Source: Desulfotignum sp.
GTDB lineage: Bacteria; Desulfobacterota; Desulfobacteria; Desulfobacterales; Desulfobacteraceae
Assembly (NCBI GenBank): GCA_011390635.1
Contig: JAABSA010000003.1
Coordinates: 1 to 64,000, forward strand
Length of the DNA stretch: 64,000 bases
Direction of reading: 5' to 3'
Shown piece by piece: positions 1 through 64,000 of this stretch. Each line of letters starts with the position of its first letter. The first letter of the stretch is position 1. The position numbers and the translations under genes are program-made. Under the pieces are notes generated by a model. The model did no database searches. It saw nothing but the letters and a program-made list of their open reading frames with translations, and was not told the origin of the DNA.

Positions 1-244
1 CGTCCGCCACCGCAGCCCGCTCAGCCATGAGAATGGCTTCTCCCCTGGTCAACGCTTTTTCAGGTTCCAGTCCCTTTCCCACCACCTCAAAGGTCACCAC
101 TTTTCTGGAAGCCTCCCGATTCTGGTCTTGGCCCAGGACCTGCCCCGGCGCTGTTGTGACATTATTCTGCCCATACATGCCGCACCCGGCAGCAAAAACC
201 CATAAAACGCAGACAAAAAATACGCCGGCCTGTGGATATTTCAT
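1..244 (-). CDS. LPP20-like outer-membrane lipoprotein, C-terminus cut by window edge
   Basis: The first 81 residues are visible; the rest lies left of the window. The ATG at 244-242 opens a lipoprotein signal peptide: Lys2, a hydrophobic stretch, then the lipobox FAAGC with Cys21 as the lipidated residue. The mature part contains VVTFEVVGKGLEPEKA followed by MAERAAVAD. That pattern (G-x-G, then an ARxAA-like segment) is typical of LPP20-family lipoproteins, some of which (FlgP) act in flagellar biogenesis. It is divergent from the gene at 417, with about 170 bp between them. Lipoprotein status is clear from the sequence; the family assignment is an inference from a short fragment. Confidence 0.65.
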   Translation of the reverse strand, partial: MKYPQAGVFFVCVLWVFAAGCGMYGQNNVTTAPGQVLGQDQNREASRKVVTFEVVGKGLEPEKALTRGEAILMAERAAVAD

Positions 245-343
245 TTTTATTTCCTCTTTTTCAAAATGTTTGTTACCATGCACACATCATCAACCTGGGA
301 CTATCACATAATCACCGTTTTACAAAAACCATGCCTGCAGCAA

Positions 344-391
344 TGACCAAAAAAAGTGACCATAAAAAAGTGACCATTACGCAAACGACCA
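344..391. repeat. Four TGACCA-type iterons in a divergent intergenic region
   Basis: TGACCA occurs at 344, 357 and 371, with CGACCA at 386, so starts are 13, 14 and 15 bp apart. The second and third copies share a longer context, AAAAAAGTGACCAT. The array ends about 25 bp before the ATG at 417 and lies between two divergent genes, where an operator would be expected. A regulatory role is inference; no factor can be named. Confidence 0.45.
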
Positions 392-416
392 TTACACAAG
401 CCATATTACAAAAAAC

Positions 417-977
417 ATGCCATTTTTGAACAAATCATATATTTTATTGGTTTTTATCTGCCCGGCTGCTGTTTTTTTTATTTTACAGATACCGGCTTTT
501 GCCGCGCCAGACGGCATTGACACCTATTATGTCCGGTATGATATCATCTATGTAAATCACAGGGTCGCAGATGAAAATCTCTTGATGGTGCCGGCCCAAA
601 ATGAGTTCCGGATGGAAAAATTTTCTCAGGTGCGCATTGCCGGTGTCATATCCATGACACCCAGGGAGTCAAAAAACAGGCTGTGGACCCGGGCCAGGGA
701 CCAGGCATTGAAACAGCTGCTCAGATCCCGGGGGCTCACATCAGTGGAGACCCGGAACATGGCCACCATTGTCAGCTATGAAGGGGTGGTGCGCACACCT
801 GTCCAGATTGTGCCTGATGCCGAAACAGCGCCGGCCGGTCCGGAAAACCCACCGGTGTTTTCCTTTACCGCCGGCACCTGGTTTGCTCCCCTGGCCTTTC
901 CCGACCAGTGGCAACGCCGTGAAACCAAAGCATTGATGCGCAAAAAAATAGAGGGATTTCTGGAGTTGATCAGATGA
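417..977 (+). CDS. Secreted protein of unknown function
   Basis: I do not recognise this 186-residue protein. It opens with a clear Sec signal peptide: a Lys at position 6, hydrophobic residues about 8-28, and probable cleavage after PAFA. The mature part is mixed alpha/beta with several basic helices, a segment beginning ALKQLLRSRG, and a basic C-terminal helix. No catalytic motif or cysteine pair is visible, so a periplasmic location is the only safe statement. No Shine-Dalgarno sequence precedes the ATG at 417; it was kept because it places the signal peptide at the N-terminus. It is followed by a purine-rich repeat and dacB on the same strand, so an envelope-related role is possible but unproven. 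Confidence 0.7.
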   Translation: MPFLNKSYILLVFICPAAVFFILQIPAFAAPDGIDTYYVRYDIIYVNHRVADENLLMVPAQNEFRMEKFSQVRIAGVISMTPRESKNRLWTRARDQALKQLLRSRGLTSVETRNMATIVSYEGVVRTPVQIVPDAETAPAGPENPPVFSFTAGTWFAPLAFPDQWQRRETKALMRKKIEGFLELIR

Positions 978-1023
978 GGGAGTGAGGGATACGGAAATGA
1001 GGAAGGAGGATGAGGGAGTGAGG
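973..1023 (+). repeat. Purine-rich direct repeat over a stop codon
   Basis: The 15-mer GATGAGGGAGTGAGG occurs at 973-987 and again at 1009-1023, a 36-bp period, with AGGAAGGAG-type purine runs between and after. The first copy contains the TGA stop of the preceding gene (975-977) and the array continues up to the dacB start. A similar TGAGGGATGAGGGGTGAGG run follows the pilD stop at 9018. The repeat supplies several AGGAG-like sequences and may act as ribosome-binding sequence. Confidence 0.5.
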
Positions 1024-1036
1024 AAGGAGCAGCAGG

Positions 1037-2503
1037 ATGATTTTCGATATGATTGATCAGATGAGGCGTGACATGAGATCTTTTTTGACCGCAGCAGCCA
1101 TCCCATTGTTTTCAATACAATATTTACGCGAGGCAGCGTTTTTCCAGGGGGTTTTCCTGTGCCGGAAAACCCTCATTTTTCCGGTGACTGCATTTTTCCG
1201 GATGACCTTCCTTTGCAGGATACCTGTTTTTTGCTGGGTGACAGCCTTTGTTTTGGGAATGATAGCTCCGCTAACGGCCGGGGCCATGGAAACCAGTGAT
1301 GTGGTGTCCAAAAGGACCGTCCTTTCCAGTGGCGCTGTTTTATCCAAAGGGGAAATACAACATATTGCTGCCGGGGACCGGGCCGCCCTGAACCAGGCCG
1401 CCAGAGACAAAAATGCCGGAATTCTGGTCACCGACGACCAGGGGCATATTTTGTTTTCCCAAAACATGAACACCCCCATGGTGCCGGCATCCACCCTCAA
1501 AATCCTCACCAGCCTGGCCGCGTTGACACATTTTGGGCCGGATTTCCGATTTGCCACCCTGGCGGCCCATGATCCTGACACCCATACCCTGTTTGTAAAG
1601 GGCTATGGTGATCCCTTGTTTGTGTCTGAAGCCATCCTGGAGTTCTGCCGCCGGGTGGTGGAAAAAACCGGCATCACACAGATCAAAAAAATTGTTGTGG
1701 ACCAGTCTTTTTTTGCCCCGGATATTCACATTCCGGGCACGGGCAGGTCTTTGAATCCCTATGATGCCACCATCGGGGCATTGTGCGCCAATTTCAACAC
1801 CATCCATTTCACCCGGGATAATGCCGCACAAGCCTATGTGAGTGCCGAACCCCAGACCCCGCTGCTGGATGTATTCACAGAAAAAATCCGGAAAACCGGG
1901 CTGCAAAAGGGCCGGATACTGCTGGACAGGCAACTGCGTTCCCTGTATCCCGGACTGCTCATGGCCCATTTTTTCAACACCCTGGGGGTGACTGTGACAG
2001 GACCTGTGGAACAGGGACCGTTTTCAGGGCAGCAGGACCGGAAAACCGACACGCCCGGGGGATTGGATGCCGCAAAAAAGGAGATCCTGACCATGAGATC
2101 TCCCTATTCCCTGGAACAGGTGGTGCAGAAACTTTTGAAACATTCCAATAATTTTATGGCCAACCAGGTCATGCTGGCCCTGGGGGCTGACCGGTTCGGT
2201 GCCCCTGCCACCCTGGACAAAGGAGCACAGGCCCTGCAGGAGTTTGCAGCACAACACCTGGGATGGGAAAAGATACACATTGTGGAAGGATCCGGCCTGT
2301 CCCGGAACAACCGGGTCACCCCGGCACAGATGGGAACGCTGCTCCAGGCATTCATGCCCCGCCACACCCTGCTTGCCCGCACCCCCACCCAGTACTACAA
2401 AACCGGCACCCTTTCAGGCATCAGAACCCGGGCCGGGTACTTTCTGGGAACAGACAACCGCCTCTATCCCTTTGTCATCCTGGGGTCGGAAGTTACCTTC
2501 TGA
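1037..2503 (+). CDS. dacB: D-alanyl-D-alanine carboxypeptidase/endopeptidase (PBP4 type, peptidase S13)
   Basis: This periplasmic penicillin-binding protein trims or cross-cuts D-Ala-containing peptidoglycan stems. All three serine-transferase motifs are visible: STLK (Ser152, Lys155), SNN (Ser370) and KTG (Lys455). The long spacing between the first and second motifs is characteristic of the S13 family. The open frame gives 488 residues. Several in-frame ATGs exist, and one at 1202 would place a conventional signal peptide (hydrophobic stretch ending GAMET) directly at the N-terminus, so the true protein may be about 433 residues. The upstream start at 1037 has AGGAAGGAG just ahead of it. 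The 3' end overlaps the convergent folE2 by 11 bp. Function is high confidence; the start is uncertain. Confidence 0.9.
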   Translation: MIFDMIDQMRRDMRSFLTAAAIPLFSIQYLREAAFFQGVFLCRKTLIFPVTAFFRMTFLCRIPVFCWVTAFVLGMIAPLTAGAMETSDVVSKRTVLSSGAVLSKGEIQHIAAGDRAALNQAARDKNAGILVTDDQGHILFSQNMNTPMVPASTLKILTSLAALTHFGPDFRFATLAAHDPDTHTLFVKGYGDPLFVSEAILEFCRRVVEKTGITQIKKIVVDQSFFAPDIHIPGTGRSLNPYDATIGALCANFNTIHFTRDNAAQAYVSAEPQTPLLDVFTEKIRKTGLQKGRILLDRQLRSLYPGLLMAHFFNTLGVTVTGPVEQGPFSGQQDRKTDTPGGLDAAKKEILTMRSPYSLEQVVQKLLKHSNNFMANQVMLALGADRFGAPATLDKGAQALQEFAAQHLGWEKIHIVEGSGLSRNNRVTPAQMGTLLQAFMPRHTLLARTPTQYYKTGTLSGIRTRAGYFLGTDNRLYPFVILGSEVTF

Positions 2504-3269
2504 CCCCTTGAATATATGCGTAGGCGCTGTGGTTGTGGATGGACTCGAAATTTTCCGCGCTCACAGAAAACCAGGTGATGTTCTCATCGGCTTTCAACAC
2601 TTGGGCCACATCCCGGGCAAGATCTTCCACAAATTTGGGGTTGTTGTAGGCTTTTTCCGTGACAAATTTTTCATCTTCGCGCTTGAGCACGGAAAAGATA
2701 TCGCAGGAGGCGGCGGTTTCCACTATTTTCACCACATCTTCAATCCAGATCAGCTTTTTGAACCGGGCGCTCACCAGGACTTCGCCCCGCTGGTTATGGG
2801 CACCGCAGTCACTGATTTCCTTTGAACAGGGACACACAGAAGTAACGGGTACGGCGACTTTCAGGATAATGTCAGTGGCATTATGGGCATTGGAAGACCC
2901 GATGATGGAACAGGTGTAATCCATCAAACCGCTAACCCCGGCGCTGGGGGATTGTTTTTTGATAAAATAGGGAAAGGTGATCTCGATATGGGAAGACCGG
3001 GCCCCCAGGATCTGTTTCATGTCTGCCAGGATAGTGGTCAAAGATTCCAGGGAAATCCTTGTCCTGGACTGGTGCAGGATTTCCACAAAACGGCTCATGT
3101 GGGTTCCCTTGCACTGGTGGGGCAGATCCACATACATGCTGATTTCCGCCACAGTGGACTGGGTTCCCCGGTTTTTGTCCAGCACTTTTACCGGGTATTT
3201 AAGACCTTTGATGCCGACCTTGTCAATGGGAATTTTCCTGAAATCAGGCTGGTTCTGTGTGTCTATCAT
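2493..3269 (-). CDS. folE2: GTP cyclohydrolase I type 2 (FolE2)
   Basis: FolE2 converts GTP to 7,8-dihydroneopterin triphosphate, the first step toward folate and queuosine-type deazapurines. Characteristic segments are KGTHMSRF and VTSVCPCSKEISDCGAHNQRG-like sequence, the latter carrying the catalytic cysteine and metal-binding residues of the family. The product is 258 residues from the ATG at 3269, which has AAGG about 8 nt upstream; the open frame extends 8 codons further with no better site. It is last in a minus-strand run after greA and rpoZ. FolE2 tolerates metals other than zinc, unlike FolE1 (family knowledge). Confidence 0.92.
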   Translation of the reverse strand: MIDTQNQPDFRKIPIDKVGIKGLKYPVKVLDKNRGTQSTVAEISMYVDLPHQCKGTHMSRFVEILHQSRTRISLESLTTILADMKQILGARSSHIEITFPYFIKKQSPSAGVSGLMDYTCSIIGSSNAHNATDIILKVAVPVTSVCPCSKEISDCGAHNQRGEVLVSARFKKLIWIEDVVKIVETAASCDIFSVLKREDEKFVTEKAYNNPKFVEDLARDVAQVLKADENITWFSVSAENFESIHNHSAYAYIQGVRR

Positions 3270-3325
3270 CTTTGCCGCCTTACAGATAATCAAAAAAAAG
3301 GGGGCCCTGCACTGCCTTCCCCGAT

Positions 3326-3535
3326 TCAGGTATCCTGGTTGTCAGGCTTTGGTTTGGAGATGATGCGGTTGGCGGCAATTTCCCGCAAAACCGTTACAAC
3401 GTCCCCGTTTTTACTGCGGGAAACCAGCAGCTCCGCCCCTTCCCTGACCTGGCGGACCCGCTTGGCTGCCAGGTGTACCAGGGTGAACCGGTTGTCAACG
3501 TTTTTGAGACAATCTTCTATGGTAACTCTTGCCAC
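3326..3535 (-). CDS. rpoZ: RNA polymerase omega subunit
   Basis: The 69-residue protein begins MARVTIEDCL and contains NRFTLVHLAAKRVRQ, the conserved core by which omega wraps the C-terminal tail of beta-prime. Length is normal for short bacterial omega subunits. It sits 42 bp downstream of greA and 56 bp upstream of folE2 on the same strand, so two transcription factors are probably co-expressed. The GGAGAAAAA-type sequence just before the ATG serves as ribosome-binding site. Confidence 0.93.
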   Translation of the reverse strand: MARVTIEDCLKNVDNRFTLVHLAAKRVRQVREGAELLVSRSKNGDVVTVLREIAANRIISKPKPDNQDT

Positions 3536-3577
3536 GGTTTTTCTCCTTAAATTTTTATCCTATCACGCATATCACTG

Positions 3578-4045
3578 CTACAGAATATCAATTATTTCAT
3601 AAATGCGTTTGCCTCCCGGCGCCTGGAGGATTGCTTCATCACCGGGCCGCTTGCCGATAAGGGCACTGCCCAGCGGTGATGACACCGAGATTTTGCCTTT
3701 TTTAATGTCCGCCTCATCCGGACCCACAATCATATATTCAACCTGCTCTTCAGAATCCAGATTTTCCACCAGCACACGGCTGGCAAACCGGACAACGTCC
3801 TTGGGTACCGATTCCGGATCAATGACCTTTGCAACCCCCAGTTTATAGCTGATCTCTCCGATGCGGCCCTCAAGAAACGACTGTCTTTCCTTGGCTGCAT
3901 GGTATTCTGCATTTTCAGATAAGTCCCCGTGGGCACGGGCGGTTTCAATGGCCTTGATATTTTCCGGCCGCTCGAATTTTTTGAGTCTTGCCAGTTCCTG
4001 TTTTAAGGTCTGATAACCTTGCGTGGTAATGGGTATTTGCTCCAA
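3578..4045 (-). CDS. greA: Transcription elongation factor GreA
   Basis: GreA rescues backtracked RNA polymerase by stimulating cleavage of the nascent RNA. The 155-residue protein has the N-terminal coiled coil with the acidic tip (around ENAEYHAAKERQSFLEGRI) and the C-terminal FKBP-like domain ending in SPLGSALIGKRPGDE, both diagnostic. The first codon is TTG at 4045; no ATG or GTG start fits as well and GGAG lies about 14 nt upstream. It has its own promoter candidate at 4082-4109, separating it from psd. Confidence 0.93.
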   Translation of the reverse strand: MEQIPITTQGYQTLKQELARLKKFERPENIKAIETARAHGDLSENAEYHAAKERQSFLEGRIGEISYKLGVAKVIDPESVPKDVVRFASRVLVENLDSEEQVEYMIVGPDEADIKKGKISVSSPLGSALIGKRPGDEAILQAPGGKRIYEIIDIL

Positions 4046-4081
4046 AACGGTAAAATTACTCCGGGTTATGGGGTTATAGGT

Positions 4082-4109
4082 ATTATGGACATCGGGTTCG
4101 GTTTGTCTA
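4082..4109 (-). promoter_or_regulatory. Promoter candidate for greA-rpoZ-folE2
   Basis: Reading the minus strand, TAGACA (4109-4104) is followed after 16 bp by CATAAT (4087-4082), each one base off the sigma-70 consensus. It lies 36 bp upstream of the greA TTG start. Confidence 0.55.
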
Positions 4110-4121
4110 TGGTTTACAGGT

Positions 4122-4165
4122 ATTGACTACGTTACGGGTAAAAATTGACTACGTTACGGGTAAAA
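4122..4165. repeat. Perfect 22-bp tandem duplication upstream of the greA promoter
   Basis: Two identical, directly adjacent 22-bp units occupy 4122-4143 and 4144-4165; each starts ATTGACTACG and ends GGGTAAAA. They lie between the psd stop and the greA promoter, immediately upstream of the -35 box on the minus strand. Perfect identity suggests a recent slippage duplication; a regulatory effect is possible. Confidence 0.8.
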
Positions 4166-4173
4166 AAAGGTGC

Positions 4174-4881
4174 TCAGGTCTTTATTATTTCGTCCTCTGA
4201 ACCCAGGGTGTCTTTTGTGCGGGGCATCTGTCCGATAATGGTGACACCGCCCAGGGTCCTGTCCCCTTTTTTGACCTGTACCCTGCACTCCATGGGCAGG
4301 TAAAGATCCAGGCGTGATCCGAACTGTATCATGCCATACCGTTCTCCACGCACGACACGCTGGCCGGCGGTTGCTGCGTTCACGATCCGTCTGGCCACAA
4401 GACCTGCAATCTGCACCATCACAAAGCGTTTGCTGTCCGCCATTCTTATGATAAAGGCGTTGCGTTCATTGTGGATGGATGCCTTGTCAAAGGAAGCATT
4501 GACAAATTTACCCGGGGTGTAGACCACCTTTTCCACCACCCCGTCAAAGGGCATTCGGTTCACATGCACATTGAACACATTCATGAAAATGCTCACCTTC
4601 TGGCAGGGTTCATCCAGGTATTCACTGCTGGCCAGCCGATCGACAATAATGACTTTGCCGTCAGCCGGGGAGACCAGATTCTCATCCCCCGGGGGCACCT
4701 GCCTGTCGGGATCCCGGAAAAACCAGGTCACAAATATCCCGAGCCCGGCAGCCACCCAGGCCATTGCCATCCATCCAAAATAAAAAAACATCCCGGTGAC
4801 AAGGATGGCCAATATACTATATTTTATGCCCGGAACCGCCACAGGCAACACTGAGCGGGCCGGCCATTTCGTTTTATCCAT
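4174..4881 (-). CDS. psd: Phosphatidylserine decarboxylase proenzyme
   Basis: This enzyme converts phosphatidylserine to phosphatidylethanolamine at the inner membrane. The 235-residue length fits the short (archaetidylserine-decarboxylase-like) Psd branch. Residues about 23-60 form hydrophobic membrane segments. The autocleavage site is the Gly-Ser in MIQFGSRLDLYLP near the C-terminus, where Ser becomes the pyruvoyl group of the alpha chain. FNVHVNRMPFDG is the conserved His/Asn-containing core. It follows tsaB on the minus strand and precedes the duplicated spacer before greA. Confidence 0.92.
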   Translation of the reverse strand: MDKTKWPARSVLPVAVPGIKYSILAILVTGMFFYFGWMAMAWVAAGLGIFVTWFFRDPDRQVPPGDENLVSPADGKVIIVDRLASSEYLDEPCQKVSIFMNVFNVHVNRMPFDGVVEKVVYTPGKFVNASFDKASIHNERNAFIIRMADSKRFVMVQIAGLVARRIVNAATAGQRVVRGERYGMIQFGSRLDLYLPMECRVQVKKGDRTLGGVTIIGQMPRTKDTLGSEDEIIKT

Positions 4882-4964
4882 CTGTTTTCGTACTGCCGTT
4901 AAAAATCATATCCCTATAAGGATACCAAATCTCCCTGCACCCTGTCAATACAAAAAACCGGGGA

Positions 4965-5642
4965 TCAGGGGTTCGCTTCAGCCCCATGCCGGAGGTAGAC
5001 AGGGGCAAGGGCATTTGCAGGGGATGCAAAAAAGCCGGGGGCGGACAGGGCCGGCCGGGCCAGGGCAGCGGCACTGATATGGTGCATGTCCGGGGGGGCC
5101 AGCCGGGCATGACCGCGGGTATGCGCAACGATCAGATCCTTGTAAACCAGTGCCCCGGAGCCGGCAAACAGGGTCCCGGGATCATGGGCCAAAGATAATG
5201 CATGGTCCGGGGAACATACCTGCTCTGGGGTTTTGTGCACAAGCTGTCCTTTGTCAAACCGGTATACGGCACAGTAGACCTGGCTGCGCCGGGCGTCCAT
5301 CATGGCGCACACCGGCACATCTGCACAAGAAAACCGAAACGCGATGCCGTCCAGGCTGGACACGCCTGCTGCGGGTTTTGATACGGCATAAGCCAGCCCC
5401 ATGACCGTGGAGATGCCTATGCGCAGGCCTGTAAAACTGCCGGGACCTTTTGCTGCCACAAACCCATCCACGTCAGACAGGGAAAATCCGGCCTGGTCGG
5501 GAAAGACAGGTGCAATCATGGCCAAAAGCCGCCTGGAATGGGTGAGCCGGCTGTGCCGGATGCTTTCATACACCAGCTGCCCCTGGTGGAAAACAGCCAG
5601 GCTGCACCCGGGTTCAGCCGTGCTCAGGGCCAGCAGGTTCAC
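4965..5642 (-). CDS. tsaB: tRNA threonylcarbamoyladenosine biosynthesis protein TsaB
   Basis: TsaB is the inactive ASKHA-fold partner that scaffolds TsaD during t6A37 formation in tRNA. The 225-residue protein starts LALSTAEPGCSLAV and contains the family signature AAKGPGSFTGLRIGISTVMGL. The start is GTG at 5642, overlapping the lon TGA as GTGA, so translation is coupled to lon. The C-terminal third is more divergent, as usual for this family. No tsaD, tsaC or tsaE is in the window. Confidence 0.9.
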   Translation of the reverse strand: MNLLALSTAEPGCSLAVFHQGQLVYESIRHSRLTHSRRLLAMIAPVFPDQAGFSLSDVDGFVAAKGPGSFTGLRIGISTVMGLAYAVSKPAAGVSSLDGIAFRFSCADVPVCAMMDARRSQVYCAVYRFDKGQLVHKTPEQVCSPDHALSLAHDPGTLFAGSGALVYKDLIVAHTRGHARLAPPDMHHISAAALARPALSAPGFFASPANALAPVYLRHGAEANP

Positions 5643-8053
5643 GCCTGTTCTGTCTCCTGGTCCGGTGTTTCACCCGCCGGGGTCTCTTCCAGGGCAATTT
5701 TCAGCACCTGGTCCACATCCCTGACACAGGTGAATTTCAACTTGCTTTTGACATTTTTGGGGATGTCATACAGATCTTTTTTGTTTTTTTCAGGGATGAG
5801 CACATGCTTGATCCCGGCCCGCAGGGCACCCAGTGCTTTTTCCTTGAGCCCGCCGATGGGCAGCACCCGTCCGCGCAAAGACACCTCTCCTGTCATGCCC
5901 ACTGTATTGTTCACCTTGCAGCCGGTAAAAGCCGACACAAGGGCGGTGACCATGGCAATACCGGCGGAAGGCCCGTCCTTGGGAATGGCACCGGCCGGCA
6001 CATGGATGTGGATATCCTGGTTGTCAAAGGCATCCTTGTCAATACCCAGACGATCCTGGTTGGCTTTGGTGTATGTCAACGCAGCCCGGGCGGATTCCTG
6101 CATGACCTCTCCGATCTGGCCGGTTACCAGCAGCTCGCCTTTGCCCGGAAACAACGAGACTTCAATATACAGGGTTTCCCCGCCGACTTCGGTCCAGGCA
6201 AGGCCTGTGGCCAGGCCCACCTGACTTTCCTCCTGGTCCAGCTCCGGCATATACTGCGGTGGTCCCAGGTACTGGGTCAGGTTCTGCCGGGTGACGGTGA
6301 ACTTGCCTTTTTGGCCTTCTGCAATTTTTCTGGCGATTTTGCGGCAGATGGTATCCAGTTTGCGCTCCAGTTCCCGCAGGCCCGCCTCCAGGGTATGCTC
6401 GGTGACAATACTTTCCATGGCTTTGGTGCTGATGGTGATGGAGCGCCGTATCAGACCGTTGTCCCGCAGCTTTCTGGGAAGCAGGTGGGTTCTGGCGATC
6501 AGTATTTTTTCCTGATGGGTATACCCGGGTATCCGGATCACCTCCATTCTGTCCAGCAGGGCCGACGGAATGGTATCTGCGATGTTGGCGGTCAATATGA
6601 ACATCACGTTTGACAGATCAAAAGGCATGTTCAGATAATGATCGGAAAATTCATAGTTCTGTTCCGGGTCCAGTGCCTCCAGCAGGGCGGATGAGGGATC
6701 TCCCCGAAAATCATTGCCCAGCTTGTCGATCTCATCGAGCATGAACACCGGGTTGTTGGTACCGCACTGGCGCAGCCCCTGGAGAATACGGCCGGGCATG
6801 GATCCGATATAGGTCCTTCTGTGACCCCGGATCTCCGCCTCATCTCTTATGCCGCCCAGAGACAGGCGGTGAAACTTGCGTTTCATGGATTTGGCAATGG
6901 CCTGGCCCAGAGAAGTTTTTCCCACACCCGGAGGACCTACAAAACAGATGATCTGTCCTTTCTTTTTGGGATTGAGCTTGCGCACACTCAAATATTCCAG
7001 AATACGTTCCTTGACCTTTTCCAGCCCGAAATGGTTCTGCTCCAGCACGGCCTGGGCCCTTGAAATATCCAGGACATCTTTGGTGGAACGGCTCCAGGGC
7101 AGCTCCACAATGGTGTCCAGATAGGTTCTGACCACCGAGGCTTCAGAGGAATCCGAATGCATCTGCTCCAGGCGCTTGAGCTGCTTTGCCGCCTCTTCCT
7201 CACCGGCTTTGGGCAGCTTGCACCGTTTTATCTTGGCCTTGAATTCCTTGATTTCCGCCAGCTTTTCATCACTTTCCCCCAGCTCCCTGTGAATGGCCTT
7301 GACCTGTTCACGCAAAAAATAATCCCGCTGGTTTTTGGAAATCTCATCTTTGACATCGGTCTGGATTTTGGCCTGGACCGTTGACAGGGCAAGCTCTTTT
7401 GCCAGAAGGTCATTGACTTTCTTGAGCCGATCTGCTGTTTCATTCATCTCCAGGAGACTTTGGGCTTCCTCCACCCGCAGATTCAGATTGGATGCCACAA
7501 GATCCGCCAGCTTGCCGGGCGATTCAATGTGGGACAGCAGATCTCCGATATCCCCGGACAGCTCGCCTTTCAGGGCCAGCAGTTTTTCACTGTTTTCCTT
7601 GACATTGCGCATCAGCGCTTCAACAGAGATGTCCATTTCTTCAGGATCATGGTCCGCAATAATCTGGATTTCCACCTTGAAAAATGACCGCTTTTTGACG
7701 TAAGACACTGCCTTTGCCGTCACAATTCCCTGCACCAGGGCCTTGATACGGCCGTCAGGCAGTTTGATCATCTTCTGGACACGTCCGACCGTCCCGATGT
7801 CATAGACATCTTCGATGCCGGGTTTTTCAACTTCCGCATCCTTCTGGGCCGTCAAAAAAATATACCGGTCGTAATCCACGCATTCTTCCATGGCTTTGAT
7901 CGATTTATCGCGTCCCACAAACAAAGGCAGCAGCATATCGGTAAACACCACAATATCCCTTACCGGCATCATGGGAAGGGATGTTGGTATATTCTCGATA
8001 TCACCTTCTTTTTCTATGACCTCAATGAGGTCATCAATATCAGCTTCCGCCAT
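5639..8053 (-). CDS. lon: ATP-dependent protease La (Lon)
   Basis: Cytosolic AAA+ serine protease for misfolded and regulatory proteins. It has the Lon N-terminal substrate domain (from LPMMPVRDIVVF), the AAA+ module with Walker A GPPGVGKTS near residue 370, and the C-terminal protease domain with the Ser-Lys dyad in KDGPSAGIAM (Ser about 695) and GGLKEKALG (Lys about 738). The start ATG at 8053 was chosen because AAAGGAG lies 5 nt upstream; the frame stays open 12 codons further without such a site. The product is 804 residues, normal for the family. No sigma-32-type promoter is obvious. Confidence 0.96.
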   Translation of the reverse strand: MAEADIDDLIEVIEKEGDIENIPTSLPMMPVRDIVVFTDMLLPLFVGRDKSIKAMEECVDYDRYIFLTAQKDAEVEKPGIEDVYDIGTVGRVQKMIKLPDGRIKALVQGIVTAKAVSYVKKRSFFKVEIQIIADHDPEEMDISVEALMRNVKENSEKLLALKGELSGDIGDLLSHIESPGKLADLVASNLNLRVEEAQSLLEMNETADRLKKVNDLLAKELALSTVQAKIQTDVKDEISKNQRDYFLREQVKAIHRELGESDEKLAEIKEFKAKIKRCKLPKAGEEEAAKQLKRLEQMHSDSSEASVVRTYLDTIVELPWSRSTKDVLDISRAQAVLEQNHFGLEKVKERILEYLSVRKLNPKKKGQIICFVGPPGVGKTSLGQAIAKSMKRKFHRLSLGGIRDEAEIRGHRRTYIGSMPGRILQGLRQCGTNNPVFMLDEIDKLGNDFRGDPSSALLEALDPEQNYEFSDHYLNMPFDLSNVMFILTANIADTIPSALLDRMEVIRIPGYTHQEKILIARTHLLPRKLRDNGLIRRSITISTKAMESIVTEHTLEAGLRELERKLDTICRKIARKIAEGQKGKFTVTRQNLTQYLGPPQYMPELDQEESQVGLATGLAWTEVGGETLYIEVSLFPGKGELLVTGQIGEVMQESARAALTYTKANQDRLGIDKDAFDNQDIHIHVPAGAIPKDGPSAGIAMVTALVSAFTGCKVNNTVGMTGEVSLRGRVLPIGGLKEKALGALRAGIKHVLIPEKNKKDLYDIPKNVKSKLKFTCVRDVDQVLKIALEETPAGETPDQETEQA

Positions 8054-8122
8054 CGATACTCCTTTTATATTATAACTTACCGGCCGCATATCCTGCCGAC
8101 CGGATCAGCCTTTCTTTTTCAT

Positions 8123-8146
8123 GTTACAGCTTCATTTGGTTGTAAC
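8123..8146. promoter_or_regulatory. Palindrome GTTACA-N12-TGTAAC between lon and pilD
   Basis: Inverted 6-bp arms at 8123-8128 and 8141-8146 lie in the 196-bp divergent spacer, about 70 bp upstream of lon and 100 bp upstream of pilD. The geometry fits a dimeric repressor site, but no known consensus is recognised. Confidence 0.3.
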
Positions 8147-8249
8147 AATTGTTGAAATCAGGTATTTATGTGTGATGGTACAATAAAGCAGAATTTGATT
8201 TTTACAATATCTTGGCTGAAAAATTTTATTATTGTAAGGACCCGCCGCC

Positions 8250-9020
8250 ATGACAAGCCAGCATATGCTGACCCTGATACCGGCCTTTATTTTTGGTGCC
8301 TGTGTGGGCAGTTTTTTAAATGTCTGCATCCACAGGATCCCGCGCAAAAAATCCATTGTATCACCCGGTTCCGCCTGCCCGGTGTGCAACAGGCCCATCC
8401 CCTTTTATGCCAATATCCCTCTTTTGAGCTATCTTGCCCTCAAGGGCCGCTGTCTTTTCTGCAAAGCCCCCATTTCACCGCGCTATCCTTTGGTGGAAGG
8501 CGTAACCGGCATTGCCGGCGTGCTGATCTGCCTGCGCTTTGGTCTCACACCCCAGGCAGGGGTCTGGTTTGCCTTTGCAGCCACCCTTTTGCTGGTATCG
8601 TTTATTGATCTGGATTTTCAGATCATTCCCGATGTCATCAGCATCCCCGGGATTGTCATATTCAGTCTGCTTGCCTATTTTGTTCTGGACATGCCGATCT
8701 CCGCCATTGGATACGGTATTGTGACCGGGGGCGGCATTTTATATGCCGTGGCCCTGGTGTATTATCTGATCCGCAGACAGGAGGGCATGGGCGGGGGAGA
8801 TATCAAGCTGCTGGCCATGATCGGGGCTGTCACCGGTGTACCCGGGGTATTGTTCACCCTTTTTGCCGGATCTGTTTTCGGCACCATTGCCGGCATCGGG
8901 GGTATGCTGCTGGCCCCGGAAAAAGGCGGGCAGATGAGAATTCCTTTTGGCCCTTTTCTGTCGGCCGGGGCCATAGTGTATGTGTTTTACGGGGATGTTG
9001 TGATCCGGTGGTATGTGTGA
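8250..9020 (+). CDS. pilD: Type IV prepilin peptidase (leader peptidase / N-methyltransferase)
   Basis: This inner-membrane aspartic protease cleaves and N-methylates type IV pilin and type II secretion pseudopilin leaders. The 256-residue protein has the N-terminal methyltransferase segment with paired Cys motifs (CPVC and CLFC about 30 residues apart). Multiple membrane helices follow, with the two catalytic aspartates in SFIDLDFQIIPD and the GGGD of MGGGDIKLLAM. The ATG at 8250 has AAGGA upstream. It serves the machines that use the two PilB/GspE-like ATPases at 36187 and 42608, but no pilin gene lies in this window. Confidence 0.94.
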   Translation: MTSQHMLTLIPAFIFGACVGSFLNVCIHRIPRKKSIVSPGSACPVCNRPIPFYANIPLLSYLALKGRCLFCKAPISPRYPLVEGVTGIAGVLICLRFGLTPQAGVWFAFAATLLLVSFIDLDFQIIPDVISIPGIVIFSLLAYFVLDMPISAIGYGIVTGGGILYAVALVYYLIRRQEGMGGGDIKLLAMIGAVTGVPGVLFTLFAGSVFGTIAGIGGMLLAPEKGGQMRIPFGPFLSAGAIVYVFYGDVVIRWYV

Positions 9021-9044
9021 GGGATGAGGGGTGAGGCTGGTGCA

Positions 9045-9509
9045 TTACCGTCGGTAACATACTTCAATCACCACCTTGCCCACGGTGGTCTTGAAAGGCA
9101 GTGCCAGTACAGGACCCAGGGGCAATATGTGGTCTATGGGCTGGTCCGGACCCGTGCATATCCGGACAAATTTCACCTTTACTTTTTTGCCCTGCTCTGC
9201 AATCTTTGTGGTCACATGGCCTGCCACCATATTACTGATTTCTCCCACTGCATCGAAAATTTCCTCATTGATCCGGGTCATCTCTTCTCCGAACATGGCG
9301 GATACAATACCCAGAATACTGGCTTCTGTGAAGGAGATGGCGGCAGATCCCACAAGGTCTCCTGTGATTTCCAGCACCCCTGAAATATCGGCCAGAGGCT
9401 TTGTGTCGGTCTTCAAAAATGGCGGTTCCGGTTTCACCTTGACCGAGGCTGTGGTGTCAAGAATATGCAAAGTGCCTTCAACAAACGGATTGACAAGGGC
9501 TGCGTCCAT
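9045..9509 (-). CDS. cheX: CheX-like chemotaxis phosphatase domain protein
   Basis: CheX proteins dephosphorylate CheY-P or related receivers. The 154-residue protein starts MDAALVNPFVEGTLHILDTT and contains EIFDAVGEISNMVAG, which carries the Glu-x-x-Asn catalytic motif of the CheC/CheX/FliY family, here once as in CheX. It lies alone, convergent with pilD and divergent from the HU gene. The target receiver is unknown; the hybrid kinase and the REC-like protein at 40576 are candidates only by proximity in the genome. Confidence 0.85.
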   Translation of the reverse strand: MDAALVNPFVEGTLHILDTTASVKVKPEPPFLKTDTKPLADISGVLEITGDLVGSAAISFTEASILGIVSAMFGEEMTRINEEIFDAVGEISNMVAGHVTTKIAEQGKKVKVKFVRICTGPDQPIDHILPLGPVLALPFKTTVGKVVIEVCYRR

Positions 9510-9588
9510 ATTTTTCTCCTGTTTTGGTCGATTTTATGTTTTTTTTGCAGCCAGGACAATGAATTTTTCAAAAAAAGTCAATAAATAC

Positions 9589-9617
9589 TTGACACGCACT
9601 TCTCAACGACGTAACGT
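9589..9617 (+). promoter_or_regulatory. Promoter candidate for the HU gene
   Basis: A perfect -35 TTGACA (9589-9594) is followed after exactly 17 bp by TAACGT (9612-9617). The -10 is weak but keeps T1, A2 and T6. It is about 108 bp upstream of the HU start, leaving a roughly 100-nt leader. Confidence 0.5.
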
Positions 9618-9724
9618 ACGCTCAAAAGCTGCTTCAAGTGAGTTTAACCCCATGCAACGCGGTTTTGAAAAGAAAATTCAAAATTTTGCTTTTTCCAGAA
9701 CCAAAAAAAAAAGGAGTGATCAAG

Positions 9725-9994
9725 ATGAACAAAGGCGATTTAATCAACAAGGTTGCAGAAGTACTGGACAGTAAAAAAGATGCCCAATCAGCAGTCGACT
9801 GTATGGTCAAAGCCATCACAGATGCACTCTCAACCAATGACTCTGTGACCCTGGTTGGATTTGGAACATTCAAAACAGCCGAAAGAAAAGCCAGAAAAGG
9901 CAGAAATCCCCAGACCGGAAAAGAAATTGATATTCCTGCCAGAAATGTTCCCAAATTTATCCCTGGAAAAGCCCTGAAAGAAGCTGTAAAGTAA
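9725..9994 (+). CDS. hup: HU-family DNA-bending protein
   Basis: The 89-residue protein MNKGDLINKVAEVL has the HU/IHF helical dimerisation body and the beta-arm signature GFGTFKTAERKARKGRNPQTG, with Pro at the arm tip where HU intercalates DNA. The start at 9725 was chosen because AAAAGGAG lies about 8 nt upstream; the reading frame is open further but would add an unrelated basic segment. It has its own promoter and a strong terminator, so it is a monocistronic, probably highly expressed gene. Confidence 0.95.
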   Translation: MNKGDLINKVAEVLDSKKDAQSAVDCMVKAITDALSTNDSVTLVGFGTFKTAERKARKGRNPQTGKEIDIPARNVPKFIPGKALKEAVK

Positions 9995-10017
9995 GATCTT
10001 GTCATTTTGGTGATTTC

Positions 10018-10063
10018 CATTCAGGCAGTATTGCAGCACAGGCATACTGCCTGAATGGTTTTT
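10018..10063 (+). terminator. Rho-independent terminator of the HU gene
   Basis: Perfect 14-bp arms CATTCAGGCAGTAT (10018-10031) and ATACTGCCTGAATG (10044-10057) enclose a 12-nt loop and are followed by GTTTTT. It lies 23 bp after the HU stop. Confidence 0.92.
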
Positions 10064-10070
10064 CACCCCC

Positions 10071-10832
10071 ATGAACCCCATGAAATTTGATATCAAAAAG
10101 ATATTTGCACCTGGAAAGGGTGTGGATCTGGTATGTAATATGCACGCACCGGCACCCACGTCCCGGTCCAGTATTATTTTTGATGCCGACTACAGCAACA
10201 ACACCCTTACCATTGCACAGCCGTTTGTCCCTGTTTCACCGGAAAGCGGATATGACACCCTGCATGTGACCTCGGTTGTTCCCGGCAGACACCAGCACAT
10301 GCGCGTGGGTATGGCATGCCGGGTGCAAAAATGTATCGACCGATACCCCCTTGCAGGCAGCGCCGTGTCCAAAGCCCTGGTCCTGCACTGCGATCTTCCG
10401 GTGTTTGAAACCAATATCAGGGCTGCATTCCGCCTGCCTTTAGGGAGCCGCCACCTTGTCAGGGCCAAACTGCTCTTTCGGGAAACCGACTATTATACGG
10501 CGGCAGATTTTAAAATCCTGGACATTTCCTTTGCCGGTGTGGGCATCATGATCCCCAAAAAAGTCAAAACCAGGACCAACCCGCTTACCCGCCTGGAACA
10601 TCATGATGTCCTGCCCATGGGTCTGGTGCTTGTGGACACGAAAGAAGCGCATCCTGTGGGCGCCCTTGCGCTTACGGTACAGGTCAAAAGAATCCATACG
10701 GACCATTCCAAAACCCATCTTTTGGCAGGGCTGGAAATCATCCGGATAACCCGGGACAACGAAACCCTGCTCAACAAATTCATCCACGATGCCCAGATTG
10801 CTGAACTCAAGCGGCTCAGCACCCTGCGTTGA
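10071..10832 (+). CDS. PilZ-domain c-di-GMP receptor (YcgR-like architecture)
   Basis: The 253-residue protein has an N-terminal beta domain (about 1-105, resembling the YcgR N-domain) and a PilZ domain. The PilZ c-di-GMP motifs are intact: RAAFR (Arg117 and Arg121, the RxxxR motif) and DISFAGVG (the D/N-x-S-x-x-G motif). Such proteins act as flagellar brakes or regulators of motility and matrix. The window also contains motAB with a degenerate HD-GYP protein, so a role at the flagellar motor is a plausible inference. It starts just past the HU terminator, so the start at 10071 probably depends on a promoter overlapping or reading through that hairpin. No strong Shine-Dalgarno is seen. Confidence 0.82.
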   Translation: MNPMKFDIKKIFAPGKGVDLVCNMHAPAPTSRSSIIFDADYSNNTLTIAQPFVPVSPESGYDTLHVTSVVPGRHQHMRVGMACRVQKCIDRYPLAGSAVSKALVLHCDLPVFETNIRAAFRLPLGSRHLVRAKLLFRETDYYTAADFKILDISFAGVGIMIPKKVKTRTNPLTRLEHHDVLPMGLVLVDTKEAHPVGALALTVQVKRIHTDHSKTHLLAGLEIIRITRDNETLLNKFIHDAQIAELKRLSTLR

Positions 10833-10923
10833 AGATCCGCTGAAGATGCGTTAATCCTGCATTGACGAAGGGGTGACGCGCCTGTGTGCAGGCTGGCAGG
10901 CTGCGCTGGGGCATTGACAGCGG

Positions 10924-11014
10924 TTCCTGCGGGTGCGGGTTCGCTGGTTCTTGCGGGTGCGGGTTCCTGCGGGTGCGGGTTCGCCGGTTACTGCGGGTGC
11001 GGGTTCGCCAGCCG
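10924..11014. repeat. Degenerate tandem repeat overlapping the sbcB 3' end
   Basis: Four copies of a CTGCGGGTGCGGGTTC core separated by 0-9 bp (GCTGG, GCCGG or no spacer) fill this stretch. The sbcB stop codon falls inside the array, so one copy is translated as the end of SbcB and three lie just beyond. The remaining 10833-10923 between the convergent genes holds no recognisable feature. Confidence 0.75.
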
Positions 11015-12433
11015 GTCAAGATAGGTCTTTACCCGTGCCAGAACCGCCTTCTGCCGTGCATCCAGTCCGGCACTGTTTTCCAAAAGTTCTGCCAGATGGC
11101 CCATGGCCCGGGACAGGGTATATTTTGACTCCCTGCGATATCCTGTGATCCGACCCTGCTGCGCTGTCAGGCGGTGCAGGTGATCCGCAAATTCCGGCAG
11201 AGCCGGTGCATTGAAATTGCGGGCCAGTATCCTGGCGCCAAGGGTTTTGATCCTGGGGCACTGCAGGGTATCCAGAACCGTTGCTGCCCCGTCAGATCCG
11301 GTGCGGGAAAAAGGACCTGCTGCATGGAACCGTGCAATCTCTTTTTTTTCCGCCGGCGAAAAAAACCCGTCCTGGTACAGGGCTGCATCCGGGTCGATAT
11401 CCGGTATCACGGGATATGCATAGGCACGATGGGCATCCATGGTGGCGAAAAACAGCTGTGGATCGGATTGAAACGCTTGCAGTACGGTATTGGCCATGTC
11501 ACGGGATTGCCCTGAAATACGTTTTCTGAAACGGTCCAGGCAGGGCAGTACGATCCACTGGTCTGCCGGCCTTTTGCGGATGGGTGTCCAGCAATAAAGA
11601 CCTGTGTCGGGATCAATCTGCATGGATTGCTCCTGGTCCAGCCGGATCCACAGCTGCTGGTTCCCGTAGGGAATGGAATCGCCTATGCAAAGGACCGGTG
11701 CCAGATATCCGGCATCCGCTCCAAAAACAGGAGATACCATGATGGCGGTGCGAAAAAACCGGTCTTTCACCCGGCAGGTTGGCAAAATAGCCCTGGTCCG
11801 GGATATGTCTGTGGACTTGTCAAAAAACCCCATGGCATAATCCCAGATATCGGCATGGCCAAGAAATGCACGGCTAAGGGCCACCAGGACCTCCACATCC
11901 GCCATTGCTTCATGGGCATGACCGGATGATGGGGTAAAACGGTTTGCCCGGGCGATCAATTCCAGCTTGAGGGTGGAGTGGCCGTTTTCCAGCCGGGGCC
12001 ATGAGATAACCGGCTCACAGAAAATCTTGAACAGCGCGGCCACAGGCAGGATATCCGCTCTGGAACATCCGTTGGCGTATTGATGGGAATACGGATCCAG
12101 CAGGTTCCGGTAAAACATGAACCGCAAAAATTCGTCATCAAATCCCAGGGAATTGTATCCCATGCTGATGGTATTTTCCGTATTGAACAATGCATGCAGG
12201 GTTCGGGCCGCCTCATATTCACACATGCCGTCAGTCAGGACTTCGGGGTGCAGGCAATGGGTGATAAAGGCATGTGGGGAGGGTACGATGTCCTTGCGCA
12301 TCCGGATGGTCAGGCTGGTTCTGTCAATTTCACGCAATTGTGTATCGGTGCGGATACCGGCAAAGGTCAATACCTGGTCAAAGGCAGGATCGAGACCCGA
12401 TGTTTCCAGGTCATAGAACAGACAGGTTTTCAT
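10988..12433 (-). CDS. sbcB: Exodeoxyribonuclease I
   Basis: ExoI degrades single-stranded DNA 3' to 5' in recombination and mismatch repair. The 481-residue protein starts MKTCLFYDLETSGLDPAFDQ, with the DEDD exonuclease residues Asp8 and Glu10, and continues with the FAGIRTD element shared with the Escherichia enzyme. HAHEAMADVEV later in the domain supplies further DEDD residues. The ExoI C-terminal SH3-like and helical domains follow, ending ARVKTYLDRL. Length matches the family (about 475). The last residues, ANPHPQ, come from the tandem repeat. A heptameric repeat lies immediately upstream of the start. Confidence 0.93.
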   Translation of the reverse strand: MKTCLFYDLETSGLDPAFDQVLTFAGIRTDTQLREIDRTSLTIRMRKDIVPSPHAFITHCLHPEVLTDGMCEYEAARTLHALFNTENTISMGYNSLGFDDEFLRFMFYRNLLDPYSHQYANGCSRADILPVAALFKIFCEPVISWPRLENGHSTLKLELIARANRFTPSSGHAHEAMADVEVLVALSRAFLGHADIWDYAMGFFDKSTDISRTRAILPTCRVKDRFFRTAIMVSPVFGADAGYLAPVLCIGDSIPYGNQQLWIRLDQEQSMQIDPDTGLYCWTPIRKRPADQWIVLPCLDRFRKRISGQSRDMANTVLQAFQSDPQLFFATMDAHRAYAYPVIPDIDPDAALYQDGFFSPAEKKEIARFHAAGPFSRTGSDGAATVLDTLQCPRIKTLGARILARNFNAPALPEFADHLHRLTAQQGRITGYRRESKYTLSRAMGHLAELLENSAGLDARQKAVLARVKTYLDRLANPHPQ

Positions 12434-12440
12434 GGTATGG

Positions 12441-12489
12441 TAGCTATTAGCTTTTAGCTTTTAGCGGTTAGCTTTTAGCGGTTAGCATT
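12441..12489. repeat. Seven tandem copies of heptamer TAGCNNT
   Basis: Contiguous 7-mers run from 12441 to 12489: TAGCTAT, TAGCTTT, TAGCTTT, TAGCGGT, TAGCTTT, TAGCGGT, TAGCATT. On the minus strand this reads as GCTAAAA/GCTAACC units 8-56 nt upstream of the sbcB ATG, i.e. where its leader or promoter must lie. Copy number at such arrays can vary by slippage. Confidence 0.85.
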
Positions 12490-12498
12490 CAGGACAAA

Positions 12499-12540
12499 AC
12501 GGCAAAAGGGAACAAAGCGATATCTGTTCCCTTCTGCCGT
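12499..12540 (-). terminator. Terminator after rpsI
   Basis: Arms at 12499-12514 and 12525-12540 pair over 16 positions with one mismatch (ACGGCA..GGGAACA against TGTTCCC..TGCCGT) around a 10-nt loop. Read on the minus strand the stem is followed by TTTTG. It lies 18 bp past the rpsI stop, and on the other side is the sbcB promoter region. Confidence 0.75.
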
Positions 12541-12557
12541 AAAAAAAACAAGGCGGT

Positions 12558-12953
12558 TTATCTTTTTGAAAACTGGAAACTGGCTCTTGCGCCTTTTTTA
12601 CCGTATTTTTTACGCTCTTTCTGTCTGGAATCCCGGGTCAAAAATCCTGCGCTTTTCAACACGGCTCTCAGGTCCGGATCCACTATCACCAGGGCCTTGG
12701 ACAATCCCTGCCGGATGGCTCCGGCCTGGCCTGTCTGCCCGCCCCCCATCACCGTAACTTTGATATCAAAGGCGTCATCCAGCTGTGTCAGCACAAGGGG
12801 TGATGCCAATGCATCCCGGTTTACGCTGATATCGAAATAGTCATCCAGTTCCCGGTCGTTTACCACAATTTTGCCGGTACCAGGGACAAGCCACACTTTG
12901 GCCACAGAATTTTTCCGCTTGCCTGTGGCGTAAAATACGTTTCCACTTTCCAT
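12558..12953 (-). CDS. rpsI: 30S ribosomal protein S9
   Basis: The 131-residue protein carries the S9 core [34 protein letters not shown] and the basic tail ending FQFSKR, whose last Arg contacts P-site tRNA. It follows rplM by 23 bp, the usual bacterial L13-S9 pair, and is followed by a terminator. Confidence 0.97.
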
Positions 12954-12976
12954 TGGTATAATCGTGTCCTTTTTCC

Positions 12977-13411
12977 TTAAATTTGCACTGGTTCAGGCTT
13001 CTGGGCAGCATGCGGGTGCTTGTCGCCTGCATACACAAACAATTTTTTGTTCAATTTTCTGCCGAGTCTGTTTTTGGGCAGCATTCCCTGGACCGCTTTT
13101 TTGATCACTTCTTCGGGCTTTTTTTCAAGCAATTCTCCGGCTGTTTGGGATTTAAGGCTTCCCACATATCCGGAATGGCGGTAATAGGTTTTTTCTGCCA
13201 GTTTATTGCCTGTGAGACGGATTTTATCCGCATTGATCACCACCACCCAGTCTCCCATGTCCACATGGGGGGTAAACAAAGGGCTGTGCTTTCCGCGAAT
13301 GCGGTAAGCCACCTGTGATGCAAGTCTTCCCAAAACCTGGTCTGCTGCGTCAATCACACACCAGTTTTCCTTATTGTCCGATCTTTTGGCACTGTACGTA
13401 TATTTCTTCAT
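12977..13411 (-). CDS. rplM: 50S ribosomal protein L13
   Basis: The 144-residue protein contains [35 protein letters not shown] and the [11 protein letters not shown] motif, all diagnostic of L13. It is first in the rplM-rpsI pair with its own promoter candidate upstream at 13453-13479. Confidence 0.97.
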
Positions 13412-13452
13412 GGCTTTCCATACTCCTGATTCATAATCATAATCCGAAAACT

Positions 13453-13479
13453 TTTATACACAATCGGTGTTCATGTCAA
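13453..13479 (-). promoter_or_regulatory. Promoter candidate for rplM-rpsI
   Basis: On the minus strand a perfect TTGACA (13479-13474) precedes TATAAA (13458-13453) with a 15-bp spacer, slightly short. It lies in the 75-bp gap between the bactofilin stop and rplM, 42 bp before the start codon. Confidence 0.55.
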
Positions 13480-13486
13480 GTAAAAT

Positions 13487-13894
13487 CTATAATTCAATGT
13501 GTTTTTCCATTTTTACATCAGCCAGAGAAGAGGGACGCTGTGTATTTTTCGTCAGCCTGGACGCATTTTTACAGGAAACTTCCGCGTTCAGGATGCCGCC
13601 ATTTTCCACAATCAGATCCTGGCATTCCACCTTTCCTGCACAATTGCCGGTGCTCAGGATGATCAATTCTTTGGAAGCGGTTAATTCCCCTTGAAAATTT
13701 CCGCCTATGGTAATGGAAGACACCGTGGTGGCAGAGGAATTGACCTGGCCGTCCTTGGCAATGATCACCACATCCCCGTCAATGGTTCCTGTGACCCGGC
13801 CCCTGATAATCAGCTTTCCGCTGCTGGATATGGACCCGTCAATCTTGAGTTCCTGGTCGATGATGGATAGGTTTTTCGTGTTTTTCTTTCCCAC
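13487..13894 (-). CDS. Bactofilin (polymer-forming cytoskeletal protein, CcmA-like)
   Basis: Bactofilins form nucleotide-independent filaments from a right-handed beta-helix and recruit cell-wall enzymes to set cell shape. The 135-residue protein has short polar tails around a core of beta-rungs (LKIDGSISSSGKLIIRGRVTG, GDVVIIAKDG, GELTASKELIIL, CQDLIVENGGILNAEVSC). It is the last of four tightly spaced genes with Csd4-like and Csd6-like cell-wall enzymes, the same partnership known for CcmA in Helicobacter pylori. The fold is clear from the repeat pattern; the shape role is inferred from context. Confidence 0.9.
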   Translation of the reverse strand: MGKKNTKNLSIIDQELKIDGSISSSGKLIIRGRVTGTIDGDVVIIAKDGQVNSSATTVSSITIGGNFQGELTASKELIILSTGNCAGKVECQDLIVENGGILNAEVSCKNASRLTKNTQRPSSLADVKMEKHIEL

Positions 13895-13923
13895 TGGCTG
13901 TCTCCTTGCCTGCTTATAATTGC

Positions 13924-15447
13924 CTACAATTGGATGTCGATATAGAGTTTGCCCACTTCCTTGTCCCCCAAAGTGGTCAGAACATGGTAATGCCTGCCTT
14001 TTTTATCCCGGGAGTACCGGGGCATCAAAACGCCTTTTTTACCGGTATCAATGGGATATCCCCGGTCTTCGCCTGAATTGAAGCTGTTGTTTCCCACAAA
14101 CCCCTTGAAATTCACCACATACCCGGACGGGTCCTGTGGTGTGTTCACTATATCCTCTATCACCAGGATATCGCCCTTGGTCAGCGTGATGCGGCTGTAG
14201 TTATCGGCAACCACCCGGCGGCTGTTGATTGTCAGCTTATACTGGATATCTTTTTTTGAAGGTCTGGTTTTTGTTTCAGCAGTGCCGGTTTTCTTGACAA
14301 CCATCTCGACCGGCACCGCAGTTACCGGGTCATCGATATCCAGAAACACGCTGCCGCAGGCATAAAAATCTTTTTTGGCCTCAATGCGGGTGGATGCATG
14401 AATCCGGACCTTTTTTTTCAGGTCGTTGAACTGGCTGCCCACCCCCAGGATATTCACGCTCAATCCCCGTTCATAATTGGTTACCACATCCAGCACCTGT
14501 ATAGTATCCCCTTTCTGGATCTTCAGCCGCTGCATTTTTCCCACCACAACAGGAATGGAATCATTCACAGATATGATCATGTACTGCATCCGGGGTTTTT
14601 CCAGAACAATCCCCGGGGTCTGGGGAACGATATCCAGAAGCGTCATGAACCCGTTTACGGCATCAACCATCTGGCGGACCTTCTGCTCCAGGGGAAGGGA
14701 TTTGGCCGATTCAATGCCAAAGGCCGGTATTCTGCAGATATCTGCAGCATAAAAGGTGGCGGAACGGCGCTGCTCCTTGTGGGGGGTGTCTGCATGGCCG
14801 GTCCGGTGGTTGTTGAAATGGAAATGGTAAAAAGGATCATCAATATTCCGGTTGATTTTTTCGATCACCTTTTCTGCCATGGCCGACAGATCCACAGGGG
14901 TCCCCTCTTTGGCCGGATCCAGAAAATTATTGTCGGCAATAATGGACTGCCCGTAGCGCTGGGGATTTTTAATCTGGCTTTCCCAGGTAGGAGAATATAT
15001 GCCGGACCCTTCATGGAGGTTTAAGAAACAGTCACTTTCACAGATCAGTTTTTTCAGCACATGCACCACCCTGGTTTCATAATTGTGGACATGGTCATCT
15101 GAAAACTTTCGGTTCATATCCTGATTGATCTGTCTTTCCCTTTTGAGAATGGAAGGAAAATTGGCCCTGGGCACCACAATGAGGTTCCCGGATGTAAGGG
15201 AAAAATCAACATAGGAATCCGCTGCCAGAAAACCACTGGGTTCATCCCCCTGTATGCCGCCCACAATAAGCAGTGTTTTGCCCGGTTTTGACCCGGTGAT
15301 CCGGTACACGTGCAGTTCATTTTCCTGTCCTTCAAAATACACCGTGTGGGTACGCCGGCCTGCATGGGCAAAGGTACAGAATACCTGGCATATCAACACC
15401 CCGAAGAGCAGAAAAACCAGGCGTTTTTTTGACAGAATGCGCATCAC
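13924..15447 (-). CDS. M99-type zinc D,L-carboxypeptidase, Csd4/Pgp1-like
   Basis: The family trims peptidoglycan tripeptides to dipeptides in the periplasm. A signal peptide ends at TFAHA (about residue 29). The zinc site reads GGIQGDEP (Gln66, Glu69) with NLHEG (His145); Gln in place of the usual His is the hallmark of Csd4 (Gln46/Glu49/His128), and the spacing here (3 and 76) is nearly the same. IPAFGIESAK offers the catalytic Glu (246). Residues about 280-507 form beta-rich domains, with PSKKDIQYKLTINSRRV starting a repeat-like module. The start is GTG at 15447 overlapping the upstream TGA as GTGA; the next codon is ATG. It is followed 29 bp later by the bactofilin. Fold and active site are well supported; substrate is inferred. 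Confidence 0.82.
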   Translation of the reverse strand: MMRILSKKRLVFLLFGVLICQVFCTFAHAGRRTHTVYFEGQENELHVYRITGSKPGKTLLIVGGIQGDEPSGFLAADSYVDFSLTSGNLIVVPRANFPSILKRERQINQDMNRKFSDDHVHNYETRVVHVLKKLICESDCFLNLHEGSGIYSPTWESQIKNPQRYGQSIIADNNFLDPAKEGTPVDLSAMAEKVIEKINRNIDDPFYHFHFNNHRTGHADTPHKEQRRSATFYAADICRIPAFGIESAKSLPLEQKVRQMVDAVNGFMTLLDIVPQTPGIVLEKPRMQYMIISVNDSIPVVVGKMQRLKIQKGDTIQVLDVVTNYERGLSVNILGVGSQFNDLKKKVRIHASTRIEAKKDFYACGSVFLDIDDPVTAVPVEMVVKKTGTAETKTRPSKKDIQYKLTINSRRVVADNYSRITLTKGDILVIEDIVNTPQDPSGYVVNFKGFVGNNSFNSGEDRGYPIDTGKKGVLMPRYSRDKKGRHYHVLTTLGDKEVGKLYIDIQL

Positions 15448-16454
15448 CCCAGATCTTCCTCTCCAATGTCAATATCACTTTGAAACATCAATTCTCCCTG
15501 GTCATTGAAAATAAAAATGGATGCTGTTGTAAAAAATGCCTGACCAGGCACATTTTTTATCCTGAATTTCACCGGTTTAAAATGGGCAATGGAAAAATAC
15601 TGGCCGTTTTTGGTATGGGACGGCATGCCATTGTCCAAAGGAGAGCTGGGAACCACGAGCCACTGGCCTGAATCATTGTCTATGGAATGATTTTGCGGTT
15701 TGAGAATGGTAAAAATACGGCCGGACACCTCTCCCGGTTTATTTGAAACATTGCGGATATCAAAGCGCACCAGCAAATCTCCCCGGTCCCTGTCCCGGGT
15801 TACGGAAAATTTTTCAATGTCTACTTTTCCAGCTTCCGGGGCATCAACCGGGATATCAGGAACCCCTTGCTGCTCAGCACCAGAGTTTTCTGTTGTCTGT
15901 GAGACAGGAGATGAAGCATCTGTATCACCCCTTTGCGCTGCATCCTGGTCTGTCTTTTGGCCGGCATCTGCCTGGTCTGTCTTTTGGCCGTCATCTGCCT
16001 GGATATCTGATTTTTCCGGTTTTTCCTGGTTTTGTATGACATCGGTATCCGGTTCACTCCCATCCCCCGGTGTCCGGTCGGATTCACCTGATGCTGCATC
16101 CGGTGCAATATCCGATGCAATATCCGGGTCTTTGCCTGAGATCACCAGGCGTGCCATGAGGGTTTCTTTCTGCCGGGTCAACGAAACCACCTGGTTTTCC
16201 AGAGCGGCGGCCCGGGATGCCAGGACCTTGTTTTCACGGGACAATTTATCAAAAAGCATAAAAAACGCGCCCGCAGCCACCAGGCATACCAGTGCGGCAG
16301 CCACAAAAATGTGCAGAAGATATCTCAGGTATCCCCCTGATTTTATCCCCCCCAGATCATCCACAATCACGATCCGTTTTTTTTTGCTCTTTTTGCGGGG
16401 AGCTGGTTTTGACCGGGCTATTTCTCTTTCCAGTTCTCTTGAGATATCTTCCAT
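15444..16454 (-). CDS. Single-pass membrane protein with coiled coil and periplasmic domain, putative shape-complex adaptor
   Basis: I do not recognise a named family. The 336 residues split into a basic cytoplasmic tail (1-42, with RKKSKKKRIVIVDD), one membrane helix (about 43-67), a coiled coil (68-103), an acidic Gln/Asp-rich linker (about 105-205) containing a duplicated GQKTDQA unit, and a C-terminal beta-rich domain (210-336, starting VDIEKFSVTRDRD). It overlaps the Csd6-like gene by 37 bp and the Csd4-like gene by 4 bp; AAGGATGG precedes its ATG. The topology matches what is needed to link a cytoplasmic bactofilin to periplasmic wall enzymes, as Csd5 does in Helicobacter, but no sequence similarity to Csd5 is claimed. 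Confidence 0.75.
   Translation of the reverse strand: MEDISRELEREIARSKPAPRKKSKKKRIVIVDDLGGIKSGGYLRYLLHIFVAAALVCLVAAGAFFMLFDKLSRENKVLASRAAALENQVVSLTRQKETLMARLVISGKDPDIASDIAPDAASGESDRTPGDGSEPDTDVIQNQEKPEKSDIQADDGQKTDQADAGQKTDQDAAQRGDTDASSPVSQTTENSGAEQQGVPDIPVDAPEAGKVDIEKFSVTRDRDRGDLLVRFDIRNVSNKPGEVSGRIFTILKPQNHSIDNDSGQWLVVPSSPLDNGMPSHTKNGQYFSIAHFKPVKFRIKNVPGQAFFTTASIFIFNDQGELMFQSDIDIGEEDLG
15945..15998. repeat. 27-bp in-frame tandem duplication
   Basis: Two adjacent 27-bp units (15945-15971 and 15972-15998) differ at one base. They encode the repeated GQKTDQADA-type segment in the linker of the membrane protein, so the duplication only lengthens a flexible spacer by nine residues. Confidence 0.85.
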
Positions 16455-17794
16455 AACCCATCCTTTTTAACGAGTGTCAACTGTTTTATGCCCGTGGTTG
16501 AAAATCCGCTGGATTCATAGGTTTGAAAAAACCGAATCGCCAGCCCGTTTTTATTTTTTTTGATTTTGAAATCTTTGCCGGTCACATTGATATAGCTGTA
16601 CCTGCCGGAAAGCTTTTTTTTGCGGCTGACCCACTGGGTTTTGTTCATGCCGTCTGAATGGAACCCGGAAGCATAGAATGCCGCATAGGCATCCATGTTT
16701 TGCGCTGACCAGGCAGCCAGCCATTGGTGGACCATTTCAAGGGCTGATGCATGATCAGATTGCGGTACTGTTTTACCGGCGGCTGCATGCAGCACAGACG
16801 CTGCCGCAACCAACGGTTTAGCACTATCCTTATGGGCTTTGTCCAGCACCTGGAATGTATCGCCGATGATCTGCAATGTCGGGGAGTTGCTCTCCTGGAT
16901 AAACAGCTTGCGCCTGCCTAAAAACTCCCGGACCTCTTTCAGAACAAGCCGGAAATCCATTACCGCCACTACCATATCCTGGTGCTGGTAAATACCCATG
17001 TCAGATATCTGGATGTGGATATTTTCCGCGGGATCATCAGCGGTTTTTCTCAGTTTTAACCAGGATTCCCACCAGGAGATATCCGGCAGATACCCGGGGC
17101 TGTAAAAGGATAAATAATGGTGATAACTGCCGGTGATGTGCGCCTGTACCCAGTTGTCCACAAAAGACTGTACCAGTTCTTTTTTGCGCTGCTGTTCCTG
17201 TGGTGTCATATACTGGATTTTTTCCACAATAACCAGAGGGGTGGCATGCAGGGTGATATAATCGGAAAGCATTGCCACATCGTCATTTTCAACTGCAATA
17301 CACCCATTGGTGTCCATGGATTTGAGGGCTTTGTCCGTGCCGTGTATCCAGATGGCGGATCCGTTTTTTCCCAGACGGGTATCCACAAAATTGGGATAAT
17401 CTATGGGAAAGGCTCTTTTCCCATAGATGGGTGTCAGGTATCTCTCCTCATACTCGTCAATGAGAAAATAGATACCTTCCGGTGTTTTTTTATCGCCGGA
17501 TTTGTGTTTGGGACCGAACACTTCTCCTGTGGAACAGGCAGTTTCAAACACTTTTTTTATGCCGTCAAACGGTGGTTCATTTGTATAAATATAAAATTTC
17601 TGGGTCTGTTTTTCCACCAGAATGGCATTTTCATTTTCCGGCAGCGCAATGATGGCGGCCGGAACAGACTGCGCCGATACTGCCGGTACAAAAATCGACA
17701 GCCATACCGACATCAGCAATACCGCCGGCAAACAAAACAACCATCTGCATTTTAACCATATAGATGTCAATACATACGCTTTCATGGGCAACAC
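16418..17794 (-). CDS. YkuD-fold L,D-transpeptidase/carboxypeptidase with two NTF2-like domains, Csd6/Pgp2-like
   Basis: Csd6 and Pgp2 remove the terminal D-Ala from peptidoglycan tetrapeptides. After a signal peptide (cleavage near AVSAQ), residues about 50-190 form the YkuD domain with the catalytic pair in IHGTDKALKS (His151) and DTNGCIAV (Cys165). Two NTF2-like domains follow: one from VQSFVDNWVQAH with YLSFYSPGY, the other from VHQWLAAWSAQN with YAAFYASGF through to WKISQENW. YkuD followed by NTF2-like pocket domains is the Csd6 architecture; two NTF2 copies are more than the single one I recall for Csd6. The first codon is GTG at 17794 or ATG at 17785. It begins 29 bp after ruvB and opens the four-gene shape block. 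Confidence 0.85.
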   Translation of the reverse strand: MLPMKAYVLTSIWLKCRWLFCLPAVLLMSVWLSIFVPAVSAQSVPAAIIALPENENAILVEKQTQKFYIYTNEPPFDGIKKVFETACSTGEVFGPKHKSGDKKTPEGIYFLIDEYEERYLTPIYGKRAFPIDYPNFVDTRLGKNGSAIWIHGTDKALKSMDTNGCIAVENDDVAMLSDYITLHATPLVIVEKIQYMTPQEQQRKKELVQSFVDNWVQAHITGSYHHYLSFYSPGYLPDISWWESWLKLRKTADDPAENIHIQISDMGIYQHQDMVVAVMDFRLVLKEVREFLGRRKLFIQESNSPTLQIIGDTFQVLDKAHKDSAKPLVAAASVLHAAAGKTVPQSDHASALEMVHQWLAAWSAQNMDAYAAFYASGFHSDGMNKTQWVSRKKKLSGRYSYINVTGKDFKIKKNKNGLAIRFFQTYESSGFSTTGIKQLTLVKKDGLWKISQENWKEK

Positions 17795-17823
17795 ATCACA
17801 TTTTTTTTAAAAGGGATGGCATC

Positions 17824-18855
17824 TTATCCCGAAGGGTTCAGTTTAAGGTGTCTGTACGCGTTATCAGAGGCTTTTCTGCCACTGGAGGTACGCAAAACAA
17901 GGCCTGTTTTCAACAAAAACGGCTCCACCACATCCACCAGGGTATCGGTTTCTTCCTGCAGGGTCGCGGCAATGGCCTCAATCCCAACCGGCCCGCCTTT
18001 GTAAAAATCAATAATGGTGGTAAGATAATTTCTATCCAGACAGGTGAGTCCCAGGCTGTCGATACCTTCAAGAGCCAGGGCAGCCTGCACGGTGTCCTGG
18101 TTCACCCGGCCGTCGGATCTGACCTGGGAAAAATCTCTGACCCGCTTGAGAAGCCGATTGGCAATTCTGGGGGTTCCCCGGGACCGGCCGGCCAGGGCCA
18201 GGGCACCATCATCTGATATCAGGGTATCCAAAAGCTTTGCAGACCGTTTGATAATAATCACCAGCTCTTCAATGGCATAAAAATCCAGGGTCCTGAAAAG
18301 ACCGAACCGGTCCCGCAAAGGAGAAGACAGCAGCCCCACCCGGGTGGTGGCCCCCACCAGCACAAATCTGCGCAGCCTGTACCGGTGGCTTCTGGCATGA
18401 ATGCCCTTGTCAAAGACAAAATCCACGGCAAAGTCTTCCATGGCCGGATACAAAAACTCTTCCACCACCTTGGGAATCCGGTGAATTTCATCAATGAACA
18501 AAAATTCTCCATCCGACAGATTGGTTAATATACCCATGAGATCCCCCCCCTTTTCAAGGGTGGGACCGGAAGTGATGGTCAATTCTTTTCCCATTTCATT
18601 GGCAATGATATGGCAGATGGTGGTTTTACCGAGGCCGGGGGGACCATGGAGCAGGATATGGTCCAATGGTTCGTTTCTGAGTCTGGCTGCCTGAATGGCA
18701 ATTTTGAGGGTTTCCACCGTATCGGCCTGACCCACATAATCTTCAAACCTTACAGGCCGCAGGGAAACCATGTCCGGCATCTTGTCTTCAGGGGTGTTTT
18801 GGGGTGTCACCACCCCTTTGGTATCAGAAGAAAAAGAGAGGATATCATCTGCCAT
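17824..18855 (-). CDS. ruvB: Holliday junction branch-migration ATPase RuvB
   Basis: Hexameric AAA+ motor that pulls DNA through the RuvA-bound Holliday junction. Walker A is [10 protein letters not shown], Walker B/DExH is LFIDEIHR, and the arginine finger lies in [10 protein letters not shown]. The C-terminal winged helix ends [15 protein letters not shown]. The ATG at 18855 is preferred to the one at 18864 because GGAAGG lies 9 nt upstream of it. It starts 2 bp past the ruvA stop. Confidence 0.97.
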
Positions 18856-18857
18856 GT

Positions 18858-19487
18858 TCAGCATCCTTCCTGGTAAATGACATCAAGCAGATGTTCCGGG
18901 GTATCAATTGCGGGGTCTTTTTCAAAGGCAGCCTGTATCATACGCTGGGCAGAGGCCGTAGAATGTCCCAGCTGTTCCACCAGCACACCTGCCACCTGAA
19001 TCGCGATCTGCTGTTTATCGGGCCCCGCCGCCGGGGCACGGTCAGGGGCATTGCCTGCCGGAACGTCCATAAACGCGATTGTTTTACCATTCAGGGTGGC
19101 AATGATCTTTTCTGCGGTACGCCTGCCGATGCCAGGCAATTGTCCCAGAAAAGACACCTCTTTTTGCTCGATGGCCCGGGCGATTTCCCCCACCGGCCGG
19201 ACCAGGGCTTTTACCGCTTTCATGGGTCCGATGGCGGCAACAGAGATAAACAGCTGGAAAAACGCTTTGTCCTCCAGGGATGCGAATCCGATCAACACTG
19301 GTTTGGGCTGTCGTTCACTCACATGGTAATAGATATAAAGACTGACCATGTCATCATTGCCGGCCCCGGCAGTAACCCGGGACATGGTAAAGGGATTCAC
19401 CAGGACCTCATACCCCACGCCGCCGGCAAGCAGCAGAACAGCATCTGCTTCACAATGGATGATATGTCCTTCAAGATATCCGATCAT
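18858..19487 (-). CDS. ruvA: Holliday junction-binding protein RuvA
   Basis: RuvA tetramers clamp the four-way junction and load RuvB. The 209-residue product from [10 protein letters not shown] has the OB domain, the two helix-hairpin-helix motifs (around [16 protein letters not shown]-type sequence and [13 protein letters not shown]) and the C-terminal RuvB-binding domain. The frame is open upstream but MIGYLEG is the conserved family start. It overlaps ruvC by 17 bp. Confidence 0.96.
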
Positions 19488-19968
19488 GGTGTTTCCTGTG
19501 CCGATAATATCCGGTAATGGCCAGCGCCAGGGCATCAGACGCATGGAACGGGCGGATGGGTTCCGGATGGTTCAGCAGATGCCGCACCGCCCGCTCCATC
19601 TGATCTTTGTCTGCTTTTCCATTTCCACAGATAATTTTTTTGGCCTCCCGCACCGCAATTTCCTCAACCCTTATGCCGGCCTTGAACGCTGCAACCTGCA
19701 GCACGCCGGACACTTTGCCCAGCATAATACCTGATCGGGGATATTTTTCAAGGGAGTAAATATCCTCGATCACCACAAAATCAGGGGCCTGCTCCCTGAG
19801 AAACGCATATATACGTGTATAAATGGTGTTGAGCCGAAAAGGTGTGCTATGATCCGCCCTGGTTGCAACACTGCCGAATGAGTACCGGATCACCCTGACC
19901 ATATCACCTTCGAGAACCCCTATTCCCGTACCGGCAAGGCCAGGATCAATCCCAACAATCTTTATCAT
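19471..19968 (-). CDS. ruvC: Holliday junction resolvase RuvC
   Basis: RuvC cuts Holliday junctions symmetrically. The RNase H-fold catalytic acids are visible in IVGIDPGLAGTG (first Asp), VVIEDIY (Glu) and the C-terminal HASDALALAI (Asp). From the ATG at 19968 the product is 165 residues, the normal size; the open frame continues into cpoB without a family match. The Shine-Dalgarno is weak, suggesting coupling to upstream translation. Confidence 0.96.
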   Translation of the reverse strand: MIKIVGIDPGLAGTGIGVLEGDMVRVIRYSFGSVATRADHSTPFRLNTIYTRIYAFLREQAPDFVVIEDIYSLEKYPRSGIMLGKVSGVLQVAAFKAGIRVEEIAVREAKKIICGNGKADKDQMERAVRHLLNHPEPIRPFHASDALALAITGYYRHRKHHDRIS

Positions 19969-20005
19969 TTTTTTTGCCGGACCTGATCTGTTTTTTTTGG
20001 CAGAC

Positions 20006-20896
20006 TCAGTCCAGGTGTTTGAGCTTTTCCCTGGCAAAGGTGGCTTCTCTGGACCCGGGATACCGGTTCACAAGTTCATTTAAAATCAGCCTGGCATTGG
20101 CTTTTTCCCCGAGTTCTGCAAAGGCGTACCCCTGCTTTAACCGGGCCGCGGCTGTTTTGTTTGAATCAGGGTATTGTTCGAGCACTTTCTGGTATTCCAG
20201 GATGGCTTTTTCATACCATTTGTCCACATAATAGCTGTCGGCAATCCAGAACCTGGCATTGTCTGCATTGTCTGAATCCGGATATTTGTTGATATAATTT
20301 TCAAACTGGATCCTGGCTTGTTCCATGTCCCCGTCATCAAACAGTTTTTTGGCAAAAGCATACAGCCCCTGTTCTGAATCGATTTCCTGCTCAACAGCCC
20401 CTGTGGTGCCGCTGTCAGGTTCCACTGCAGCGGTTGCATCCGGGTCGGCGATTGTGGGTTCAAACCCCAGGTAGTTTTCCAGGGTGAGAATTTTTGTATA
20501 ATTGCGGGAAATGGCATTATCCAGCCGGTCCAGCCGTGCTTCCAGATCCTGCTGGTTCACCTGGCTTTTGCTGCCGAACCTGTGGTTGACCTCTTCGATC
20601 ATCCCCTGGAGCTGGCCGAATTTTTCCTGAAGCCGGGTAAGTTCATACTTGATTTCCGCTGTGCTTTCCCGGTTCAGGGTTTCATTTTTCTGGATTCTTT
20701 GTTCAATTTCCCCAAGGCTTGTTGCCAAACCAGCCTCTTTGCCAAAAAATGTTTCCTGCAATGCCATCTGCCGGTTGTTTTCCATTTCCAACGCTGTGAT
20801 ACGGTTTTCCAATACCTGATGTTGTTCCGGTGTCACACACCCTGAAAACAAAAAAAATACAACCGTCCCGCAGATCCATACCAAAACATGTTTCAT
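20006..20896 (-). CDS. cpoB: Tol-Pal cell division coordinator CpoB/YbgF-like lipoprotein
   Basis: The 296-residue protein has a lipobox (FLFSGC), a long coiled coil (about 25-120, seen in LENRITALEMENNRQMA and LTRLQEKFGQLQG) and a C-terminal block of three TPR-like repeats beginning EQGLYAFAKKLFDDGDMEQA. That is the CpoB layout, although Escherichia CpoB is not a lipoprotein, so membrane anchoring is a variation. It lies at the end of the tol cluster but is separated from pal by a hairpin. Confidence 0.9.
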   Translation of the reverse strand: MKHVLVWICGTVVFFLFSGCVTPEQHQVLENRITALEMENNRQMALQETFFGKEAGLATSLGEIEQRIQKNETLNRESTAEIKYELTRLQEKFGQLQGMIEEVNHRFGSKSQVNQQDLEARLDRLDNAISRNYTKILTLENYLGFEPTIADPDATAAVEPDSGTTGAVEQEIDSEQGLYAFAKKLFDDGDMEQARIQFENYINKYPDSDNADNARFWIADSYYVDKWYEKAILEYQKVLEQYPDSNKTAAARLKQGYAFAELGEKANARLILNELVNRYPGSREATFAREKLKHLD

Positions 20897-20987
20897 TGCA
20901 AAACCCCGCCGTAATCAAAAAAGATAATAAGATCAGACAAAAAAATACAGCCTGCCTGATCCTGATCATTCACTAAACAAGACAAAA

Positions 20988-21022
20988 GGGATCAGGCCCG
21001 GCATTGCGCTGTGCCTGATCCC
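20988..21022 (-). terminator. Hairpin terminator or attenuator between pal and cpoB
   Basis: Perfect 10-bp arms GGGATCAGGC (20988-20997) and GCCTGATCCC (21013-21022) enclose 15 nt; on the minus strand the stem is followed by TTTTG. Because cpoB continues downstream, partial termination that lowers cpoB relative to pal is likely. Confidence 0.6.
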
Positions 21023-21034
21023 ATGCATGTAAAA

Positions 21035-21628
21035 TTATTTCAACACAAACTGGGCCCGGCGGTTTTTGGCATAGGCCGCTTCTGTCTGTCCCGGATCCAG
21101 GGGGCGTTCTTCACCGAAACTTACGGTATCCAGACGAAAGGCACCTATGCCCAGGTCCTGCAGATAATTTTTTACTGCATTGGCACGGCGTTCACCCAGG
21201 GCCAGGTTATACTCAGTGGTACCCCGTTCATCACAATGGCCTTCAATGGTCACGCTCACCTTCTGGTTTTGTTTGAGCCATTCGGCTTTTTCCTTTAACA
21301 GGTCTTTTGCATCGGATGACAGCGCTGAGCTGTCAAATGCAAAATGAATGTTCTGGTGCAGAAACCGGGTTTTAGCAGCCTGCTGTCTGGCCTGTTCAAT
21401 CGCTTTTTCACCGGCCGCCTGGGCCTCGAGTTCCTGCTGTCTGATCCGTTCCGCTTCCGCTTTTCTCTGGGCTTCCGCGTCGGCAGCAGCCTGATCTTCT
21501 GCACTGGCCTGGTCTTCTATGGTGGTGGCATCAGACACCACGGTTTTTTTTGCACAGGACACGGTCAAAAAAAGTCCTGCCACAAGAATCGCCATTACAA
21601 CATTGATCCACAGTTTTTTGTTCATCAT
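21035..21628 (-). CDS. pal: Peptidoglycan-associated lipoprotein Pal
   Basis: The 197-residue protein has a lipoprotein signal (LTVSC), an Ala/Glu-rich helical linker (about 45-90) and the OmpA-like peptidoglycan-binding domain with [31 protein letters not shown] and [13 protein letters not shown]. It anchors the outer membrane to the wall and binds TolB. The linker is longer than in Escherichia Pal. Confidence 0.95.
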
Positions 21629-21664
21629 GCCTCCTTTGGTTAAAAATCATGTTCTGTTTTTTTT

Positions 21665-23122
21665 TCAGTCTTCATACGTCATGGGCCCGGACCATCCGGG
21701 CTGGGTCTGTCTGCCTTTCATGTGCAGCAGTCTGCGCTGATCCGTTCCTGCTGCCGTCATCACATGAAGGGCCGGCAAATTGCCTTCCCGATTGGAGGTG
21801 AAAACAATAAGATTGCCGTCGGGAGACCAGGAAGGGTCTTCATTATCCTTCTGGTCCCGGGTCAGCTGTACCGGCATGCCCGGGCCTGATGCCAGATTGA
21901 TCATATAAATATCGATCCGGTTTTTTTCAATCCCCACATAGGCCATCTTGTTTCCATCCGGAGACCAGGCAGGAGATGTGTTGTAGTTTCCCTGAAAGGT
22001 CACCCGCCGGACATCCTGTGTATCCAGATCCGTAATATAAATCTGGGGGGTGCCGGAGCGGTTGGAAACAAACGCTATTTTCCTGCCGTCCGGTGAAAAC
22101 ACAGGAGACACATTAATCCCCCAGCTGTCTGTTATCTTTTTAATGATTTCTCCGTTCCGGGTCAACAGATATATTTGCTGGTTTCCGGAAAAACTCATGG
22201 CAGCCGCCAGTTTTTCCTGCCCGGGCATCCATGCGGGAGAAATGTTCATGCCTTCCCGGTTGACAATGGCACCGCGATTTTCTGCAAGATGTTTGATATA
22301 GATGTCAGGTTTGCCCCCGGCATAGGACACATAGGCCAGCCACTGCCCGTCCGATGACCAGGCCGGTGAAAGAGAGATACTTTTGTGATGGGTCACCTGC
22401 CTGGGATTGTGCCCGTCAAAATCACTGATAAACACCTCTTTGTTTCCGTTTACCGTCGAAATAAAGGAAAGCTTGCTGTTGAATACCCCCCATGTGCCGG
22501 TGAGGGCATGGGAAACCTCGGCACAGAACAAATGAATCATTCTGCGGACCTGGCCTGGCGGGCCGGTGTATATTTTACCCTTGAGCAATTTGGTGTTAAA
22601 GGTATCAAACAGCCGCAGCTTGAGTTGTACCTGGTCCTGGTCTATTTCAACACCGCCGGTGATGAGCAGTTCTGCACCGATGCCGGTCCAGTCCCGGAAG
22701 TTTATCTGCCCCAGCTGGATCCCGCTCTGGGCGGGATTTGATAAAAAGGCCCGGGGATTCACCAGTTTCAAATACCCGGTAAATGCCAGTCCTTCGTTGA
22801 GAATCTGCAGGGCGGTGGCACCGATCTCCGTTTCCGCATCTTTTCCGGTCAAAGCCTTGAATTCGGCGACCGCCACCGGGGTTTTGTTCAAAAACGGGTT
22901 GCTGATGTTAATGGTATCATAGGATTTTGCCCACCCCTGTGCCGGGTGCCACAAAAAAAACACCGCCGCCAGGACCAGGAGTATGTGCACCGCCCGGGGC
23001 AGGGGCAACACCCGCAGCCTGGCCCGGGGGGCTGCCATGCAAAAACCCGTTGGAGAACCTGCGGTAGAACTCTGTTTGTGGCTGGTTTTTAGCGACCTGG
23101 TGTATACATGATGCAAGAACAT
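21665..23122 (-). CDS. tolB: Tol-Pal system beta-propeller protein TolB
   Basis: TolB is the periplasmic shuttle between TolA and Pal. The 485-residue protein contains the N-terminal TolB domain (VAVAEFKALTGKD onward) and a six-bladed propeller whose blades repeat the motif SPAWSPDGNKMAYVG and variants. A hydrophobic segment at about 43-62 ending GWAKS is the signal peptide, preceded by an unusually long polar N-terminus. An internal ATG at codon 29 is therefore a possible alternative start. It starts 3 bp after the tolA stop. Confidence 0.94.
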   Translation of the reverse strand: MFLHHVYTRSLKTSHKQSSTAGSPTGFCMAAPRARLRVLPLPRAVHILLVLAAVFFLWHPAQGWAKSYDTINISNPFLNKTPVAVAEFKALTGKDAETEIGATALQILNEGLAFTGYLKLVNPRAFLSNPAQSGIQLGQINFRDWTGIGAELLITGGVEIDQDQVQLKLRLFDTFNTKLLKGKIYTGPPGQVRRMIHLFCAEVSHALTGTWGVFNSKLSFISTVNGNKEVFISDFDGHNPRQVTHHKSISLSPAWSSDGQWLAYVSYAGGKPDIYIKHLAENRGAIVNREGMNISPAWMPGQEKLAAAMSFSGNQQIYLLTRNGEIIKKITDSWGINVSPVFSPDGRKIAFVSNRSGTPQIYITDLDTQDVRRVTFQGNYNTSPAWSPDGNKMAYVGIEKNRIDIYMINLASGPGMPVQLTRDQKDNEDPSWSPDGNLIVFTSNREGNLPALHVMTAAGTDQRRLLHMKGRQTQPGWSGPMTYED

Positions 23123-23124
23123 AT

Positions 23125-24111
23125 CTATTTTAATCCTTTTGGTGTAAAAACGACAACCACATCATAGGAGGCCATGCCTTTGGGCAGCGGCGGCAGTGGG
23201 CTGGCCCGCTGGATCGCCCGCTTGGCACTCTGGTCCAGATATCTGTTGCCGGATTTTGTTTCATAAACCACATCTCTTATATCCCCGTTTTTCAAAATTT
23301 TTATCAATATTCTGACTTCAATATTCTGGTCCATGCCGGCCAGCATTTCATTGAACACCCAGTTCTGCTCAATAGCGCTTTGTAACAACATTTTGTATAT
23401 ATCAATGGGGCTGACCCCTTTTCTGCCCGCACCGGCAGCGGTGCCGGACCCCACACTGGGACCTGTGCTGTTTCCATCAGAGCGGGCATGGGGTTCAGCA
23501 TCCTGCTGCTGTACGGACTGGGCAAGCCGCTCCATGGTCCGGGCAAGCTGTTCTTTTTTCCGGGCTTCCATGTCATCGGCCAGTTTCTGTCTGGCCTTTT
23601 CCAGCTCTTTTTTGGGATCAGGCTTTGGCTGTGGTTCCGGTTTTTTTTGTTTTTTTTCCGGTGTTTTTTTGCTTTGTTCCGCCATCAGCTCCTGCAGGTT
23701 TTTCGGCTTTGTCTTCAAACCGATGTCCGGCGTTACTGTAGGAACAGGTTCCGGATCCGGCGGATTATTTACAGCAGGCTGTTCCGGTGTGTCAGGGACA
23801 GCAACGGTGTCCTCTGCATCAACCGGCTCTTTTTCCTGTATCTCTTCTGCCGCAGGCACGGGCTGCACGGGTTCAGCAAGGGTCTGTTCCCGGCCCCCGG
23901 GCTCCCCCGGTGCAAAGGAAACCAGGTCCACCTGCACCACCTCGGACAAAGGAGCCGATACCTCAAACTGCACCAACCATATGCAGGCCAAAAAAAACAG
24001 GGCATGGGCGAAAACCGAGATACCCAGGTACACTGCCATGTGTCTGCCGCTGTGGCTGGAATCGGCATATCCATGGTCTTTTTTGCCAAAAAAGTGAGAA
24101 AAACTATTCAT
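23125..24111 (-). CDS. tolA: TolA/TonB-type energy transducer
   Basis: A single membrane helix (about 27-48, LGISVFAHALFFLACIWLV) is followed by a Pro/Glu-rich stretch, a charged helix (KKELEKARQKLADDMEARKKEQ) and a C-terminal TonB/TolA-like domain with NGDIRDVVYETKSGNRYLD and ASYDVVVVFTPKG. Placement after tolQ-tolR and before tolB indicates it is the Tol transducer although its C-terminal domain reads as TonB-like. Length 328 residues. Confidence 0.88.
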   Translation of the reverse strand: MNSFSHFFGKKDHGYADSSHSGRHMAVYLGISVFAHALFFLACIWLVQFEVSAPLSEVVQVDLVSFAPGEPGGREQTLAEPVQPVPAAEEIQEKEPVDAEDTVAVPDTPEQPAVNNPPDPEPVPTVTPDIGLKTKPKNLQELMAEQSKKTPEKKQKKPEPQPKPDPKKELEKARQKLADDMEARKKEQLARTMERLAQSVQQQDAEPHARSDGNSTGPSVGSGTAAGAGRKGVSPIDIYKMLLQSAIEQNWVFNEMLAGMDQNIEVRILIKILKNGDIRDVVYETKSGNRYLDQSAKRAIQRASPLPPLPKGMASYDVVVVFTPKGLK

Positions 24112-24125
24112 TTATGTATAAAATA

Positions 24126-24542
24126 TCAGGATGCATCGGTATCATCAGGAAGGGTGATCATCCCCAGGCTCTGGACCCCGGCTTTCTTGATCTGGGACAT
24201 GACATTGACAACCACCCCGTACGGAACCTGTTTATCCGCTTTGAGATACACCGTATTGGTATCCATATTTTCCAGGACCGCCCCGAGCTTTTCGGACAAA
24301 AATGCAACCGAAACCTCCTGGTTGTTGATGTATACCTTCAGGTCATTGTCAATGGAGATGATCAGATTATCTTCACCGGCAGTCAGGGGGGCTGCCGTTG
24401 CCACAGGCAGATCCACATCCACCCCCTGGACCATCATGGGTGCGGTTACCATGAAAATGATGAGCAGCACCAGCATCACATCCACAAAGGGAGTCACATT
24501 GATATCCGACATTAATGGATCATTTCCGGATCCTGTCTGCAT
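24126..24542 (-). CDS. tolR: TolR/ExbD biopolymer transport protein
   Basis: The 138-residue protein has the ExbD/TolR start SDINVTPFVDVMLVLLIIFMV, where the Asp in the membrane helix is the proton-conducting residue. A periplasmic domain follows, with VYLKADKQVPYGVVVNVM. Its start overlaps the tolQ stop. Works with TolQ to energise TolA. Confidence 0.94.
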   Translation of the reverse strand: MQTGSGNDPLMSDINVTPFVDVMLVLLIIFMVTAPMMVQGVDVDLPVATAAPLTAGEDNLIISIDNDLKVYINNQEVSVAFLSEKLGAVLENMDTNTVYLKADKQVPYGVVVNVMSQIKKAGVQSLGMITLPDDTDAS

Positions 24543-25252
24543 TAGGCCTCCATCTGTTTTTGGATATCACGTTCAATAATATTTAAAAGATCGGAAGAAA
24601 AACTCTCCAGTTCCGCATCCAGCACCCGGATACGGTCTGTGAAATAATTATAGGCGATTACAGCGGGAATGGCTGCGGCAAGTCCTGCGGCTGTTGCAAT
24701 CAATGCCTCGGAAATACCGGGGGCCACCACTGCCAGGCTGGCGGACCCGCTCAGTCCGATTCCCTGGAACGTATGCATGATCCCCCACACCGTACCAAAA
24801 AGCCCGATGAACGGTGCCGTGTTTCCCACAGTGGCCAAAAAAGGCACCAGCTGCCGGAAACGTCGGATCTCAACACTGATGGAGCGCCGCAGTGTACGCT
24901 GAATACTGCCCATGGACTGGAGATAGGAGGCTTCTGTCTTAACGGTTTTACCGGCTTTGCCATCTTTTTTTTCCGACCGTGCCATTTCCAGGTAGGTGGT
25001 GATAAAAATTCTGGCCACAGGGCTTGCGCGCAATGCCTTGGCCTTGGCGAAAGCATCTGCCAGGGTACGGCACTGCCAGAAAACTTCTGTGAAATCGGCC
25101 GATTCCCGGAACGATCTGCGGATATACCGAAATTTAATAAAAACGATGGCCCAGGTAATGATGGAAAAAAACAGCAGCAGCAGCATCACAAATTTTACCA
25201 CAGGCCCGGCATCCGTGAGCATGTAGAGCAGTCCAATTGATTCGGTGGTCAT
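24542..25252 (-). CDS. tolQ: TolQ/ExbB proton channel
   Basis: The 236-residue protein has three membrane helices (about 18-38, 130-155 and 170-195). The conserved core reads LATVGNTAPFIGLFGTVWGIM and the following GISEALIATAAGLAAAIPAVIAYN carries the polar residues of the ion path. It is the first gene of the tol-ruv run, preceded by the groEL terminator. Confidence 0.94.
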   Translation of the reverse strand: MTTESIGLLYMLTDAGPVVKFVMLLLLFFSIITWAIVFIKFRYIRRSFRESADFTEVFWQCRTLADAFAKAKALRASPVARIFITTYLEMARSEKKDGKAGKTVKTEASYLQSMGSIQRTLRRSISVEIRRFRQLVPFLATVGNTAPFIGLFGTVWGIMHTFQGIGLSGSASLAVVAPGISEALIATAAGLAAAIPAVIAYNYFTDRIRVLDAELESFSSDLLNIIERDIQKQMEA

Positions 25253-25334
25253 AAACCCTCTCTTCAGTTACATCAGCACAATATTTTATCCGATTAAGTA
25301 TATGAGACAGCATATCCTGTCAAGTCAATCTCCA

Positions 25335-25370
25335 ATGAAAAAGCCCCTTTAAACGATGTTAAAGGGGCTT
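25335..25370 (-). terminator. Rho-independent terminator after groEL
   Basis: Perfect 12-bp arms AAGCCCCTTTAA (25341-25352) and TTAAAGGGGCTT (25359-25370) enclose a 6-nt loop. On the minus strand the stem runs into TTTTTCATT. It lies 40 bp after the groEL stop and separates it from tolQ. Confidence 0.93.
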
Positions 25371-25409
25371 ATATCAGTCTTTATAAACGAATCGAAACTT
25401 TTTTTGCGG

Positions 25410-27059
<1,650 letters not shown>

Positions 27060-27163
27060 TCATCTCCATTCCATTATGTATTAATGTTTTCATAAATTTT
27101 TTATGCTGCATACCGTGTCTGTAATAATAAGGTATCTGGAATCAATGCGCAGGTTTTCACCTG

Positions 27164-27193
27164 TTTTCCATGACCCGGTTTTCCATGACCCGG
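27164..27193. repeat. Perfect 15-bp tandem duplication between groES and groEL
   Basis: TTTTCCATGACCCGG occurs twice without spacing at 27164-27178 and 27179-27193, just after the groES stop. Probably slippage in a short intercistronic spacer. Confidence 0.8.
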
Positions 27194-27209
27194 TTTTTTT
27201 GCGACAACG

Positions 27210-27497
27210 CTATTCGATAATTCCCAGGACATCATCCTGGCGGAGGATCAGGTAATCCTCACCATCAATTTTTACATCGGTTCCGCCATATTTGCTGAAC
27301 AAAACCCGGTCCCCGACTTTTACGTCCATGGGAAGCAGTTTGCCGTCTTCACCCATGCGGCCGTTACCCGTGGCAACAACCTTGCCTTCTGCCGGTTTTT
27401 CCTTTGCCGTGTCAGGGATGATAATCCCGCCTTTGGTTTTTCCATCTTCTGCAACACGCTGAACCAGAATTCTGTCACTCAGTGGTCTCAAACTCAT
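27210..27497 (-). CDS. groES: 10-kDa co-chaperonin GroES
   Basis: The 95-residue lid protein starts [15 protein letters not shown] and contains the mobile loop region [18 protein letters not shown] and the [12 protein letters not shown] element. AAAAGGAG lies 9 nt before the ATG. No CIRCE inverted repeat (TTAGCACTC-type) is present upstream, so HrcA control through this site is not supported. Confidence 0.97.
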
Positions 27498-27563
27498 GAT
27501 ACAATACTCCTTTTAACGTTTTGGTTTGGTTGTATATTTTTAAATTGTAATGATCAACGGCTG

Positions 27564-27839
27564 CTATTTGGAATCATCTTTGGTCTTTTCAGATGGCGCA
27601 GCAGGCGTTGGTTCTGTAGATGCGGATTGTGTTTTTTCCGTAGAATCCGATTGTGTTTTTGTGCCGCCGTAATCGGTGACATACCATCCAGATCCCTTTA
27701 AATGGAAAGAACTGTGAGATATTAATTTTTCAAGATGCCCCTTGCAATTGGGGCAAACCGCCAGAGGCGGGTCTGAAATTTTTTGAAATGCTTCTTCAAT
27801 GCGTTTACACGCTGAACACTGGTACTCGTAAACCGGCAT
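27564..27839 (-). CDS. FmdB-family zinc-ribbon regulatory protein
   Basis: The 91-residue protein begins MPVYEYQCSACKRIEEAF, with a second CPNCKGHLEKLIS pair, giving the four-cysteine zinc ribbon of the FmdB/CxxC_CXXC_SSSS family. The C-terminal third is Ser/Thr/Glu-rich and contains a repeated TQSDSTEK/TQSASTEP unit. FmdB-like proteins are often annotated as putative regulators; actual function is unknown. It sits 66 bp upstream of groES on the same strand and a promoter candidate precedes it, so it may be the first gene of the chaperonin transcript. Confidence 0.85.
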   Translation of the reverse strand: MPVYEYQCSACKRIEEAFQKISDPPLAVCPNCKGHLEKLISHSSFHLKGSGWYVTDYGGTKTQSDSTEKTQSASTEPTPAAPSEKTKDDSK

Positions 27840-27888
27840 TTTCTTTTCTCCCTTTTAAGCGTAAATGACTGCTTGAAAAATCATTGAT

Positions 27889-27916
27889 AAAATAACAAGT
27901 CTTTTCCCCCTGTCAA
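27889..27916 (-). promoter_or_regulatory. Promoter candidate for fmdB-like and groESL
   Basis: Minus-strand TTGACA (27916-27911) is followed after 16 bp by TATTTT (27894-27889), about 50 bp before the FmdB-like start. A vegetative rather than heat-shock type sequence. Confidence 0.55.
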
Positions 27917-27946
27917 GACACAGGTTTTTAATTTTTTTTTCTCAGG

Positions 27947-28480
27947 TCACTGCCCATGAACAACACGCCATTTTTCAAAAAAATCAAATATTTGGTCCAG
28001 TCCGGCAATGGATACCGGCTGTAAGATGCCATAGGTGAGACCATGCACTTTTCTTTCTTCTGCAAGGGTAACCGATGCTTCAGACGTATGTTCATACCGG
28101 TGACTGAACTGCAGAAACCGCACCACATGCACCAGTTCATGCACCAGCACATATAAAAGAAAGGGAAAGAGTACCAGGTTTTGGTGGGCAGCCACCGTGG
28201 ATAAAACGGCAGGATCCTGGATGCAGACCGTATACAGGCTGAACCGGGAAGATCCCAGGGGAACATCCGTTTTCCGGCCCTCATATTTGACCACCTGGGC
28301 AAACGGCCCTGCCACCTGTTCATGGGGGGAAAGATCCCTGGCTGTTTTTATATCATACCGGTTTTTGAGCCACTGGCCCGGAGACAGCTTGTAATAGTCA
28401 TTTACCAGCTCCTCGCAGATCAGTGCCGCCTGGTCCACCTGTTCCAGTTCCGCCCTGTTAAAGTGCCGGTCTGTTTTCAT
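27947..28480 (-). CDS. Orphan HExxH putative zinc metallopeptidase-like protein
   Basis: I do not recognise the family. The 177-residue protein has no signal peptide. Residues 103-124 form a hydrophobic helix that contains HELVH (His114, Glu115, His118), the zincin zinc-binding and catalytic motif; a Glu/His cluster about 25 residues later (AEERKVH) could supply the third ligand. The rest is alpha-rich with an N-terminal acidic helix. It precedes the FmdB-groESL run on the same strand with about 107 bp between. A protease role in protein quality control is suggested only by this neighbourhood and the motif; a structural metal site is an alternative. Confidence 0.65.
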   Translation of the reverse strand: MKTDRHFNRAELEQVDQAALICEELVNDYYKLSPGQWLKNRYDIKTARDLSPHEQVAGPFAQVVKYEGRKTDVPLGSSRFSLYTVCIQDPAVLSTVAAHQNLVLFPFLLYVLVHELVHVVRFLQFSHRYEHTSEASVTLAEERKVHGLTYGILQPVSIAGLDQIFDFFEKWRVVHGQ

Positions 28481-28710
28481 TTCATTGGTTTCCTCGCCGG
28501 ATCAGGGCAATCGCATGTAATGCAATCTTGTTCGGTTGACCAAAGCCCGCCCCTGGAGGTGTGCTGTCAAGGTCCTCGTGATCCACCATCCTACTATAGC
28601 AAATATCCGGACCAGGCAAAAAAAAATGGACATTTATTACAACATTATGCTATTGTTAGAATTTAGTCTGATACAATTTACCATATCACTATACAAAGGA
28701 GGTGATTTTT

Positions 28711-28806
28711 TTGAGCAGTGTTATTAAAAAGAGAAGAAAAAAAATGCGCAAGCATAAACACAGAAAGCTCCTTGCCAAAACACGGCACCAGAGAAAGAAG
28801 AAATAA
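28711..28806 (+). CDS. 31-residue basic ribosomal-type protein (AURKAIP1/COX24 domain, bS22-like)
   Basis: The peptide reads SSVIKKRRKKMRKHKHRK then LLAKTRHQRKKK, matching the tiny AURKAIP1/COX24-domain proteins associated with the small ribosomal subunit. The start is TTG at 28711, with a near-perfect Shine-Dalgarno AAAGGAGG ending 8 nt upstream. Nineteen of its 31 residues are Lys, Arg or His. A strong terminator follows 11 bp after the stop, so it is a stand-alone gene. It is easily missed because of its size and TTG start. Confidence 0.88.
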   Translation: MSSVIKKRRKKMRKHKHRKLLAKTRHQRKKK

Positions 28807-28817
28807 GCATTTTTTAT

Positions 28818-28872
28818 GTACGCCTGTCGGGCCGGTCTTTGCCCGGCCCGACAGGCGTACCTGTGTTTTTTT
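28818..28872 (+). terminator. Strong terminator after the 31-residue gene
   Basis: Perfect 18-bp arms at 28818-28835 and 28843-28860 (starting GTACGCCTGTCGGG) enclose a 7-nt loop and are followed by CTGTGTTTTTTT. It also lies 47 bp past the convergent hflC stop, but there is only a short T-run on that strand. Confidence 0.93.
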
Positions 28873-28918
28873 GATTGCGCCGCTTATGGCGGTTTATCCC
28901 GGGGCAACCCGTACCGCC

Positions 28919-29887
28919 TTAGTCTGCAACCCCCTTCATGAACTTCATCAAATCGGAATCCGTGGACAAAATCAGCGTACTGTCTTTTTCAAGTGCCTGG
29001 GAATACAGATCCATGGTCTTTAAAAATGCGTAGAACTCAGGGTCCTTTCCATAGGCTGCAGCATAAATGCCGGCAGCTTCCGCATCTGCCTTACCCTTTG
29101 TGGTCTGGGCGGTTTTATAGGCTTCGGACTTGATCACCTGGAGATCTTTTTCCTTTTCACCCCTGATATTGCTGGCCTCTCCCCGTCCTTCCGCCCGGAA
29201 TTTTTCCGCAATCTGGTTTCGTTCGGCAATCATCCGGTCATACACAGACCGCCTGACACTGTCAATATAATTGATGCGCTTGATCTTCACATCCACCAGT
29301 TCAATACCGAACTCTTCAAGTTTTTCCTTTGCCTGTGCAACAATGAGGCGGGTGATTTCATCCCGCCCCAGGTTCACCGTATACCGGACTTTTCTGGGGG
29401 CTTCCTCTTCCATCTTGGCTTCTGTGTCCGCACCGAACCCTTCAAAGGTATCCATGGGCCGGTCGGTATTGCGCACAATCTCTGCCAGAGGATAGGAACT
29501 GATCAGGTTCCGGGTAGCCGGATCAATCAGGTCATCCAGACGCTTTAAAGCGGAAAATTCATCTTTGACCGTCTCAAAATAGGTCAGCGGATCGGTAATC
29601 CGCCACCTGGCAAAGGTGTCCACCCAGATATAGGTTTTGTCCCTGGTGGGAATCTGGCCGGGACTGCCGTCCCATTCCAGCAGGTTTTTGGCAAAATAAT
29701 TGGTTTTCTGGATAAAGGGTACCTTGAAATTCAACCCCGGCTCCACCACGGGTTTTCCGGTGATCCGGCCGAACTGGGTGATGACCACCTGCTCGGTTTC
29801 ATCCACGATAAACGCGGCATCGTAAACAACCACTGCCAGTATGACCAGGACGGCCACACCCAATACTTTTATTTGCTGCGCATTCAT
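28919..29887 (-). CDS. hflC: HflC, FtsH-modulating SPFH membrane protein
   Basis: The 322-residue protein has an N-terminal membrane anchor (about 7-27) and an SPFH/band-7 domain (VDETEQVVITQFGRITG, VEPGLNFKVPFIQKT). A long helical segment rich in Glu, Lys and Arg follows (AKEKLEEFGIELVDVKIKRINY to EKDLQVIKSEAYKTAQ). HflKC cages FtsH in the inner membrane and modulates proteolysis. It begins 3 bp after hflK. Confidence 0.94.
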   Translation of the reverse strand: MNAQQIKVLGVAVLVILAVVVYDAAFIVDETEQVVITQFGRITGKPVVEPGLNFKVPFIQKTNYFAKNLLEWDGSPGQIPTRDKTYIWVDTFARWRITDPLTYFETVKDEFSALKRLDDLIDPATRNLISSYPLAEIVRNTDRPMDTFEGFGADTEAKMEEEAPRKVRYTVNLGRDEITRLIVAQAKEKLEEFGIELVDVKIKRINYIDSVRRSVYDRMIAERNQIAEKFRAEGRGEASNIRGEKEKDLQVIKSEAYKTAQTTKGKADAEAAGIYAAAYGKDPEFYAFLKTMDLYSQALEKDSTLILSTDSDLMKFMKGVAD

Positions 29888-29890
29888 ATG

Positions 29891-30964
29891 TTACTCACCT
29901 TTTTGAAGATATCTGTCTTGAAGCGTTGATGCACCATCCCCCATGTTCAGCAGGGGCAGCACATTTTTCTGGTCTGCATCAATGATATATTTGGCACCGA
30001 TTTTGGGCAGTACCTCTCCCATGGTTTCCAGATACATGCGTTTTCGGGTCACATCCCTGGCAAGGTCATAGGCCTCGAAGACAGACACAAATTTGGCGGC
30101 ATCACCCTGGGCCCGGTTGACCCGGTCGATGGCATACCCTTCCGCATCCTTGATCACCCGCTGGGCTTCACCCCGGGCCAGCGGAACCGCTTTGTTGTAT
30201 TCTTCCCTGGCCTTGTAAATGGTCTGCTCTTTTTCCTGGATCGCCTGGTTCACCTGATTGAATGATGCCTGTACAGGCTCCGGCACATTGGTGCGTTTCA
30301 TTTCAATGTTCACAACGGCAATGCCGGCTCTGGCATTGTCCAGCTCGGCCTGGAGCATATCCCTGGCCGCCTGGGCGATCTCGGCCCGCTCGGTGATGAC
30401 CTCATTGATGCTGCGGTCCCCCACAATGGTGCGCATGGTGGCTTCGGACATATTGCGCAAAAGGGAGGTCACATCCTTGACATTGAACAGATAGGCCCGG
30501 GGATCTGCCCGCCGGTACTGGACGATCCAGGGCACCACCCCCACGTTCAGATCGCCGGTGAGCATCAAAGATGACTCGGATGCGTCTCCATAAGCCCCTG
30601 CACCTTCCGCTGTCCTCACGCCGAACTCTTCGGTCTCAGGGGTCCTGACATTGACCTTTGTGACCTTTTCAATACCCGCGGGCAGTTTGAAATTCAAGCC
30701 CGGCTGGCCAAGGCGGTCGTATTTTCCAAACCGCTGCACAACCCCCACCTCGCTTCTGTCCACGGTGTAAAAAATGGAAGACCCAAAGAACAATACCAGC
30801 AGAACAATGATCCCAAGGAATATACCCGGGAATTTAAATCCCTTGAATTTATTGAAAATTTCATCCATCTGGGGCGGCCTGGGCATACCCGGCCCACCGC
30901 TGCCGCCTTTATTCTTTTCATACTTTTGCTGATTTTCCCTCAGCTTTTCCCAATCCCAATTCAT
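29891..30964 (-). CDS. hflK: HflK, FtsH-modulating SPFH membrane protein
   Basis: The 357-residue partner of HflC has a Gly/Pro-rich cytoplasmic start (KNKGGSGGPGMPRPPQ), a membrane helix (about 47-67) and the SPFH domain (VDRSEVGVVQRFGKYDRLGQPGLNF). The helical C-terminal half contains YNKAVPLARGEAQRVIKDAEG. A well-formed promoter lies about 70 bp upstream. Confidence 0.94.
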   Translation of the reverse strand: MNWDWEKLRENQQKYEKNKGGSGGPGMPRPPQMDEIFNKFKGFKFPGIFLGIIVLLVLFFGSSIFYTVDRSEVGVVQRFGKYDRLGQPGLNFKLPAGIEKVTKVNVRTPETEEFGVRTAEGAGAYGDASESSLMLTGDLNVGVVPWIVQYRRADPRAYLFNVKDVTSLLRNMSEATMRTIVGDRSINEVITERAEIAQAARDMLQAELDNARAGIAVVNIEMKRTNVPEPVQASFNQVNQAIQEKEQTIYKAREEYNKAVPLARGEAQRVIKDAEGYAIDRVNRAQGDAAKFVSVFEAYDLARDVTRKRMYLETMGEVLPKIGAKYIIDADQKNVLPLLNMGDGASTLQDRYLQKGE

Positions 30965-31031
30965 AAAAATAGATTCCTGTTAGTTGTTTGCATACAAACT
31001 TTGGCCGATAAATTTGATAAATTAATTATTT

Positions 31032-31060
31032 ACTATAGTATCATCAACCACAAAACGCAA
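31032..31060 (-). promoter_or_regulatory. Promoter for hflK-hflC
   Basis: On the minus strand TTGCGT (31060-31055) and TATAGT (31037-31032) are separated by exactly 17 bp; the -10 matches 5 of 6 consensus bases. It is 68 bp upstream of the hflK ATG. Confidence 0.65.
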
Positions 31061-31171
31061 TATTTTTTGGCGGACCCGCACGGACAAATCCCTGTTAAAA
31101 CGCATTCACCAGGGATTATTGCCAGGCATCAGTTCTCCTGGTACAGGTTTGGTTGCTGGATCGGGATATCC

Positions 31172-31332
31172 GCCCCTGGCGGTGTCCTGTGCCCTGCCCG
31201 AGATCCTCCGGGGCCGGTTGCCGTGATCATTTTCAGCAACGGAACAGATCAGCCGAATACTTCCCCGACATCCAGGCATCTTTTCCGGCCCCTCCGGCTC
31301 TAACGGTCCGGACACAGGACACCGCCAGGGGC
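31172..31332. repeat. Palindromic element copy 1 (161 bp, 20-bp perfect arms)
   Basis: Arm GCCCCTGGCGGTGTCCTGTG at 31172-31191 is the exact reverse complement of 31313-31332. Inside, CCTCC/GGGGCCGG and CCGGCCCCTCCGG segments extend the pairing imperfectly, and GTTGC...GCAAC forms a small apical hairpin. The same element, inverted and with two compensated base changes in the arms, is at 32618-32779. No open reading frame, T-run or obvious target-site duplication accompanies it. Of the 541 bp between hflK and the dciA-like gene, this element and the hflK promoter are all I can identify; 31333-31505 shows nothing recognisable. Confidence 0.85.
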
Positions 31333-31505
31333 TATCTTCAGAAACCGATCCCTTCTTATTCTGGTTAAGGACCCGGGTCGAAATTTTTCACCGGCAGTTT
31401 ACAGAAAATTGTGTGTATTCTGATCACGGAATATGGTATGCATAATATGGCTGTAAATTTCAGGCTGACACACGCCGTGCAGGACATAAAAACAGGATAG
31501 GACAG

Positions 31506-31826
31506 GTGAACACCAAAAAAAACGACCATAAGATGATCCATATCAGCGACATCTTGAAAACCGCCCTGGAAAAATACCGGCCGGCCAAAGACACGGAAAT
31601 GACACGCATCTGGGATATCTGGGATACTGCCGTCGGCCGGCCCATTGCCATGAATGCCAAACCAGATACCTTCAAAGACGGGGTACTGATTGTCAATGTA
31701 TCCAGTTCATCCTGGATTCACCAGCTCAAATTCCTGGAAAAGCAGATCATATCCAATATCAACCAGCACGTGGGGGCCTGTCTGATCCGTCAGATCCGGT
31801 TTAAAATTGGAAACATACACAGCTGA
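31506..31826 (+). CDS. dciA: DUF721/DciA-like protein
   Basis: DciA proteins load or operate the replicative helicase DnaB in bacteria lacking DnaC. The 106-residue protein has the DUF721 pattern: ISDILKTALEKYR, a Trp-containing IWDIWDTAVGRPIAMNAKP, then DGVLIVNVSSSSWIHQLKFLEKQII and IRFKIGNI. The start is GTG at 31506; an ATG at 31533 would also give a complete domain but has no ribosome-binding site. It overlaps the methyltransferase by 20 bp. Function follows from family knowledge. Confidence 0.8.
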   Translation: MNTKKNDHKMIHISDILKTALEKYRPAKDTEMTRIWDIWDTAVGRPIAMNAKPDTFKDGVLIVNVSSSSWIHQLKFLEKQIISNINQHVGACLIRQIRFKIGNIHS

Positions 31827-32529
31827 TACCCTGTTTGATCCCCCAATAACCATTTTCCAGCCAAAAACCGGCTACCGATTCTCTTTGGATTCCCTTATCC
31901 TGGCAGCCCACATCCAGCCGGATCCAGGAGACCGAATCATCGATGCGGGATGCGGCTGCGGCATCCTCTCCCTTATCCTGGGGGCCCGGCACAAAGAGGT
32001 GCATATCCTGGGCGTTGAAATCCAGCAAACCCTTGCCCTGCTGGCCCGAAAAAATGCAGCCCGGAACCGTCTGGATCACCGGGTCCGGATTCTGCACCGG
32101 GATATCATGTCACTTACCCTGGATGATATCTCGACCCCGGCTGATATCATCATCTCCAATCCCCCCTATAAAAAAAAAGCCACCGGACGGGTAAATCCGG
32201 ATGCGGGCAAGGCTTTGGCCCGGCATGAAATCACTTTAGATATCACCACCCTTTCCCGCAAAGCATCCTTTTTATTACAACCAGAAGGACAGTTCTGCCT
32301 GATTTTCCCCGCCCCCCGCCTGGAGGAACTCCTGTTTTGCCTTGAATCTTCAGGGTTCCGGCCCCTTTGGATCCGTTTTGTCCATTTCCGATCCACAGAA
32401 ACTGCCGGAAGAGTTCTGGTCAATGCCGGCAAAATTCCCGGCAAATCCTGCACAATCCGCCCCCCCCTGTATCTCTACAACCCGGACGGCACCCCCACGG
32501 CTGACCACCTCAGACTGTTGGCGTGGTGA
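31807..32529 (+). CDS. TrmN6-like tRNA1(Val) adenine-N6 methyltransferase family protein
   Basis: The 240-residue class I methyltransferase has the SAM-binding motif IIDAGCGCGILSLIL and the N6-adenine catalytic motif ISNPPY, with the N-terminal QPKTGYRFSLDSLILA stretch typical of the YfiC/TrmN6 group. The first codon is TTG at 31807 inside the end of the dciA-like gene, so expression is coupled. Substrate (tRNA versus other RNA or protein) is inferred from the family only. Confidence 0.85.
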   Translation: METYTADTLFDPPITIFQPKTGYRFSLDSLILAAHIQPDPGDRIIDAGCGCGILSLILGARHKEVHILGVEIQQTLALLARKNAARNRLDHRVRILHRDIMSLTLDDISTPADIIISNPPYKKKATGRVNPDAGKALARHEITLDITTLSRKASFLLQPEGQFCLIFPAPRLEELLFCLESSGFRPLWIRFVHFRSTETAGRVLVNAGKIPGKSCTIRPPLYLYNPDGTPTADHLRLLAW

Positions 32530-32617
32530 TTTTGTATCCTGACAAACCCTGTATATATCTGCATATAACCGCAATGGATTGTACTGCAGGTTGCACTGCG
32601 TGAGAACCCCGGCGGTA

Positions 32618-32823
32618 GCCCCTGTCGGTTTCCTGTGACCGGACCGTCAGAGCCGGAGGGGCCTGGCTGACAGACGGAACGACAGATGCTTTTTTGATTC
32701 ACCTGTTCCTGCTTCCTCCGGGTACACTGACAACCGGCCCCAAAGGATCTCGGGCCGGGCACAGGAAACCGACAGGGGCGGGTCCGGAAGATCTCGGGCC
32801 GGGCACAGAACACCACCCGGGGC
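32618..32823. repeat. Palindromic element copy 2, inverted, with a duplicated half
   Basis: Arms GCCCCTGTCGGTTTCCTGTG (32618-32637) and its exact reverse complement (32760-32779) bound a 162-bp element related to copy 1 in opposite orientation. The right half is tandemly repeated with a 44-bp period (GATCTCGGGCCGGGCACAG starts at 32746 and 32790), giving a third, diverged arm at 32804-32823 that has no left partner. It lies in the 423-bp spacer between the methyltransferase gene and tRNA-Ser, together with the tRNA promoter; 32530-32617 and 32824-32904 show nothing else. Confidence 0.85.
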
Positions 32824-32904
32824 GGGTCCGGAAACAGAATTCTGCAAAAAACGATTCAAAACCCGGCATACTTATGGCAAATGTCCAGATCAGTGCTTTA
32901 ATCC

Positions 32905-32933
32905 TTGACACAGGAACAAAAAAATACTATTTT
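32905..32933 (+). promoter_or_regulatory. Promoter for tRNA-Ser (and probably dnaX)
   Basis: A perfect TTGACA (32905-32910), 17-bp spacer and TATTTT (32928-32933) lie 19 bp upstream of the tRNA. This is the best sigma-70 promoter in the window. Confidence 0.85.
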
Positions 32934-32952
32934 TCCCAGATTAATTGACAAA

Positions 32953-33043
<91 letters not shown>

Positions 33044-33059
33044 CACCATGCCGGACACC

Positions 33060-34775
33060 ATGTCTTATCAAGTTTTAGCACGCAAATACAGACCCCAGAT
33101 CTTTGACGATGTTGTGGGGCAGTCCCATGTGACCACCACCCTTGTCAATGCCATTGAACAGGACCGGGTGGCCCATGCCATTTTGTTCACAGGTCCCCGG
33201 GGTACGGGCAAAACCACCATTGCCCGAATCCTGGCCAAGGCCATGAACTGTAAAAACGGCCCTACACCGTCTCCGTGCAACCTGTGCAAAACCTGTACAG
33301 AAATCATCACCGGTCACTGTTCCGATGTGTTTGAAATTGACGGGGCCTCCAACAACAGCGTGGACCAGATTCGGGATTTGCGGGAAAACGTCACCTATCT
33401 GCCGGCTGCCGCTTCTTATAAAATCTATATCATTGATGAAGTGCACATGCTGTCCACAGCTGCCTTCAATGCCCTGTTAAAAACACTGGAAGAGCCACCG
33501 GACCATGTTTTGTTCATCTTTGCCACAACAGAGGTGCACAAAATTCCTGCCACGATCCTGTCCCGGTGCCAGCGCCATGATCTGGGCCGTATTCCGCTGG
33601 AAGCCATATCCGGTCTGTTACAAAAAATGTGTACCAAAGAAGGTTTCACCGTACAGGACCAGGGCCTGGATCTGATTGCCCTGGAAGCGGACGGATCAGT
33701 GCGTGATGCCTTGAGCCTTCTGGACCGGATTTTATCCTTTGCACCGGGAAAAGAGATCACCTATGCCATGGTGGTGGACGCGCTGGGGGTCATTGACCAA
33801 AAACTGATGTCCGATCTCACCCTTGCCCTGTTTGAAAAAGATGGTCCCGCCCTGATCGCCCTGATTGAAACCATCAATGATACGGGCATGGATTTAAAAA
33901 AATTCTATGGGGATATCATACTGCACTTCAGGAATCTGAACGTGATCAAACTCTGCGGTCCCGAGCACCCGGCTGTAAATATGACGGCCGCCCAAAAACA
34001 GCAGCTGCATCATATGGTAACCGCACATCCCCGGGGATATATCGGGATGCTGCTCCAGGTGCTTTTGCACGAAGAATCCATGGTGAAATTTTCATCCCAT
34101 ACAAAAATCGCCATTGAAACGGTATTGCTCAAACTGCTCCAGGTCCGCCCCGGTGCCCTTTTGGACCAGATCATACACAGACTGGACTCCCTGGCCCGGC
34201 AGATTGCACAAAACCCTTCCAGCCCGGTGTATGAAAAATCTGCTGAAACAGCCTGTTCTGGTGTTCATGAGCCAGCTTCTGTGGAGCAGAATGCTTTTGT
34301 GCAGCAGACCGCTTATGGTCAGCAGCCGCCTTCCGTCCGGCAGACGGCTGCAGGTGAGCCGGATCCGGCATCTTCACACAAATCCCCTCCTGTGCATGCT
34401 CCAGGGGCACAGGTTCATGCACCTGAAAAAACCTGGCAGGAATTTTTACACCGTATTGAAAACAACCTGCCGTTTTTGTCTGCACTGCTGTCCAAGGCAC
34501 AGGTCAAAGAATCCGAACCCGGTACCCTGGAAGTGCTGCTGCATAACTGCTCCGCGTTTGACCGAAACCGGCTGAAAACCAAACAGGATGAATTGCAAAA
34601 AGAATGCCGGACATTTTTGGGGAAACACCTGGCTGTCCGGGTAATGTCCCAGACCAATCCCCTGTCCCGGGCCGCACCGGACCAGGCGGATTTCAAAGCC
34701 AGACAGACGGCATTGCATCACCCGCTGGTACAGGAAGCCACAGATATGTTCAATGGTGAAATTATCAATTATTAA
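33060..34775 (+). CDS. dnaX: DNA polymerase III subunit gamma/tau
   Basis: The clamp-loader ATPase starts SYQVLARKYRPQIFDDVVGQ. It has Walker A GPRGTGKTT, a four-cysteine zinc module (CKNGPTPSPCNLCKTC), the DEVHML Walker B and sensor TTEVHKIPATILSRC. The C-terminal part contains a Gln/Ala/Pro-rich linker (about 400-455) and an alpha domain probably binding the polymerase. From the ATG at 33060 it has 571 residues; ATG at 33048 is the alternative. Neither has a Shine-Dalgarno, because the coding region begins 4-16 nt after the tRNA CCA end. No A-AAA-AAG frameshift site was found. Confidence 0.95.
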   Translation: MSYQVLARKYRPQIFDDVVGQSHVTTTLVNAIEQDRVAHAILFTGPRGTGKTTIARILAKAMNCKNGPTPSPCNLCKTCTEIITGHCSDVFEIDGASNNSVDQIRDLRENVTYLPAAASYKIYIIDEVHMLSTAAFNALLKTLEEPPDHVLFIFATTEVHKIPATILSRCQRHDLGRIPLEAISGLLQKMCTKEGFTVQDQGLDLIALEADGSVRDALSLLDRILSFAPGKEITYAMVVDALGVIDQKLMSDLTLALFEKDGPALIALIETINDTGMDLKKFYGDIILHFRNLNVIKLCGPEHPAVNMTAAQKQQLHHMVTAHPRGYIGMLLQVLLHEESMVKFSSHTKIAIETVLLKLLQVRPGALLDQIIHRLDSLARQIAQNPSSPVYEKSAETACSGVHEPASVEQNAFVQQTAYGQQPPSVRQTAAGEPDPASSHKSPPVHAPGAQVHAPEKTWQEFLHRIENNLPFLSALLSKAQVKESEPGTLEVLLHNCSAFDRNRLKTKQDELQKECRTFLGKHLAVRVMSQTNPLSRAAPDQADFKARQTALHHPLVQEATDMFNGEIINY

Positions 34776-34793
34776 CCATCAGGAGAGTACCCA

Positions 34794-35102
34794 ATGAAAA
34801 ATATGAATAATATGATGAAGCAGGCCCAGCAGCTGCAGAAAAAAATGCTCAAGGCCCAGCAGGATCTGGCAACCAAAACGGTCGAGGCTACTGCCGGCGG
34901 CGGTATGGTCAAAGTAGTGGCCAACGGGAGCCAGAAAATTGAATCCATTGTTCTGGAAAAGGAAGTGGTGGATCCTGAAGATGTGGAAATGCTCCAGGAC
35001 CTGGTTCTGGCAGCGGTGAATGATGCATTGAACAAATCCCAGGAAATGGTGTCCGCTGAAATGGGCAAACTTACCGGTGGATTGAATATCCCGGGCCTGT
35101 AA
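34794..35102 (+). CDS. ybaB: YbaB/EbfC nucleoid-associated protein
   Basis: The 102-residue protein ([20 protein letters not shown], then [20 protein letters not shown] and [17 protein letters not shown]) is a typical YbaB dimer subunit that binds DNA and alters its shape. The dnaX-ybaB-recR order is the common bacterial arrangement. AGGAG lies about 9 nt before the ATG. Confidence 0.96.
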
Positions 35103-35106
35103 GCCT

Positions 35107-35706
35107 GTGATCCATTATCCCGATGCCATCCTGAAACTGATTGCCAGTTTTTCCACCCTGCCGGGGATCGGCAGAAAAACCGCGGAAAGGCTGGCCCTTC
35201 ATCTGCTGCATGCGCCGGATCATGAAGCAGCAGCCCTGGCAGCCGACATCATTGAGCTGAAAACATCCGTACGGATCTGTTCTATCTGTTTTGCCCTCAG
35301 TGACCAGGAAAAATGCCGGATCTGTGCAGACCCCTCCCGGAATAAGGGCCTGATCTGCGTGGTGGAAAATCCCACGGACATGGCAGCCATTGAGAAATCA
35401 AAAGCGTTTTCCGGATGCTACCATGTGCTGGGGGGGGCATTGTCTCCCATTGACGGCATCGGGCCTGATGACATCCGGCTGGCAGAACTTTTTGGCCGGG
35501 CGGATCCCGGTCTGGTCCAGGAGATCATCATTGCCACCCGCACCAATGTGGAAGGAGAAGCCACCGCCGCCTATATTCTGGACCGGCTCAAATCCCGGAA
35601 CCTCACCATTACCAGGATCGCCTCCGGTGTTCCCATAGGGGGAGATCTCCAGTATGTGGATCCGCTGACCATGCAAAAAGCAATGGAAAAACGGTATGGA
35701 TTCTAA
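35107..35706 (+). CDS. recR: Recombination mediator RecR
   Basis: RecR acts with RecO/RecF to load RecA at gaps. The 199-residue protein has the helix-hairpin-helix LPGIGRKTAERLALHLL, a four-cysteine zinc finger (CSICFALSDQEKCRICAD) and the Toprim domain (ICVVENPTDMAAIEKS to ATRTNVEGEATAAYI). The start is GTG at 35107, 4 bp after the ybaB stop. It overlaps the next gene by 11 bp. Confidence 0.96.
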   Translation: MIHYPDAILKLIASFSTLPGIGRKTAERLALHLLHAPDHEAAALAADIIELKTSVRICSICFALSDQEKCRICADPSRNKGLICVVENPTDMAAIEKSKAFSGCYHVLGGALSPIDGIGPDDIRLAELFGRADPGLVQEIIIATRTNVEGEATAAYILDRLKSRNLTITRIASGVPIGGDLQYVDPLTMQKAMEKRYGF

Positions 35707-36151
35707 ATATAAAACCGGCGATGATATTTTTGCATGCCAATTGTGCGGCCGGTGCTGCCACGGGTTTGGCGGCACCTATGTCACAGACCGGGATATTGTG
35801 CGCATCAGTGCCTATATCCAGGCTGATCCGGATACATTTGTCACATCCTATTGTGACATGGCCGGCACCAGACCGGTGCTATCCCAGGGGCCGGACGGGT
35901 ACTGCGTTTTTTTTGACAAAAAAGAGCAATGCACCATCCATCCGGTGAAACCCTGCATGTGCAGAGAATGGCCGTTTCTTGAAACCCTTGTGGCCAATCC
36001 TGAAAACTGGGATGCCATGGCCTCGGCCTGCCCGGGCATGAGGCCGCTGATTCCCTTTTCAGATCTTACCCGCATTGTTTCCCGGGAACGCAAAAAAAGA
36101 ATCACCCTGCCGGCAGAACCAGGCAGCGGCATGAAGCCGGACCCGATATGA
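35696..36151 (+). CDS. YkgJ-family cysteine-cluster protein
   Basis: The 151-residue protein has the family signature CQLCGRCCHGFGG near the N-terminus and CTIHPVKPCMCREWPF further on, giving a set of cysteines thought to bind zinc or an iron-sulfur cluster. Biochemical function is unestablished for the family. It overlaps recR, so it belongs to the dnaX operon. Confidence 0.85.
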   Translation: MDSKYKTGDDIFACQLCGRCCHGFGGTYVTDRDIVRISAYIQADPDTFVTSYCDMAGTRPVLSQGPDGYCVFFDKKEQCTIHPVKPCMCREWPFLETLVANPENWDAMASACPGMRPLIPFSDLTRIVSRERKKRITLPAEPGSGMKPDPI

Positions 36152-36186
36152 AACCAGACCCGGCATAACCCGGATAATGGGGGATT

Positions 36187-38049
36187 ATGGAACCAGAAGA
36201 CACCACCCTGGGAGAAATCGTTTCACTGCTCATAAAAGAAGGCCTTCTGACAGAAGATAAGGTCCGGTACGCCATGCGGGTCCAATCCAAACTCGGGGAA
36301 TCCAGAACCCTGATGGATACCCTCAAGGACTTGAAATATGTTGCCGATGACCAGGTCAAAAGTGTATTGCGGGCCAACCGTCTCTCCCTGCGTATCGGTG
36401 ACCTGCTCAGGGAATTTGGCTATATTTCCGCAGAAAATCTCAATGCTGCCCTGAGCATGCAGCAAACCCAGAAAAACAAACGACTGGGCCAGATTATCAT
36501 CGAGAACCAGTTCATGACCGAAGCCGCCTTTATTGATGCATTGTCCATACAGATGGGATTTCCCTTCATTGATCTTTCCACCCAGGATATTGCACCCGAA
36601 GTCATTGAAAACATCCCCATAAAATGGTGCATGTCCCATAATTTTGTGCCGGTCAAAAAAATCGACAACCAGACCCTGGTGGCCTTTGCCGATCCCTTCA
36701 GCAAAGAGGATATCAGTGGTGCTGAAAAATTGTTCGGCCACAATTTTATCGTCGGCCTTGCCAGCCCCGGCATCATTGAAAAGCGCCTGGAGAAACTGGG
36801 CTCCGGCAGCATAAAATCCAGGATAGTGGATGAAAACACCGCCATCGGCATTGTGGATTCCATTATCGGCAATGCCATTGATTCAGGGGCCAGTGATATC
36901 CATATCGAACCTTTTGAAGACAGGCTCCAGGTCCGATACCGTATTGACGGCATTCTGGTTCCCTATAAAATGTTTCCCACCAATGCCGCTTCCATGGTAT
37001 CTGCCCGCATAAAGATTTTATGCAAAGCCAACATAGCGGAAAAACGCCGGCACCAGGACGGGCGCATGTCCTTTGACCACCACGGCAACTATTTTGATTT
37101 GCGGACCTCATTTTTTGTCACTGTTTTTGGTGAAAAAATCGTATTGCGGATTCTCAACCGCATCGATCAGATCATCACACTGGAAAACATCGGTATGCAG
37201 CCCAAAATACTGGACCGGTTCAAAAAAGATGTTCTCGAAGTCCCTTCCGGTGTCATGATCATCACCGGCCCCACGGGGTCCGGCAAAACCACCACCTTGT
37301 ATTCCTGTGTTTCAGATATCAGCAATCCCAGGATCAGTATTGTCACCGCAGAAGATCCGGTGGAGTATGTGCTCCAGGAAATTTCCCAGTGCTCCATTGA
37401 CGCGGCCATAAACCGGACATTTGAAGAAACCCTGCGCCACATTGTCCGCCAGGATCCGGATGTCATCGTTATCGGAGAAATCCGGGACAATTATTCAGCC
37501 AATGTGGCAGTGCATGCCGCCCTTACCGGCCATAAGGTGTTGACCTCCTTTCATACCGAAGACAGCATCAGTGGGCTGATCCGTTTGATGAATATGGATA
37601 TTGAACCGTTTCTGATCTCCTCCACCGTGGTCTGTGTTATGGCCCAGCGCCTGTTAAGACGGGTATGCGCCCACTGCCGGAAAGAATACAGGCTTTCATC
37701 CGCCGACCTGAAATTTTTGGGATACAATGCAAAAGAGATGAAAAAATATGATTTCAAAAAAGGAACCGGCTGTGCTGCATGCAACCACACCGGATACAAG
37801 GGCCGGGTGGGGGTATTTGAAATCCTTTTTCTCAATGAATTTATCAAAGAAGCCATACTTTTGCGCAAATCCAGTTATGAGCTGCGGCGTATCGCCATTG
37901 AAACAGCAGGACTGGTTACCCTGATGGAGGATGCCCTGACCAAAACAGCCATGGGGATCACCACCATGGAGGAAATTTTCAGGTGCATCCCCAGACTTCT
38001 GGCACCCAGGCCCATCCATGAAATCAACCGACTTTCGGGAGGGTTGTAA
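36187..38049 (+). CDS. GspE/PilB-family type II/IV secretion ATPase
   Basis: The 620-residue protein has two N-terminal MshEN/GspE-N-like segments (residues about 5-150, with LGEIVSLLIKEGLLTED and RIGDLLREFGYISAEN), then the ATPase core. The core shows ASDIHIEPFEDRLQVRYRIDG, Walker A GPTGSGKTTTL, Asp-box/Walker B VIVIGEIRD, and a C-terminal zinc tetracysteine (CAHC and CAAC). It should power pseudopilus or pilus assembly or a related machine. The two-copy N-terminus and the HDOD gene that follows 3 bp later distinguish it from standard GspE operons; no gspF/pilC, pilin or secretin gene is adjacent. Confidence 0.88.
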   Translation: MEPEDTTLGEIVSLLIKEGLLTEDKVRYAMRVQSKLGESRTLMDTLKDLKYVADDQVKSVLRANRLSLRIGDLLREFGYISAENLNAALSMQQTQKNKRLGQIIIENQFMTEAAFIDALSIQMGFPFIDLSTQDIAPEVIENIPIKWCMSHNFVPVKKIDNQTLVAFADPFSKEDISGAEKLFGHNFIVGLASPGIIEKRLEKLGSGSIKSRIVDENTAIGIVDSIIGNAIDSGASDIHIEPFEDRLQVRYRIDGILVPYKMFPTNAASMVSARIKILCKANIAEKRRHQDGRMSFDHHGNYFDLRTSFFVTVFGEKIVLRILNRIDQIITLENIGMQPKILDRFKKDVLEVPSGVMIITGPTGSGKTTTLYSCVSDISNPRISIVTAEDPVEYVLQEISQCSIDAAINRTFEETLRHIVRQDPDVIVIGEIRDNYSANVAVHAALTGHKVLTSFHTEDSISGLIRLMNMDIEPFLISSTVVCVMAQRLLRRVCAHCRKEYRLSSADLKFLGYNAKEMKKYDFKKGTGCAACNHTGYKGRVGVFEILFLNEFIKEAILLRKSSYELRRIAIETAGLVTLMEDALTKTAMGITTMEEIFRCIPRLLAPRPIHEINRLSGGL

Positions 38050-38052
38050 CGC

Positions 38053-38898
38053 ATGCACGACAACCCAAGCATCATTGATATCATCAAACAGCAGATCAAA
38101 AAAGAAGATTCACTGCCGATCCTCAATCCCCATGCCATGAAACTCCAGAAAGAAGCTGCCATGGAGCATCCGGACTTTAAAAACCTGGCCCTGTTGATCC
38201 GTATGGATCCCACCCTTACCAGCCAGATTTTAAAGACCGCCAACTCACCCTTTTACCGGGGGCTTGATGATGTTGAAACCATAAAAGATGCCATGGTCCG
38301 CCTGGGACAGGATGAAATGGTGAATGTCATCATGAAGGTGATACTGGAACAACATTTTCAATCAACCATTCCATTGATCCGGTCCCACCAGCAGCGGCTG
38401 TGGCATCACAGTGTATCAACCGCCATCGGGTCCCTGTGGCTGGTGCGCCATTTGTCCATGAAAGAGTTGATTTCCAAAGCCTTTATCGGCGGTCTTCTGC
38501 ATGATATGGGCAAGCTGTATTTATTGACCGCGCTGGAAAAAATTCTCATTGACAACACCATGGCGTTTGTGCCCCCTCCCCAGCTCATCGAAAAAATTTT
38601 ACACAATCTGCATCCAGCGCTGGGATTTAATCTGCTCACCAAATGGCATCTGCCGGAAACCTACAGAATAATCGCCAGGGACCATCACGCCGGCACATTT
38701 GACGTCACAAATCTGCTGCTGGTTGTTGTCCGGCTGGTGAACCAGGTATGCAACAAAATGGAACAGACAAATAGTAATGAGGATATTTCAGGGCTGGCAA
38801 GTTCCAAAGAAGCCGACATTCTGGGGGTATCTGAGATCAGCATCGCAGAGCTTGAAATCGCACTGGAAGATGCAAACACCAACCGGCCCATGTACTGA
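38053..38898 (+). CDS. HDOD-domain signalling protein
   Basis: The 281-residue protein carries one HDOD domain (about 20-215): LTSQILKTANSPFYRG, IKDAMVRLGQDEMVNV and the partly conserved FIGGLLHDMGKLYLL, with a later RDHHAG. HDOD proteins are non-hydrolytic HD relatives that organise signalling in motility and stress. The HD doublet (LHDMGK) is retained here, which is not universal in HDOD proteins. It is coupled to the GspE/PilB-like ATPase, suggesting regulation of that machine. Confidence 0.82.
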   Translation: MHDNPSIIDIIKQQIKKEDSLPILNPHAMKLQKEAAMEHPDFKNLALLIRMDPTLTSQILKTANSPFYRGLDDVETIKDAMVRLGQDEMVNVIMKVILEQHFQSTIPLIRSHQQRLWHHSVSTAIGSLWLVRHLSMKELISKAFIGGLLHDMGKLYLLTALEKILIDNTMAFVPPPQLIEKILHNLHPALGFNLLTKWHLPETYRIIARDHHAGTFDVTNLLLVVVRLVNQVCNKMEQTNSNEDISGLASSKEADILGVSEISIAELEIALEDANTNRPMY

Positions 38899-38973
38899 AA
38901 ATTGCATCCAAAACGCCGAACATCCCCTCCCTTAAGGTGAGGATGTCAATGTTTCACAAGAACCCGGCAACCG

Positions 38974-39783
38974 TCACTGGCTGTTCATGCCGGCAAACTG
39001 CCGGGCAATACTGTCGCGCTCATACACAATTTCCACCCGCCGGTTCAATGCCCTGCCCCGGGGTGTGTCATTGGTGGCAACCGGATGATAATGGGCGTAT
39101 CCTTCTGCGGAAATATATTGGGGCGACACACCGTTTGCCACCAGAAGGCGGACCACCCTGGCAGCCCTTGCAGCGGACAACTCCCAATTGGAAGGATAGA
39201 AAGCAGATGATATGGGAGAACTGTCGGTGTGCCCTTTGATCTTGACCTGGTAAGCCAGTTTGGAAAGCACTGATGCCACCTTGCCCAAAATATCCAGCCC
39301 TTTGTCAGACAACCGGGTGCCGCCTTCGGAAAACAAGAGCAGGTCCGACATGGTGATCACCACCCCGGACTCGGTTTTGACCACGCTGACCTCTCCGCCC
39401 AGCTTGTTGAACAGCACCAGCTCCCGGACTTCAGAGACGATCTCATCCATCTCTTTTTCGATCATTCCCCCCAGTTCATCTATCTGCTGGTTTTCGGAAG
39501 GTTCTTCAGAAGGGACGGCGTGCATGGTCAGGCCTTCTCTGGTGCCGGCTTCGGGTACCGTCTGGGCGCCCAGGGCACTGCGAAGGGATTTGACAAGTTC
39601 CTTATAGGTTTCCTGCTGGGTGGTACTCATGGCGAACAGCAGAACAAAAAAGCACATGAGCAGGGTGACAAGATCGGCAAAGGTGGCCAGCCAGGTGGCA
39701 GGTTTCCTGGTGTCTGCCTTGTCTTCCTGCAGCGGCCGGGCAAGGGTTGGTACCTGTGCTTGTGTGTCGGTATCTTCAGCCAT
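38974..39783 (-). CDS. motB: Flagellar stator protein MotB/PomB
   Basis: The 269-residue protein has a single membrane helix TWLATFADLVTLLMCFFVLL with the ion-binding Asp37. A plug/linker region and an OmpA-like peptidoglycan-binding domain follow (GHTDSSPISSAFYPSNWELS, AARVVRLLVANG, RRVEIVYERD). It anchors MotA to the wall. It follows motA with 24 bp between. Confidence 0.94.
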   Translation of the reverse strand: MAEDTDTQAQVPTLARPLQEDKADTRKPATWLATFADLVTLLMCFFVLLFAMSTTQQETYKELVKSLRSALGAQTVPEAGTREGLTMHAVPSEEPSENQQIDELGGMIEKEMDEIVSEVRELVLFNKLGGEVSVVKTESGVVITMSDLLLFSEGGTRLSDKGLDILGKVASVLSKLAYQVKIKGHTDSSPISSAFYPSNWELSAARAARVVRLLVANGVSPQYISAEGYAHYHPVATNDTPRGRALNRRVEIVYERDSIARQFAGMNSQ

Positions 39784-39807
39784 GTAAGTTGCTCTTTTCC
39801 ATGAAAG

Positions 39808-40572
39808 TTATGCGTTCTTTTCTTCTTTTTTGGTATCAGACAGGTAGATATTGAGCTTGTCTTCCATAAGCTTGGGGTGTTCTCCTTCCCGGATGGAGAG
39901 AATGCCCTCAAAAATAATGTTCATATTGGTGATCTCTTCTTCATTTCTGCCCCGCAGCTTATCGCTCATGGGAATGAAAAACAGGTTTGCCAGGACTGCC
40001 CCGTAAAACGTGGTGATCATGGCAACCGCCATCTTGGGACCGATGGAGGAGGGATCATCCAGGTTGGCCAGCATCTGGATCAGTCCGATCAATGTTCCCA
40101 CCATGCCGAACGCCGGGGCATAGGCCCCCATGGCACCAAATATCTCAGCCCCGGTATCCAGTCCTTTTTTGGTCAACTGCATCTGTTTTTGCATGATGGC
40201 GGCAATATCTCCGGTTTTCACCCCGTCCACGGTCATCTGCAGGGCCTGGGCAAGATAGGGGTCTGGTGTGGTTTCGATATCGCTTTCAATGGACAAAAGT
40301 CCTCCCTTTCGGGCCTTATTGGAAATTTCCACCAGATTGGCAATGATATCCCGGGGATTTTCAATCTTAAAGATGAACACTTTTATGGCGGTTTTGAACA
40401 CACCCAGAAACTGGGCCAGGGGATAACCGATCATGGTGGCGGCAAATGTGCCGCCAACCACAACAAGCACCGAAGGAATATTCACAAACATCATGATACT
40501 GCCGCCCAGCAATATGGTACCCAGAACAAATCCCATTCCTGAGACAACACCGATAACCGAAGAAATGTCCAT
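39808..40572 (-). CDS. motA: Flagellar stator protein MotA/PomA
   Basis: The 254-residue protein has four membrane helices; VLVVVGGTFAATMIGYP and GMVGTLIGLIQMLANLDDPSSIGPKMA are the conserved parts of the channel, and the cytoplasmic loop carries charged residues for FliG contact. Its length matches the sodium-driven PomA class more than the 295-residue proton MotA, but the ion cannot be decided from sequence by eye. It starts 3 bp after the HD-GYP-like gene. Confidence 0.92.
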   Translation of the reverse strand: MDISSVIGVVSGMGFVLGTILLGGSIMMFVNIPSVLVVVGGTFAATMIGYPLAQFLGVFKTAIKVFIFKIENPRDIIANLVEISNKARKGGLLSIESDIETTPDPYLAQALQMTVDGVKTGDIAAIMQKQMQLTKKGLDTGAEIFGAMGAYAPAFGMVGTLIGLIQMLANLDDPSSIGPKMAVAMITTFYGAVLANLFFIPMSDKLRGRNEEEITNMNIIFEGILSIREGEHPKLMEDKLNIYLSDTKKEEKNA

Positions 40573-40575
40573 TTT

Positions 40576-41919
40576 TTAAACCTTTATGTAGAGTATGTCA
40601 TCCACAGGGAATTCCCTGCTGTATTGTATGATCTTGTTAATCGCCGCTTCTGTCAGCACAGTATCGGCACTGAACAGTTTGGTGCCTGTGGACGTACACA
40701 GTGCGCATCCCAGCCGCATACCCGGTTCAAGCGCTTCCATTCCCACCCCGCGAACCTGGAAGGCATCGGATCCCATGTGCAGCAGGGCATATTTTTCAAG
40801 CCAGTTCACAACCAGGGGATCCAGACGGGAGCCTGCCGCAGTTTCCAATGCAGCCACAAGGTCTTCCAGGGCGCATATCTGTGGTCCATTTTTCAGGGTA
40901 TCACATAGATCCGCGCCGGCCAGCACCCGGGATGCCATTGGTATATCGTTTTTTTTCAATCCCCGGGGGTAACCGGTACCGTCAACATTTTCATGCATAT
41001 ACCGGATAATCTGTGCCACTTTTTCAAAGGCATTGCAATGGCTGAGAAGATCCGCTCCTTTCACCGGATATTGGTCCTGCATGTTTTTCTCAAAAGCGGT
41101 GAGCTGGTCAAAAGATTTTGTCACAGCTGTTCGGGGCATGAAAACAAGCCCGATTTCATGCAACATACCAGCTTTGTGAAGATTCTCCAACTTTTTTTCG
41201 TCGAATCCCAGACCTTTTCCGACAAAACAGGCAATGTGGGCCACCCGCTCTCCATGGCCCCGGCTGGTTTCCACCTGGTTGCGAATCAGACTGGCCAGCA
41301 GTTTTTCAAATCCGTCCATATTCTGTACAAGATTTTGTTTTATCCGCTGGACCTGATCTTTGAGATGATTACGCTCTCTGGTCATATGATGGATCTGTTT
41401 GAGGGCATTGTTAAGACTGTTTTTTTCTCTGGTGAGTTCGGTTTTGACGGTAAAAAGTGTGTGTTTGAACCTGTCAAGATAGGTACGGGCCTTTTGTATG
41501 GTTTGTTCTCTGGTACATAATTTTTGTTCCAGTATTTTATGCCTGAGATAGGCATGTGCCAGATAGGAAAGGTCCTGGGGTAACACCGGTCTTGATATGA
41601 CCTCATCAAAACCCCATTGTCTGAAACGGTTTTTATCTTCCATGGCAGCAGGGGTTTCCAGAACCAGAAAAAATCCGGGTGTAAAGGCAAATGGAATCTC
41701 AGCAAGCCAGCCCCTTAAATTTCGAAGCTCATCCATGGTGGTCAAAGGTCCCGGATCCACCAATACGATATCCGGGTGGAACCATTTTGCAATCTTCAGG
41801 CACCGGGCCTGGTTTTCCCCATATTGGACAGCAAATCCATCAGCTTGTTCAAAGGGATCCGTCCTGCCCGGCCCATGGGTATTTTTCACAAAAAGAACGG
41901 TTATGGAACCTGATGCCAT
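40576..41919 (-). CDS. Degenerate HD-GYP protein with REC-like N-terminus, coupled to motAB
   Basis: Residues 1-130 look like a receiver-type domain (HPDIVLVDPGPLTTMDELRN), 135-205 form a coiled coil, and 205-370 an HD-GYP domain with HENVDGTGYPRGL. A C-terminal domain of about 80 residues follows. Key metal ligands differ from active enzymes: the HD doublet reads LHEIGL instead of LHDIGK, the HPxxG His is Gln (QYPVKGA), and the first His of HHExxDGxGYP is Met (MHENVDG). It is therefore probably a c-di-GMP sensor or scaffold rather than a phosphodiesterase. Only 3 bp separate it from motA. Confidence 0.8.
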   Translation of the reverse strand: MASGSITVLFVKNTHGPGRTDPFEQADGFAVQYGENQARCLKIAKWFHPDIVLVDPGPLTTMDELRNLRGWLAEIPFAFTPGFFLVLETPAAMEDKNRFRQWGFDEVISRPVLPQDLSYLAHAYLRHKILEQKLCTREQTIQKARTYLDRFKHTLFTVKTELTREKNSLNNALKQIHHMTRERNHLKDQVQRIKQNLVQNMDGFEKLLASLIRNQVETSRGHGERVAHIACFVGKGLGFDEKKLENLHKAGMLHEIGLVFMPRTAVTKSFDQLTAFEKNMQDQYPVKGADLLSHCNAFEKVAQIIRYMHENVDGTGYPRGLKKNDIPMASRVLAGADLCDTLKNGPQICALEDLVAALETAAGSRLDPLVVNWLEKYALLHMGSDAFQVRGVGMEALEPGMRLGCALCTSTGTKLFSADTVLTEAAINKIIQYSREFPVDDILYIKV

Positions 41920-41942
41920 TGTCCGCCTATGCTGCTGTTGTT

Positions 41943-42494
41943 TTATTCCGTATAGTCACAAAGCCACCACTCATCCCATCCGGTTTCCATGATGCTGCGG
42001 GCCATCTGCCGGCCCAGATCTGTTTTCAATCGTTCCAGAACCACGGCAAGCCATTTATCCGCAGTAACCGTGCCGGTATCCTTGAGTTTTTTCAATTCAA
42101 GGATAAAAGACAGCTGGTCTGCATCCCGGGCCAGCTGTGCTTCTTTTGTTTCCCCCAGGTTGAATTCTGACGTCAATGATATGATATCCGGACCAAAGGG
42201 AAGATCCCTGGTCAAATGGGCAATGGCTTTGGATTCATCAGTTTTGGAATAGTGTTTCTGGACATAGTTGAAATCCCCTGTCCTTGCTTCCGCCATATCA
42301 TGGACAAGGGCCATGGCCATCAGGCGTTCACCATTTGCCTCCGGGTCCATCCGGGCCATGGTAAAGCAGATAAATGCCGTGGTGAAGCAATGTTCTGCGA
42401 TGCTTTCTTTTCCACCGCCTAAAAATGCATACCCTGACCGATTCAGATCTTTCAGTATCCTGGCTTCAAACAAAAGATTGGCAATCTGCTTCAT
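41943..42494 (-). CDS. HD-domain hydrolase (YfbR/HDDC2-like 5'-nucleotidase family)
   Basis: The 183-residue protein shows the HD metal site in order: ESIAEHCFTTAFICF (first His), ALVHDMAEARTGDF (HD), and RDADQLSFILELK (final Asp). This pattern matches the YfbR/HDDC2 group, which hydrolyses deoxynucleoside monophosphates. The ATG at 42494 is preferred over the TTG at 42509. It precedes the HD-GYP-like gene by 23 bp on the same strand. Confidence 0.8.
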   Translation of the reverse strand: MKQIANLLFEARILKDLNRSGYAFLGGGKESIAEHCFTTAFICFTMARMDPEANGERLMAMALVHDMAEARTGDFNYVQKHYSKTDESKAIAHLTRDLPFGPDIISLTSEFNLGETKEAQLARDADQLSFILELKKLKDTGTVTADKWLAVVLERLKTDLGRQMARSIMETGWDEWWLCDYTE

Positions 42495-42607
42495 TTTTAT
42501 CAATTCCAAAAATGTATACGGTAATAATTACCGGGGTTTTATAAAACAGGCCTGCAGCAAAAGTCAAGAATTCCCCTGGCGCTTCAAGCTGGAATTTCAA
42601 GCAGTTG

Positions 42608-44431
42608 TTAAAACTGGTCCCAGGTAATGCGCAAAATTTCCTGGTAGGTGGTTTCCCCCTGGAGCATTTTTTTAATTCCGTTCTGGCGCAGCAGCACCAG
42701 GCCCTGGGCCATTGCCTTTTCCCGCATCGCTTTCAGGCTGCCTTCCGGGCTGCTCAACCTTTTCAAAGATTCTGTATAGGGCAGTATTTCATAAATACCG
42801 ATCCGTCCTTTATAGCCTGTCCCGCGGCATTTATTGCATCCTTTTCCATGGCACAGTCGAATGGTACCGCTTTTTGCAACAACAAGCCCCAGTTCCGCCA
42901 GCTCTCTGGCATCCATTTCAATGGTCTGGGCACAATGGGGACAGATCTTACGCACCAGCCGCTGGGCGACAATCCCGTTCAGGGCGGCATGCACCAGGTA
43001 TGGCGGTATGCCCAGGTCCAGCAGTCGGAAAACAGCAGACACACTGTCATTGGTGTGCAGGGTGGACAACACCAGATGGCCGGTCAAGGCTGCCTGTACC
43101 GCAGCCTGGGCGGTCTCAAGGTCCCGGATTTCCCCCACCATGATAATGTCCGGATCCTGGCGCATGATATTGCGCAGCACTGATCCAAAGGTCACATTGA
43201 CGGCCGGCTGCACGGAAATCTGGTTGAACTCCTCATGGATCATCTCAATGGGGTCTTCAATGGTAGTGATATTCACCTCAGCAGAAGACAGCATGCGCAG
43301 ACTGGAATACAGGGTGGTGGATTTGCCCGATCCTGTGGGACCTGTCACCAGAACAATGCCGAAAGGAAGGGTGATCAATTTCTTGTATTTTGTAAAATCC
43401 TGCCGGGAAAACCCCAGTTTTTCAAGGTCCTGGAAAAGGATATCCGGATCCATGATCCGCATCACCACTTTTTCCCCGAATGCCACCGGAATGGTGGACA
43501 CCCGGATTTCCACCTCGGTGTCTTCCTTGACCATTTTTATGCGGCCGTCCTGGGGCCTTCTTTTTTCAGCCATATCCAGGCCGGAAAGGGTCTTTATCCG
43601 GCTGATCACGGCATTGTGAAGCTGTTTGGGCAGTTTGTACACCGTATGCAAAGCCCCGTCGATGCGCATGCGCACCAGACAGATATCTCTTTTGGGCTCA
43701 ATGTGGATATCACTGGCTTTCTGGTCAAAGGAATAGGTGAACAGATGGTTGACTGCGTTGACAATGTGCTGGTCCGTTGGGGGCAGGTCATCCGGCGACG
43801 TCAGGGTTACAAACCGTTCCAGGTTCCCTAAATCCACCCCTTTGCCGGAGAACAGATCCTGGGCTGCTGAAATGGAATACCGGAACCCGAAAAACTCCTG
43901 GATCAGTTTTTCGATGTCCGACCTTGGGCTGAGCACCGGTACCACCTTGAGTTTGGACACCATTTCAACATCTTTTATGGCTTCAAAATTAAAGGGATCG
44001 GGTGTTGCCACCACCAGTTTTCCAGACTCGACACTCACAGGGAGTAAAAGATGTTTAAAAGCAAATGATTTGGAAATGAACCCCGTCACAAGATTCAGGT
44101 CCAGTTTCAAAGGATCCACTTTTTTATATGCTATTTTCCAGGCATCTGCCAGGGCCCGGTAAATCATGTCTTCATCCAGAACAGCACCCGGCTGGTTCAC
44201 ACATTTGAGCCTGAGATGGACCATCACGTCAATCAGGGTCATGCGGGCCATTGCCTCCTGCCTGGAAAGCCCCTTGTATCCCGTATTTTTCCCGGCGTTA
44301 TAGAGACTTTCTTTCACCCCTTTTTCCCGCCGCAGCAGATCCTTTGCCTGGTCCGGTGATATCAGGCCGGCATATACCATAATTTTACAGATGTTCTGGG
44401 ATGAAAACCGGTTGTTTTGCTGCACATGCAT
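42608..44431 (-). CDS. PilB/GspE-family assembly ATPase
   Basis: The 607-residue protein has a divergent N-terminal domain, a GspE-N-like segment (VSVESGKLVVATPDPFNFE) and the ATPase core. The core shows SDIHIEPKRDICLVRMRIDG, Walker A TGPTGSGKSTTLYSSL, Walker B IIMVGEIRDLETAQ, the His-box LSTLHTNDSV, and a zinc tetracysteine (CPHC and CNKCRGTGYKGR). It is the closer of the window's two ATPases to canonical PilB. No pilus gene is adjacent. Confidence 0.9.
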   Translation of the reverse strand: MHVQQNNRFSSQNICKIMVYAGLISPDQAKDLLRREKGVKESLYNAGKNTGYKGLSRQEAMARMTLIDVMVHLRLKCVNQPGAVLDEDMIYRALADAWKIAYKKVDPLKLDLNLVTGFISKSFAFKHLLLPVSVESGKLVVATPDPFNFEAIKDVEMVSKLKVVPVLSPRSDIEKLIQEFFGFRYSISAAQDLFSGKGVDLGNLERFVTLTSPDDLPPTDQHIVNAVNHLFTYSFDQKASDIHIEPKRDICLVRMRIDGALHTVYKLPKQLHNAVISRIKTLSGLDMAEKRRPQDGRIKMVKEDTEVEIRVSTIPVAFGEKVVMRIMDPDILFQDLEKLGFSRQDFTKYKKLITLPFGIVLVTGPTGSGKSTTLYSSLRMLSSAEVNITTIEDPIEMIHEEFNQISVQPAVNVTFGSVLRNIMRQDPDIIMVGEIRDLETAQAAVQAALTGHLVLSTLHTNDSVSAVFRLLDLGIPPYLVHAALNGIVAQRLVRKICPHCAQTIEMDARELAELGLVVAKSGTIRLCHGKGCNKCRGTGYKGRIGIYEILPYTESLKRLSSPEGSLKAMREKAMAQGLVLLRQNGIKKMLQGETTYQEILRITWDQF

Positions 44432-44642
44432 TTACAGCCCCTTGCAAAGGATTGAAACAGGATCAGTGATCCCATAACGTCTTGAACCTCAAAAAAAATT
44501 GTCATCACTCTTATACGGCAAACACGACACCCTTGTAAAGAGATGATCCCCTGGCATATATTATCCGGGCCTTGACTTTTGACCGGAACTCTGTGCAAAT
44601 ACAACCATTTTTTATAATCCCCAAGATATCAAGGATACCCGG

Positions 44643-45536
44643 GTGACCATTGTCAAACTTTTTCTAACCGCTTTTTTCTGGGGCGGGACCTTTATTGCCG
44701 GAAAAAAAATTGCCGGCCATGTGGATCCCCAGTGTGCCGCATTCCTCAGATTTGCTATTGCCTCTTTTTTTCTGGTGATTCTGACCATTCGTTTAGAAGG
44801 CAAACTGCCCCGCATCAGGCCCAGCCAGGTGATCTGGATCATGTTATCGGGGCTGACCGGCATCTTTGCCTATAACCTTTTCTTTTTTACAGGCCTGACC
44901 TTTATCAATGCCAACCGGGCATCATTGATCATTGCCACCAATCCGATTTTTATCAGCTTGTTTGCCGCACTCCTGTTCAAGGAGCCGTTGACCCGGACGA
45001 AGATAACAGGGCTGCTGCTTTCGGTGACGGGCGCTGTAACCGTCATCTCCAACGGCCGCCTGTCACAGCTTCTGCACAGCGGTATAGGGCCGGGGGAACT
45101 GGCTATCTTAGGATGCGTGATCTCCTGGGTTTCCTATTCTCTTCTGGGAAAACAATTGATGAAAACGTTGTCCCCGGTGGCAGCCGTCTGCTATGCCTCT
45201 TTGGCCGGCACGGTGATGCTGTTTTTCCCGGCACTTTTCCAGGGCCTGTTTCACGCTGTGCCCCTTTATACGGCAGGCAGCTGGTGGGCTTTGTTTTACC
45301 TGGGGTTCTTCGGCACGGTGCTGGGATTTTTCTGGTATTATCAGGGCATCCAGGAGATCGGCCCCATGAAAGCCGGCATTTTTATCAATTTTGTTCCGGT
45401 CAGTGCCATTGTTCTGTCATACCTGATTCTGAATGAACCCCTCACACCGGCGATTCTGGTGGGGGCAGCTCTGGTGTTTTCCGGCATTTATCTGACCACC
45501 CGGCCGGACAAATCCCTGACAGTACCGTCCCCGTAG
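44643..45536 (+). CDS. EamA/DMT-family transporter
   Basis: The 297-residue protein has about ten membrane helices in two EamA repeats; the first begins TAFFWGGTFIAGKKIAG and contains FFTGLTFINANRASLIIATNP, the second begins AILGCVISWVSYSLLGK. DMT transporters export metabolites such as amino acids; substrate is not readable. GTG start at 44643 with AAGGA about 8 nt upstream. It is followed after 20 bp by a dimethylargininase-like gene. Confidence 0.88.
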   Translation: MTIVKLFLTAFFWGGTFIAGKKIAGHVDPQCAAFLRFAIASFFLVILTIRLEGKLPRIRPSQVIWIMLSGLTGIFAYNLFFFTGLTFINANRASLIIATNPIFISLFAALLFKEPLTRTKITGLLLSVTGAVTVISNGRLSQLLHSGIGPGELAILGCVISWVSYSLLGKQLMKTLSPVAAVCYASLAGTVMLFFPALFQGLFHAVPLYTAGSWWALFYLGFFGTVLGFFWYYQGIQEIGPMKAGIFINFVPVSAIVLSYLILNEPLTPAILVGAALVFSGIYLTTRPDKSLTVPSP

Positions 45537-45556
45537 CAGCCGACAGGAGAAACACA

Positions 45557-46318
45557 ATGTTCACACACGCCATAGTCAAAACACCGTGCAAGAATATGGT
45601 CAACGGCATCAGTCACGCCAACCTGGGAACACCTGATTATGCCCTGGCCGTAAGACAGCATGAACACTACATACAGGCACTTGCATCCTGCGGCCTGGAA
45701 GTTATTGTCCTTGACCCTGATGACGCTTTCCCGGATTCCACATTTATCGAGGATACCTGCCTGGTCACCGGCCGCTGCACGGTTATCACCCGTCCCGGGG
45801 CTGTGTCCAGACAGGGAGAAATCCATGCTGTCACACAGGCCATGGAACGGTTTGACCGGCCCATGGCCGCTATCCAGGCTCCAGCCACCCTGGATGCCGG
45901 AGATGTGATGATGGTAAAGGACCATTTTTATGTGGGGCTTTCCGACCGGACCAATGCAGCAGGGATATCCCAGCTCAAACAGATTCTGGCACCATATGGC
46001 TATACGGTTTCCCCCATTGCACTCACTTCTGTGCTCCACCTGAAAACCGGGGTTTCCTATCTGGAAAACAATTGTCTGCTGGCATGGGGGGAATTTGTAA
46101 CCAAACCGGAACTGGCCGGATTCACAATGCTGCCGGTGGATGACACCGAATCCTATGCCGCCAATTGCGTATGGATCAATGACCGGGTGCTGGTGCCGGA
46201 AGGATTTGCAAAAACCAGGGACATGATTGCACACCAGGGATATGAAACCATTGCAGTGGATGTATCAGAATTCAGAAAACTGGACGGGGGATTGAGCTGC
46301 CTGTCTCTGCGGTTTTAA
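45557..46318 (+). CDS. Dimethylargininase / arginine deiminase superfamily hydrolase
   Basis: The 253-residue protein fits the DDAH branch of guanidino-modifying enzymes: PDSTFIEDTCLV (substrate-binding Asp/Glu), LHLKTGVSYL (catalytic His161) and C-terminal DGGLSCLSLRF (nucleophile Cys248). These enzymes hydrolyse methylarginines or arginine to citrulline. AGGAG precedes the ATG. The preceding transporter may move a related compound; that link is inference. Confidence 0.88.
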   Translation: MFTHAIVKTPCKNMVNGISHANLGTPDYALAVRQHEHYIQALASCGLEVIVLDPDDAFPDSTFIEDTCLVTGRCTVITRPGAVSRQGEIHAVTQAMERFDRPMAAIQAPATLDAGDVMMVKDHFYVGLSDRTNAAGISQLKQILAPYGYTVSPIALTSVLHLKTGVSYLENNCLLAWGEFVTKPELAGFTMLPVDDTESYAANCVWINDRVLVPEGFAKTRDMIAHQGYETIAVDVSEFRKLDGGLSCLSLRF

Positions 46319-46362
46319 ACCAGGCAGGCCAAGGGGGCCGCAATATCCGGATTATAAAAAAA

Positions 46363-46407
46363 ATGCCGGAACCGCCCTGTTTTTTGTTACAGGGCCGGTT
46401 CCGGCAT
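46363..46407 (-). terminator. Rho-independent terminator after ferredoxin
   Basis: Arms 46363-46379 and 46390-46407 (ATGCCGGAACCG..CCCTG against CAGGG..CGGTTCCGGCAT, one bulge) enclose a 10-nt loop. On the minus strand the stem runs into TTTTTTTTATAATCC. On the plus strand no T-run follows. Confidence 0.9.
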
Positions 46408-46480
46408 CCAGGCAGGCACCGGACAAACAGCAGAAAACTTCTGCTACAATGGTCCGGCAGATGCCATAAGGTACAACGGG

Positions 46481-46669
46481 TTAATCTTCTTCAACAACGA
46501 TTGCGTCTTCTTCACAAACTTCCACACAGCTCTCACATCCCATGCACTCTTCCGCATTGACCGGAACTGATTTTTCGTTTTCCATTTCAAATACTTCCAC
46601 GGGGCAAACGTCAACACATTCTTCGCAACCAACGCATTTTGATTCATCAACAATTGGGGTAAATGCCAT
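46481..46669 (-). CDS. Two-cluster 4Fe-4S ferredoxin
   Basis: The 62-residue protein has two cluster motifs, CVGCEECVDVCPVE and CMGCESCVEVCEED. The second lacks the usual Pro after the last Cys, and the protein is strongly acidic. It is a soluble low-potential electron carrier typical of anaerobes. AGGAGG lies 8 nt before the ATG and a perfect -10 TATAAT sits at 46710-46705 on the minus strand, though without a good -35. A terminator follows, so it is monocistronic. Confidence 0.95.
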   Translation of the reverse strand: MAFTPIVDESKCVGCEECVDVCPVEVFEMENEKSVPVNAEECMGCESCVEVCEEDAIVVEED

Positions 46670-46788
46670 TTTTACAGCCTCCTAAAATAAATTAACATCA
46701 TTCGATTATAAACCCATTTTTATATCAATTTGATGTAACTGATTTAAAAAACGCTTTTATAACATCTTCTTTGGTAAAATCAAGCTTT

Positions 46789-47763
46789 TTATGCTTTTAC
46801 CGTCACCCGGCAGACCACAACTTTTTTGCCGGGCAGCCCGGTATGTCTTTCCAGGTCCGGACCCGAAAAAACACCCACCTGGATCCGGGCCAAAAGCCTG
46901 CAGCCGTCCATGGCTTCCACCAGGTCTTTTTCCAGCGGTCCCTGGTCTTTTGGATACTGGTCTGTCACTATTTTTTCCAGCATACCCAGAAAATGGTTTT
47001 GCCATTCCAGCTTGCGGGCACACCCATCTTCATGCACTTTTATACAATCAATGTCAAGGGCATTTATGGCCCTTGTAGAAATTGCGGCCAGGTATTCAAA
47101 AACCGCACTGCTGGTGGTAATCAACACCAGGGGCCGGTGACCGGCAAATATTTTTTCTTCCCCGGCACAGGCAGCCCAGGCAAAGATGCGCTCACGTGTC
47201 ATGGCCGCACCCGGGTCCCGGGATGGACCATCAGCAGCACGCGGCAGGGTCTTTTCCGGATACAGCTCCCCTTTCAAATCCGAAAACAGGGCAGCCTGTT
47301 TTTTTTCCAGGCCTGCCAGGTCAGCATCAATGGTCTCATTGTGGGCATCGGTGAGCTGAGCGATTTTCAAAAACAGCATCGGATCAACAGATGCCGGGTT
47401 TTGGTTGTCACTGCATGCTCCCTGCCGGATTCTCGCCCTGAGTTCAGATTGAATGGCAAACGTTCCTCCAACCTCACTGAAATACGGACCAGCCTTGAGC
47501 AATGCCTTCAGGTTTCTCCGGTTGCCCTTGTGCAGTTCTGCCCAGTTCAGCCAGGCTGCAACCTGTGATTCCAGTTGTCCAAGACGTTTGCCCGGCATAA
47601 ACACAGGGGTTACCACCCCTTTTTCCACCCAGGGTGTCATGGGGTGGTTTTCGGGCAGTTGTGCTGCCAGTGGCAGGTATTGAAAATGGGGAAAAACCGC
47701 TGTCAGGGTCCGGCACTGATCATGATCCACATGGGAAAAGGGAAAAAAGACCATGTCCATCAT
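46789..47763 (-). CDS. Conserved-looking cytosolic protein of unknown function, coupled to the CysK-CysRS-like gene
   Basis: I do not recognise this 324-residue protein. It has no signal peptide or membrane helix. The start MMDMVFFPFSHVDHDQCRTL is followed by alpha-rich sequence (NWAELHKGNRRNLKALLKAG, FLKIAQLTDAHNETIDADL). A possible beta-alpha region ends with GKKVVVCRVTVKA. Several His and Cys residues are scattered but form no motif I can name. The ATG overlaps the TGA of the CysK-CysRS-like gene as ATGA, so the two are translationally coupled and may act together. Confidence 0.7.
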   Translation of the reverse strand: MMDMVFFPFSHVDHDQCRTLTAVFPHFQYLPLAAQLPENHPMTPWVEKGVVTPVFMPGKRLGQLESQVAAWLNWAELHKGNRRNLKALLKAGPYFSEVGGTFAIQSELRARIRQGACSDNQNPASVDPMLFLKIAQLTDAHNETIDADLAGLEKKQAALFSDLKGELYPEKTLPRAADGPSRDPGAAMTRERIFAWAACAGEEKIFAGHRPLVLITTSSAVFEYLAAISTRAINALDIDCIKVHEDGCARKLEWQNHFLGMLEKIVTDQYPKDQGPLEKDLVEAMDGCRLLARIQVGVFSGPDLERHTGLPGKKVVVCRVTVKA

Positions 47764-50063
47764 GTCATACCAACCTTTTTATCATGCACCTGCACACCCA
47801 TTGCAGCAAGTTTTTCTCTGATCATGTCCGCTGTTTTCCAGTCCTGTTTCCGCCGTGCATCATCCCGTTGTCCGATAAGATATGTAACCTCATCGGTATA
47901 TTCCATTTTTTTGCTAAAATCACATACCTGTAAAATAGTGTCCATTTCCCGGAAACAGTCCAGAATCTGTTCTGCATTGGCAGCATTGATGCTGTTCTGG
48001 CTCACGAGGGCATTAATTTTTTTGACATTTGCCAGAAGCGAGGCAATGGCAGCAGAAATCTTCAAATCATCGGCCATGGCTGCCAGAATTCCCTGGCGGA
48101 TATCATACACCAGCTGGTCTATGCCGCCATAGGCGTGGCCTTGTGCAATTTTTGCAGACCTGATTTTTCCAAGGGTTGCAATACACCGGTTGATTTTGGC
48201 CAGGGTCGCTTTTGCATCGGTCAGGGCCCGGAATGACAATACCAGGCCCCTGCGGTAATGGCCGGACATGAGCCAGAAACGGATGGTATTGTTATCCCAC
48301 CCCTGTTGTGCCAGTGTATCCAGGGTGATGTCATCCATGTGTTGTATCCCCAGAGAGCCGTCATATTGCACCGGGTCACAATGCAGCCAGAAATTGGCCA
48401 GTTGCTGTCCGCAGGCAGCCCTGGCAATGGCCCTTTCATTTTCATGGTGGGGAAACACAAGCTCCCGGCTGCCGGTGTGGATATCAAAGGGCGCCCCCAG
48501 ATGGGCCATGGACATGGCTGCGCACTGGAGGTGCAGTGACGGCCGTACCGTCCCCCATTCGGTTTTCAACCCTATGCCCTGGCGCAGCTCTGACAAACGG
48601 ACCCGCTTGAACAACGTAAAATCCCGGGGATTGTGTTTTTCATATTCATCCAGGTCCACTGTGGATCCCACCCGGATTTTCTGGATATCCATCCTGGACA
48701 GGTGTCCGTATTCAGCAACACTGGATATATCAAAATACACGGAGTGCAGTTTTTCATAGGCATGGCCCCGGTTCAGCAGGTTCCGGGTCAAAGCCGCCAT
48801 GTCCGAAAAATGGTCCGACACCCTGGGGTATCCCTGGGCAGGCCTGATCCTGAGCCGTTCCAGGTCCTGGAAAAAGGTCTCAATATGGGGCCTGGTGAAA
48901 TCTTTGAGGCTGCACCCGGCCTGCTTTGCCCCCTGGATTGTCCGGTCATCATAATCAGTTATATTGACCACATGATTGATGTTTATCCTGTGAAAGGCCA
49001 GATAGCGCACCAGAAGGTCTGTAAACACATACCGTCTGAAACGCCCGGGGTTCAGCCGCTGATAAACCGTGGGGCCGCAGGTGTATATGGTTACGGTATC
49101 GGATTTCAACGGCTTGAACCCCTGTTTTTCAGCGGCAAGGGTATTGAACAGGTGTAACTGGATTTTGTGTTTTACGGAAAACAATGGTGTGGATAAATAC
49201 CGTTCCCCGGAATCGGGAAAAATGACCACCACAACACCTTTTTGTATCCTGTGGGCCTCTTTTACAGCAGCAGCCATGGCAGCGCCCGAACTCATGCCCA
49301 CAAACAGCCCTTCTTGTAAAGCCAGCTGCCGGGCGGTTTCAAAGGCCAGATCATCGTCAATGTGCAGCACCTTGTCCAGTCTTTTTTTTTCAAAAATTTC
49401 GGGAGTATAGGACTCTTTCATATTTTTGAGCCCCTGGATACCATGGCCCAGAAACGGTTCGGCACAGACAATGCTGGTTTCCGGGCTGTGTTCTGTAAAG
49501 TACCGGGACAATCCCATAAGCGTGCCCGAGGTCCCCACCGTGGCCACTACACTGGTTATTTTATCATGTATCTGTGCCATGATTTCCGGTGCTGTGGTGT
49601 GGTAATGGGCCTGCCAGTTGGCCGCATTATTGTACTGGTCGGTGATAAAATAGGTATCAGGATTTTCCCGGGCCAGGCGATAGGCTTCTTCAATGGCTCC
49701 GTCGGATCCCAGGTGCCGGGGAGTCAGGATGATTTTTGCACCCCGGGCCCGAAGAATGTTTTTGCGCTCTTCACTGGCATTTTCCGCCATGGTCAGGGCA
49801 AGATCATAGCCTTTGACTGCACAGATCATGGCCAGACCGATGCCGGTATTGCCCGAAGTGGCTTCTATAACGGTTTTTTCTTTTGTCAACTGGCCGGATG
49901 CCTCCCCTGCAGTGATCATATAAAGGGCGGCCCGGTCTTTGATTGATCCCCCGGGGTTCATGTATTCCAGTTTGGCAAATATTTTCACCCCGGGCACAGG
50001 ATTCATCCGCCTGATTTCCACCACCGGTGTATTTCCGATGGCGTCTATGATGGAGTCAGTCAT
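47760..50063 (-). CDS. Cysteine synthase fused to a cysteinyl-tRNA-synthetase-like domain lacking HIGH and KMSKS
   Basis: Residues 1-295 are an O-acetylserine sulfhydrylase-type PLP enzyme: NPGGSIKDRAAL (Lys42 binds PLP), EATSGNTGIGLAMI, and GTSGTLMGLSRY. Residues about 318-767 align with cysteinyl-tRNA synthetase: YTCGPTVY (Cys329), RPSLHLQCAAMS (Cys514) and FPHHENERA (His539, Glu543) keep all four zinc ligands. However, the ATP-binding HIGH site reads NPGR and the KMSKSLGN loop reads QYDGSLGI. A standard charging reaction is therefore unlikely from this domain, and a normal cysS should exist elsewhere. Alternatives: a cysteine-binding or persulfide-related enzyme, or a regulator. The fusion is continuous in one frame with no sign of a sequencing join. 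Confidence 0.88.
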   Translation of the reverse strand: MTDSIIDAIGNTPVVEIRRMNPVPGVKIFAKLEYMNPGGSIKDRAALYMITAGEASGQLTKEKTVIEATSGNTGIGLAMICAVKGYDLALTMAENASEERKNILRARGAKIILTPRHLGSDGAIEEAYRLARENPDTYFITDQYNNAANWQAHYHTTAPEIMAQIHDKITSVVATVGTSGTLMGLSRYFTEHSPETSIVCAEPFLGHGIQGLKNMKESYTPEIFEKKRLDKVLHIDDDLAFETARQLALQEGLFVGMSSGAAMAAAVKEAHRIQKGVVVVIFPDSGERYLSTPLFSVKHKIQLHLFNTLAAEKQGFKPLKSDTVTIYTCGPTVYQRLNPGRFRRYVFTDLLVRYLAFHRININHVVNITDYDDRTIQGAKQAGCSLKDFTRPHIETFFQDLERLRIRPAQGYPRVSDHFSDMAALTRNLLNRGHAYEKLHSVYFDISSVAEYGHLSRMDIQKIRVGSTVDLDEYEKHNPRDFTLFKRVRLSELRQGIGLKTEWGTVRPSLHLQCAAMSMAHLGAPFDIHTGSRELVFPHHENERAIARAACGQQLANFWLHCDPVQYDGSLGIQHMDDITLDTLAQQGWDNNTIRFWLMSGHYRRGLVLSFRALTDAKATLAKINRCIATLGKIRSAKIAQGHAYGGIDQLVYDIRQGILAAMADDLKISAAIASLLANVKKINALVSQNSINAANAEQILDCFREMDTILQVCDFSKKMEYTDEVTYLIGQRDDARRKQDWKTADMIREKLAAMGVQVHDKKVGMT

Positions 50064-50168
50064 GGGGTCCTTTCAATGCCGGCAAACCAGACCGGTTGAT
50101 TTACAGCAAAAAGGTCTGGATTCCGGCTTGACTTTTACAACATAAAATGGCTTTATACAGTAATTTTA

Positions 50169-52448
50169 ATGGTTGTGCAATTGATTACTGGCAGGTTCAT
50201 GCGCTGTTTTTTCTCCAGAATTTCGTTGATTATGTATGCAGTTTCTACTGTGATCTGTCTTGTTGCCTGCCTGCCCGGCACAGGACAGGCAGTTGATCTG
50301 CCAAAAGATCCTGAAACTGTTTCCTGGCATCTTTCAGCCATGACAGTCTCCTATGATGATACGCGTGACCTGTTCATTGCCGAAGAAAATGTGGTGATCA
50401 CCGGAGGCAGAACCCGGCTGGAAGCTGATTATGTGGAATTCTCAAACACGACCAAGGATGCGGTGGCCCAGGGCAATGTCAGACTGATTTCCGGCGGAGA
50501 TGTCATTTCCTGCAATGCCATGGAAATCAACCTTGCCACCCAGACAGGGTTTATTCACAAAGGCACCATTTTTATACAGAAAAACCATTTTTATATCCAT
50601 GGTGAAAATATCCGCAAAACCGGCAAGATAACGTATACTGCCCAAAAAGGATCCATCACCTCCTGTGACGGTGATACCCCGGACTGGAAAATCACCGGCA
50701 ACAATATCAGGGTCACCATCGAAGGGTACGGGCTTGCCAGGGATGTCACCCTGTGGGCAAAAAACATGCCGGCCCTGTACGTCCCTTTTCTCACATTTCC
50801 CGTAAAAACCAAACGCCAGACCGGTTTTCTCATCCCCCGCATCGCTTCTTCCGACCGGTTGGGATTTGTATATGAGCAGCCGTTTTTCTGGTCCCTTTCT
50901 CCCAGTAATGATGCCACCTTGTATGCTGGATATCTGTCGGACAGGGGCCCCAAAATTGCCGGTGAATACCGGTATCTGTCAGATGCCCGGTCCAAAGGCC
51001 TCTTTCGCCTGGATTATCTGTCGGACGACAAAACCGATGACGGCACTGATGCCACCGAAGATTACCGGTTCGACACCACCCCTTTGCGCACCAATACAGA
51101 CCGTTACTGGCTGCGCATGAAAACCGACCGGGTACTGCCCAATGGATTTTTTGCCAAACTGGATGTGGATATAGTATCTGATGCGGATTATCTGCTGGAG
51201 TTCAAAGACGGGTTTACCGGATATGATGACACCAACAAGATGTTTCAGGATCAGTTTGGAAGAGGTCTGGATGAATATGATGATACCATCAGAAAAAACA
51301 GTTTGGTCATTGACCGTTCCTGGTCCCAGCATGCCCTGGTGGCCAATGCCCTCTGGTATGATGATGTCATTGCCAGACGTGCCGACACCGAAGACACCAC
51401 CCTCCAGACACTGCCGGGCCTGGAATTTTATGCACTGCGCCAGCAGATCGGATCCACTGGTTTTTATTATGCCATGGATACACAATTTCAGTCTTTTTTC
51501 CGCCAGGATACCCGGGATATGGCCACAATCGACCGAACAAGTGCAAAAACCCGGGGCCAGCGCCTGGATGTGAACCCCAGCGTGTTTTATCCCATGAAAC
51601 TGGGAAAGTCCGTGGCTTTCCAGCCGTTTATCGGAGTTCGGGGAACCGTCTACCATGCGGACAGTTTTATTGATGCCACCGGAGATGATGACAGTCTCAG
51701 ATTCCGGGGATTGTATGATCTGGGCGCAGATATTTCCACCCGTTTGAACCGGGTTTTTATGCTGAATACCGCATTTGCCGAAAAAATACAGCACCAGGTG
51801 ACACCGGCACTGGGCTACCGGTTTCTCCCCCGGGTGGATCAGCAGGATCTGCCGTTTTTTGACGCTCTGGATGACATACAGGAACAAAACAAAATCACCT
51901 GGTCTTTGACCAACCGGTTTTTCGCAAAAAAAACCATTGCCGGCCCGGACCAGACTGTCCAAAACAATTACAATGAACTGGCGTGGATTACATTCTTCCA
52001 GGACTATGATATTACAAATGATCGGGATGACGCTGACGGCAGATCCTGGTCCGACATACAGATGGAAACCCGAATATTTCCATTTTCTTTTCTGTCCATG
52101 AGAACCGACCTGGCCTGGTCTCCCTATGATTACGATTTCACAACCTTTAATGTTGATGCCACTGTGACAGACAAACGCGGGGATGCCGTCACCACAGCGT
52201 ACAGGTATACCATGGACACCAATGAAACCTGGTATACGCGGTTCAAAGCCCGGATCACCCCGGCCCTGTCCGCCTATTATTCCTTTGAACTGGATCTTGC
52301 CCGTGAAAACACCATTGAAACCCGCACCGGCATCATCCTGGAAGAGGCCTGCTGGACCATGGGCCTGGAATTCAAGGAATCAGATTCAGACATGGGTATC
52401 GCTTTTATGATTACCCTGAAAGGGATAGGAGAGTTCAGCTCACAATGA
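50169..52448 (+). CDS. lptD: LPS-assembly outer-membrane protein LptD
   Basis: LptD inserts lipopolysaccharide into the outer leaflet. The 759-residue protein has a signal peptide (cleavage near GTGQA) and an N-terminal OstA/LptA-like jellyroll (about 50-190, e.g. VVITGGRTRLEADYVEF and IHGENIRKTGKITYTA). A large beta-barrel follows (LYVPFLTFPVKTKRQTGFL onward, many alternating aromatic strands). The ATG at 50169 or that at 50199 may be used; both precede the signal peptide. It overlaps the NusG-like gene by 4 bp. Confidence 0.94.
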   Translation: MVVQLITGRFMRCFFSRISLIMYAVSTVICLVACLPGTGQAVDLPKDPETVSWHLSAMTVSYDDTRDLFIAEENVVITGGRTRLEADYVEFSNTTKDAVAQGNVRLISGGDVISCNAMEINLATQTGFIHKGTIFIQKNHFYIHGENIRKTGKITYTAQKGSITSCDGDTPDWKITGNNIRVTIEGYGLARDVTLWAKNMPALYVPFLTFPVKTKRQTGFLIPRIASSDRLGFVYEQPFFWSLSPSNDATLYAGYLSDRGPKIAGEYRYLSDARSKGLFRLDYLSDDKTDDGTDATEDYRFDTTPLRTNTDRYWLRMKTDRVLPNGFFAKLDVDIVSDADYLLEFKDGFTGYDDTNKMFQDQFGRGLDEYDDTIRKNSLVIDRSWSQHALVANALWYDDVIARRADTEDTTLQTLPGLEFYALRQQIGSTGFYYAMDTQFQSFFRQDTRDMATIDRTSAKTRGQRLDVNPSVFYPMKLGKSVAFQPFIGVRGTVYHADSFIDATGDDDSLRFRGLYDLGADISTRLNRVFMLNTAFAEKIQHQVTPALGYRFLPRVDQQDLPFFDALDDIQEQNKITWSLTNRFFAKKTIAGPDQTVQNNYNELAWITFFQDYDITNDRDDADGRSWSDIQMETRIFPFSFLSMRTDLAWSPYDYDFTTFNVDATVTDKRGDAVTTAYRYTMDTNETWYTRFKARITPALSAYYSFELDLARENTIETRTGIILEEACWTMGLEFKESDSDMGIAFMITLKGIGEFSSQ

Positions 52449-52969
52449 CACAGCCGTTTCACTGGTTTGCCCTTCTGACCCGGAGCAATTTTGAACAGAT
52501 CGTCTTTGACCAGGTTACCAAAAAAAACATCACTGCATTCCTGCCCAAGACAAAAAAAACCAGCCGCCGCAGGGACCGCAAACGTATTATTGACGTGCCG
52601 CTGTTTCCCGGATACCTGTTTGTCAGATCCTGCTTTGCATCCGCCCATCAGCTCAGCATTCTGAAAACACTTGGTGCGGTGCGGATGCTGGGCAATACCG
52701 ATGGTCCGACACCCATACCCGACACCCAGATCCAGTCCCTGAAAATCATGACATCAGCCGGGACAGATTTGATTACAGGATCTTGCATCCAGCTGAAAAA
52801 AGGAGATCCGGTCATGGTGCTGGAAGGCCCCATGGCAGGTGTCAGAGGCGAGTTTTTCCAGCACAAGGGCAAAGGAAGGGTCATCATTAAAATCACACTG
52901 CTGGGCCAGTATGCCGGTGTTGAAATGGATGGGGACAATGTGGAAAAAATACCGGCATTATTATCATAA
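52445..52969 (+). CDS. NusG paralogue / RfaH-UpxY-type antiterminator
   Basis: The 174-residue protein has the NGN domain (HWFALLTRSNFEQIVFDQV, IIDVPLFPGYLFVR) and a KOW domain (LKKGDPVMVLEGPMAGVRGEF). NGN plus KOW at this length, with a specialised sequence, fits specialised NusG paralogues that help RNA polymerase through long envelope or polysaccharide operons. Its ATG overlaps the lptD TGA, so it is translated with an LPS export gene. No ops-like element was identified. Confidence 0.87.
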   Translation: MTQPFHWFALLTRSNFEQIVFDQVTKKNITAFLPKTKKTSRRRDRKRIIDVPLFPGYLFVRSCFASAHQLSILKTLGAVRMLGNTDGPTPIPDTQIQSLKIMTSAGTDLITGSCIQLKKGDPVMVLEGPMAGVRGEFFQHKGKGRVIIKITLLGQYAGVEMDGDNVEKIPALLS

Positions 52970-53047
52970 CCCCTTGACTTTTTATTCATTTTTCAATAAA
53001 CCCTTTCCCTATGACACGCTGTCTTCCATAAAAACCACAGAGGATGT

Positions 53048-53338
53048 ATGAACAAACTTGAATTGATTTCCACATTAAAAGACCGTACCCGCCTGACCAA
53101 GGCGGAAGCTGCAGAAGTGATAAAAATATTTTTTGACTCTCTTTCCCGGGCCTTCATAAACGGAGAAAGGGTTGAAATCAGGGGATTTTGCAGTTTTCAC
53201 ATCAAGGAATACAAAAGTTACGTAGGCAGAAACCCCAAAACCGGGGATAAAGTCCGGATTCCCCCCAAGCGCCTGCCTTTTTTCAAATGTGGAAAAGAAC
53301 TGAAAGAACGGGTAGACTATAAGCCCCATGCCCCATGA
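53048..53338 (+). CDS. IHF/HU-family DNA-bending protein
   Basis: The 96-residue protein starts MNKLELISTLKDRTRLTKAEA and carries the arm motif RGFCSFHIKEYKSYVGRNPKTG. The body follows IHF more than HU in the charged N-terminal helix. It is a second bacterial-type DNA-bending protein in the window besides the HU at 9725. A weak promoter (TTGACT at 52974, 17 bp, TAAACC) lies upstream. It overlaps holB by 11 bp. Confidence 0.9.
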   Translation: MNKLELISTLKDRTRLTKAEAAEVIKIFFDSLSRAFINGERVEIRGFCSFHIKEYKSYVGRNPKTGDKVRIPPKRLPFFKCGKELKERVDYKPHAP

Positions 53339-54410
53339 TCACAGCATGCCCCGCACAGAAAACGTGGTTTTGACGGCAATATCTGAACTGCGCCAGATCA
53401 TCGACAGCAAAAAAATCCCCAATGCCCTGCTGTTCACCGGCAATCCGGGTGCCGGCAGAAAGCAGGCCGCCTTCATGTTTGCCAAAGCCATAAATTGTGC
53501 ATCAGACAGCCCTCAGCCATGCAATTTGTGCCGGTCCTGTAAGAAAATTGACAACAGGATGCATCCGGACATGATCCGTGTGGATCTGCCCGAGAAAAAA
53601 AAGGTCATCACCATTTCCCAGATCCGGGAAATGGAGGCATTGACAGCTGTGAAACCCCATGAAGCCAGATACCGTATGGTGTTGATATCCCATGCCGATC
53701 ATATGAATATCCAGGCCCAGAATGCGCTCCTCAAAGGGCTGGAAGAGCCTGCACAAGGCACGTTTTTCATTCTTACAGCCAGGGACACGGCAGCACTGCT
53801 GCCCACCATCAGATCCAGGGTCCGGGTATTGCAGTTCAAACCCCTTACCGGTGCCCCCTTAGCAGATCACCTGTGCACAGCATGCAGGGCAGACCCCGGG
53901 GCTGCCCGGATTGCCGCAGCCACAGCCGGATCCGATCTCAACCTGGCCCTGACACTGTTGAATATACAAAACAAGCCATACCCCCCGGATGATGACACCC
54001 TGCCCGATACCAGCAAAATTGAAATGGACTGGCAGGCAGGCCGTGCCTGGATAATTCAGCAGCTTTTTGCGTTGATATCCAGCCCGTCTGCTGCAAAAGT
54101 ACAAACCGCATTGGCTCTTTCCTGGCAGATTAGCCTGGATACAGAACGGGTAATGCCGGCCCTGGCCATCATGCGCACCTTTTTCAGGGATATGTGTGTT
54201 TTCAGACATGCCCCGAAAAAAATAGTAAACCTTGATTTTTTTGACATTTTCCAAGATATTGGTCAACAGATTGACGACAGACAATGTCTCATGTGGATGA
54301 CCGTGCTTCATGAAACCGAACATCGGCTGGCCTCCAACAGTTCAGTGCGCATGACCATGGACCGGTTTTTTTTGCATATGATACAGAATATGAGGAATAC
54401 GACCCCATGA
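53328..54410 (+). CDS. holB: DNA polymerase III delta-prime subunit
   Basis: The 360-residue clamp-loader subunit has the P-loop-like FTGNPGAGRKQAAFMFAKA, a zinc module (CNLCRSCKKIDNRMHPD), LISHADHMNIQAQNALLKGLEEP and the sensor LLPTIRSRVRVLQF with the SRC-like arginine. An internal Met at 53346 is an alternative start. It pairs functionally with dnaX at 33060. It overlaps the next gene by 4 bp. Confidence 0.92.
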   Translation: MPHDHSMPRTENVVLTAISELRQIIDSKKIPNALLFTGNPGAGRKQAAFMFAKAINCASDSPQPCNLCRSCKKIDNRMHPDMIRVDLPEKKKVITISQIREMEALTAVKPHEARYRMVLISHADHMNIQAQNALLKGLEEPAQGTFFILTARDTAALLPTIRSRVRVLQFKPLTGAPLADHLCTACRADPGAARIAAATAGSDLNLALTLLNIQNKPYPPDDDTLPDTSKIEMDWQAGRAWIIQQLFALISSPSAAKVQTALALSWQISLDTERVMPALAIMRTFFRDMCVFRHAPKKIVNLDFFDIFQDIGQQIDDRQCLMWMTVLHETEHRLASNSSVRMTMDRFFLHMIQNMRNTTP

Positions 54411-55195
54411 TAACCGTGGCAGGCGTTACATTCAAAACAGCCGGTAAAATTTATGATTTTGACAGCAGTATGCTGGACCTTGCCGTCGGGGACCGGGTCA
54501 TCGTTGAAACCGAACAGGGCCAGGGATTCGGCATCGTTGTCAGGCCGCCGGAACAAAAAAATGAAACCGGCAAAAATTATAAACAGATTATCCGCATTGC
54601 CACCACAGAAGACTTTCTCAAGCGCCAGGAACTCATGGCACTTGAGAAAAAAGCCCATGCATTCTGCAATATGTGCATCAATGATCTGGGCCTGCTTATG
54701 AATCTTTTCTGCGTGGAAAGTACCTTTGACCGGAACAAACTGACTTTTTTCTATACAGCAGACGGCAGAATCGATTTCAGGCAGTTGATAAAACTGCTGG
54801 TAAAAGAATACAACCTGCGTATTGAAATGCGCCAGGTGGGAATCCGAAACCTGTCCAAACACTGCGGCGGCATCGGCAAATGCGGCAGGGAATTCTGCTG
54901 TTCTTCCTTTTTGCACACATTTGAGCCCATTTCCATCAAAATGGCCAAAGAACAGGGACTTTCTTTAAACCCCACCAAGATCTCAGGGGTGTGCGGCCGG
55001 CTCATGTGCTGCCTCACCTTTGAAAATCAAACATACCAGCATCTGAAAAAAAAGATGCCAAGGCTGGGAAAAACCATTGTCCTGGAACAGGGAACCGGAA
55101 AAGTGGTACGTCAGAATATCCTCAAACAGAGCATCACCGTGCGCATGGAGGACCGGTCGGAAATAGAAAAACACATCTCTGAATTGCAGCCATGA
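54407..55195 (+). CDS. PSP1-domain (RicT/YaaT-like) protein
   Basis: The 262-residue protein has the PSP1 core: VAGVTFKTAGKIYDFD, KLTFFYTADGRIDFRQLIK and the conserved cysteines in KHCGGIGKCGREFCCSSFL and SGVCGRLMCCLTFEN. The Cys set binds an iron-sulfur cluster in the Bacillus Ric complex, which affects RNA processing; whether that holds here is unknown. holB-ricT-metG order is a common bacterial arrangement. Confidence 0.9.
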   Translation: MITVAGVTFKTAGKIYDFDSSMLDLAVGDRVIVETEQGQGFGIVVRPPEQKNETGKNYKQIIRIATTEDFLKRQELMALEKKAHAFCNMCINDLGLLMNLFCVESTFDRNKLTFFYTADGRIDFRQLIKLLVKEYNLRIEMRQVGIRNLSKHCGGIGKCGREFCCSSFLHTFEPISIKMAKEQGLSLNPTKISGVCGRLMCCLTFENQTYQHLKKKMPRLGKTIVLEQGTGKVVRQNILKQSITVRMEDRSEIEKHISELQP

Positions 55196-55308
55196 TGACT
55201 GACAAGCCCAACTTTCGGATTTCAGGAATGATGAACGGGGTCAGCCAGCTCCGAAAATTGAATGACAACATAATGACCAATAATGTGATGGATAACACCC
55301 CCATCTGA
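55192..55308 (+). CDS. Possible 38-residue small protein
   Basis: An ATG overlapping the PSP1-gene stop as ATGA opens 38 codons (MMTDKPNFRISGMMNGVSQL, ending DNTPI) that end at 55308, 15 bp before metG. It is polar and Asn/Met-rich with no motif. The stop-start overlap suggests coupling; codon support is weak, and it may simply be spacer. Confidence 0.25.
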   Translation: MMTDKPNFRISGMMNGVSQLRKLNDNIMTNNVMDNTPI

Positions 55309-55322
55309 AAACAGGATATGAC

Positions 55323-57260
55323 ATGCAAACCCGCACACAATTTTTTACAACCCCCATATATTATGTGAATGCCAAACCCCATCTGGGACACGCCTACACC
55401 ACCATTGCCGCAGATGTGGCCACCCGGTTCAAGCAGATGGATGCCCATGACACCCATTTTCTCACCGGTACGGACGAACACGGGGATAAAATTGTTCAGG
55501 CAGCACAAAAAGAAAACCTGCGCCCAAACGTGTATGTGGATAAAATCAGCAGGCTGTTTCAGGACCTGTGGCCCAGACTTTGTATCCGGAACGACCAGTT
55601 CATCCGCACCACTGACCCGGCACACATCCAGGTGGTAACAAACCTGCTCACAAGGATCCATGACAAGGGAGATATCTATTTTTCCAGCTACGAAGGCCAG
55701 TACTGCTTCGGGTGTGAACGGTTTTACCAGGACCGGGAACTTGTGGACGGCAAATGCCCGGACCATGGGGTGGCACCCTCTCTCATCAAAGAATCCAATT
55801 ATTTTTTTAAAATGGGCCAGTACCAGGACTGGCTCATTGACCACATCAAAACCCATCCGGGTTTTATCCATCCGGGACAGTATGAAACCGAACTTCTGTC
55901 TTTTTTAAAGGAACCCCTGGAAGATCTGTGCATCTCGCGGCCCAAATCCCGGCTCACCTGGGGTATCACCCTTCCCTTTGATGACAACTTTGTGACCTAT
56001 GTCTGGTTTGACGCTCTGGTCAATTATATTTCCGCTTTAGGGTATCCGGACGGCCCGTTATTTCAAAAATTCTGGCCCGGTGCCCGGCATTTTGTGGCCA
56101 AGGATATCATCAAGCCCCACGGCATTTACTGGCCCATCATGCTCAAGGCAGCAGACATAGATATTTTTGACGGATTGAATGTCCATGGTTTCTGGAATGT
56201 TTCAGGCAGCAAAATGTCCAAGAGCGTCGGCAATGTCACCGATCCTGTGGCGGTAACCGACACATACGGAGTGGATGCGTTCCGGTACTTTCTGATGCGG
56301 GAAATGGTGTTTGGTCTGGATGCCAATTTCACCGAAGATGTGCTGGTGTCCCGGATCAACGCAGACCTTGCCAATGATTTGGGAAATCTGTTTTCCCGGG
56401 TGCTGTCCATGCATGGTAAATATTTCAAGGGCATTGTGCCCCAAATGGATTTCGACCGTCACCCTGATCTCAGCCTGGAATCCGATGCACAAAAAGCCAT
56501 CCATACATTTCACAAGGCCATGGCAGGATATGAATTTCACAAAGCCCTGGCTGGTGTATGGCAGTTCATTTCACGCATGAACAAGTATGTTGATGAAAAT
56601 GAACCCTGGAACCTGGCAAAAGAAGCATCGACCCGACCCATGCTGGCTGCTGTTATCTGCAATCTGCTGGAGGGGCTGCGCACCGTGGCCTGTCTGATCC
56701 ATCCGGTCATGCCCGGCACCAGCAGAAAAATGCTGGCCGCTCTGGGCATGGCAATACCGGACAAAGGGTTTTACCTGCTGGCGCAGATTCATTCCTGGGG
56801 ACAAATTCAGCCCGGCACCCGCGTTGATAAACCCGGCATCCTGTTCCCGCGAATCGATGTGCCCCCAAAGGCTGTTTCTCAAGATAAAACAGCCCCTGAA
56901 AAGAAAGCATCCGCAGAATATACACCCGAACTGAAACCACACATCACCATTGGTGATTTTGACAGGATTGATCTGCGCACAGGTACCATTCTTTCGGCCC
57001 AAAAAATTGCCGGTTCAGACAAGCTTTTGACGCTGCAGGTGGATCTGGGTGCCGACACCCGCCAGGTGGTGGCAGGTATCGGCAAATATTACACCCCCAA
57101 AGACCTTGTGGGAAAACAGGTAGTGGTGGTGGCCAATCTGGCTGAAGCGACCCTCATGGGGGTAACCTCCCAGGGGATGGTGTTGGCTGCAGGCACAAAA
57201 AAAGAACTGGTACTGGCCGGATTTGATGCGCCGGTTTTACCGGGCACTGCTGTAAAATAA
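55323..57260 (+). CDS. metG: Methionyl-tRNA synthetase with C-terminal tRNA-binding domain
   Basis: The 645-residue enzyme has the class I HIGH variant KPHLGHAYTT near residue 20, zinc cysteines (CFGCERFY, DGKCPDHG), WFDALVNYISALGY and KMSKSVGN near residue 297. The C-terminal EMAP/Trbp111 domain starts about residue 545 (DFDRIDLRTGTILSAQ, ending LAGFDAPVLPG). Dimeric MetG architecture. AGGA lies 6 nt ahead of the ATG. Confidence 0.96.
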   Translation: MQTRTQFFTTPIYYVNAKPHLGHAYTTIAADVATRFKQMDAHDTHFLTGTDEHGDKIVQAAQKENLRPNVYVDKISRLFQDLWPRLCIRNDQFIRTTDPAHIQVVTNLLTRIHDKGDIYFSSYEGQYCFGCERFYQDRELVDGKCPDHGVAPSLIKESNYFFKMGQYQDWLIDHIKTHPGFIHPGQYETELLSFLKEPLEDLCISRPKSRLTWGITLPFDDNFVTYVWFDALVNYISALGYPDGPLFQKFWPGARHFVAKDIIKPHGIYWPIMLKAADIDIFDGLNVHGFWNVSGSKMSKSVGNVTDPVAVTDTYGVDAFRYFLMREMVFGLDANFTEDVLVSRINADLANDLGNLFSRVLSMHGKYFKGIVPQMDFDRHPDLSLESDAQKAIHTFHKAMAGYEFHKALAGVWQFISRMNKYVDENEPWNLAKEASTRPMLAAVICNLLEGLRTVACLIHPVMPGTSRKMLAALGMAIPDKGFYLLAQIHSWGQIQPGTRVDKPGILFPRIDVPPKAVSQDKTAPEKKASAEYTPELKPHITIGDFDRIDLRTGTILSAQKIAGSDKLLTLQVDLGADTRQVVAGIGKYYTPKDLVGKQVVVVANLAEATLMGVTSQGMVLAAGTKKELVLAGFDAPVLPGTAVK

Positions 57261-57325
57261 ACGTATGCACAAAACCAGATAACCCGGGGCTTTTTGCCCG
57301 CAACAGATCAGAAAAAGGCAGCACC

Positions 57326-58699
57326 GTGTATATCTATAAAAAAGAAAATTCCTGGCGGGAGCACCAGGCGGAATTTATTCTCCGGGAGCGCAAAAAAAGG
57401 TTTTTCCAAAGTGCTGCCAGAAAGATATCGGTTTTTTGTCTGGTATTGTTTGCTGCCATGGGGGCATGGCAGTATTTCAGTGTAAACCGGCATATCCAGT
57501 CTTTGTATCAAAGTCCGCCGGCCACCGTATCCCACAAGGTCAGCCGCCCTGTGATCGAACCCGTAACATTGTCCCGGGCCCAGATCCGGGAAATGATACA
57601 GACAAAAGCGCTTTTGAATGCCCCGGAAAACATTTTTTTTGTGGACACCCCGCAGGAAAGTTTTCACATTACCACAACACTGGATCCGGATTTGATGGCC
57701 CATCTCACATCAACCCTGGATCACCTTACAACCCTGACCCGGGGAAAACCCAGGCAGATCGCCATGGTGGTCATGGACGCAAATCTGGGACATATCCTTG
57801 CCATGGCCGGGTTTGATCTCGAAAACCCGGATACCAATCCCTGTACTGCAGCCATTTACCCGGCTGCCAGTATTTTTAAAATTGTAACCGCTGCCGCTGC
57901 AGTGGATGCCCTGGGATATACCCCACAGACCCCTTTGTTTTTTAACGGCAACAAGTACACCCTCTACAAACGCCAGCTCAAAGAGGTGAAAAACAAGTAT
58001 ACCATTCAGGTTTCCCTTGCCAGTGCATTTGCCGACTCCATCAACCCGGTTTTCGGGAAACTGGGCCAGACCTACCTGGGGAAAGAAACACTATCCACCT
58101 ATGCCGATGCCTTCGGCTTCAACCAGGCATTTGACGCGGATCTGGTTTTTGAGCCGGGACGATTCTCCATTAATGAAGACAGTTTTCACCTGGCGGAACT
58201 GGGATGCGGTTTCAACCGGGACACCCTTATCTCACCGGTGTTCGGTGCCATGATGCTCACCCCCTTGTTCAACCAGGGCAGGATCCTTTTGCCGGCCGTG
58301 GTAAGCCATGTGACCAATGCCAAAGGAGAAACCGTGTATACACACACAAAACAATACCTTGCATCCGCCATCGGTCCTGAATCAGCATCCGCCATTGTCC
58401 GTCTCATGGAAAAAACAGTTTCCCAGGGGACGGCAAAAAAATCCTTTGGCATGATTTCCCGGGACAAAACCCTGTCCAATCTGGTCATCGGCGGTAAAAC
58501 CGGATCTCTTTCCAACCGGGAACATACCATAAAATATGACTGGTTCACCGGATTCGGCAAAGAAAAAACCGGTGACCGTGCCATTGTGGTATCCATTGTG
58601 GTGGGACATGGCAAATATATCGGCACCCGGGCAACCTCCCATGCCAGATCCATTTTACAACACTATTTTGCGGCACCCCCTGCGTCTCCATCCGGCTGA
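57326..58699 (+). CDS. Monofunctional penicillin-binding transpeptidase
   Basis: The 457-residue protein has a basic cytoplasmic tail and one membrane anchor (about 34-52). After a short linker comes a transpeptidase domain with SIFK (Ser182, Lys185), SIN (in FADSINPVFGK) and KTG (Lys391). It lacks a glycosyltransferase domain, a PASTA domain and the larger dimerisation domain of division PBPs, making it a small class B-like enzyme. The start is GTG at 57326. It lies between metG and the GlmS-like giant on the same strand; its role in elongation, division or beta-lactam response is not decided by sequence. Confidence 0.85.
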   Translation: MYIYKKENSWREHQAEFILRERKKRFFQSAARKISVFCLVLFAAMGAWQYFSVNRHIQSLYQSPPATVSHKVSRPVIEPVTLSRAQIREMIQTKALLNAPENIFFVDTPQESFHITTTLDPDLMAHLTSTLDHLTTLTRGKPRQIAMVVMDANLGHILAMAGFDLENPDTNPCTAAIYPAASIFKIVTAAAAVDALGYTPQTPLFFNGNKYTLYKRQLKEVKNKYTIQVSLASAFADSINPVFGKLGQTYLGKETLSTYADAFGFNQAFDADLVFEPGRFSINEDSFHLAELGCGFNRDTLISPVFGAMMLTPLFNQGRILLPAVVSHVTNAKGETVYTHTKQYLASAIGPESASAIVRLMEKTVSQGTAKKSFGMISRDKTLSNLVIGGKTGSLSNREHTIKYDWFTGFGKEKTGDRAIVVSIVVGHGKYIGTRATSHARSILQHYFAAPPASPSG

Positions 58700-58740
58700 A
58701 ACCAGCAGCCCAAACCTTTAGCACCAACAGCGGAGGAAAT

Positions 58741-61700
58741 ATGATACCCCAGTTCATCAAACGGTTCAGACACCTGATCACCGGTCTATTCAAACACATC
58801 CAGGTGGGAAAATCTCTGGATCAGATCCCTGAAAACACCCTTGTTCTATTTCCTTTTCTCCCCAATCACCTGTCGTGCGGCATCTGTGCACTGGTGGCCT
58901 TCAAAGGGAAAGATCACGCGCCACAACTGTCTGATCTCAAGGATCAGGTCGCCCACATTGAATCTGTTACCGTGAATGCCGATGCACCGGATGCCATTTG
59001 CGAACCTGATCAGTTTCTCGGGGGAGATGCGGTGCTGGACCGTTTGTGGGAATCCGCCCAGTCATTGAAGCAGGAATCGGTTTTCCAGAAGATATTTTTT
59101 AATGCCGACCATATCCAGTCTATTGCTGATACCACAAAAACACTCTTTGAAATCATCAGTACCCAGCAGGCCCGGTTCAAACAGACAAAACCCAATCTGT
59201 GCCCACAGACAGTGGAAATCAGGTCACTGGGGATTGAAAAACTCAAAGATATATACTGGTGCCTGAAAAAAGAAGTGCTGGACAATATTACGGCCATAAA
59301 ATCGTTGACCGTGGATCTGTCCCACACCCTTACCCCCGGTGGTATGGTTGTTTTCAAACGGATCAATGCCGTGCTCAACAGCATTGACCGCTTAGAGGTA
59401 CGGGGCCGGGATTCCGCAGGTATCTCCGTGATGTTCACCCTTGACCCATCTGAATTTGATAATTTCCGCAGCCGCATCACCAAAGCCGGGCTCACAGATA
59501 TTTTAAAGCAGCGTAACAACCACCTGGTTCTGTCCAATAACAGCATCAATATCCACCATGTGACCTCCCGGGAAAAAGAAAGGGTATCCATTACATTTGT
59601 CTACAAATTTGCCGCTGAAGTGGGTGCATTGGGAGACAATGCCGCATTCATCAGAAGCCAGATCAGAAACGATCTTATCCTCCAGCTCCTGGTGGGGTTC
59701 ACATTTGTATCGCATTCGGTCAGCGCCCATACCAGGTGGGCATCTGTGGGGGATATCACCGAAGCCAACTGCCATCCTGTGGACAACACCCCCACAGATC
59801 ATGAAATTGAAAAACTGGGCATTATTCATGTCTGCCTCAACGGAGACATTGACAATTACCTGGAACTGAAAACCGAGTATGAAGCCCGGTACGACAAAAT
59901 CCACCCGGATATCAATACCGACACCAAGCTGATCCCGCTGCAGATCCAGCACCATCTCAAACAGGGGGCGGAGATTGAGGAGGCATTCAGGCTGGCGGTA
60001 AATGATTTTGAGGGATCCCATGCCATATCCATGCACACAGACCTTGCCCCGGGAAACATTTTTCTTGCCCAGAAAGGCAGCGGCCAGGCCATCTTTGTGG
60101 GTATCACCCCCGACCATTACATGGCTGCTTCCGAACTTTACGGCATCGTGGAAGAAACCCCTTATTATATCAAGCTCAACGGTGCTGACAAAGGACAGAT
60201 TGTTATTCTGGACCAGCTTTCTTCCGGCGGTCTGGAAGGTATCCGCTCTTTTACCTACAACGGGGATCATATCCCCATCCAGGAGCAGGACCTGCAGACC
60301 AGCCAGATCACCTCAAGGGATATTGACCGCCAGGAGTTTTCCCATTATTTTCTCAAAGAGATCTGTGAAGCCCCGGAATCTGTGGAAAAGACCCTTGAAA
60401 ATAAATTTTTCCAGGATCCGGATACCCATTTGTTTGACATCCAGCTGGGAACCCGGGTCATGCCGGAGACCATACGAGAAGAACTTGCAGCCGGAAAACT
60501 GCAAAAGATTTTTTTCATCGGCCAGGGAACTGCCGGGGTAGCAGCCCAGGGATGTGCAGACCTTTTGACATGCTATCTGGGAGACCGGCATTTTGATATC
60601 CGTGCGTTGAAATCTTCGGAACTGTCCGGGTTCTGTATGGTGGAAGGAGATGATCCGGCCACGGCCATGTCCAATACCCTGGTGGTGGCCATCAGTCAGT
60701 CCGGCACCACCACAGATACCAACCGGACCGTGGATATGGTCAAAGCCGGCGGCGCCAGGACCCTGGCCATTGTCAACCGCAGAGATTCAGACCTCACCTT
60801 CAAGGTGGACGGGGTGTTGTACACCAGTTCCGGCCGGGACATTGAAATGTCGGTGGCATCCACCAAGGCATTTTATTCCCAGATTGCCGCAGGCGCCGTC
60901 CTGGGCCTGCAGATTGCCGCCATTACCGGTGCCAGGTCGGCAGAATACATCACAGAAGAGATCCAGGAACTGTTGTCCATCCCGGATAAAATGCGGATTG
61001 TTTTACACCTGCGGGACCAGATCCAGGCATCCGCCTTCCGTCTGGCGGTCACCAAAAACTACTGGGCCACTGTGGGCTCCGGTGCCAACAAGACCTCTGC
61101 TGATGAAATCCGCATTAAATTATCGGAACTGTGCTACAAAACCATTTCCTCTGATTTTGTAGAGGACAAAAAACACATTGACCTGTCATCAGAACCGTTG
61201 ATCATCATCTGTGCAGCCGGCACCAGAGAAAGTGTTCTCGGCGACATCATCAAGGACACCGCCATCTTCCACGCCCATAAAGCCACTCCTTTGGTCATTG
61301 CCACCCAGGGAGAAAACCGCTTTGATCTGTATGCGGAAGATGTTTTTAAAGTGCCGCAGATAAAAGAGCAGTTTGCCCCGATCCTCAATACCCTGGTGGG
61401 CCATATCTGGGGGTATTATGCTGCCCTTGCCATAAACGAAGGCTCACGGTTCATGTATGACTGCCGGGCACATGTCCAGGAAATACTGGATGAATTCACT
61501 GCCATGGGCCATGATGCATATGAGGTCCTGCTGGAAAAAAAATTCAGGGAACACATTGCAGCCTTTTACAACCAGTTTTCAAAAAAACGCAGAGAAAATG
61601 CTTTTCCGGCTGCCATGGGGCTGGACAATGTAGCCAATATCACTTTGCTGCTCAAATACCTGTCCGGCAGACTGCCGGTCTCTGATTTTGAAATCGATTT

Positions 61701-62439
61701 CATGACCAAGGGCACGCCCTCCAATATGCTCAACACCTTTTTTGAAAATCTGGGGCTTGCCATCAACAATATGGCCAGGCCCGTGGATGCGATCAAGCAC
61801 CAGGCCAAGACGGTAACCGTGGGTACCAGCCGCATACGGGAAACCTTCCAGGGACTGGTCTTTGATGAACTGGCTTTTCATGATATCCAGATCTCTCAGA
61901 TCACCAATAAAAACGTTCTGGTCATCAAGAATCTCCAGGAGGTCATTGCCAGGGTAAACGGAGGCCTGCTTTACCAGGTGACCGGCCTCAACCTTCTGGG
62001 GGAAGTCACCCCTGAGACCCGGATCCAGGTGAACAAAAAAACGGGAATGTTGAAAGATGAAACATCCCGTGTGGAGACCGATCCCCAGCTCAAAGGCACC
62101 AAGAACATTATTGTCAGGGAAGGCAATGTATATATCGGCAAAGGCCGCAAGGACAAAAAAAGCATCCTGGTGATTCCGGTAATATCCGCATCACCGGCCA
62201 CCCCCAATATCATTGAATTCATTTTGTCTTTGAATGTGGATTTCAAACCGTCTGAATCTGTGTCCCTGCTGAAGAAAATCAAGGCTTTGGGCGGAAAATA
62301 TACCCGTCTTAAGGACTGGGTTGTGGAAAGCGAAAACATTGCCTGGGATGATAAATTTCTCAACCTGGTACCGGTGGAGACCCTGTTCGGGGATACTGCC
62401 GAACAGGTGGTGCAAGCCATTATCAAAAAAATCCAATGA
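58741..62439 (+). CDS. 1232-residue GlmS-like protein: split glutaminase-like region, two SIS domains and a novel C-terminal region
   Basis: Segments of glucosamine-6-phosphate synthase are recognisable in order but spread out: CGICALVAFKG (Cys46), RLEVRGRDSAGIS (about 217), SAHTRWASVGD (about 330), CLNGDIDNYLELK, and TDTKLIPL. SIS domain 1 carries FIGQGTAGVAAQ, ISQSGTTTDTN and MSVASTKAF; SIS domain 2 begins WATVGSGANKTSADEIR. Normal GlmS is about 610 residues with Cys1 as nucleophile. Here Cys46 would need N-terminal processing, about 170 residues are inserted before RGRDSAG, the usual KHGP isomerase motif reads KKHIDLSSEP, and about 300 extra residues follow SIS 2. A sugar-phosphate enzyme or regulator of unknown reaction. 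Confidence 0.82.
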   Translation: MIPQFIKRFRHLITGLFKHIQVGKSLDQIPENTLVLFPFLPNHLSCGICALVAFKGKDHAPQLSDLKDQVAHIESVTVNADAPDAICEPDQFLGGDAVLDRLWESAQSLKQESVFQKIFFNADHIQSIADTTKTLFEIISTQQARFKQTKPNLCPQTVEIRSLGIEKLKDIYWCLKKEVLDNITAIKSLTVDLSHTLTPGGMVVFKRINAVLNSIDRLEVRGRDSAGISVMFTLDPSEFDNFRSRITKAGLTDILKQRNNHLVLSNNSINIHHVTSREKERVSITFVYKFAAEVGALGDNAAFIRSQIRNDLILQLLVGFTFVSHSVSAHTRWASVGDITEANCHPVDNTPTDHEIEKLGIIHVCLNGDIDNYLELKTEYEARYDKIHPDINTDTKLIPLQIQHHLKQGAEIEEAFRLAVNDFEGSHAISMHTDLAPGNIFLAQKGSGQAIFVGITPDHYMAASELYGIVEETPYYIKLNGADKGQIVILDQLSSGGLEGIRSFTYNGDHIPIQEQDLQTSQITSRDIDRQEFSHYFLKEICEAPESVEKTLENKFFQDPDTHLFDIQLGTRVMPETIREELAAGKLQKIFFIGQGTAGVAAQGCADLLTCYLGDRHFDIRALKSSELSGFCMVEGDDPATAMSNTLVVAISQSGTTTDTNRTVDMVKAGGARTLAIVNRRDSDLTFKVDGVLYTSSGRDIEMSVASTKAFYSQIAAGAVLGLQIAAITGARSAEYITEEIQELLSIPDKMRIVLHLRDQIQASAFRLAVTKNYWATVGSGANKTSADEIRIKLSELCYKTISSDFVEDKKHIDLSSEPLIIICAAGTRESVLGDIIKDTAIFHAHKATPLVIATQGENRFDLYAEDVFKVPQIKEQFAPILNTLVGHIWGYYAALAINEGSRFMYDCRAHVQEILDEFTAMGHDAYEVLLEKKFREHIAAFYNQFSKKRRENAFPAAMGLDNVANITLLLKYLSGRLPVSDFEIDFMTKGTPSNMLNTFFENLGLAINNMARPVDAIKHQAKTVTVGTSRIRETFQGLVFDELAFHDIQISQITNKNVLVIKNLQEVIARVNGGLLYQVTGLNLLGEVTPETRIQVNKKTGMLKDETSRVETDPQLKGTKNIIVREGNVYIGKGRKDKKSILVIPVISASPATPNIIEFILSLNVDFKPSESVSLLKKIKALGGKYTRLKDWVVESENIAWDDKFLNLVPVETLFGDTAEQVVQAIIKKIQ

Positions 62440-62521
62440 TTATGTCTGCAAACCGGTGTGGAAGACGATACCCGTCATGCAGGCCCGGGACAGCCGCACC
62501 ACCGCCGGACTGTGTCCCTTA

Positions 62522-64000
62522 CTATCTGTACAGGCAGTTGGAAAGGGCCATGGCCAGGTCTGACATGAGAAACGGTTTTTCAATGGCAGCGGTGAAGCCG
62601 AAGGTCCGGGGTGAAGAAATGGCTTCATCTTCCGAATAGCCGCTGGCAACAATAACCGGTACCTGCATGTCCAGTTTCCTGATTTCTGCCACTGCCTGTT
62701 TTCCGCCCATGCCGCCGGGAATGGTCAGATCCAGAATCACCGCCACAAAAGGGGCCGCTGTTTTCCGGGCGGCAATAAATTGCGTTACCGCATCCTGTCC
62801 GTTTGCAGTGGCAGTGACAACAAATCCCATCTGACACAGCATCTGTGCCAGCATATCCCTTATCAGTTTTACATCATCCATGATCAGCACCGGCCCGCTG
62901 CCTGAAAATTTTTTTTCTTGTTTTGAAGGTTCTAATCGGGGCTGGCGATCAATGGCCGGCAAAAAGATATGAAACGATGTACCCTCATCCGGGCGGGAGG
63001 CAACCTGTATCACACCTCCGTGGCGCTTGACAATGGAATAGGAAGTGGCCAGTCCCAGGCCGGATCCGGTTTTTTTGGTGGAAAAAAAGGGATCAAAAAT
63101 CCGGTTCAGGTGTTCGGACGCAATGCCTGTTCCTGTGTCTGAAATACTTATTTTCACATATTTGCCCGGATCCAGGGCAACCGGGTCCTTTTCTGTTATC
63201 CGCATGTTTGCGGCGATTATATGGATACTGCCGCCATCGGGCATGGCATGCAGGGCATTGATCACGATATTGTCCACCACCTGGCTGATCTGGTTTCTGT
63301 CATAACGGCATGGCCACAGATCCTGCGCCATATCAAATATACAGGCAACATTGGCACCGCTTAATGCAAATTGCACCGTTTCCTGTAAAAAAGGCAGCAG
63401 ATACCCGTCCGATTTCACTGGCGCACCACCCTTGGAAAAGGTGAGAAGCTGACTGGTCAAGGATTTGGCACGGTCTGATGAGGCCAGTACCCGGGACAGA
63501 TATTCAGCCACTTTTTCATCTGCGGTATCTTTCAGGGCCAGGTCCAGGTATCCGAAAATGCCGCTCAGGTAATTGTTGAAGTCATGGGCAATCCCACCGG
63601 CCAGGGTACCTAAAGATTCCATTTTCTGGGCCTGCTCATATTGGTATTCCAGCAGCTTTTTGCCGCTGATATCCCGCAGATTGACCACCATGCCATAGGG
63701 CAATCCTCTGGCATCTTTTATCACGGCGGCACTCAGATGGATGTCCAGGCGCTTGCGGTCCCGGGTAAACCGCTGGGTCTCAAAATGCAGCGGATTGCCC
63801 TGCTCCATGATGCGGGCAATTTTACGGTCGGTCAATGCTGTCTGGTCATCGGGAACAAAAGGAATGGTGTTGCCTTTAAGTTCAGCCAGGGTCCAGCCGA
63901 ACACTTTGGTAAATGCCGGGTTCAGGTATTGGGGATGCCCGTTGAGATCATACATGACCATGGGATCGGGATTTGCCTCCAGTATGGCCCGCATGCGCTG
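62522..64000 (-). CDS. Hybrid sensor histidine kinase (PAS-HisKA-HATPase-REC), N-terminus beyond window
   Basis: The frame is still open at the right edge, so the start and any sensor region are missing. Visible domains: PAS (ILEANPDPMVMYDLNGHPQY onward), phosphoacceptor box LAGGIAHDFNNYLSGI, ATPase N-box NIVINALHAMP, G-boxes DTGTGIASEH and GSGLGLATSY. A C-terminal receiver has DD in LIMDDVKLIRD and the phosphorylated Asp in VILDLTIPGG. Such kinases with HDFNN boxes often signal internally or to a separate histidine phosphotransferase. It is convergent with the GlmS-like gene; a small hairpin (62487-62518) without a T-run lies between. Confidence 0.93.
   Translation of the reverse strand, partial: QRMRAILEANPDPMVMYDLNGHPQYLNPAFTKVFGWTLAELKGNTIPFVPDDQTALTDRKIARIMEQGNPLHFETQRFTRDRKRLDIHLSAAVIKDARGLPYGMVVNLRDISGKKLLEYQYEQAQKMESLGTLAGGIAHDFNNYLSGIFGYLDLALKDTADEKVAEYLSRVLASSDRAKSLTSQLLTFSKGGAPVKSDGYLLPFLQETVQFALSGANVACIFDMAQDLWPCRYDRNQISQVVDNIVINALHAMPDGGSIHIIAANMRITEKDPVALDPGKYVKISISDTGTGIASEHLNRIFDPFFSTKKTGSGLGLATSYSIVKRHGGVIQVASRPDEGTSFHIFLPAIDRQPRLEPSKQEKKFSGSGPVLIMDDVKLIRDMLAQMLCQMGFVVTATANGQDAVTQFIAARKTAAPFVAVILDLTIPGGMGGKQAVAEIRKLDMQVPVIVASGYSEDEAISSPRTFGFTAAIEKPFLMSDLAMALSNCLYR

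Follow-up and report, generated by a model that had tools for sequence, protein, structure and literature searches.

A cysteine synthase fused to a CysRS paralogue without its ATP motifs in a member of the Desulfobacterota: a possible HisZ-like thiol-sensing regulator

The window analysed here, 64,000 nucleotides of Desulfotignum sp. (contig JAABSA010000003.1 of assembly GCA_011390635.1, positions 1 to 64,000 of the forward strand), encodes a 767-residue protein in which a CysM-type cysteine synthase is fused to a paralogue of CysRS that very probably, to judge from its motifs, cannot charge tRNA. The relic catalytic domain is nevertheless under purifying selection and is not decaying. Our preferred reading, which we hold tentatively, is that this non-aminoacylating domain and the PLP-dependent enzyme to which it is joined form a thiol-sensing regulator resembling HisZ.

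The open frame described in the earlier note was recovered at 47760..50063 on the minus strand, on which all of the features below also lie, and its identification draws on the frame itself, Pfam, curated models and predicted fold. When 86 genomes from its family were compared, 63 had a near full-length match, 11 had partial or split ones and 12 had none, so that the fusion is not an assembly artefact; among the sulfate-reducing bacteria of the phylum it is widespread, at least 150 of 394 phylum genomes carrying it as an open frame of at least 700 residues. A genome search, which the earlier note had suggested, located a canonical, intact cysS elsewhere in the same genome, and this rules out the fused protein as its sole CysRS. 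The genome also holds a cysE/cysK-like gene pair, implying that the fused protein need do neither housekeeping job.

The N-terminal half looks like an intact cysteine synthase. Its PALP domain (residues 7-284, 49212..50045, Pfam E 4.1e-71) has the PLP-site residues K42, SGNTG, Q143, GT.GT, K213 and S258 in place by alignment, bearing out the linked PLP cysteine-synthase domain that had been proposed. All 118 family members agree at twelve positions of the PALP site, and the PLP lysine, SGNTG, Q143, GT.GT and S258 are likewise found in 118 of 118. K213 falls close to the position of Arg220 in M. tuberculosis CysM. Against the curated models the fused protein passes TIGR01136 for the cysKM subfamily (350.7, cut-off 344.15) and fails the cysM equivalog model TIGR01138 (335.8 bits, cut-off 394.2). 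This half is predicted to have cysteine synthase activity.

The second half comprises a CysRS-type class I catalytic domain (tRNA-synt_1e, residues 316-618, 48210..49118, Pfam E 6e-70), the predicted model of which (mean pLDDT 89.2) matches the CysRS structure 8qhp with a Foldseek TM-score of 0.91 by target length. Alignment to solved CysRS structures and to the genome's own cysS agrees with the earlier note that HIGH has become NPGR (residues 338-341, 49041..49052), followed by R343 and R344, that both ATP motifs are gone, and that the four zinc-ligand positions are all kept in the sequence: Cys329 (49077..49079), Cys514 (48522..48524), and His539 and Glu543 within HHENE (48435..48449). The loss of KMSKS also stands, but its placement at QYDGSLGI does not; when the protein is aligned with 8qhp and with those family members in which DGKKMSRS survives, the equivalent residues are seen to be L571-G-I-Q-H575 (LGIQH, 48339..48353), and the YDGS immediately ahead of them (567-570) is the preceding turn. 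Since the motifs for adenylating cysteine have been lost in the window lineage, no tRNA charging is expected, and the protein fails the curated cysS model TIGR00435 (319.4 bits, cut-off 340). A further change, missed in the earlier note, is found four residues upstream of Cys514, where Trp510, present in all 14 canonical CysRS compared, is replaced by Leu; the same Leu is found in 52 of the 64 close sequences, a set to which the window protein itself belongs.

Could the CysRS-like half have another chemistry? PLP-dependent synthesis of cysteine persulfide by CysRS has been reported, and in E. coli CysRS four lysines of the KIIK and KMSK motifs are reported to matter for it (PMC5660078). A persulfide synthase of the kind described in E. 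coli and human CysRS would fit a sulfur-rich host and the attached PLP domain, and the missing second KIIK lysine is by itself weak evidence, since 8 of 14 canonical rows also lack it. The window protein, however, has RTIQ where KIIK would stand and LGIQH in place of KMSKS. All four implicated lysines are therefore gone, and both KIIK lysines occur in only 4 of 118 members. Persulfide formation in the CARS manner, which the earlier note had entertained, is thus disfavoured, and we consider it very improbable. The PLP chemistry may be carried out by the separate PALP domain.

Variation was followed in sets of 118 family members, 64 close sequences, 54 phylum-wide sequences, 71 tree rows and a 51-row alignment. 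A phylogeny of the fused domain, also suggested in the earlier note, gave one family in a single clade (SH-aLRT 100). All four zinc ligands are present in 82 of 118 members, 58 of 64 close sequences and 24 of 54 phylum-wide sequences. This retention in the close set, where KMS[KRF]S is found in 0 of 64, supports a sensor, one of the roles that the earlier note had raised: the old amino-acid site, that is, the zinc-ligand positions and neighbouring residues, is kept, and there a bound zinc would allow the CysRS-like domain to bind cysteine, another thiol or sulfide. The ligand state would then be relayed to the synthase half, exerting feedback or controlling its activity much as HisZ acts on HisG; zinc occupancy, thiol binding and an allosteric effect on the PLP domain are all presumed in this scheme. 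It cannot be the universal function of the family, since zinc ligands are complete only in the 82 members and both zinc cysteines are missing in 13 of 71 tree rows, figures that likewise weaken the suggestion of cysteine binding when it is extended to the whole family. We have also counted against the sensor the Trp510 to Leu change in most of the window's clade and a relic dN/dS above that of canonical cysS.

Across seven pairs, dN/dS is 0.08-0.19 for the relic catalytic domain compared with 0.06-0.09 for the PALP half, and in four genome pairs the relic value exceeds that of the catalytic domain of canonical cysS by a factor of 1.3 to 3.3. Residues that are new to the family have become fixed, or nearly so, within the old CysRS domain. 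R344 is present in every one of the 118 members, and T468, R487, L493, G496 and T501 each in at least 94%. A decaying domain without function would be consistent with the stepwise loss of signature motifs and with constraint weaker than in canonical cysS, but it is scarcely credible in the face of a long open frame so widely kept across the phylum, and the dN/dS values together with the family-new invariant residues also speak against it; we reject it.

Another reading is that the CysRS-like domain is only a structural or oligomerisation scaffold needed by the synthase, any zinc being structural and no ligand sensed. Different lineages have lost the zinc ligands, HIGH or KMSKS while a core of residues (G330, P331, R343, R344, D370, D527, F537 and P538) is invariant in the 51-row alignment, and the PLP half retains its site throughout the family, as a scaffold would allow. 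Many of the invariant residues, however, are by their sequence positions within the class I motif regions or next to them and not spread across the domain, and the close sequences have largely held on to their zinc positions. We regard a purely structural role as rather unlikely.

The anticodon-binding end of the protein bears on a different possibility, namely that the domain has been retained for binding RNA, whether tRNA-Cys or some other, which might for instance link translation to the supply of cysteine. A CysS_C anticodon-domain remnant is still detectable (residues 723-763, 47775..47897, Pfam E 1.2e-7), as such a role would predict, but it lacks the C-terminal W-R tail, which 2 of 64 close sequences retain (62 lack it) and which is absent in 92 of 118 members overall. 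Where a canonical control was available, the three closest pairs show slightly looser constraint on the C-terminal part of the fused protein (dN/dS 0.28-0.32) than on that of canonical cysS (0.17-0.21); the fourth control pair is reversed (0.165 compared with 0.248), with dS near saturation. Inside the fused protein the C-terminal contrast is small or absent in three of seven pairs (L008, 0.203 versus 0.188; L010, 0.184 versus 0.156; L009, 0.165 versus 0.169). A relaxed C-terminal part alone is no argument against tRNA binding, since working canonical cysS shows the same tendency (0.17-0.25 for the C-terminal part, compared with 0.04-0.06 for the catalytic domain). Overall, retention for RNA binding seems to us quite improbable.

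Some neighbours recur in the genomic surroundings. The downstream gene (324 residues, 46789..47763, minus strand) has a start that overlaps the stop of the fused gene by 4 nt, and in 47 of 56 loci a member of its cluster comes next after the fused gene. Its product is fast evolving and has no Pfam match, and no solved structure matched its predicted fold (pLDDT 81.7) better than E 1.6. In many loci of Desulfobacteraceae type (45 of 56 loci) the fused gene is divergent from an lptD-like gene, a label that outside the window is read from gene cluster, size and place. As for selC* and selB*, the companions of the CysRS* paralogue discussed below, tRNA-Ser was the only tRNA found within the window, and the look for selB* covered seven window proteins by Pfam scan. 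Neighbours at distant loci vary (thymidylate kinase, SurE, an OB/HD protein, Memo, an ARMT1-like protein, tRNA-U5- and RlmN-type methylases, IPPT, MurJ and cytochromes), and these loci show no shared theme.

Some members of the family stand much closer to a working synthetase. HxG, KMSxS, the zinc ligands, Trp510 and Asp534 are all kept in 6 of 71 tree rows (L129, L153, L159, L160, L161 and L163). Five of their six C-termini were compared, and the W-R tail is present in L129, L153, L160 and L161 and absent in L159; the three members tested against the cysS model score 427-461 bits (cut-off 340). G321 and G262, the single-contig genomes of two of these members, hold a canonical cysS besides. 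Such proteins would be explained if the ancestor, and perhaps these six today, both made cysteine and adenylated it for transfer to an unknown acceptor, in the way of MshC, or to a special tRNA, the window protein being derived. Against this, the fourth HIGH residue is altered in all six (HLGN in L129 only, near the HIGN of two canonical rows, and HLGL in the other five), the window protein and its close sequences have no KMSKS, and no acceptor-pathway neighbour is conserved among the loci looked at. The mycothiol cysteine ligase MshC joins cysteine using ATP, and the window protein scores 154.3 against the MshC model TIGR03447, where the cut-off is 485.1. We judge this explanation improbable. 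A wider proposal would make the family a cysteine counterpart of HisZ in Desulfobacterota, an ancestral working cysteine-activating domain, maybe surviving in the six members, having been repeatedly turned into a zinc-thiol sensor; we think this history unlikely as a whole.

The fused proteins also bear on annotation. Four of seven fused proteins tested (L129, L160, L161 and L115, the last without KMSKS) pass the NCBI cysS cut-off, making misannotation likely, and a genome may be listed as having a second CysRS when no such enzyme is present. Canonical cysS was not found in G473 (97% complete) or G400 (94% complete). It is present in G443 and G458, of the same genus as G473, and a second match is seen in other genomes of the family of G400; these absences are probably assembly gaps. 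In the open-licence literature we found no paper describing this fusion or such a CysRS paralogue. If the proposed conversion is correct, a living family records the stepwise change of a tRNA synthetase into a metabolic regulator, in hosts that handle sulfide in bulk, and a class I, cysteine case joins the few synthetase paralogues known to act in making their own amino acid. Because its members grade from near motif-complete to motif-free, the passage from enzyme to regulator can be tested on natural proteins.

Among known systems, the N-terminal half most resembles the CysM-type synthases (E. coli 2bhs, M. tuberculosis 3dki), with which it shares the PLP active-site residues, the fold (TM 0.95 to 2bhs by target length, for the predicted model) and a CysM-like IQGLKNM loop in place of the longer CysK-type loop. 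It differs from CysM in its extra C-terminal domain and in scoring below the cysM equivalog cut-off. With CysRS itself (CysS; PDB 8qhp, 1li5 and 1u0b) the protein has the fold and the zinc-ligand positions in common, but it lacks HIGH, KMSKS and the W-R tail, has Leu for Trp510 and falls below the cysS-model cut-off. MshC is likewise a CysRS paralogue outside translation, but the fused protein lies far below its model cut-off. CysRS* of Desulfobacterales, another CysRS paralogue known from this order, is described in two reports as an active enzyme without an anticodon domain that charges SelC* and is encoded beside selC*/selB* (PMC7609411, PMC9437257). The fused protein retains a CysS_C remnant, which on that description rules out its identity with CysRS*, and it is joined to a synthase. 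The closest precedent for the regulator that we favour is HisZ, the regulatory subunit of ATP-PRT, which is described as an inactive HisRS paralogue regulating HisG (PMC10795190, PMC9437257). Like HisZ, the fused protein is by its sequence a synthetase paralogue that has lost the aminoacylation motifs and is linked to an enzyme for making the amino acid concerned. HisZ, however, is derived from HisRS, whereas the protein described here derives from a class I CysRS and is covalently fused to its partner, the regulation of which is in this case only proposed.

The fused gene (47760-50063, minus strand) encodes 767 residues; Pfam matches cover a PALP domain (residues 7-284) and two CysRS domains, the catalytic (316-618) and the C-terminal (723-763). 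In an AlphaFold2 model built from a 51-row alignment (mean pLDDT 89.2, pTM 0.75), Foldseek matches the PALP half to E. coli CysM (2bhs; TM 0.95) and the CysRS half to a solved CysRS (8qhp; TM 0.91 by target length). Alignment to solved CysRS bears out the claim of the earlier note that HIGH is lost, the position being occupied by NPGR. KMSKS is lost too, but was misplaced in that note: its equivalent is LGIQH, and the YDGS stretch forms the turn before it. Both class I ATP motifs are absent from the C-terminal half and, judged by sequence, all four zinc-ligand positions are intact, as had also been noted.

The genome assembly (4.09 Mb, 98 contigs, 96.4% complete) carries a separate, canonical cysS on contig C98, with HIGH and KMSKS intact; on PF01406 it scores 464 bits and the fused domain 239. 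A cysE-like gene (160 bits, below the curated cut-off of 210.65) adjoins a PALP gene with a CysK-type loop on contig C47. As a CysRS, then, the fused gene is surplus, and probably as a cysteine synthase too. It is divergent from lptD, and is followed by a 324-aa gene (46789-47763, minus strand) whose start overlaps its stop by 4 nt and whose cluster comes after the fused gene in 47 of 56 loci. This neighbour has no Pfam match and evolves fast; six residues are invariant among 24 sequences, and its predicted fold (pLDDT 81.7) has no PDB match. Immediately after lptD lies a NusG-like protein (52445-52969, plus strand), which may be a NusG variant dedicated to envelope genes; its probable cluster, judged by size and place, is present in 33 of the 56 loci. 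A dimethylargininase-like protein (45557-46318, plus strand) scores 337 bits with NF045658, below the cut-off of 450.

The phylogeny of the fused domain, proposed in the earlier note as a check, sets 71 fused domains on one side of a branch from 14 canonical CysRS sequences (SH-aLRT 100), so that a single origin fits, in a quick maximum-likelihood tree with 27 of 82 inner branches below 80. The CysRS signatures have eroded unevenly along the family: HxG is kept in 28 of the 71, KMSxS in eight and the four zinc ligands in 38, while both zinc cysteines are absent from 13. Six loci (L129, L153, L159, L160, L161 and L163) combine HxG, KMSxS, the four zinc ligands, Trp510 and Asp534; even these are not fully canonical, with HLGN in L129 and HLGL in the other five. 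Since the tree requires at least four changes for KMSxS and ten for the full zinc set, we read the pattern as repeated loss. Scores with the curated cysS model (cut-off 340) drop in step with the erosion, from 569 for canonical cysS through 461 (L129), 431 (L160), 427 (L161) and 363 (L115) to 319 for the window protein, 279 (L147) and 142 (L168). Near motif-complete members occur alongside a canonical cysS, as in G321 and G262, both assembled as single contigs; a search of genome G473 found none, though a canonical cysS is present in two further genomes of that genus. At L163 (1-3945, plus strand) the open frame extends to 1315 aa, with about 530 residues before the fusion that have no Pfam match and may be mere open frame.

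What has been kept and lost bears on the earlier suggestion of persulfide chemistry. The available text of PMC5660078 reports that mutating each of the four KIIK/KMSK lysines of E. coli CysRS markedly cut persulfide synthesis, and that zinc-cysteine mutants retained it. The window protein has none of these four lysines, which argues against CARS-type persulfide formation; zinc positions kept and lysines lost would be the reverse of what that activity needs. The second KIIK lysine is also absent from 8 of the 14 canonical sequences, so that the KMSK loss bears most weight.

The relic domain is under purifying selection, since dN/dS between the window protein and seven relatives is 0.08-0.19 for its catalytic domain (PALP half, 0.06-0.09; C-terminal part, 0.17-0.33). 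This is 1.3 to 3.3 times the value for canonical cysS, for which four genome pairs give 0.04-0.06 in the catalytic domain and 0.17-0.25 in the C-terminal part; a relaxed C-terminal part is thus not peculiar to the fusion. In the four closer pairs that part is clearly more relaxed than the catalytic domain (0.28-0.33 versus 0.08-0.13); for the other, more distant three pairs, with a dS of 1.8-2.2 in the C-terminal part, the two are about equal. R344 is new to the family, in all 118 members, and T468, R487, L493, G496 and T501 are each present in at least 94%; every one of the six occurs in at most 15% of the 14 canonical sequences, and they are the relic's own gains. The twelve PALP-site positions examined are invariant in 118 distinct members, including K213, in the loop that distinguishes the CysM-type PALP half from CysK.

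By our count, 63 of 86 genomes of the window's own family have a near full-length match, 11 a partial or split one and 12 none. Several of the 12 are incomplete assemblies; four are 90-93% complete, so that true absence is possible in some. Across the Desulfobacterota, at least 150 of 394 genomes have the CysRS-like domain within an open frame of at least 700 aa, the PALP half having been read directly in the fetched phylum-wide loci (54 distinct sequences). In a named genome collection (80 of 107 relatives kept), fused matches are labelled Desulfobacterota-type, deltaproteobacterial or unspecific proteobacterial and those in other phyla are confined to the PALP half, in a scan with short patterns from the window protein alone that leaves room for the fusion elsewhere. 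A Bacillota open frame of 727 aa (L081:4720-6900, plus strand), with a PALP match over only some 300 residues, is possibly an unrelated PALP fusion. In genus g3 (G004, G005, G006, G007, G009 and G011) the matches break between the PALP part and the CysRS part, and five of the six genomes have them in frames of 856-1159 aa, which suggests an insertion or extension. Some genomes carry a second, divergent copy (L046 and L048 in one MAG; G058:C1:2260877-2262964; G050:C239:607-2889). The L046 copy lies close to universal-stress, Fe-S, nitrate-reductase-gamma-like and cytochrome c3 genes, and its neighbour clusters are matched at L047 and L048.

What, then, might the protein do? Cysteine, or something closely analogous, is very likely the product of its PLP half, with O-acetylserine or O-phosphoserine as candidate substrates. 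In the C-terminal half, selection preserves the part of the domain where the amino-acid site used to be and, in 58 of 64 close sequences, all four zinc-ligand positions. The nearest working precedent for such a relic and synthase is HisZ/HisG: the available text of PMC10795190 and PMC9437257 describes HisZ as a HisRS paralogue that has no catalytic activity, binds histidine and controls HisG. By analogy, cysteine or another thiol bound to zinc would, we propose, tune the fused synthase. Against this, the zinc ligands are lost in other clades and Trp510 is replaced by Leu in the window's clade. The chief rival, should something else account for the domain's retention in clades that lack the ligands, is that it is a scaffold; tuning by a zinc-bound thiol is the reading we prefer.

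In the open-licence literature we found no published report of a cysteine synthase-CysRS fusion or of such a paralogue. Identity with CysRS*, another CysRS paralogue of the Desulfobacterales, was considered and rejected; as described in the available text of PMC7609411 and PMC9437257, CysRS* differs in being without the anticodon domain and active. We place the fused family among the synthetase paralogues that have been recruited to metabolism.
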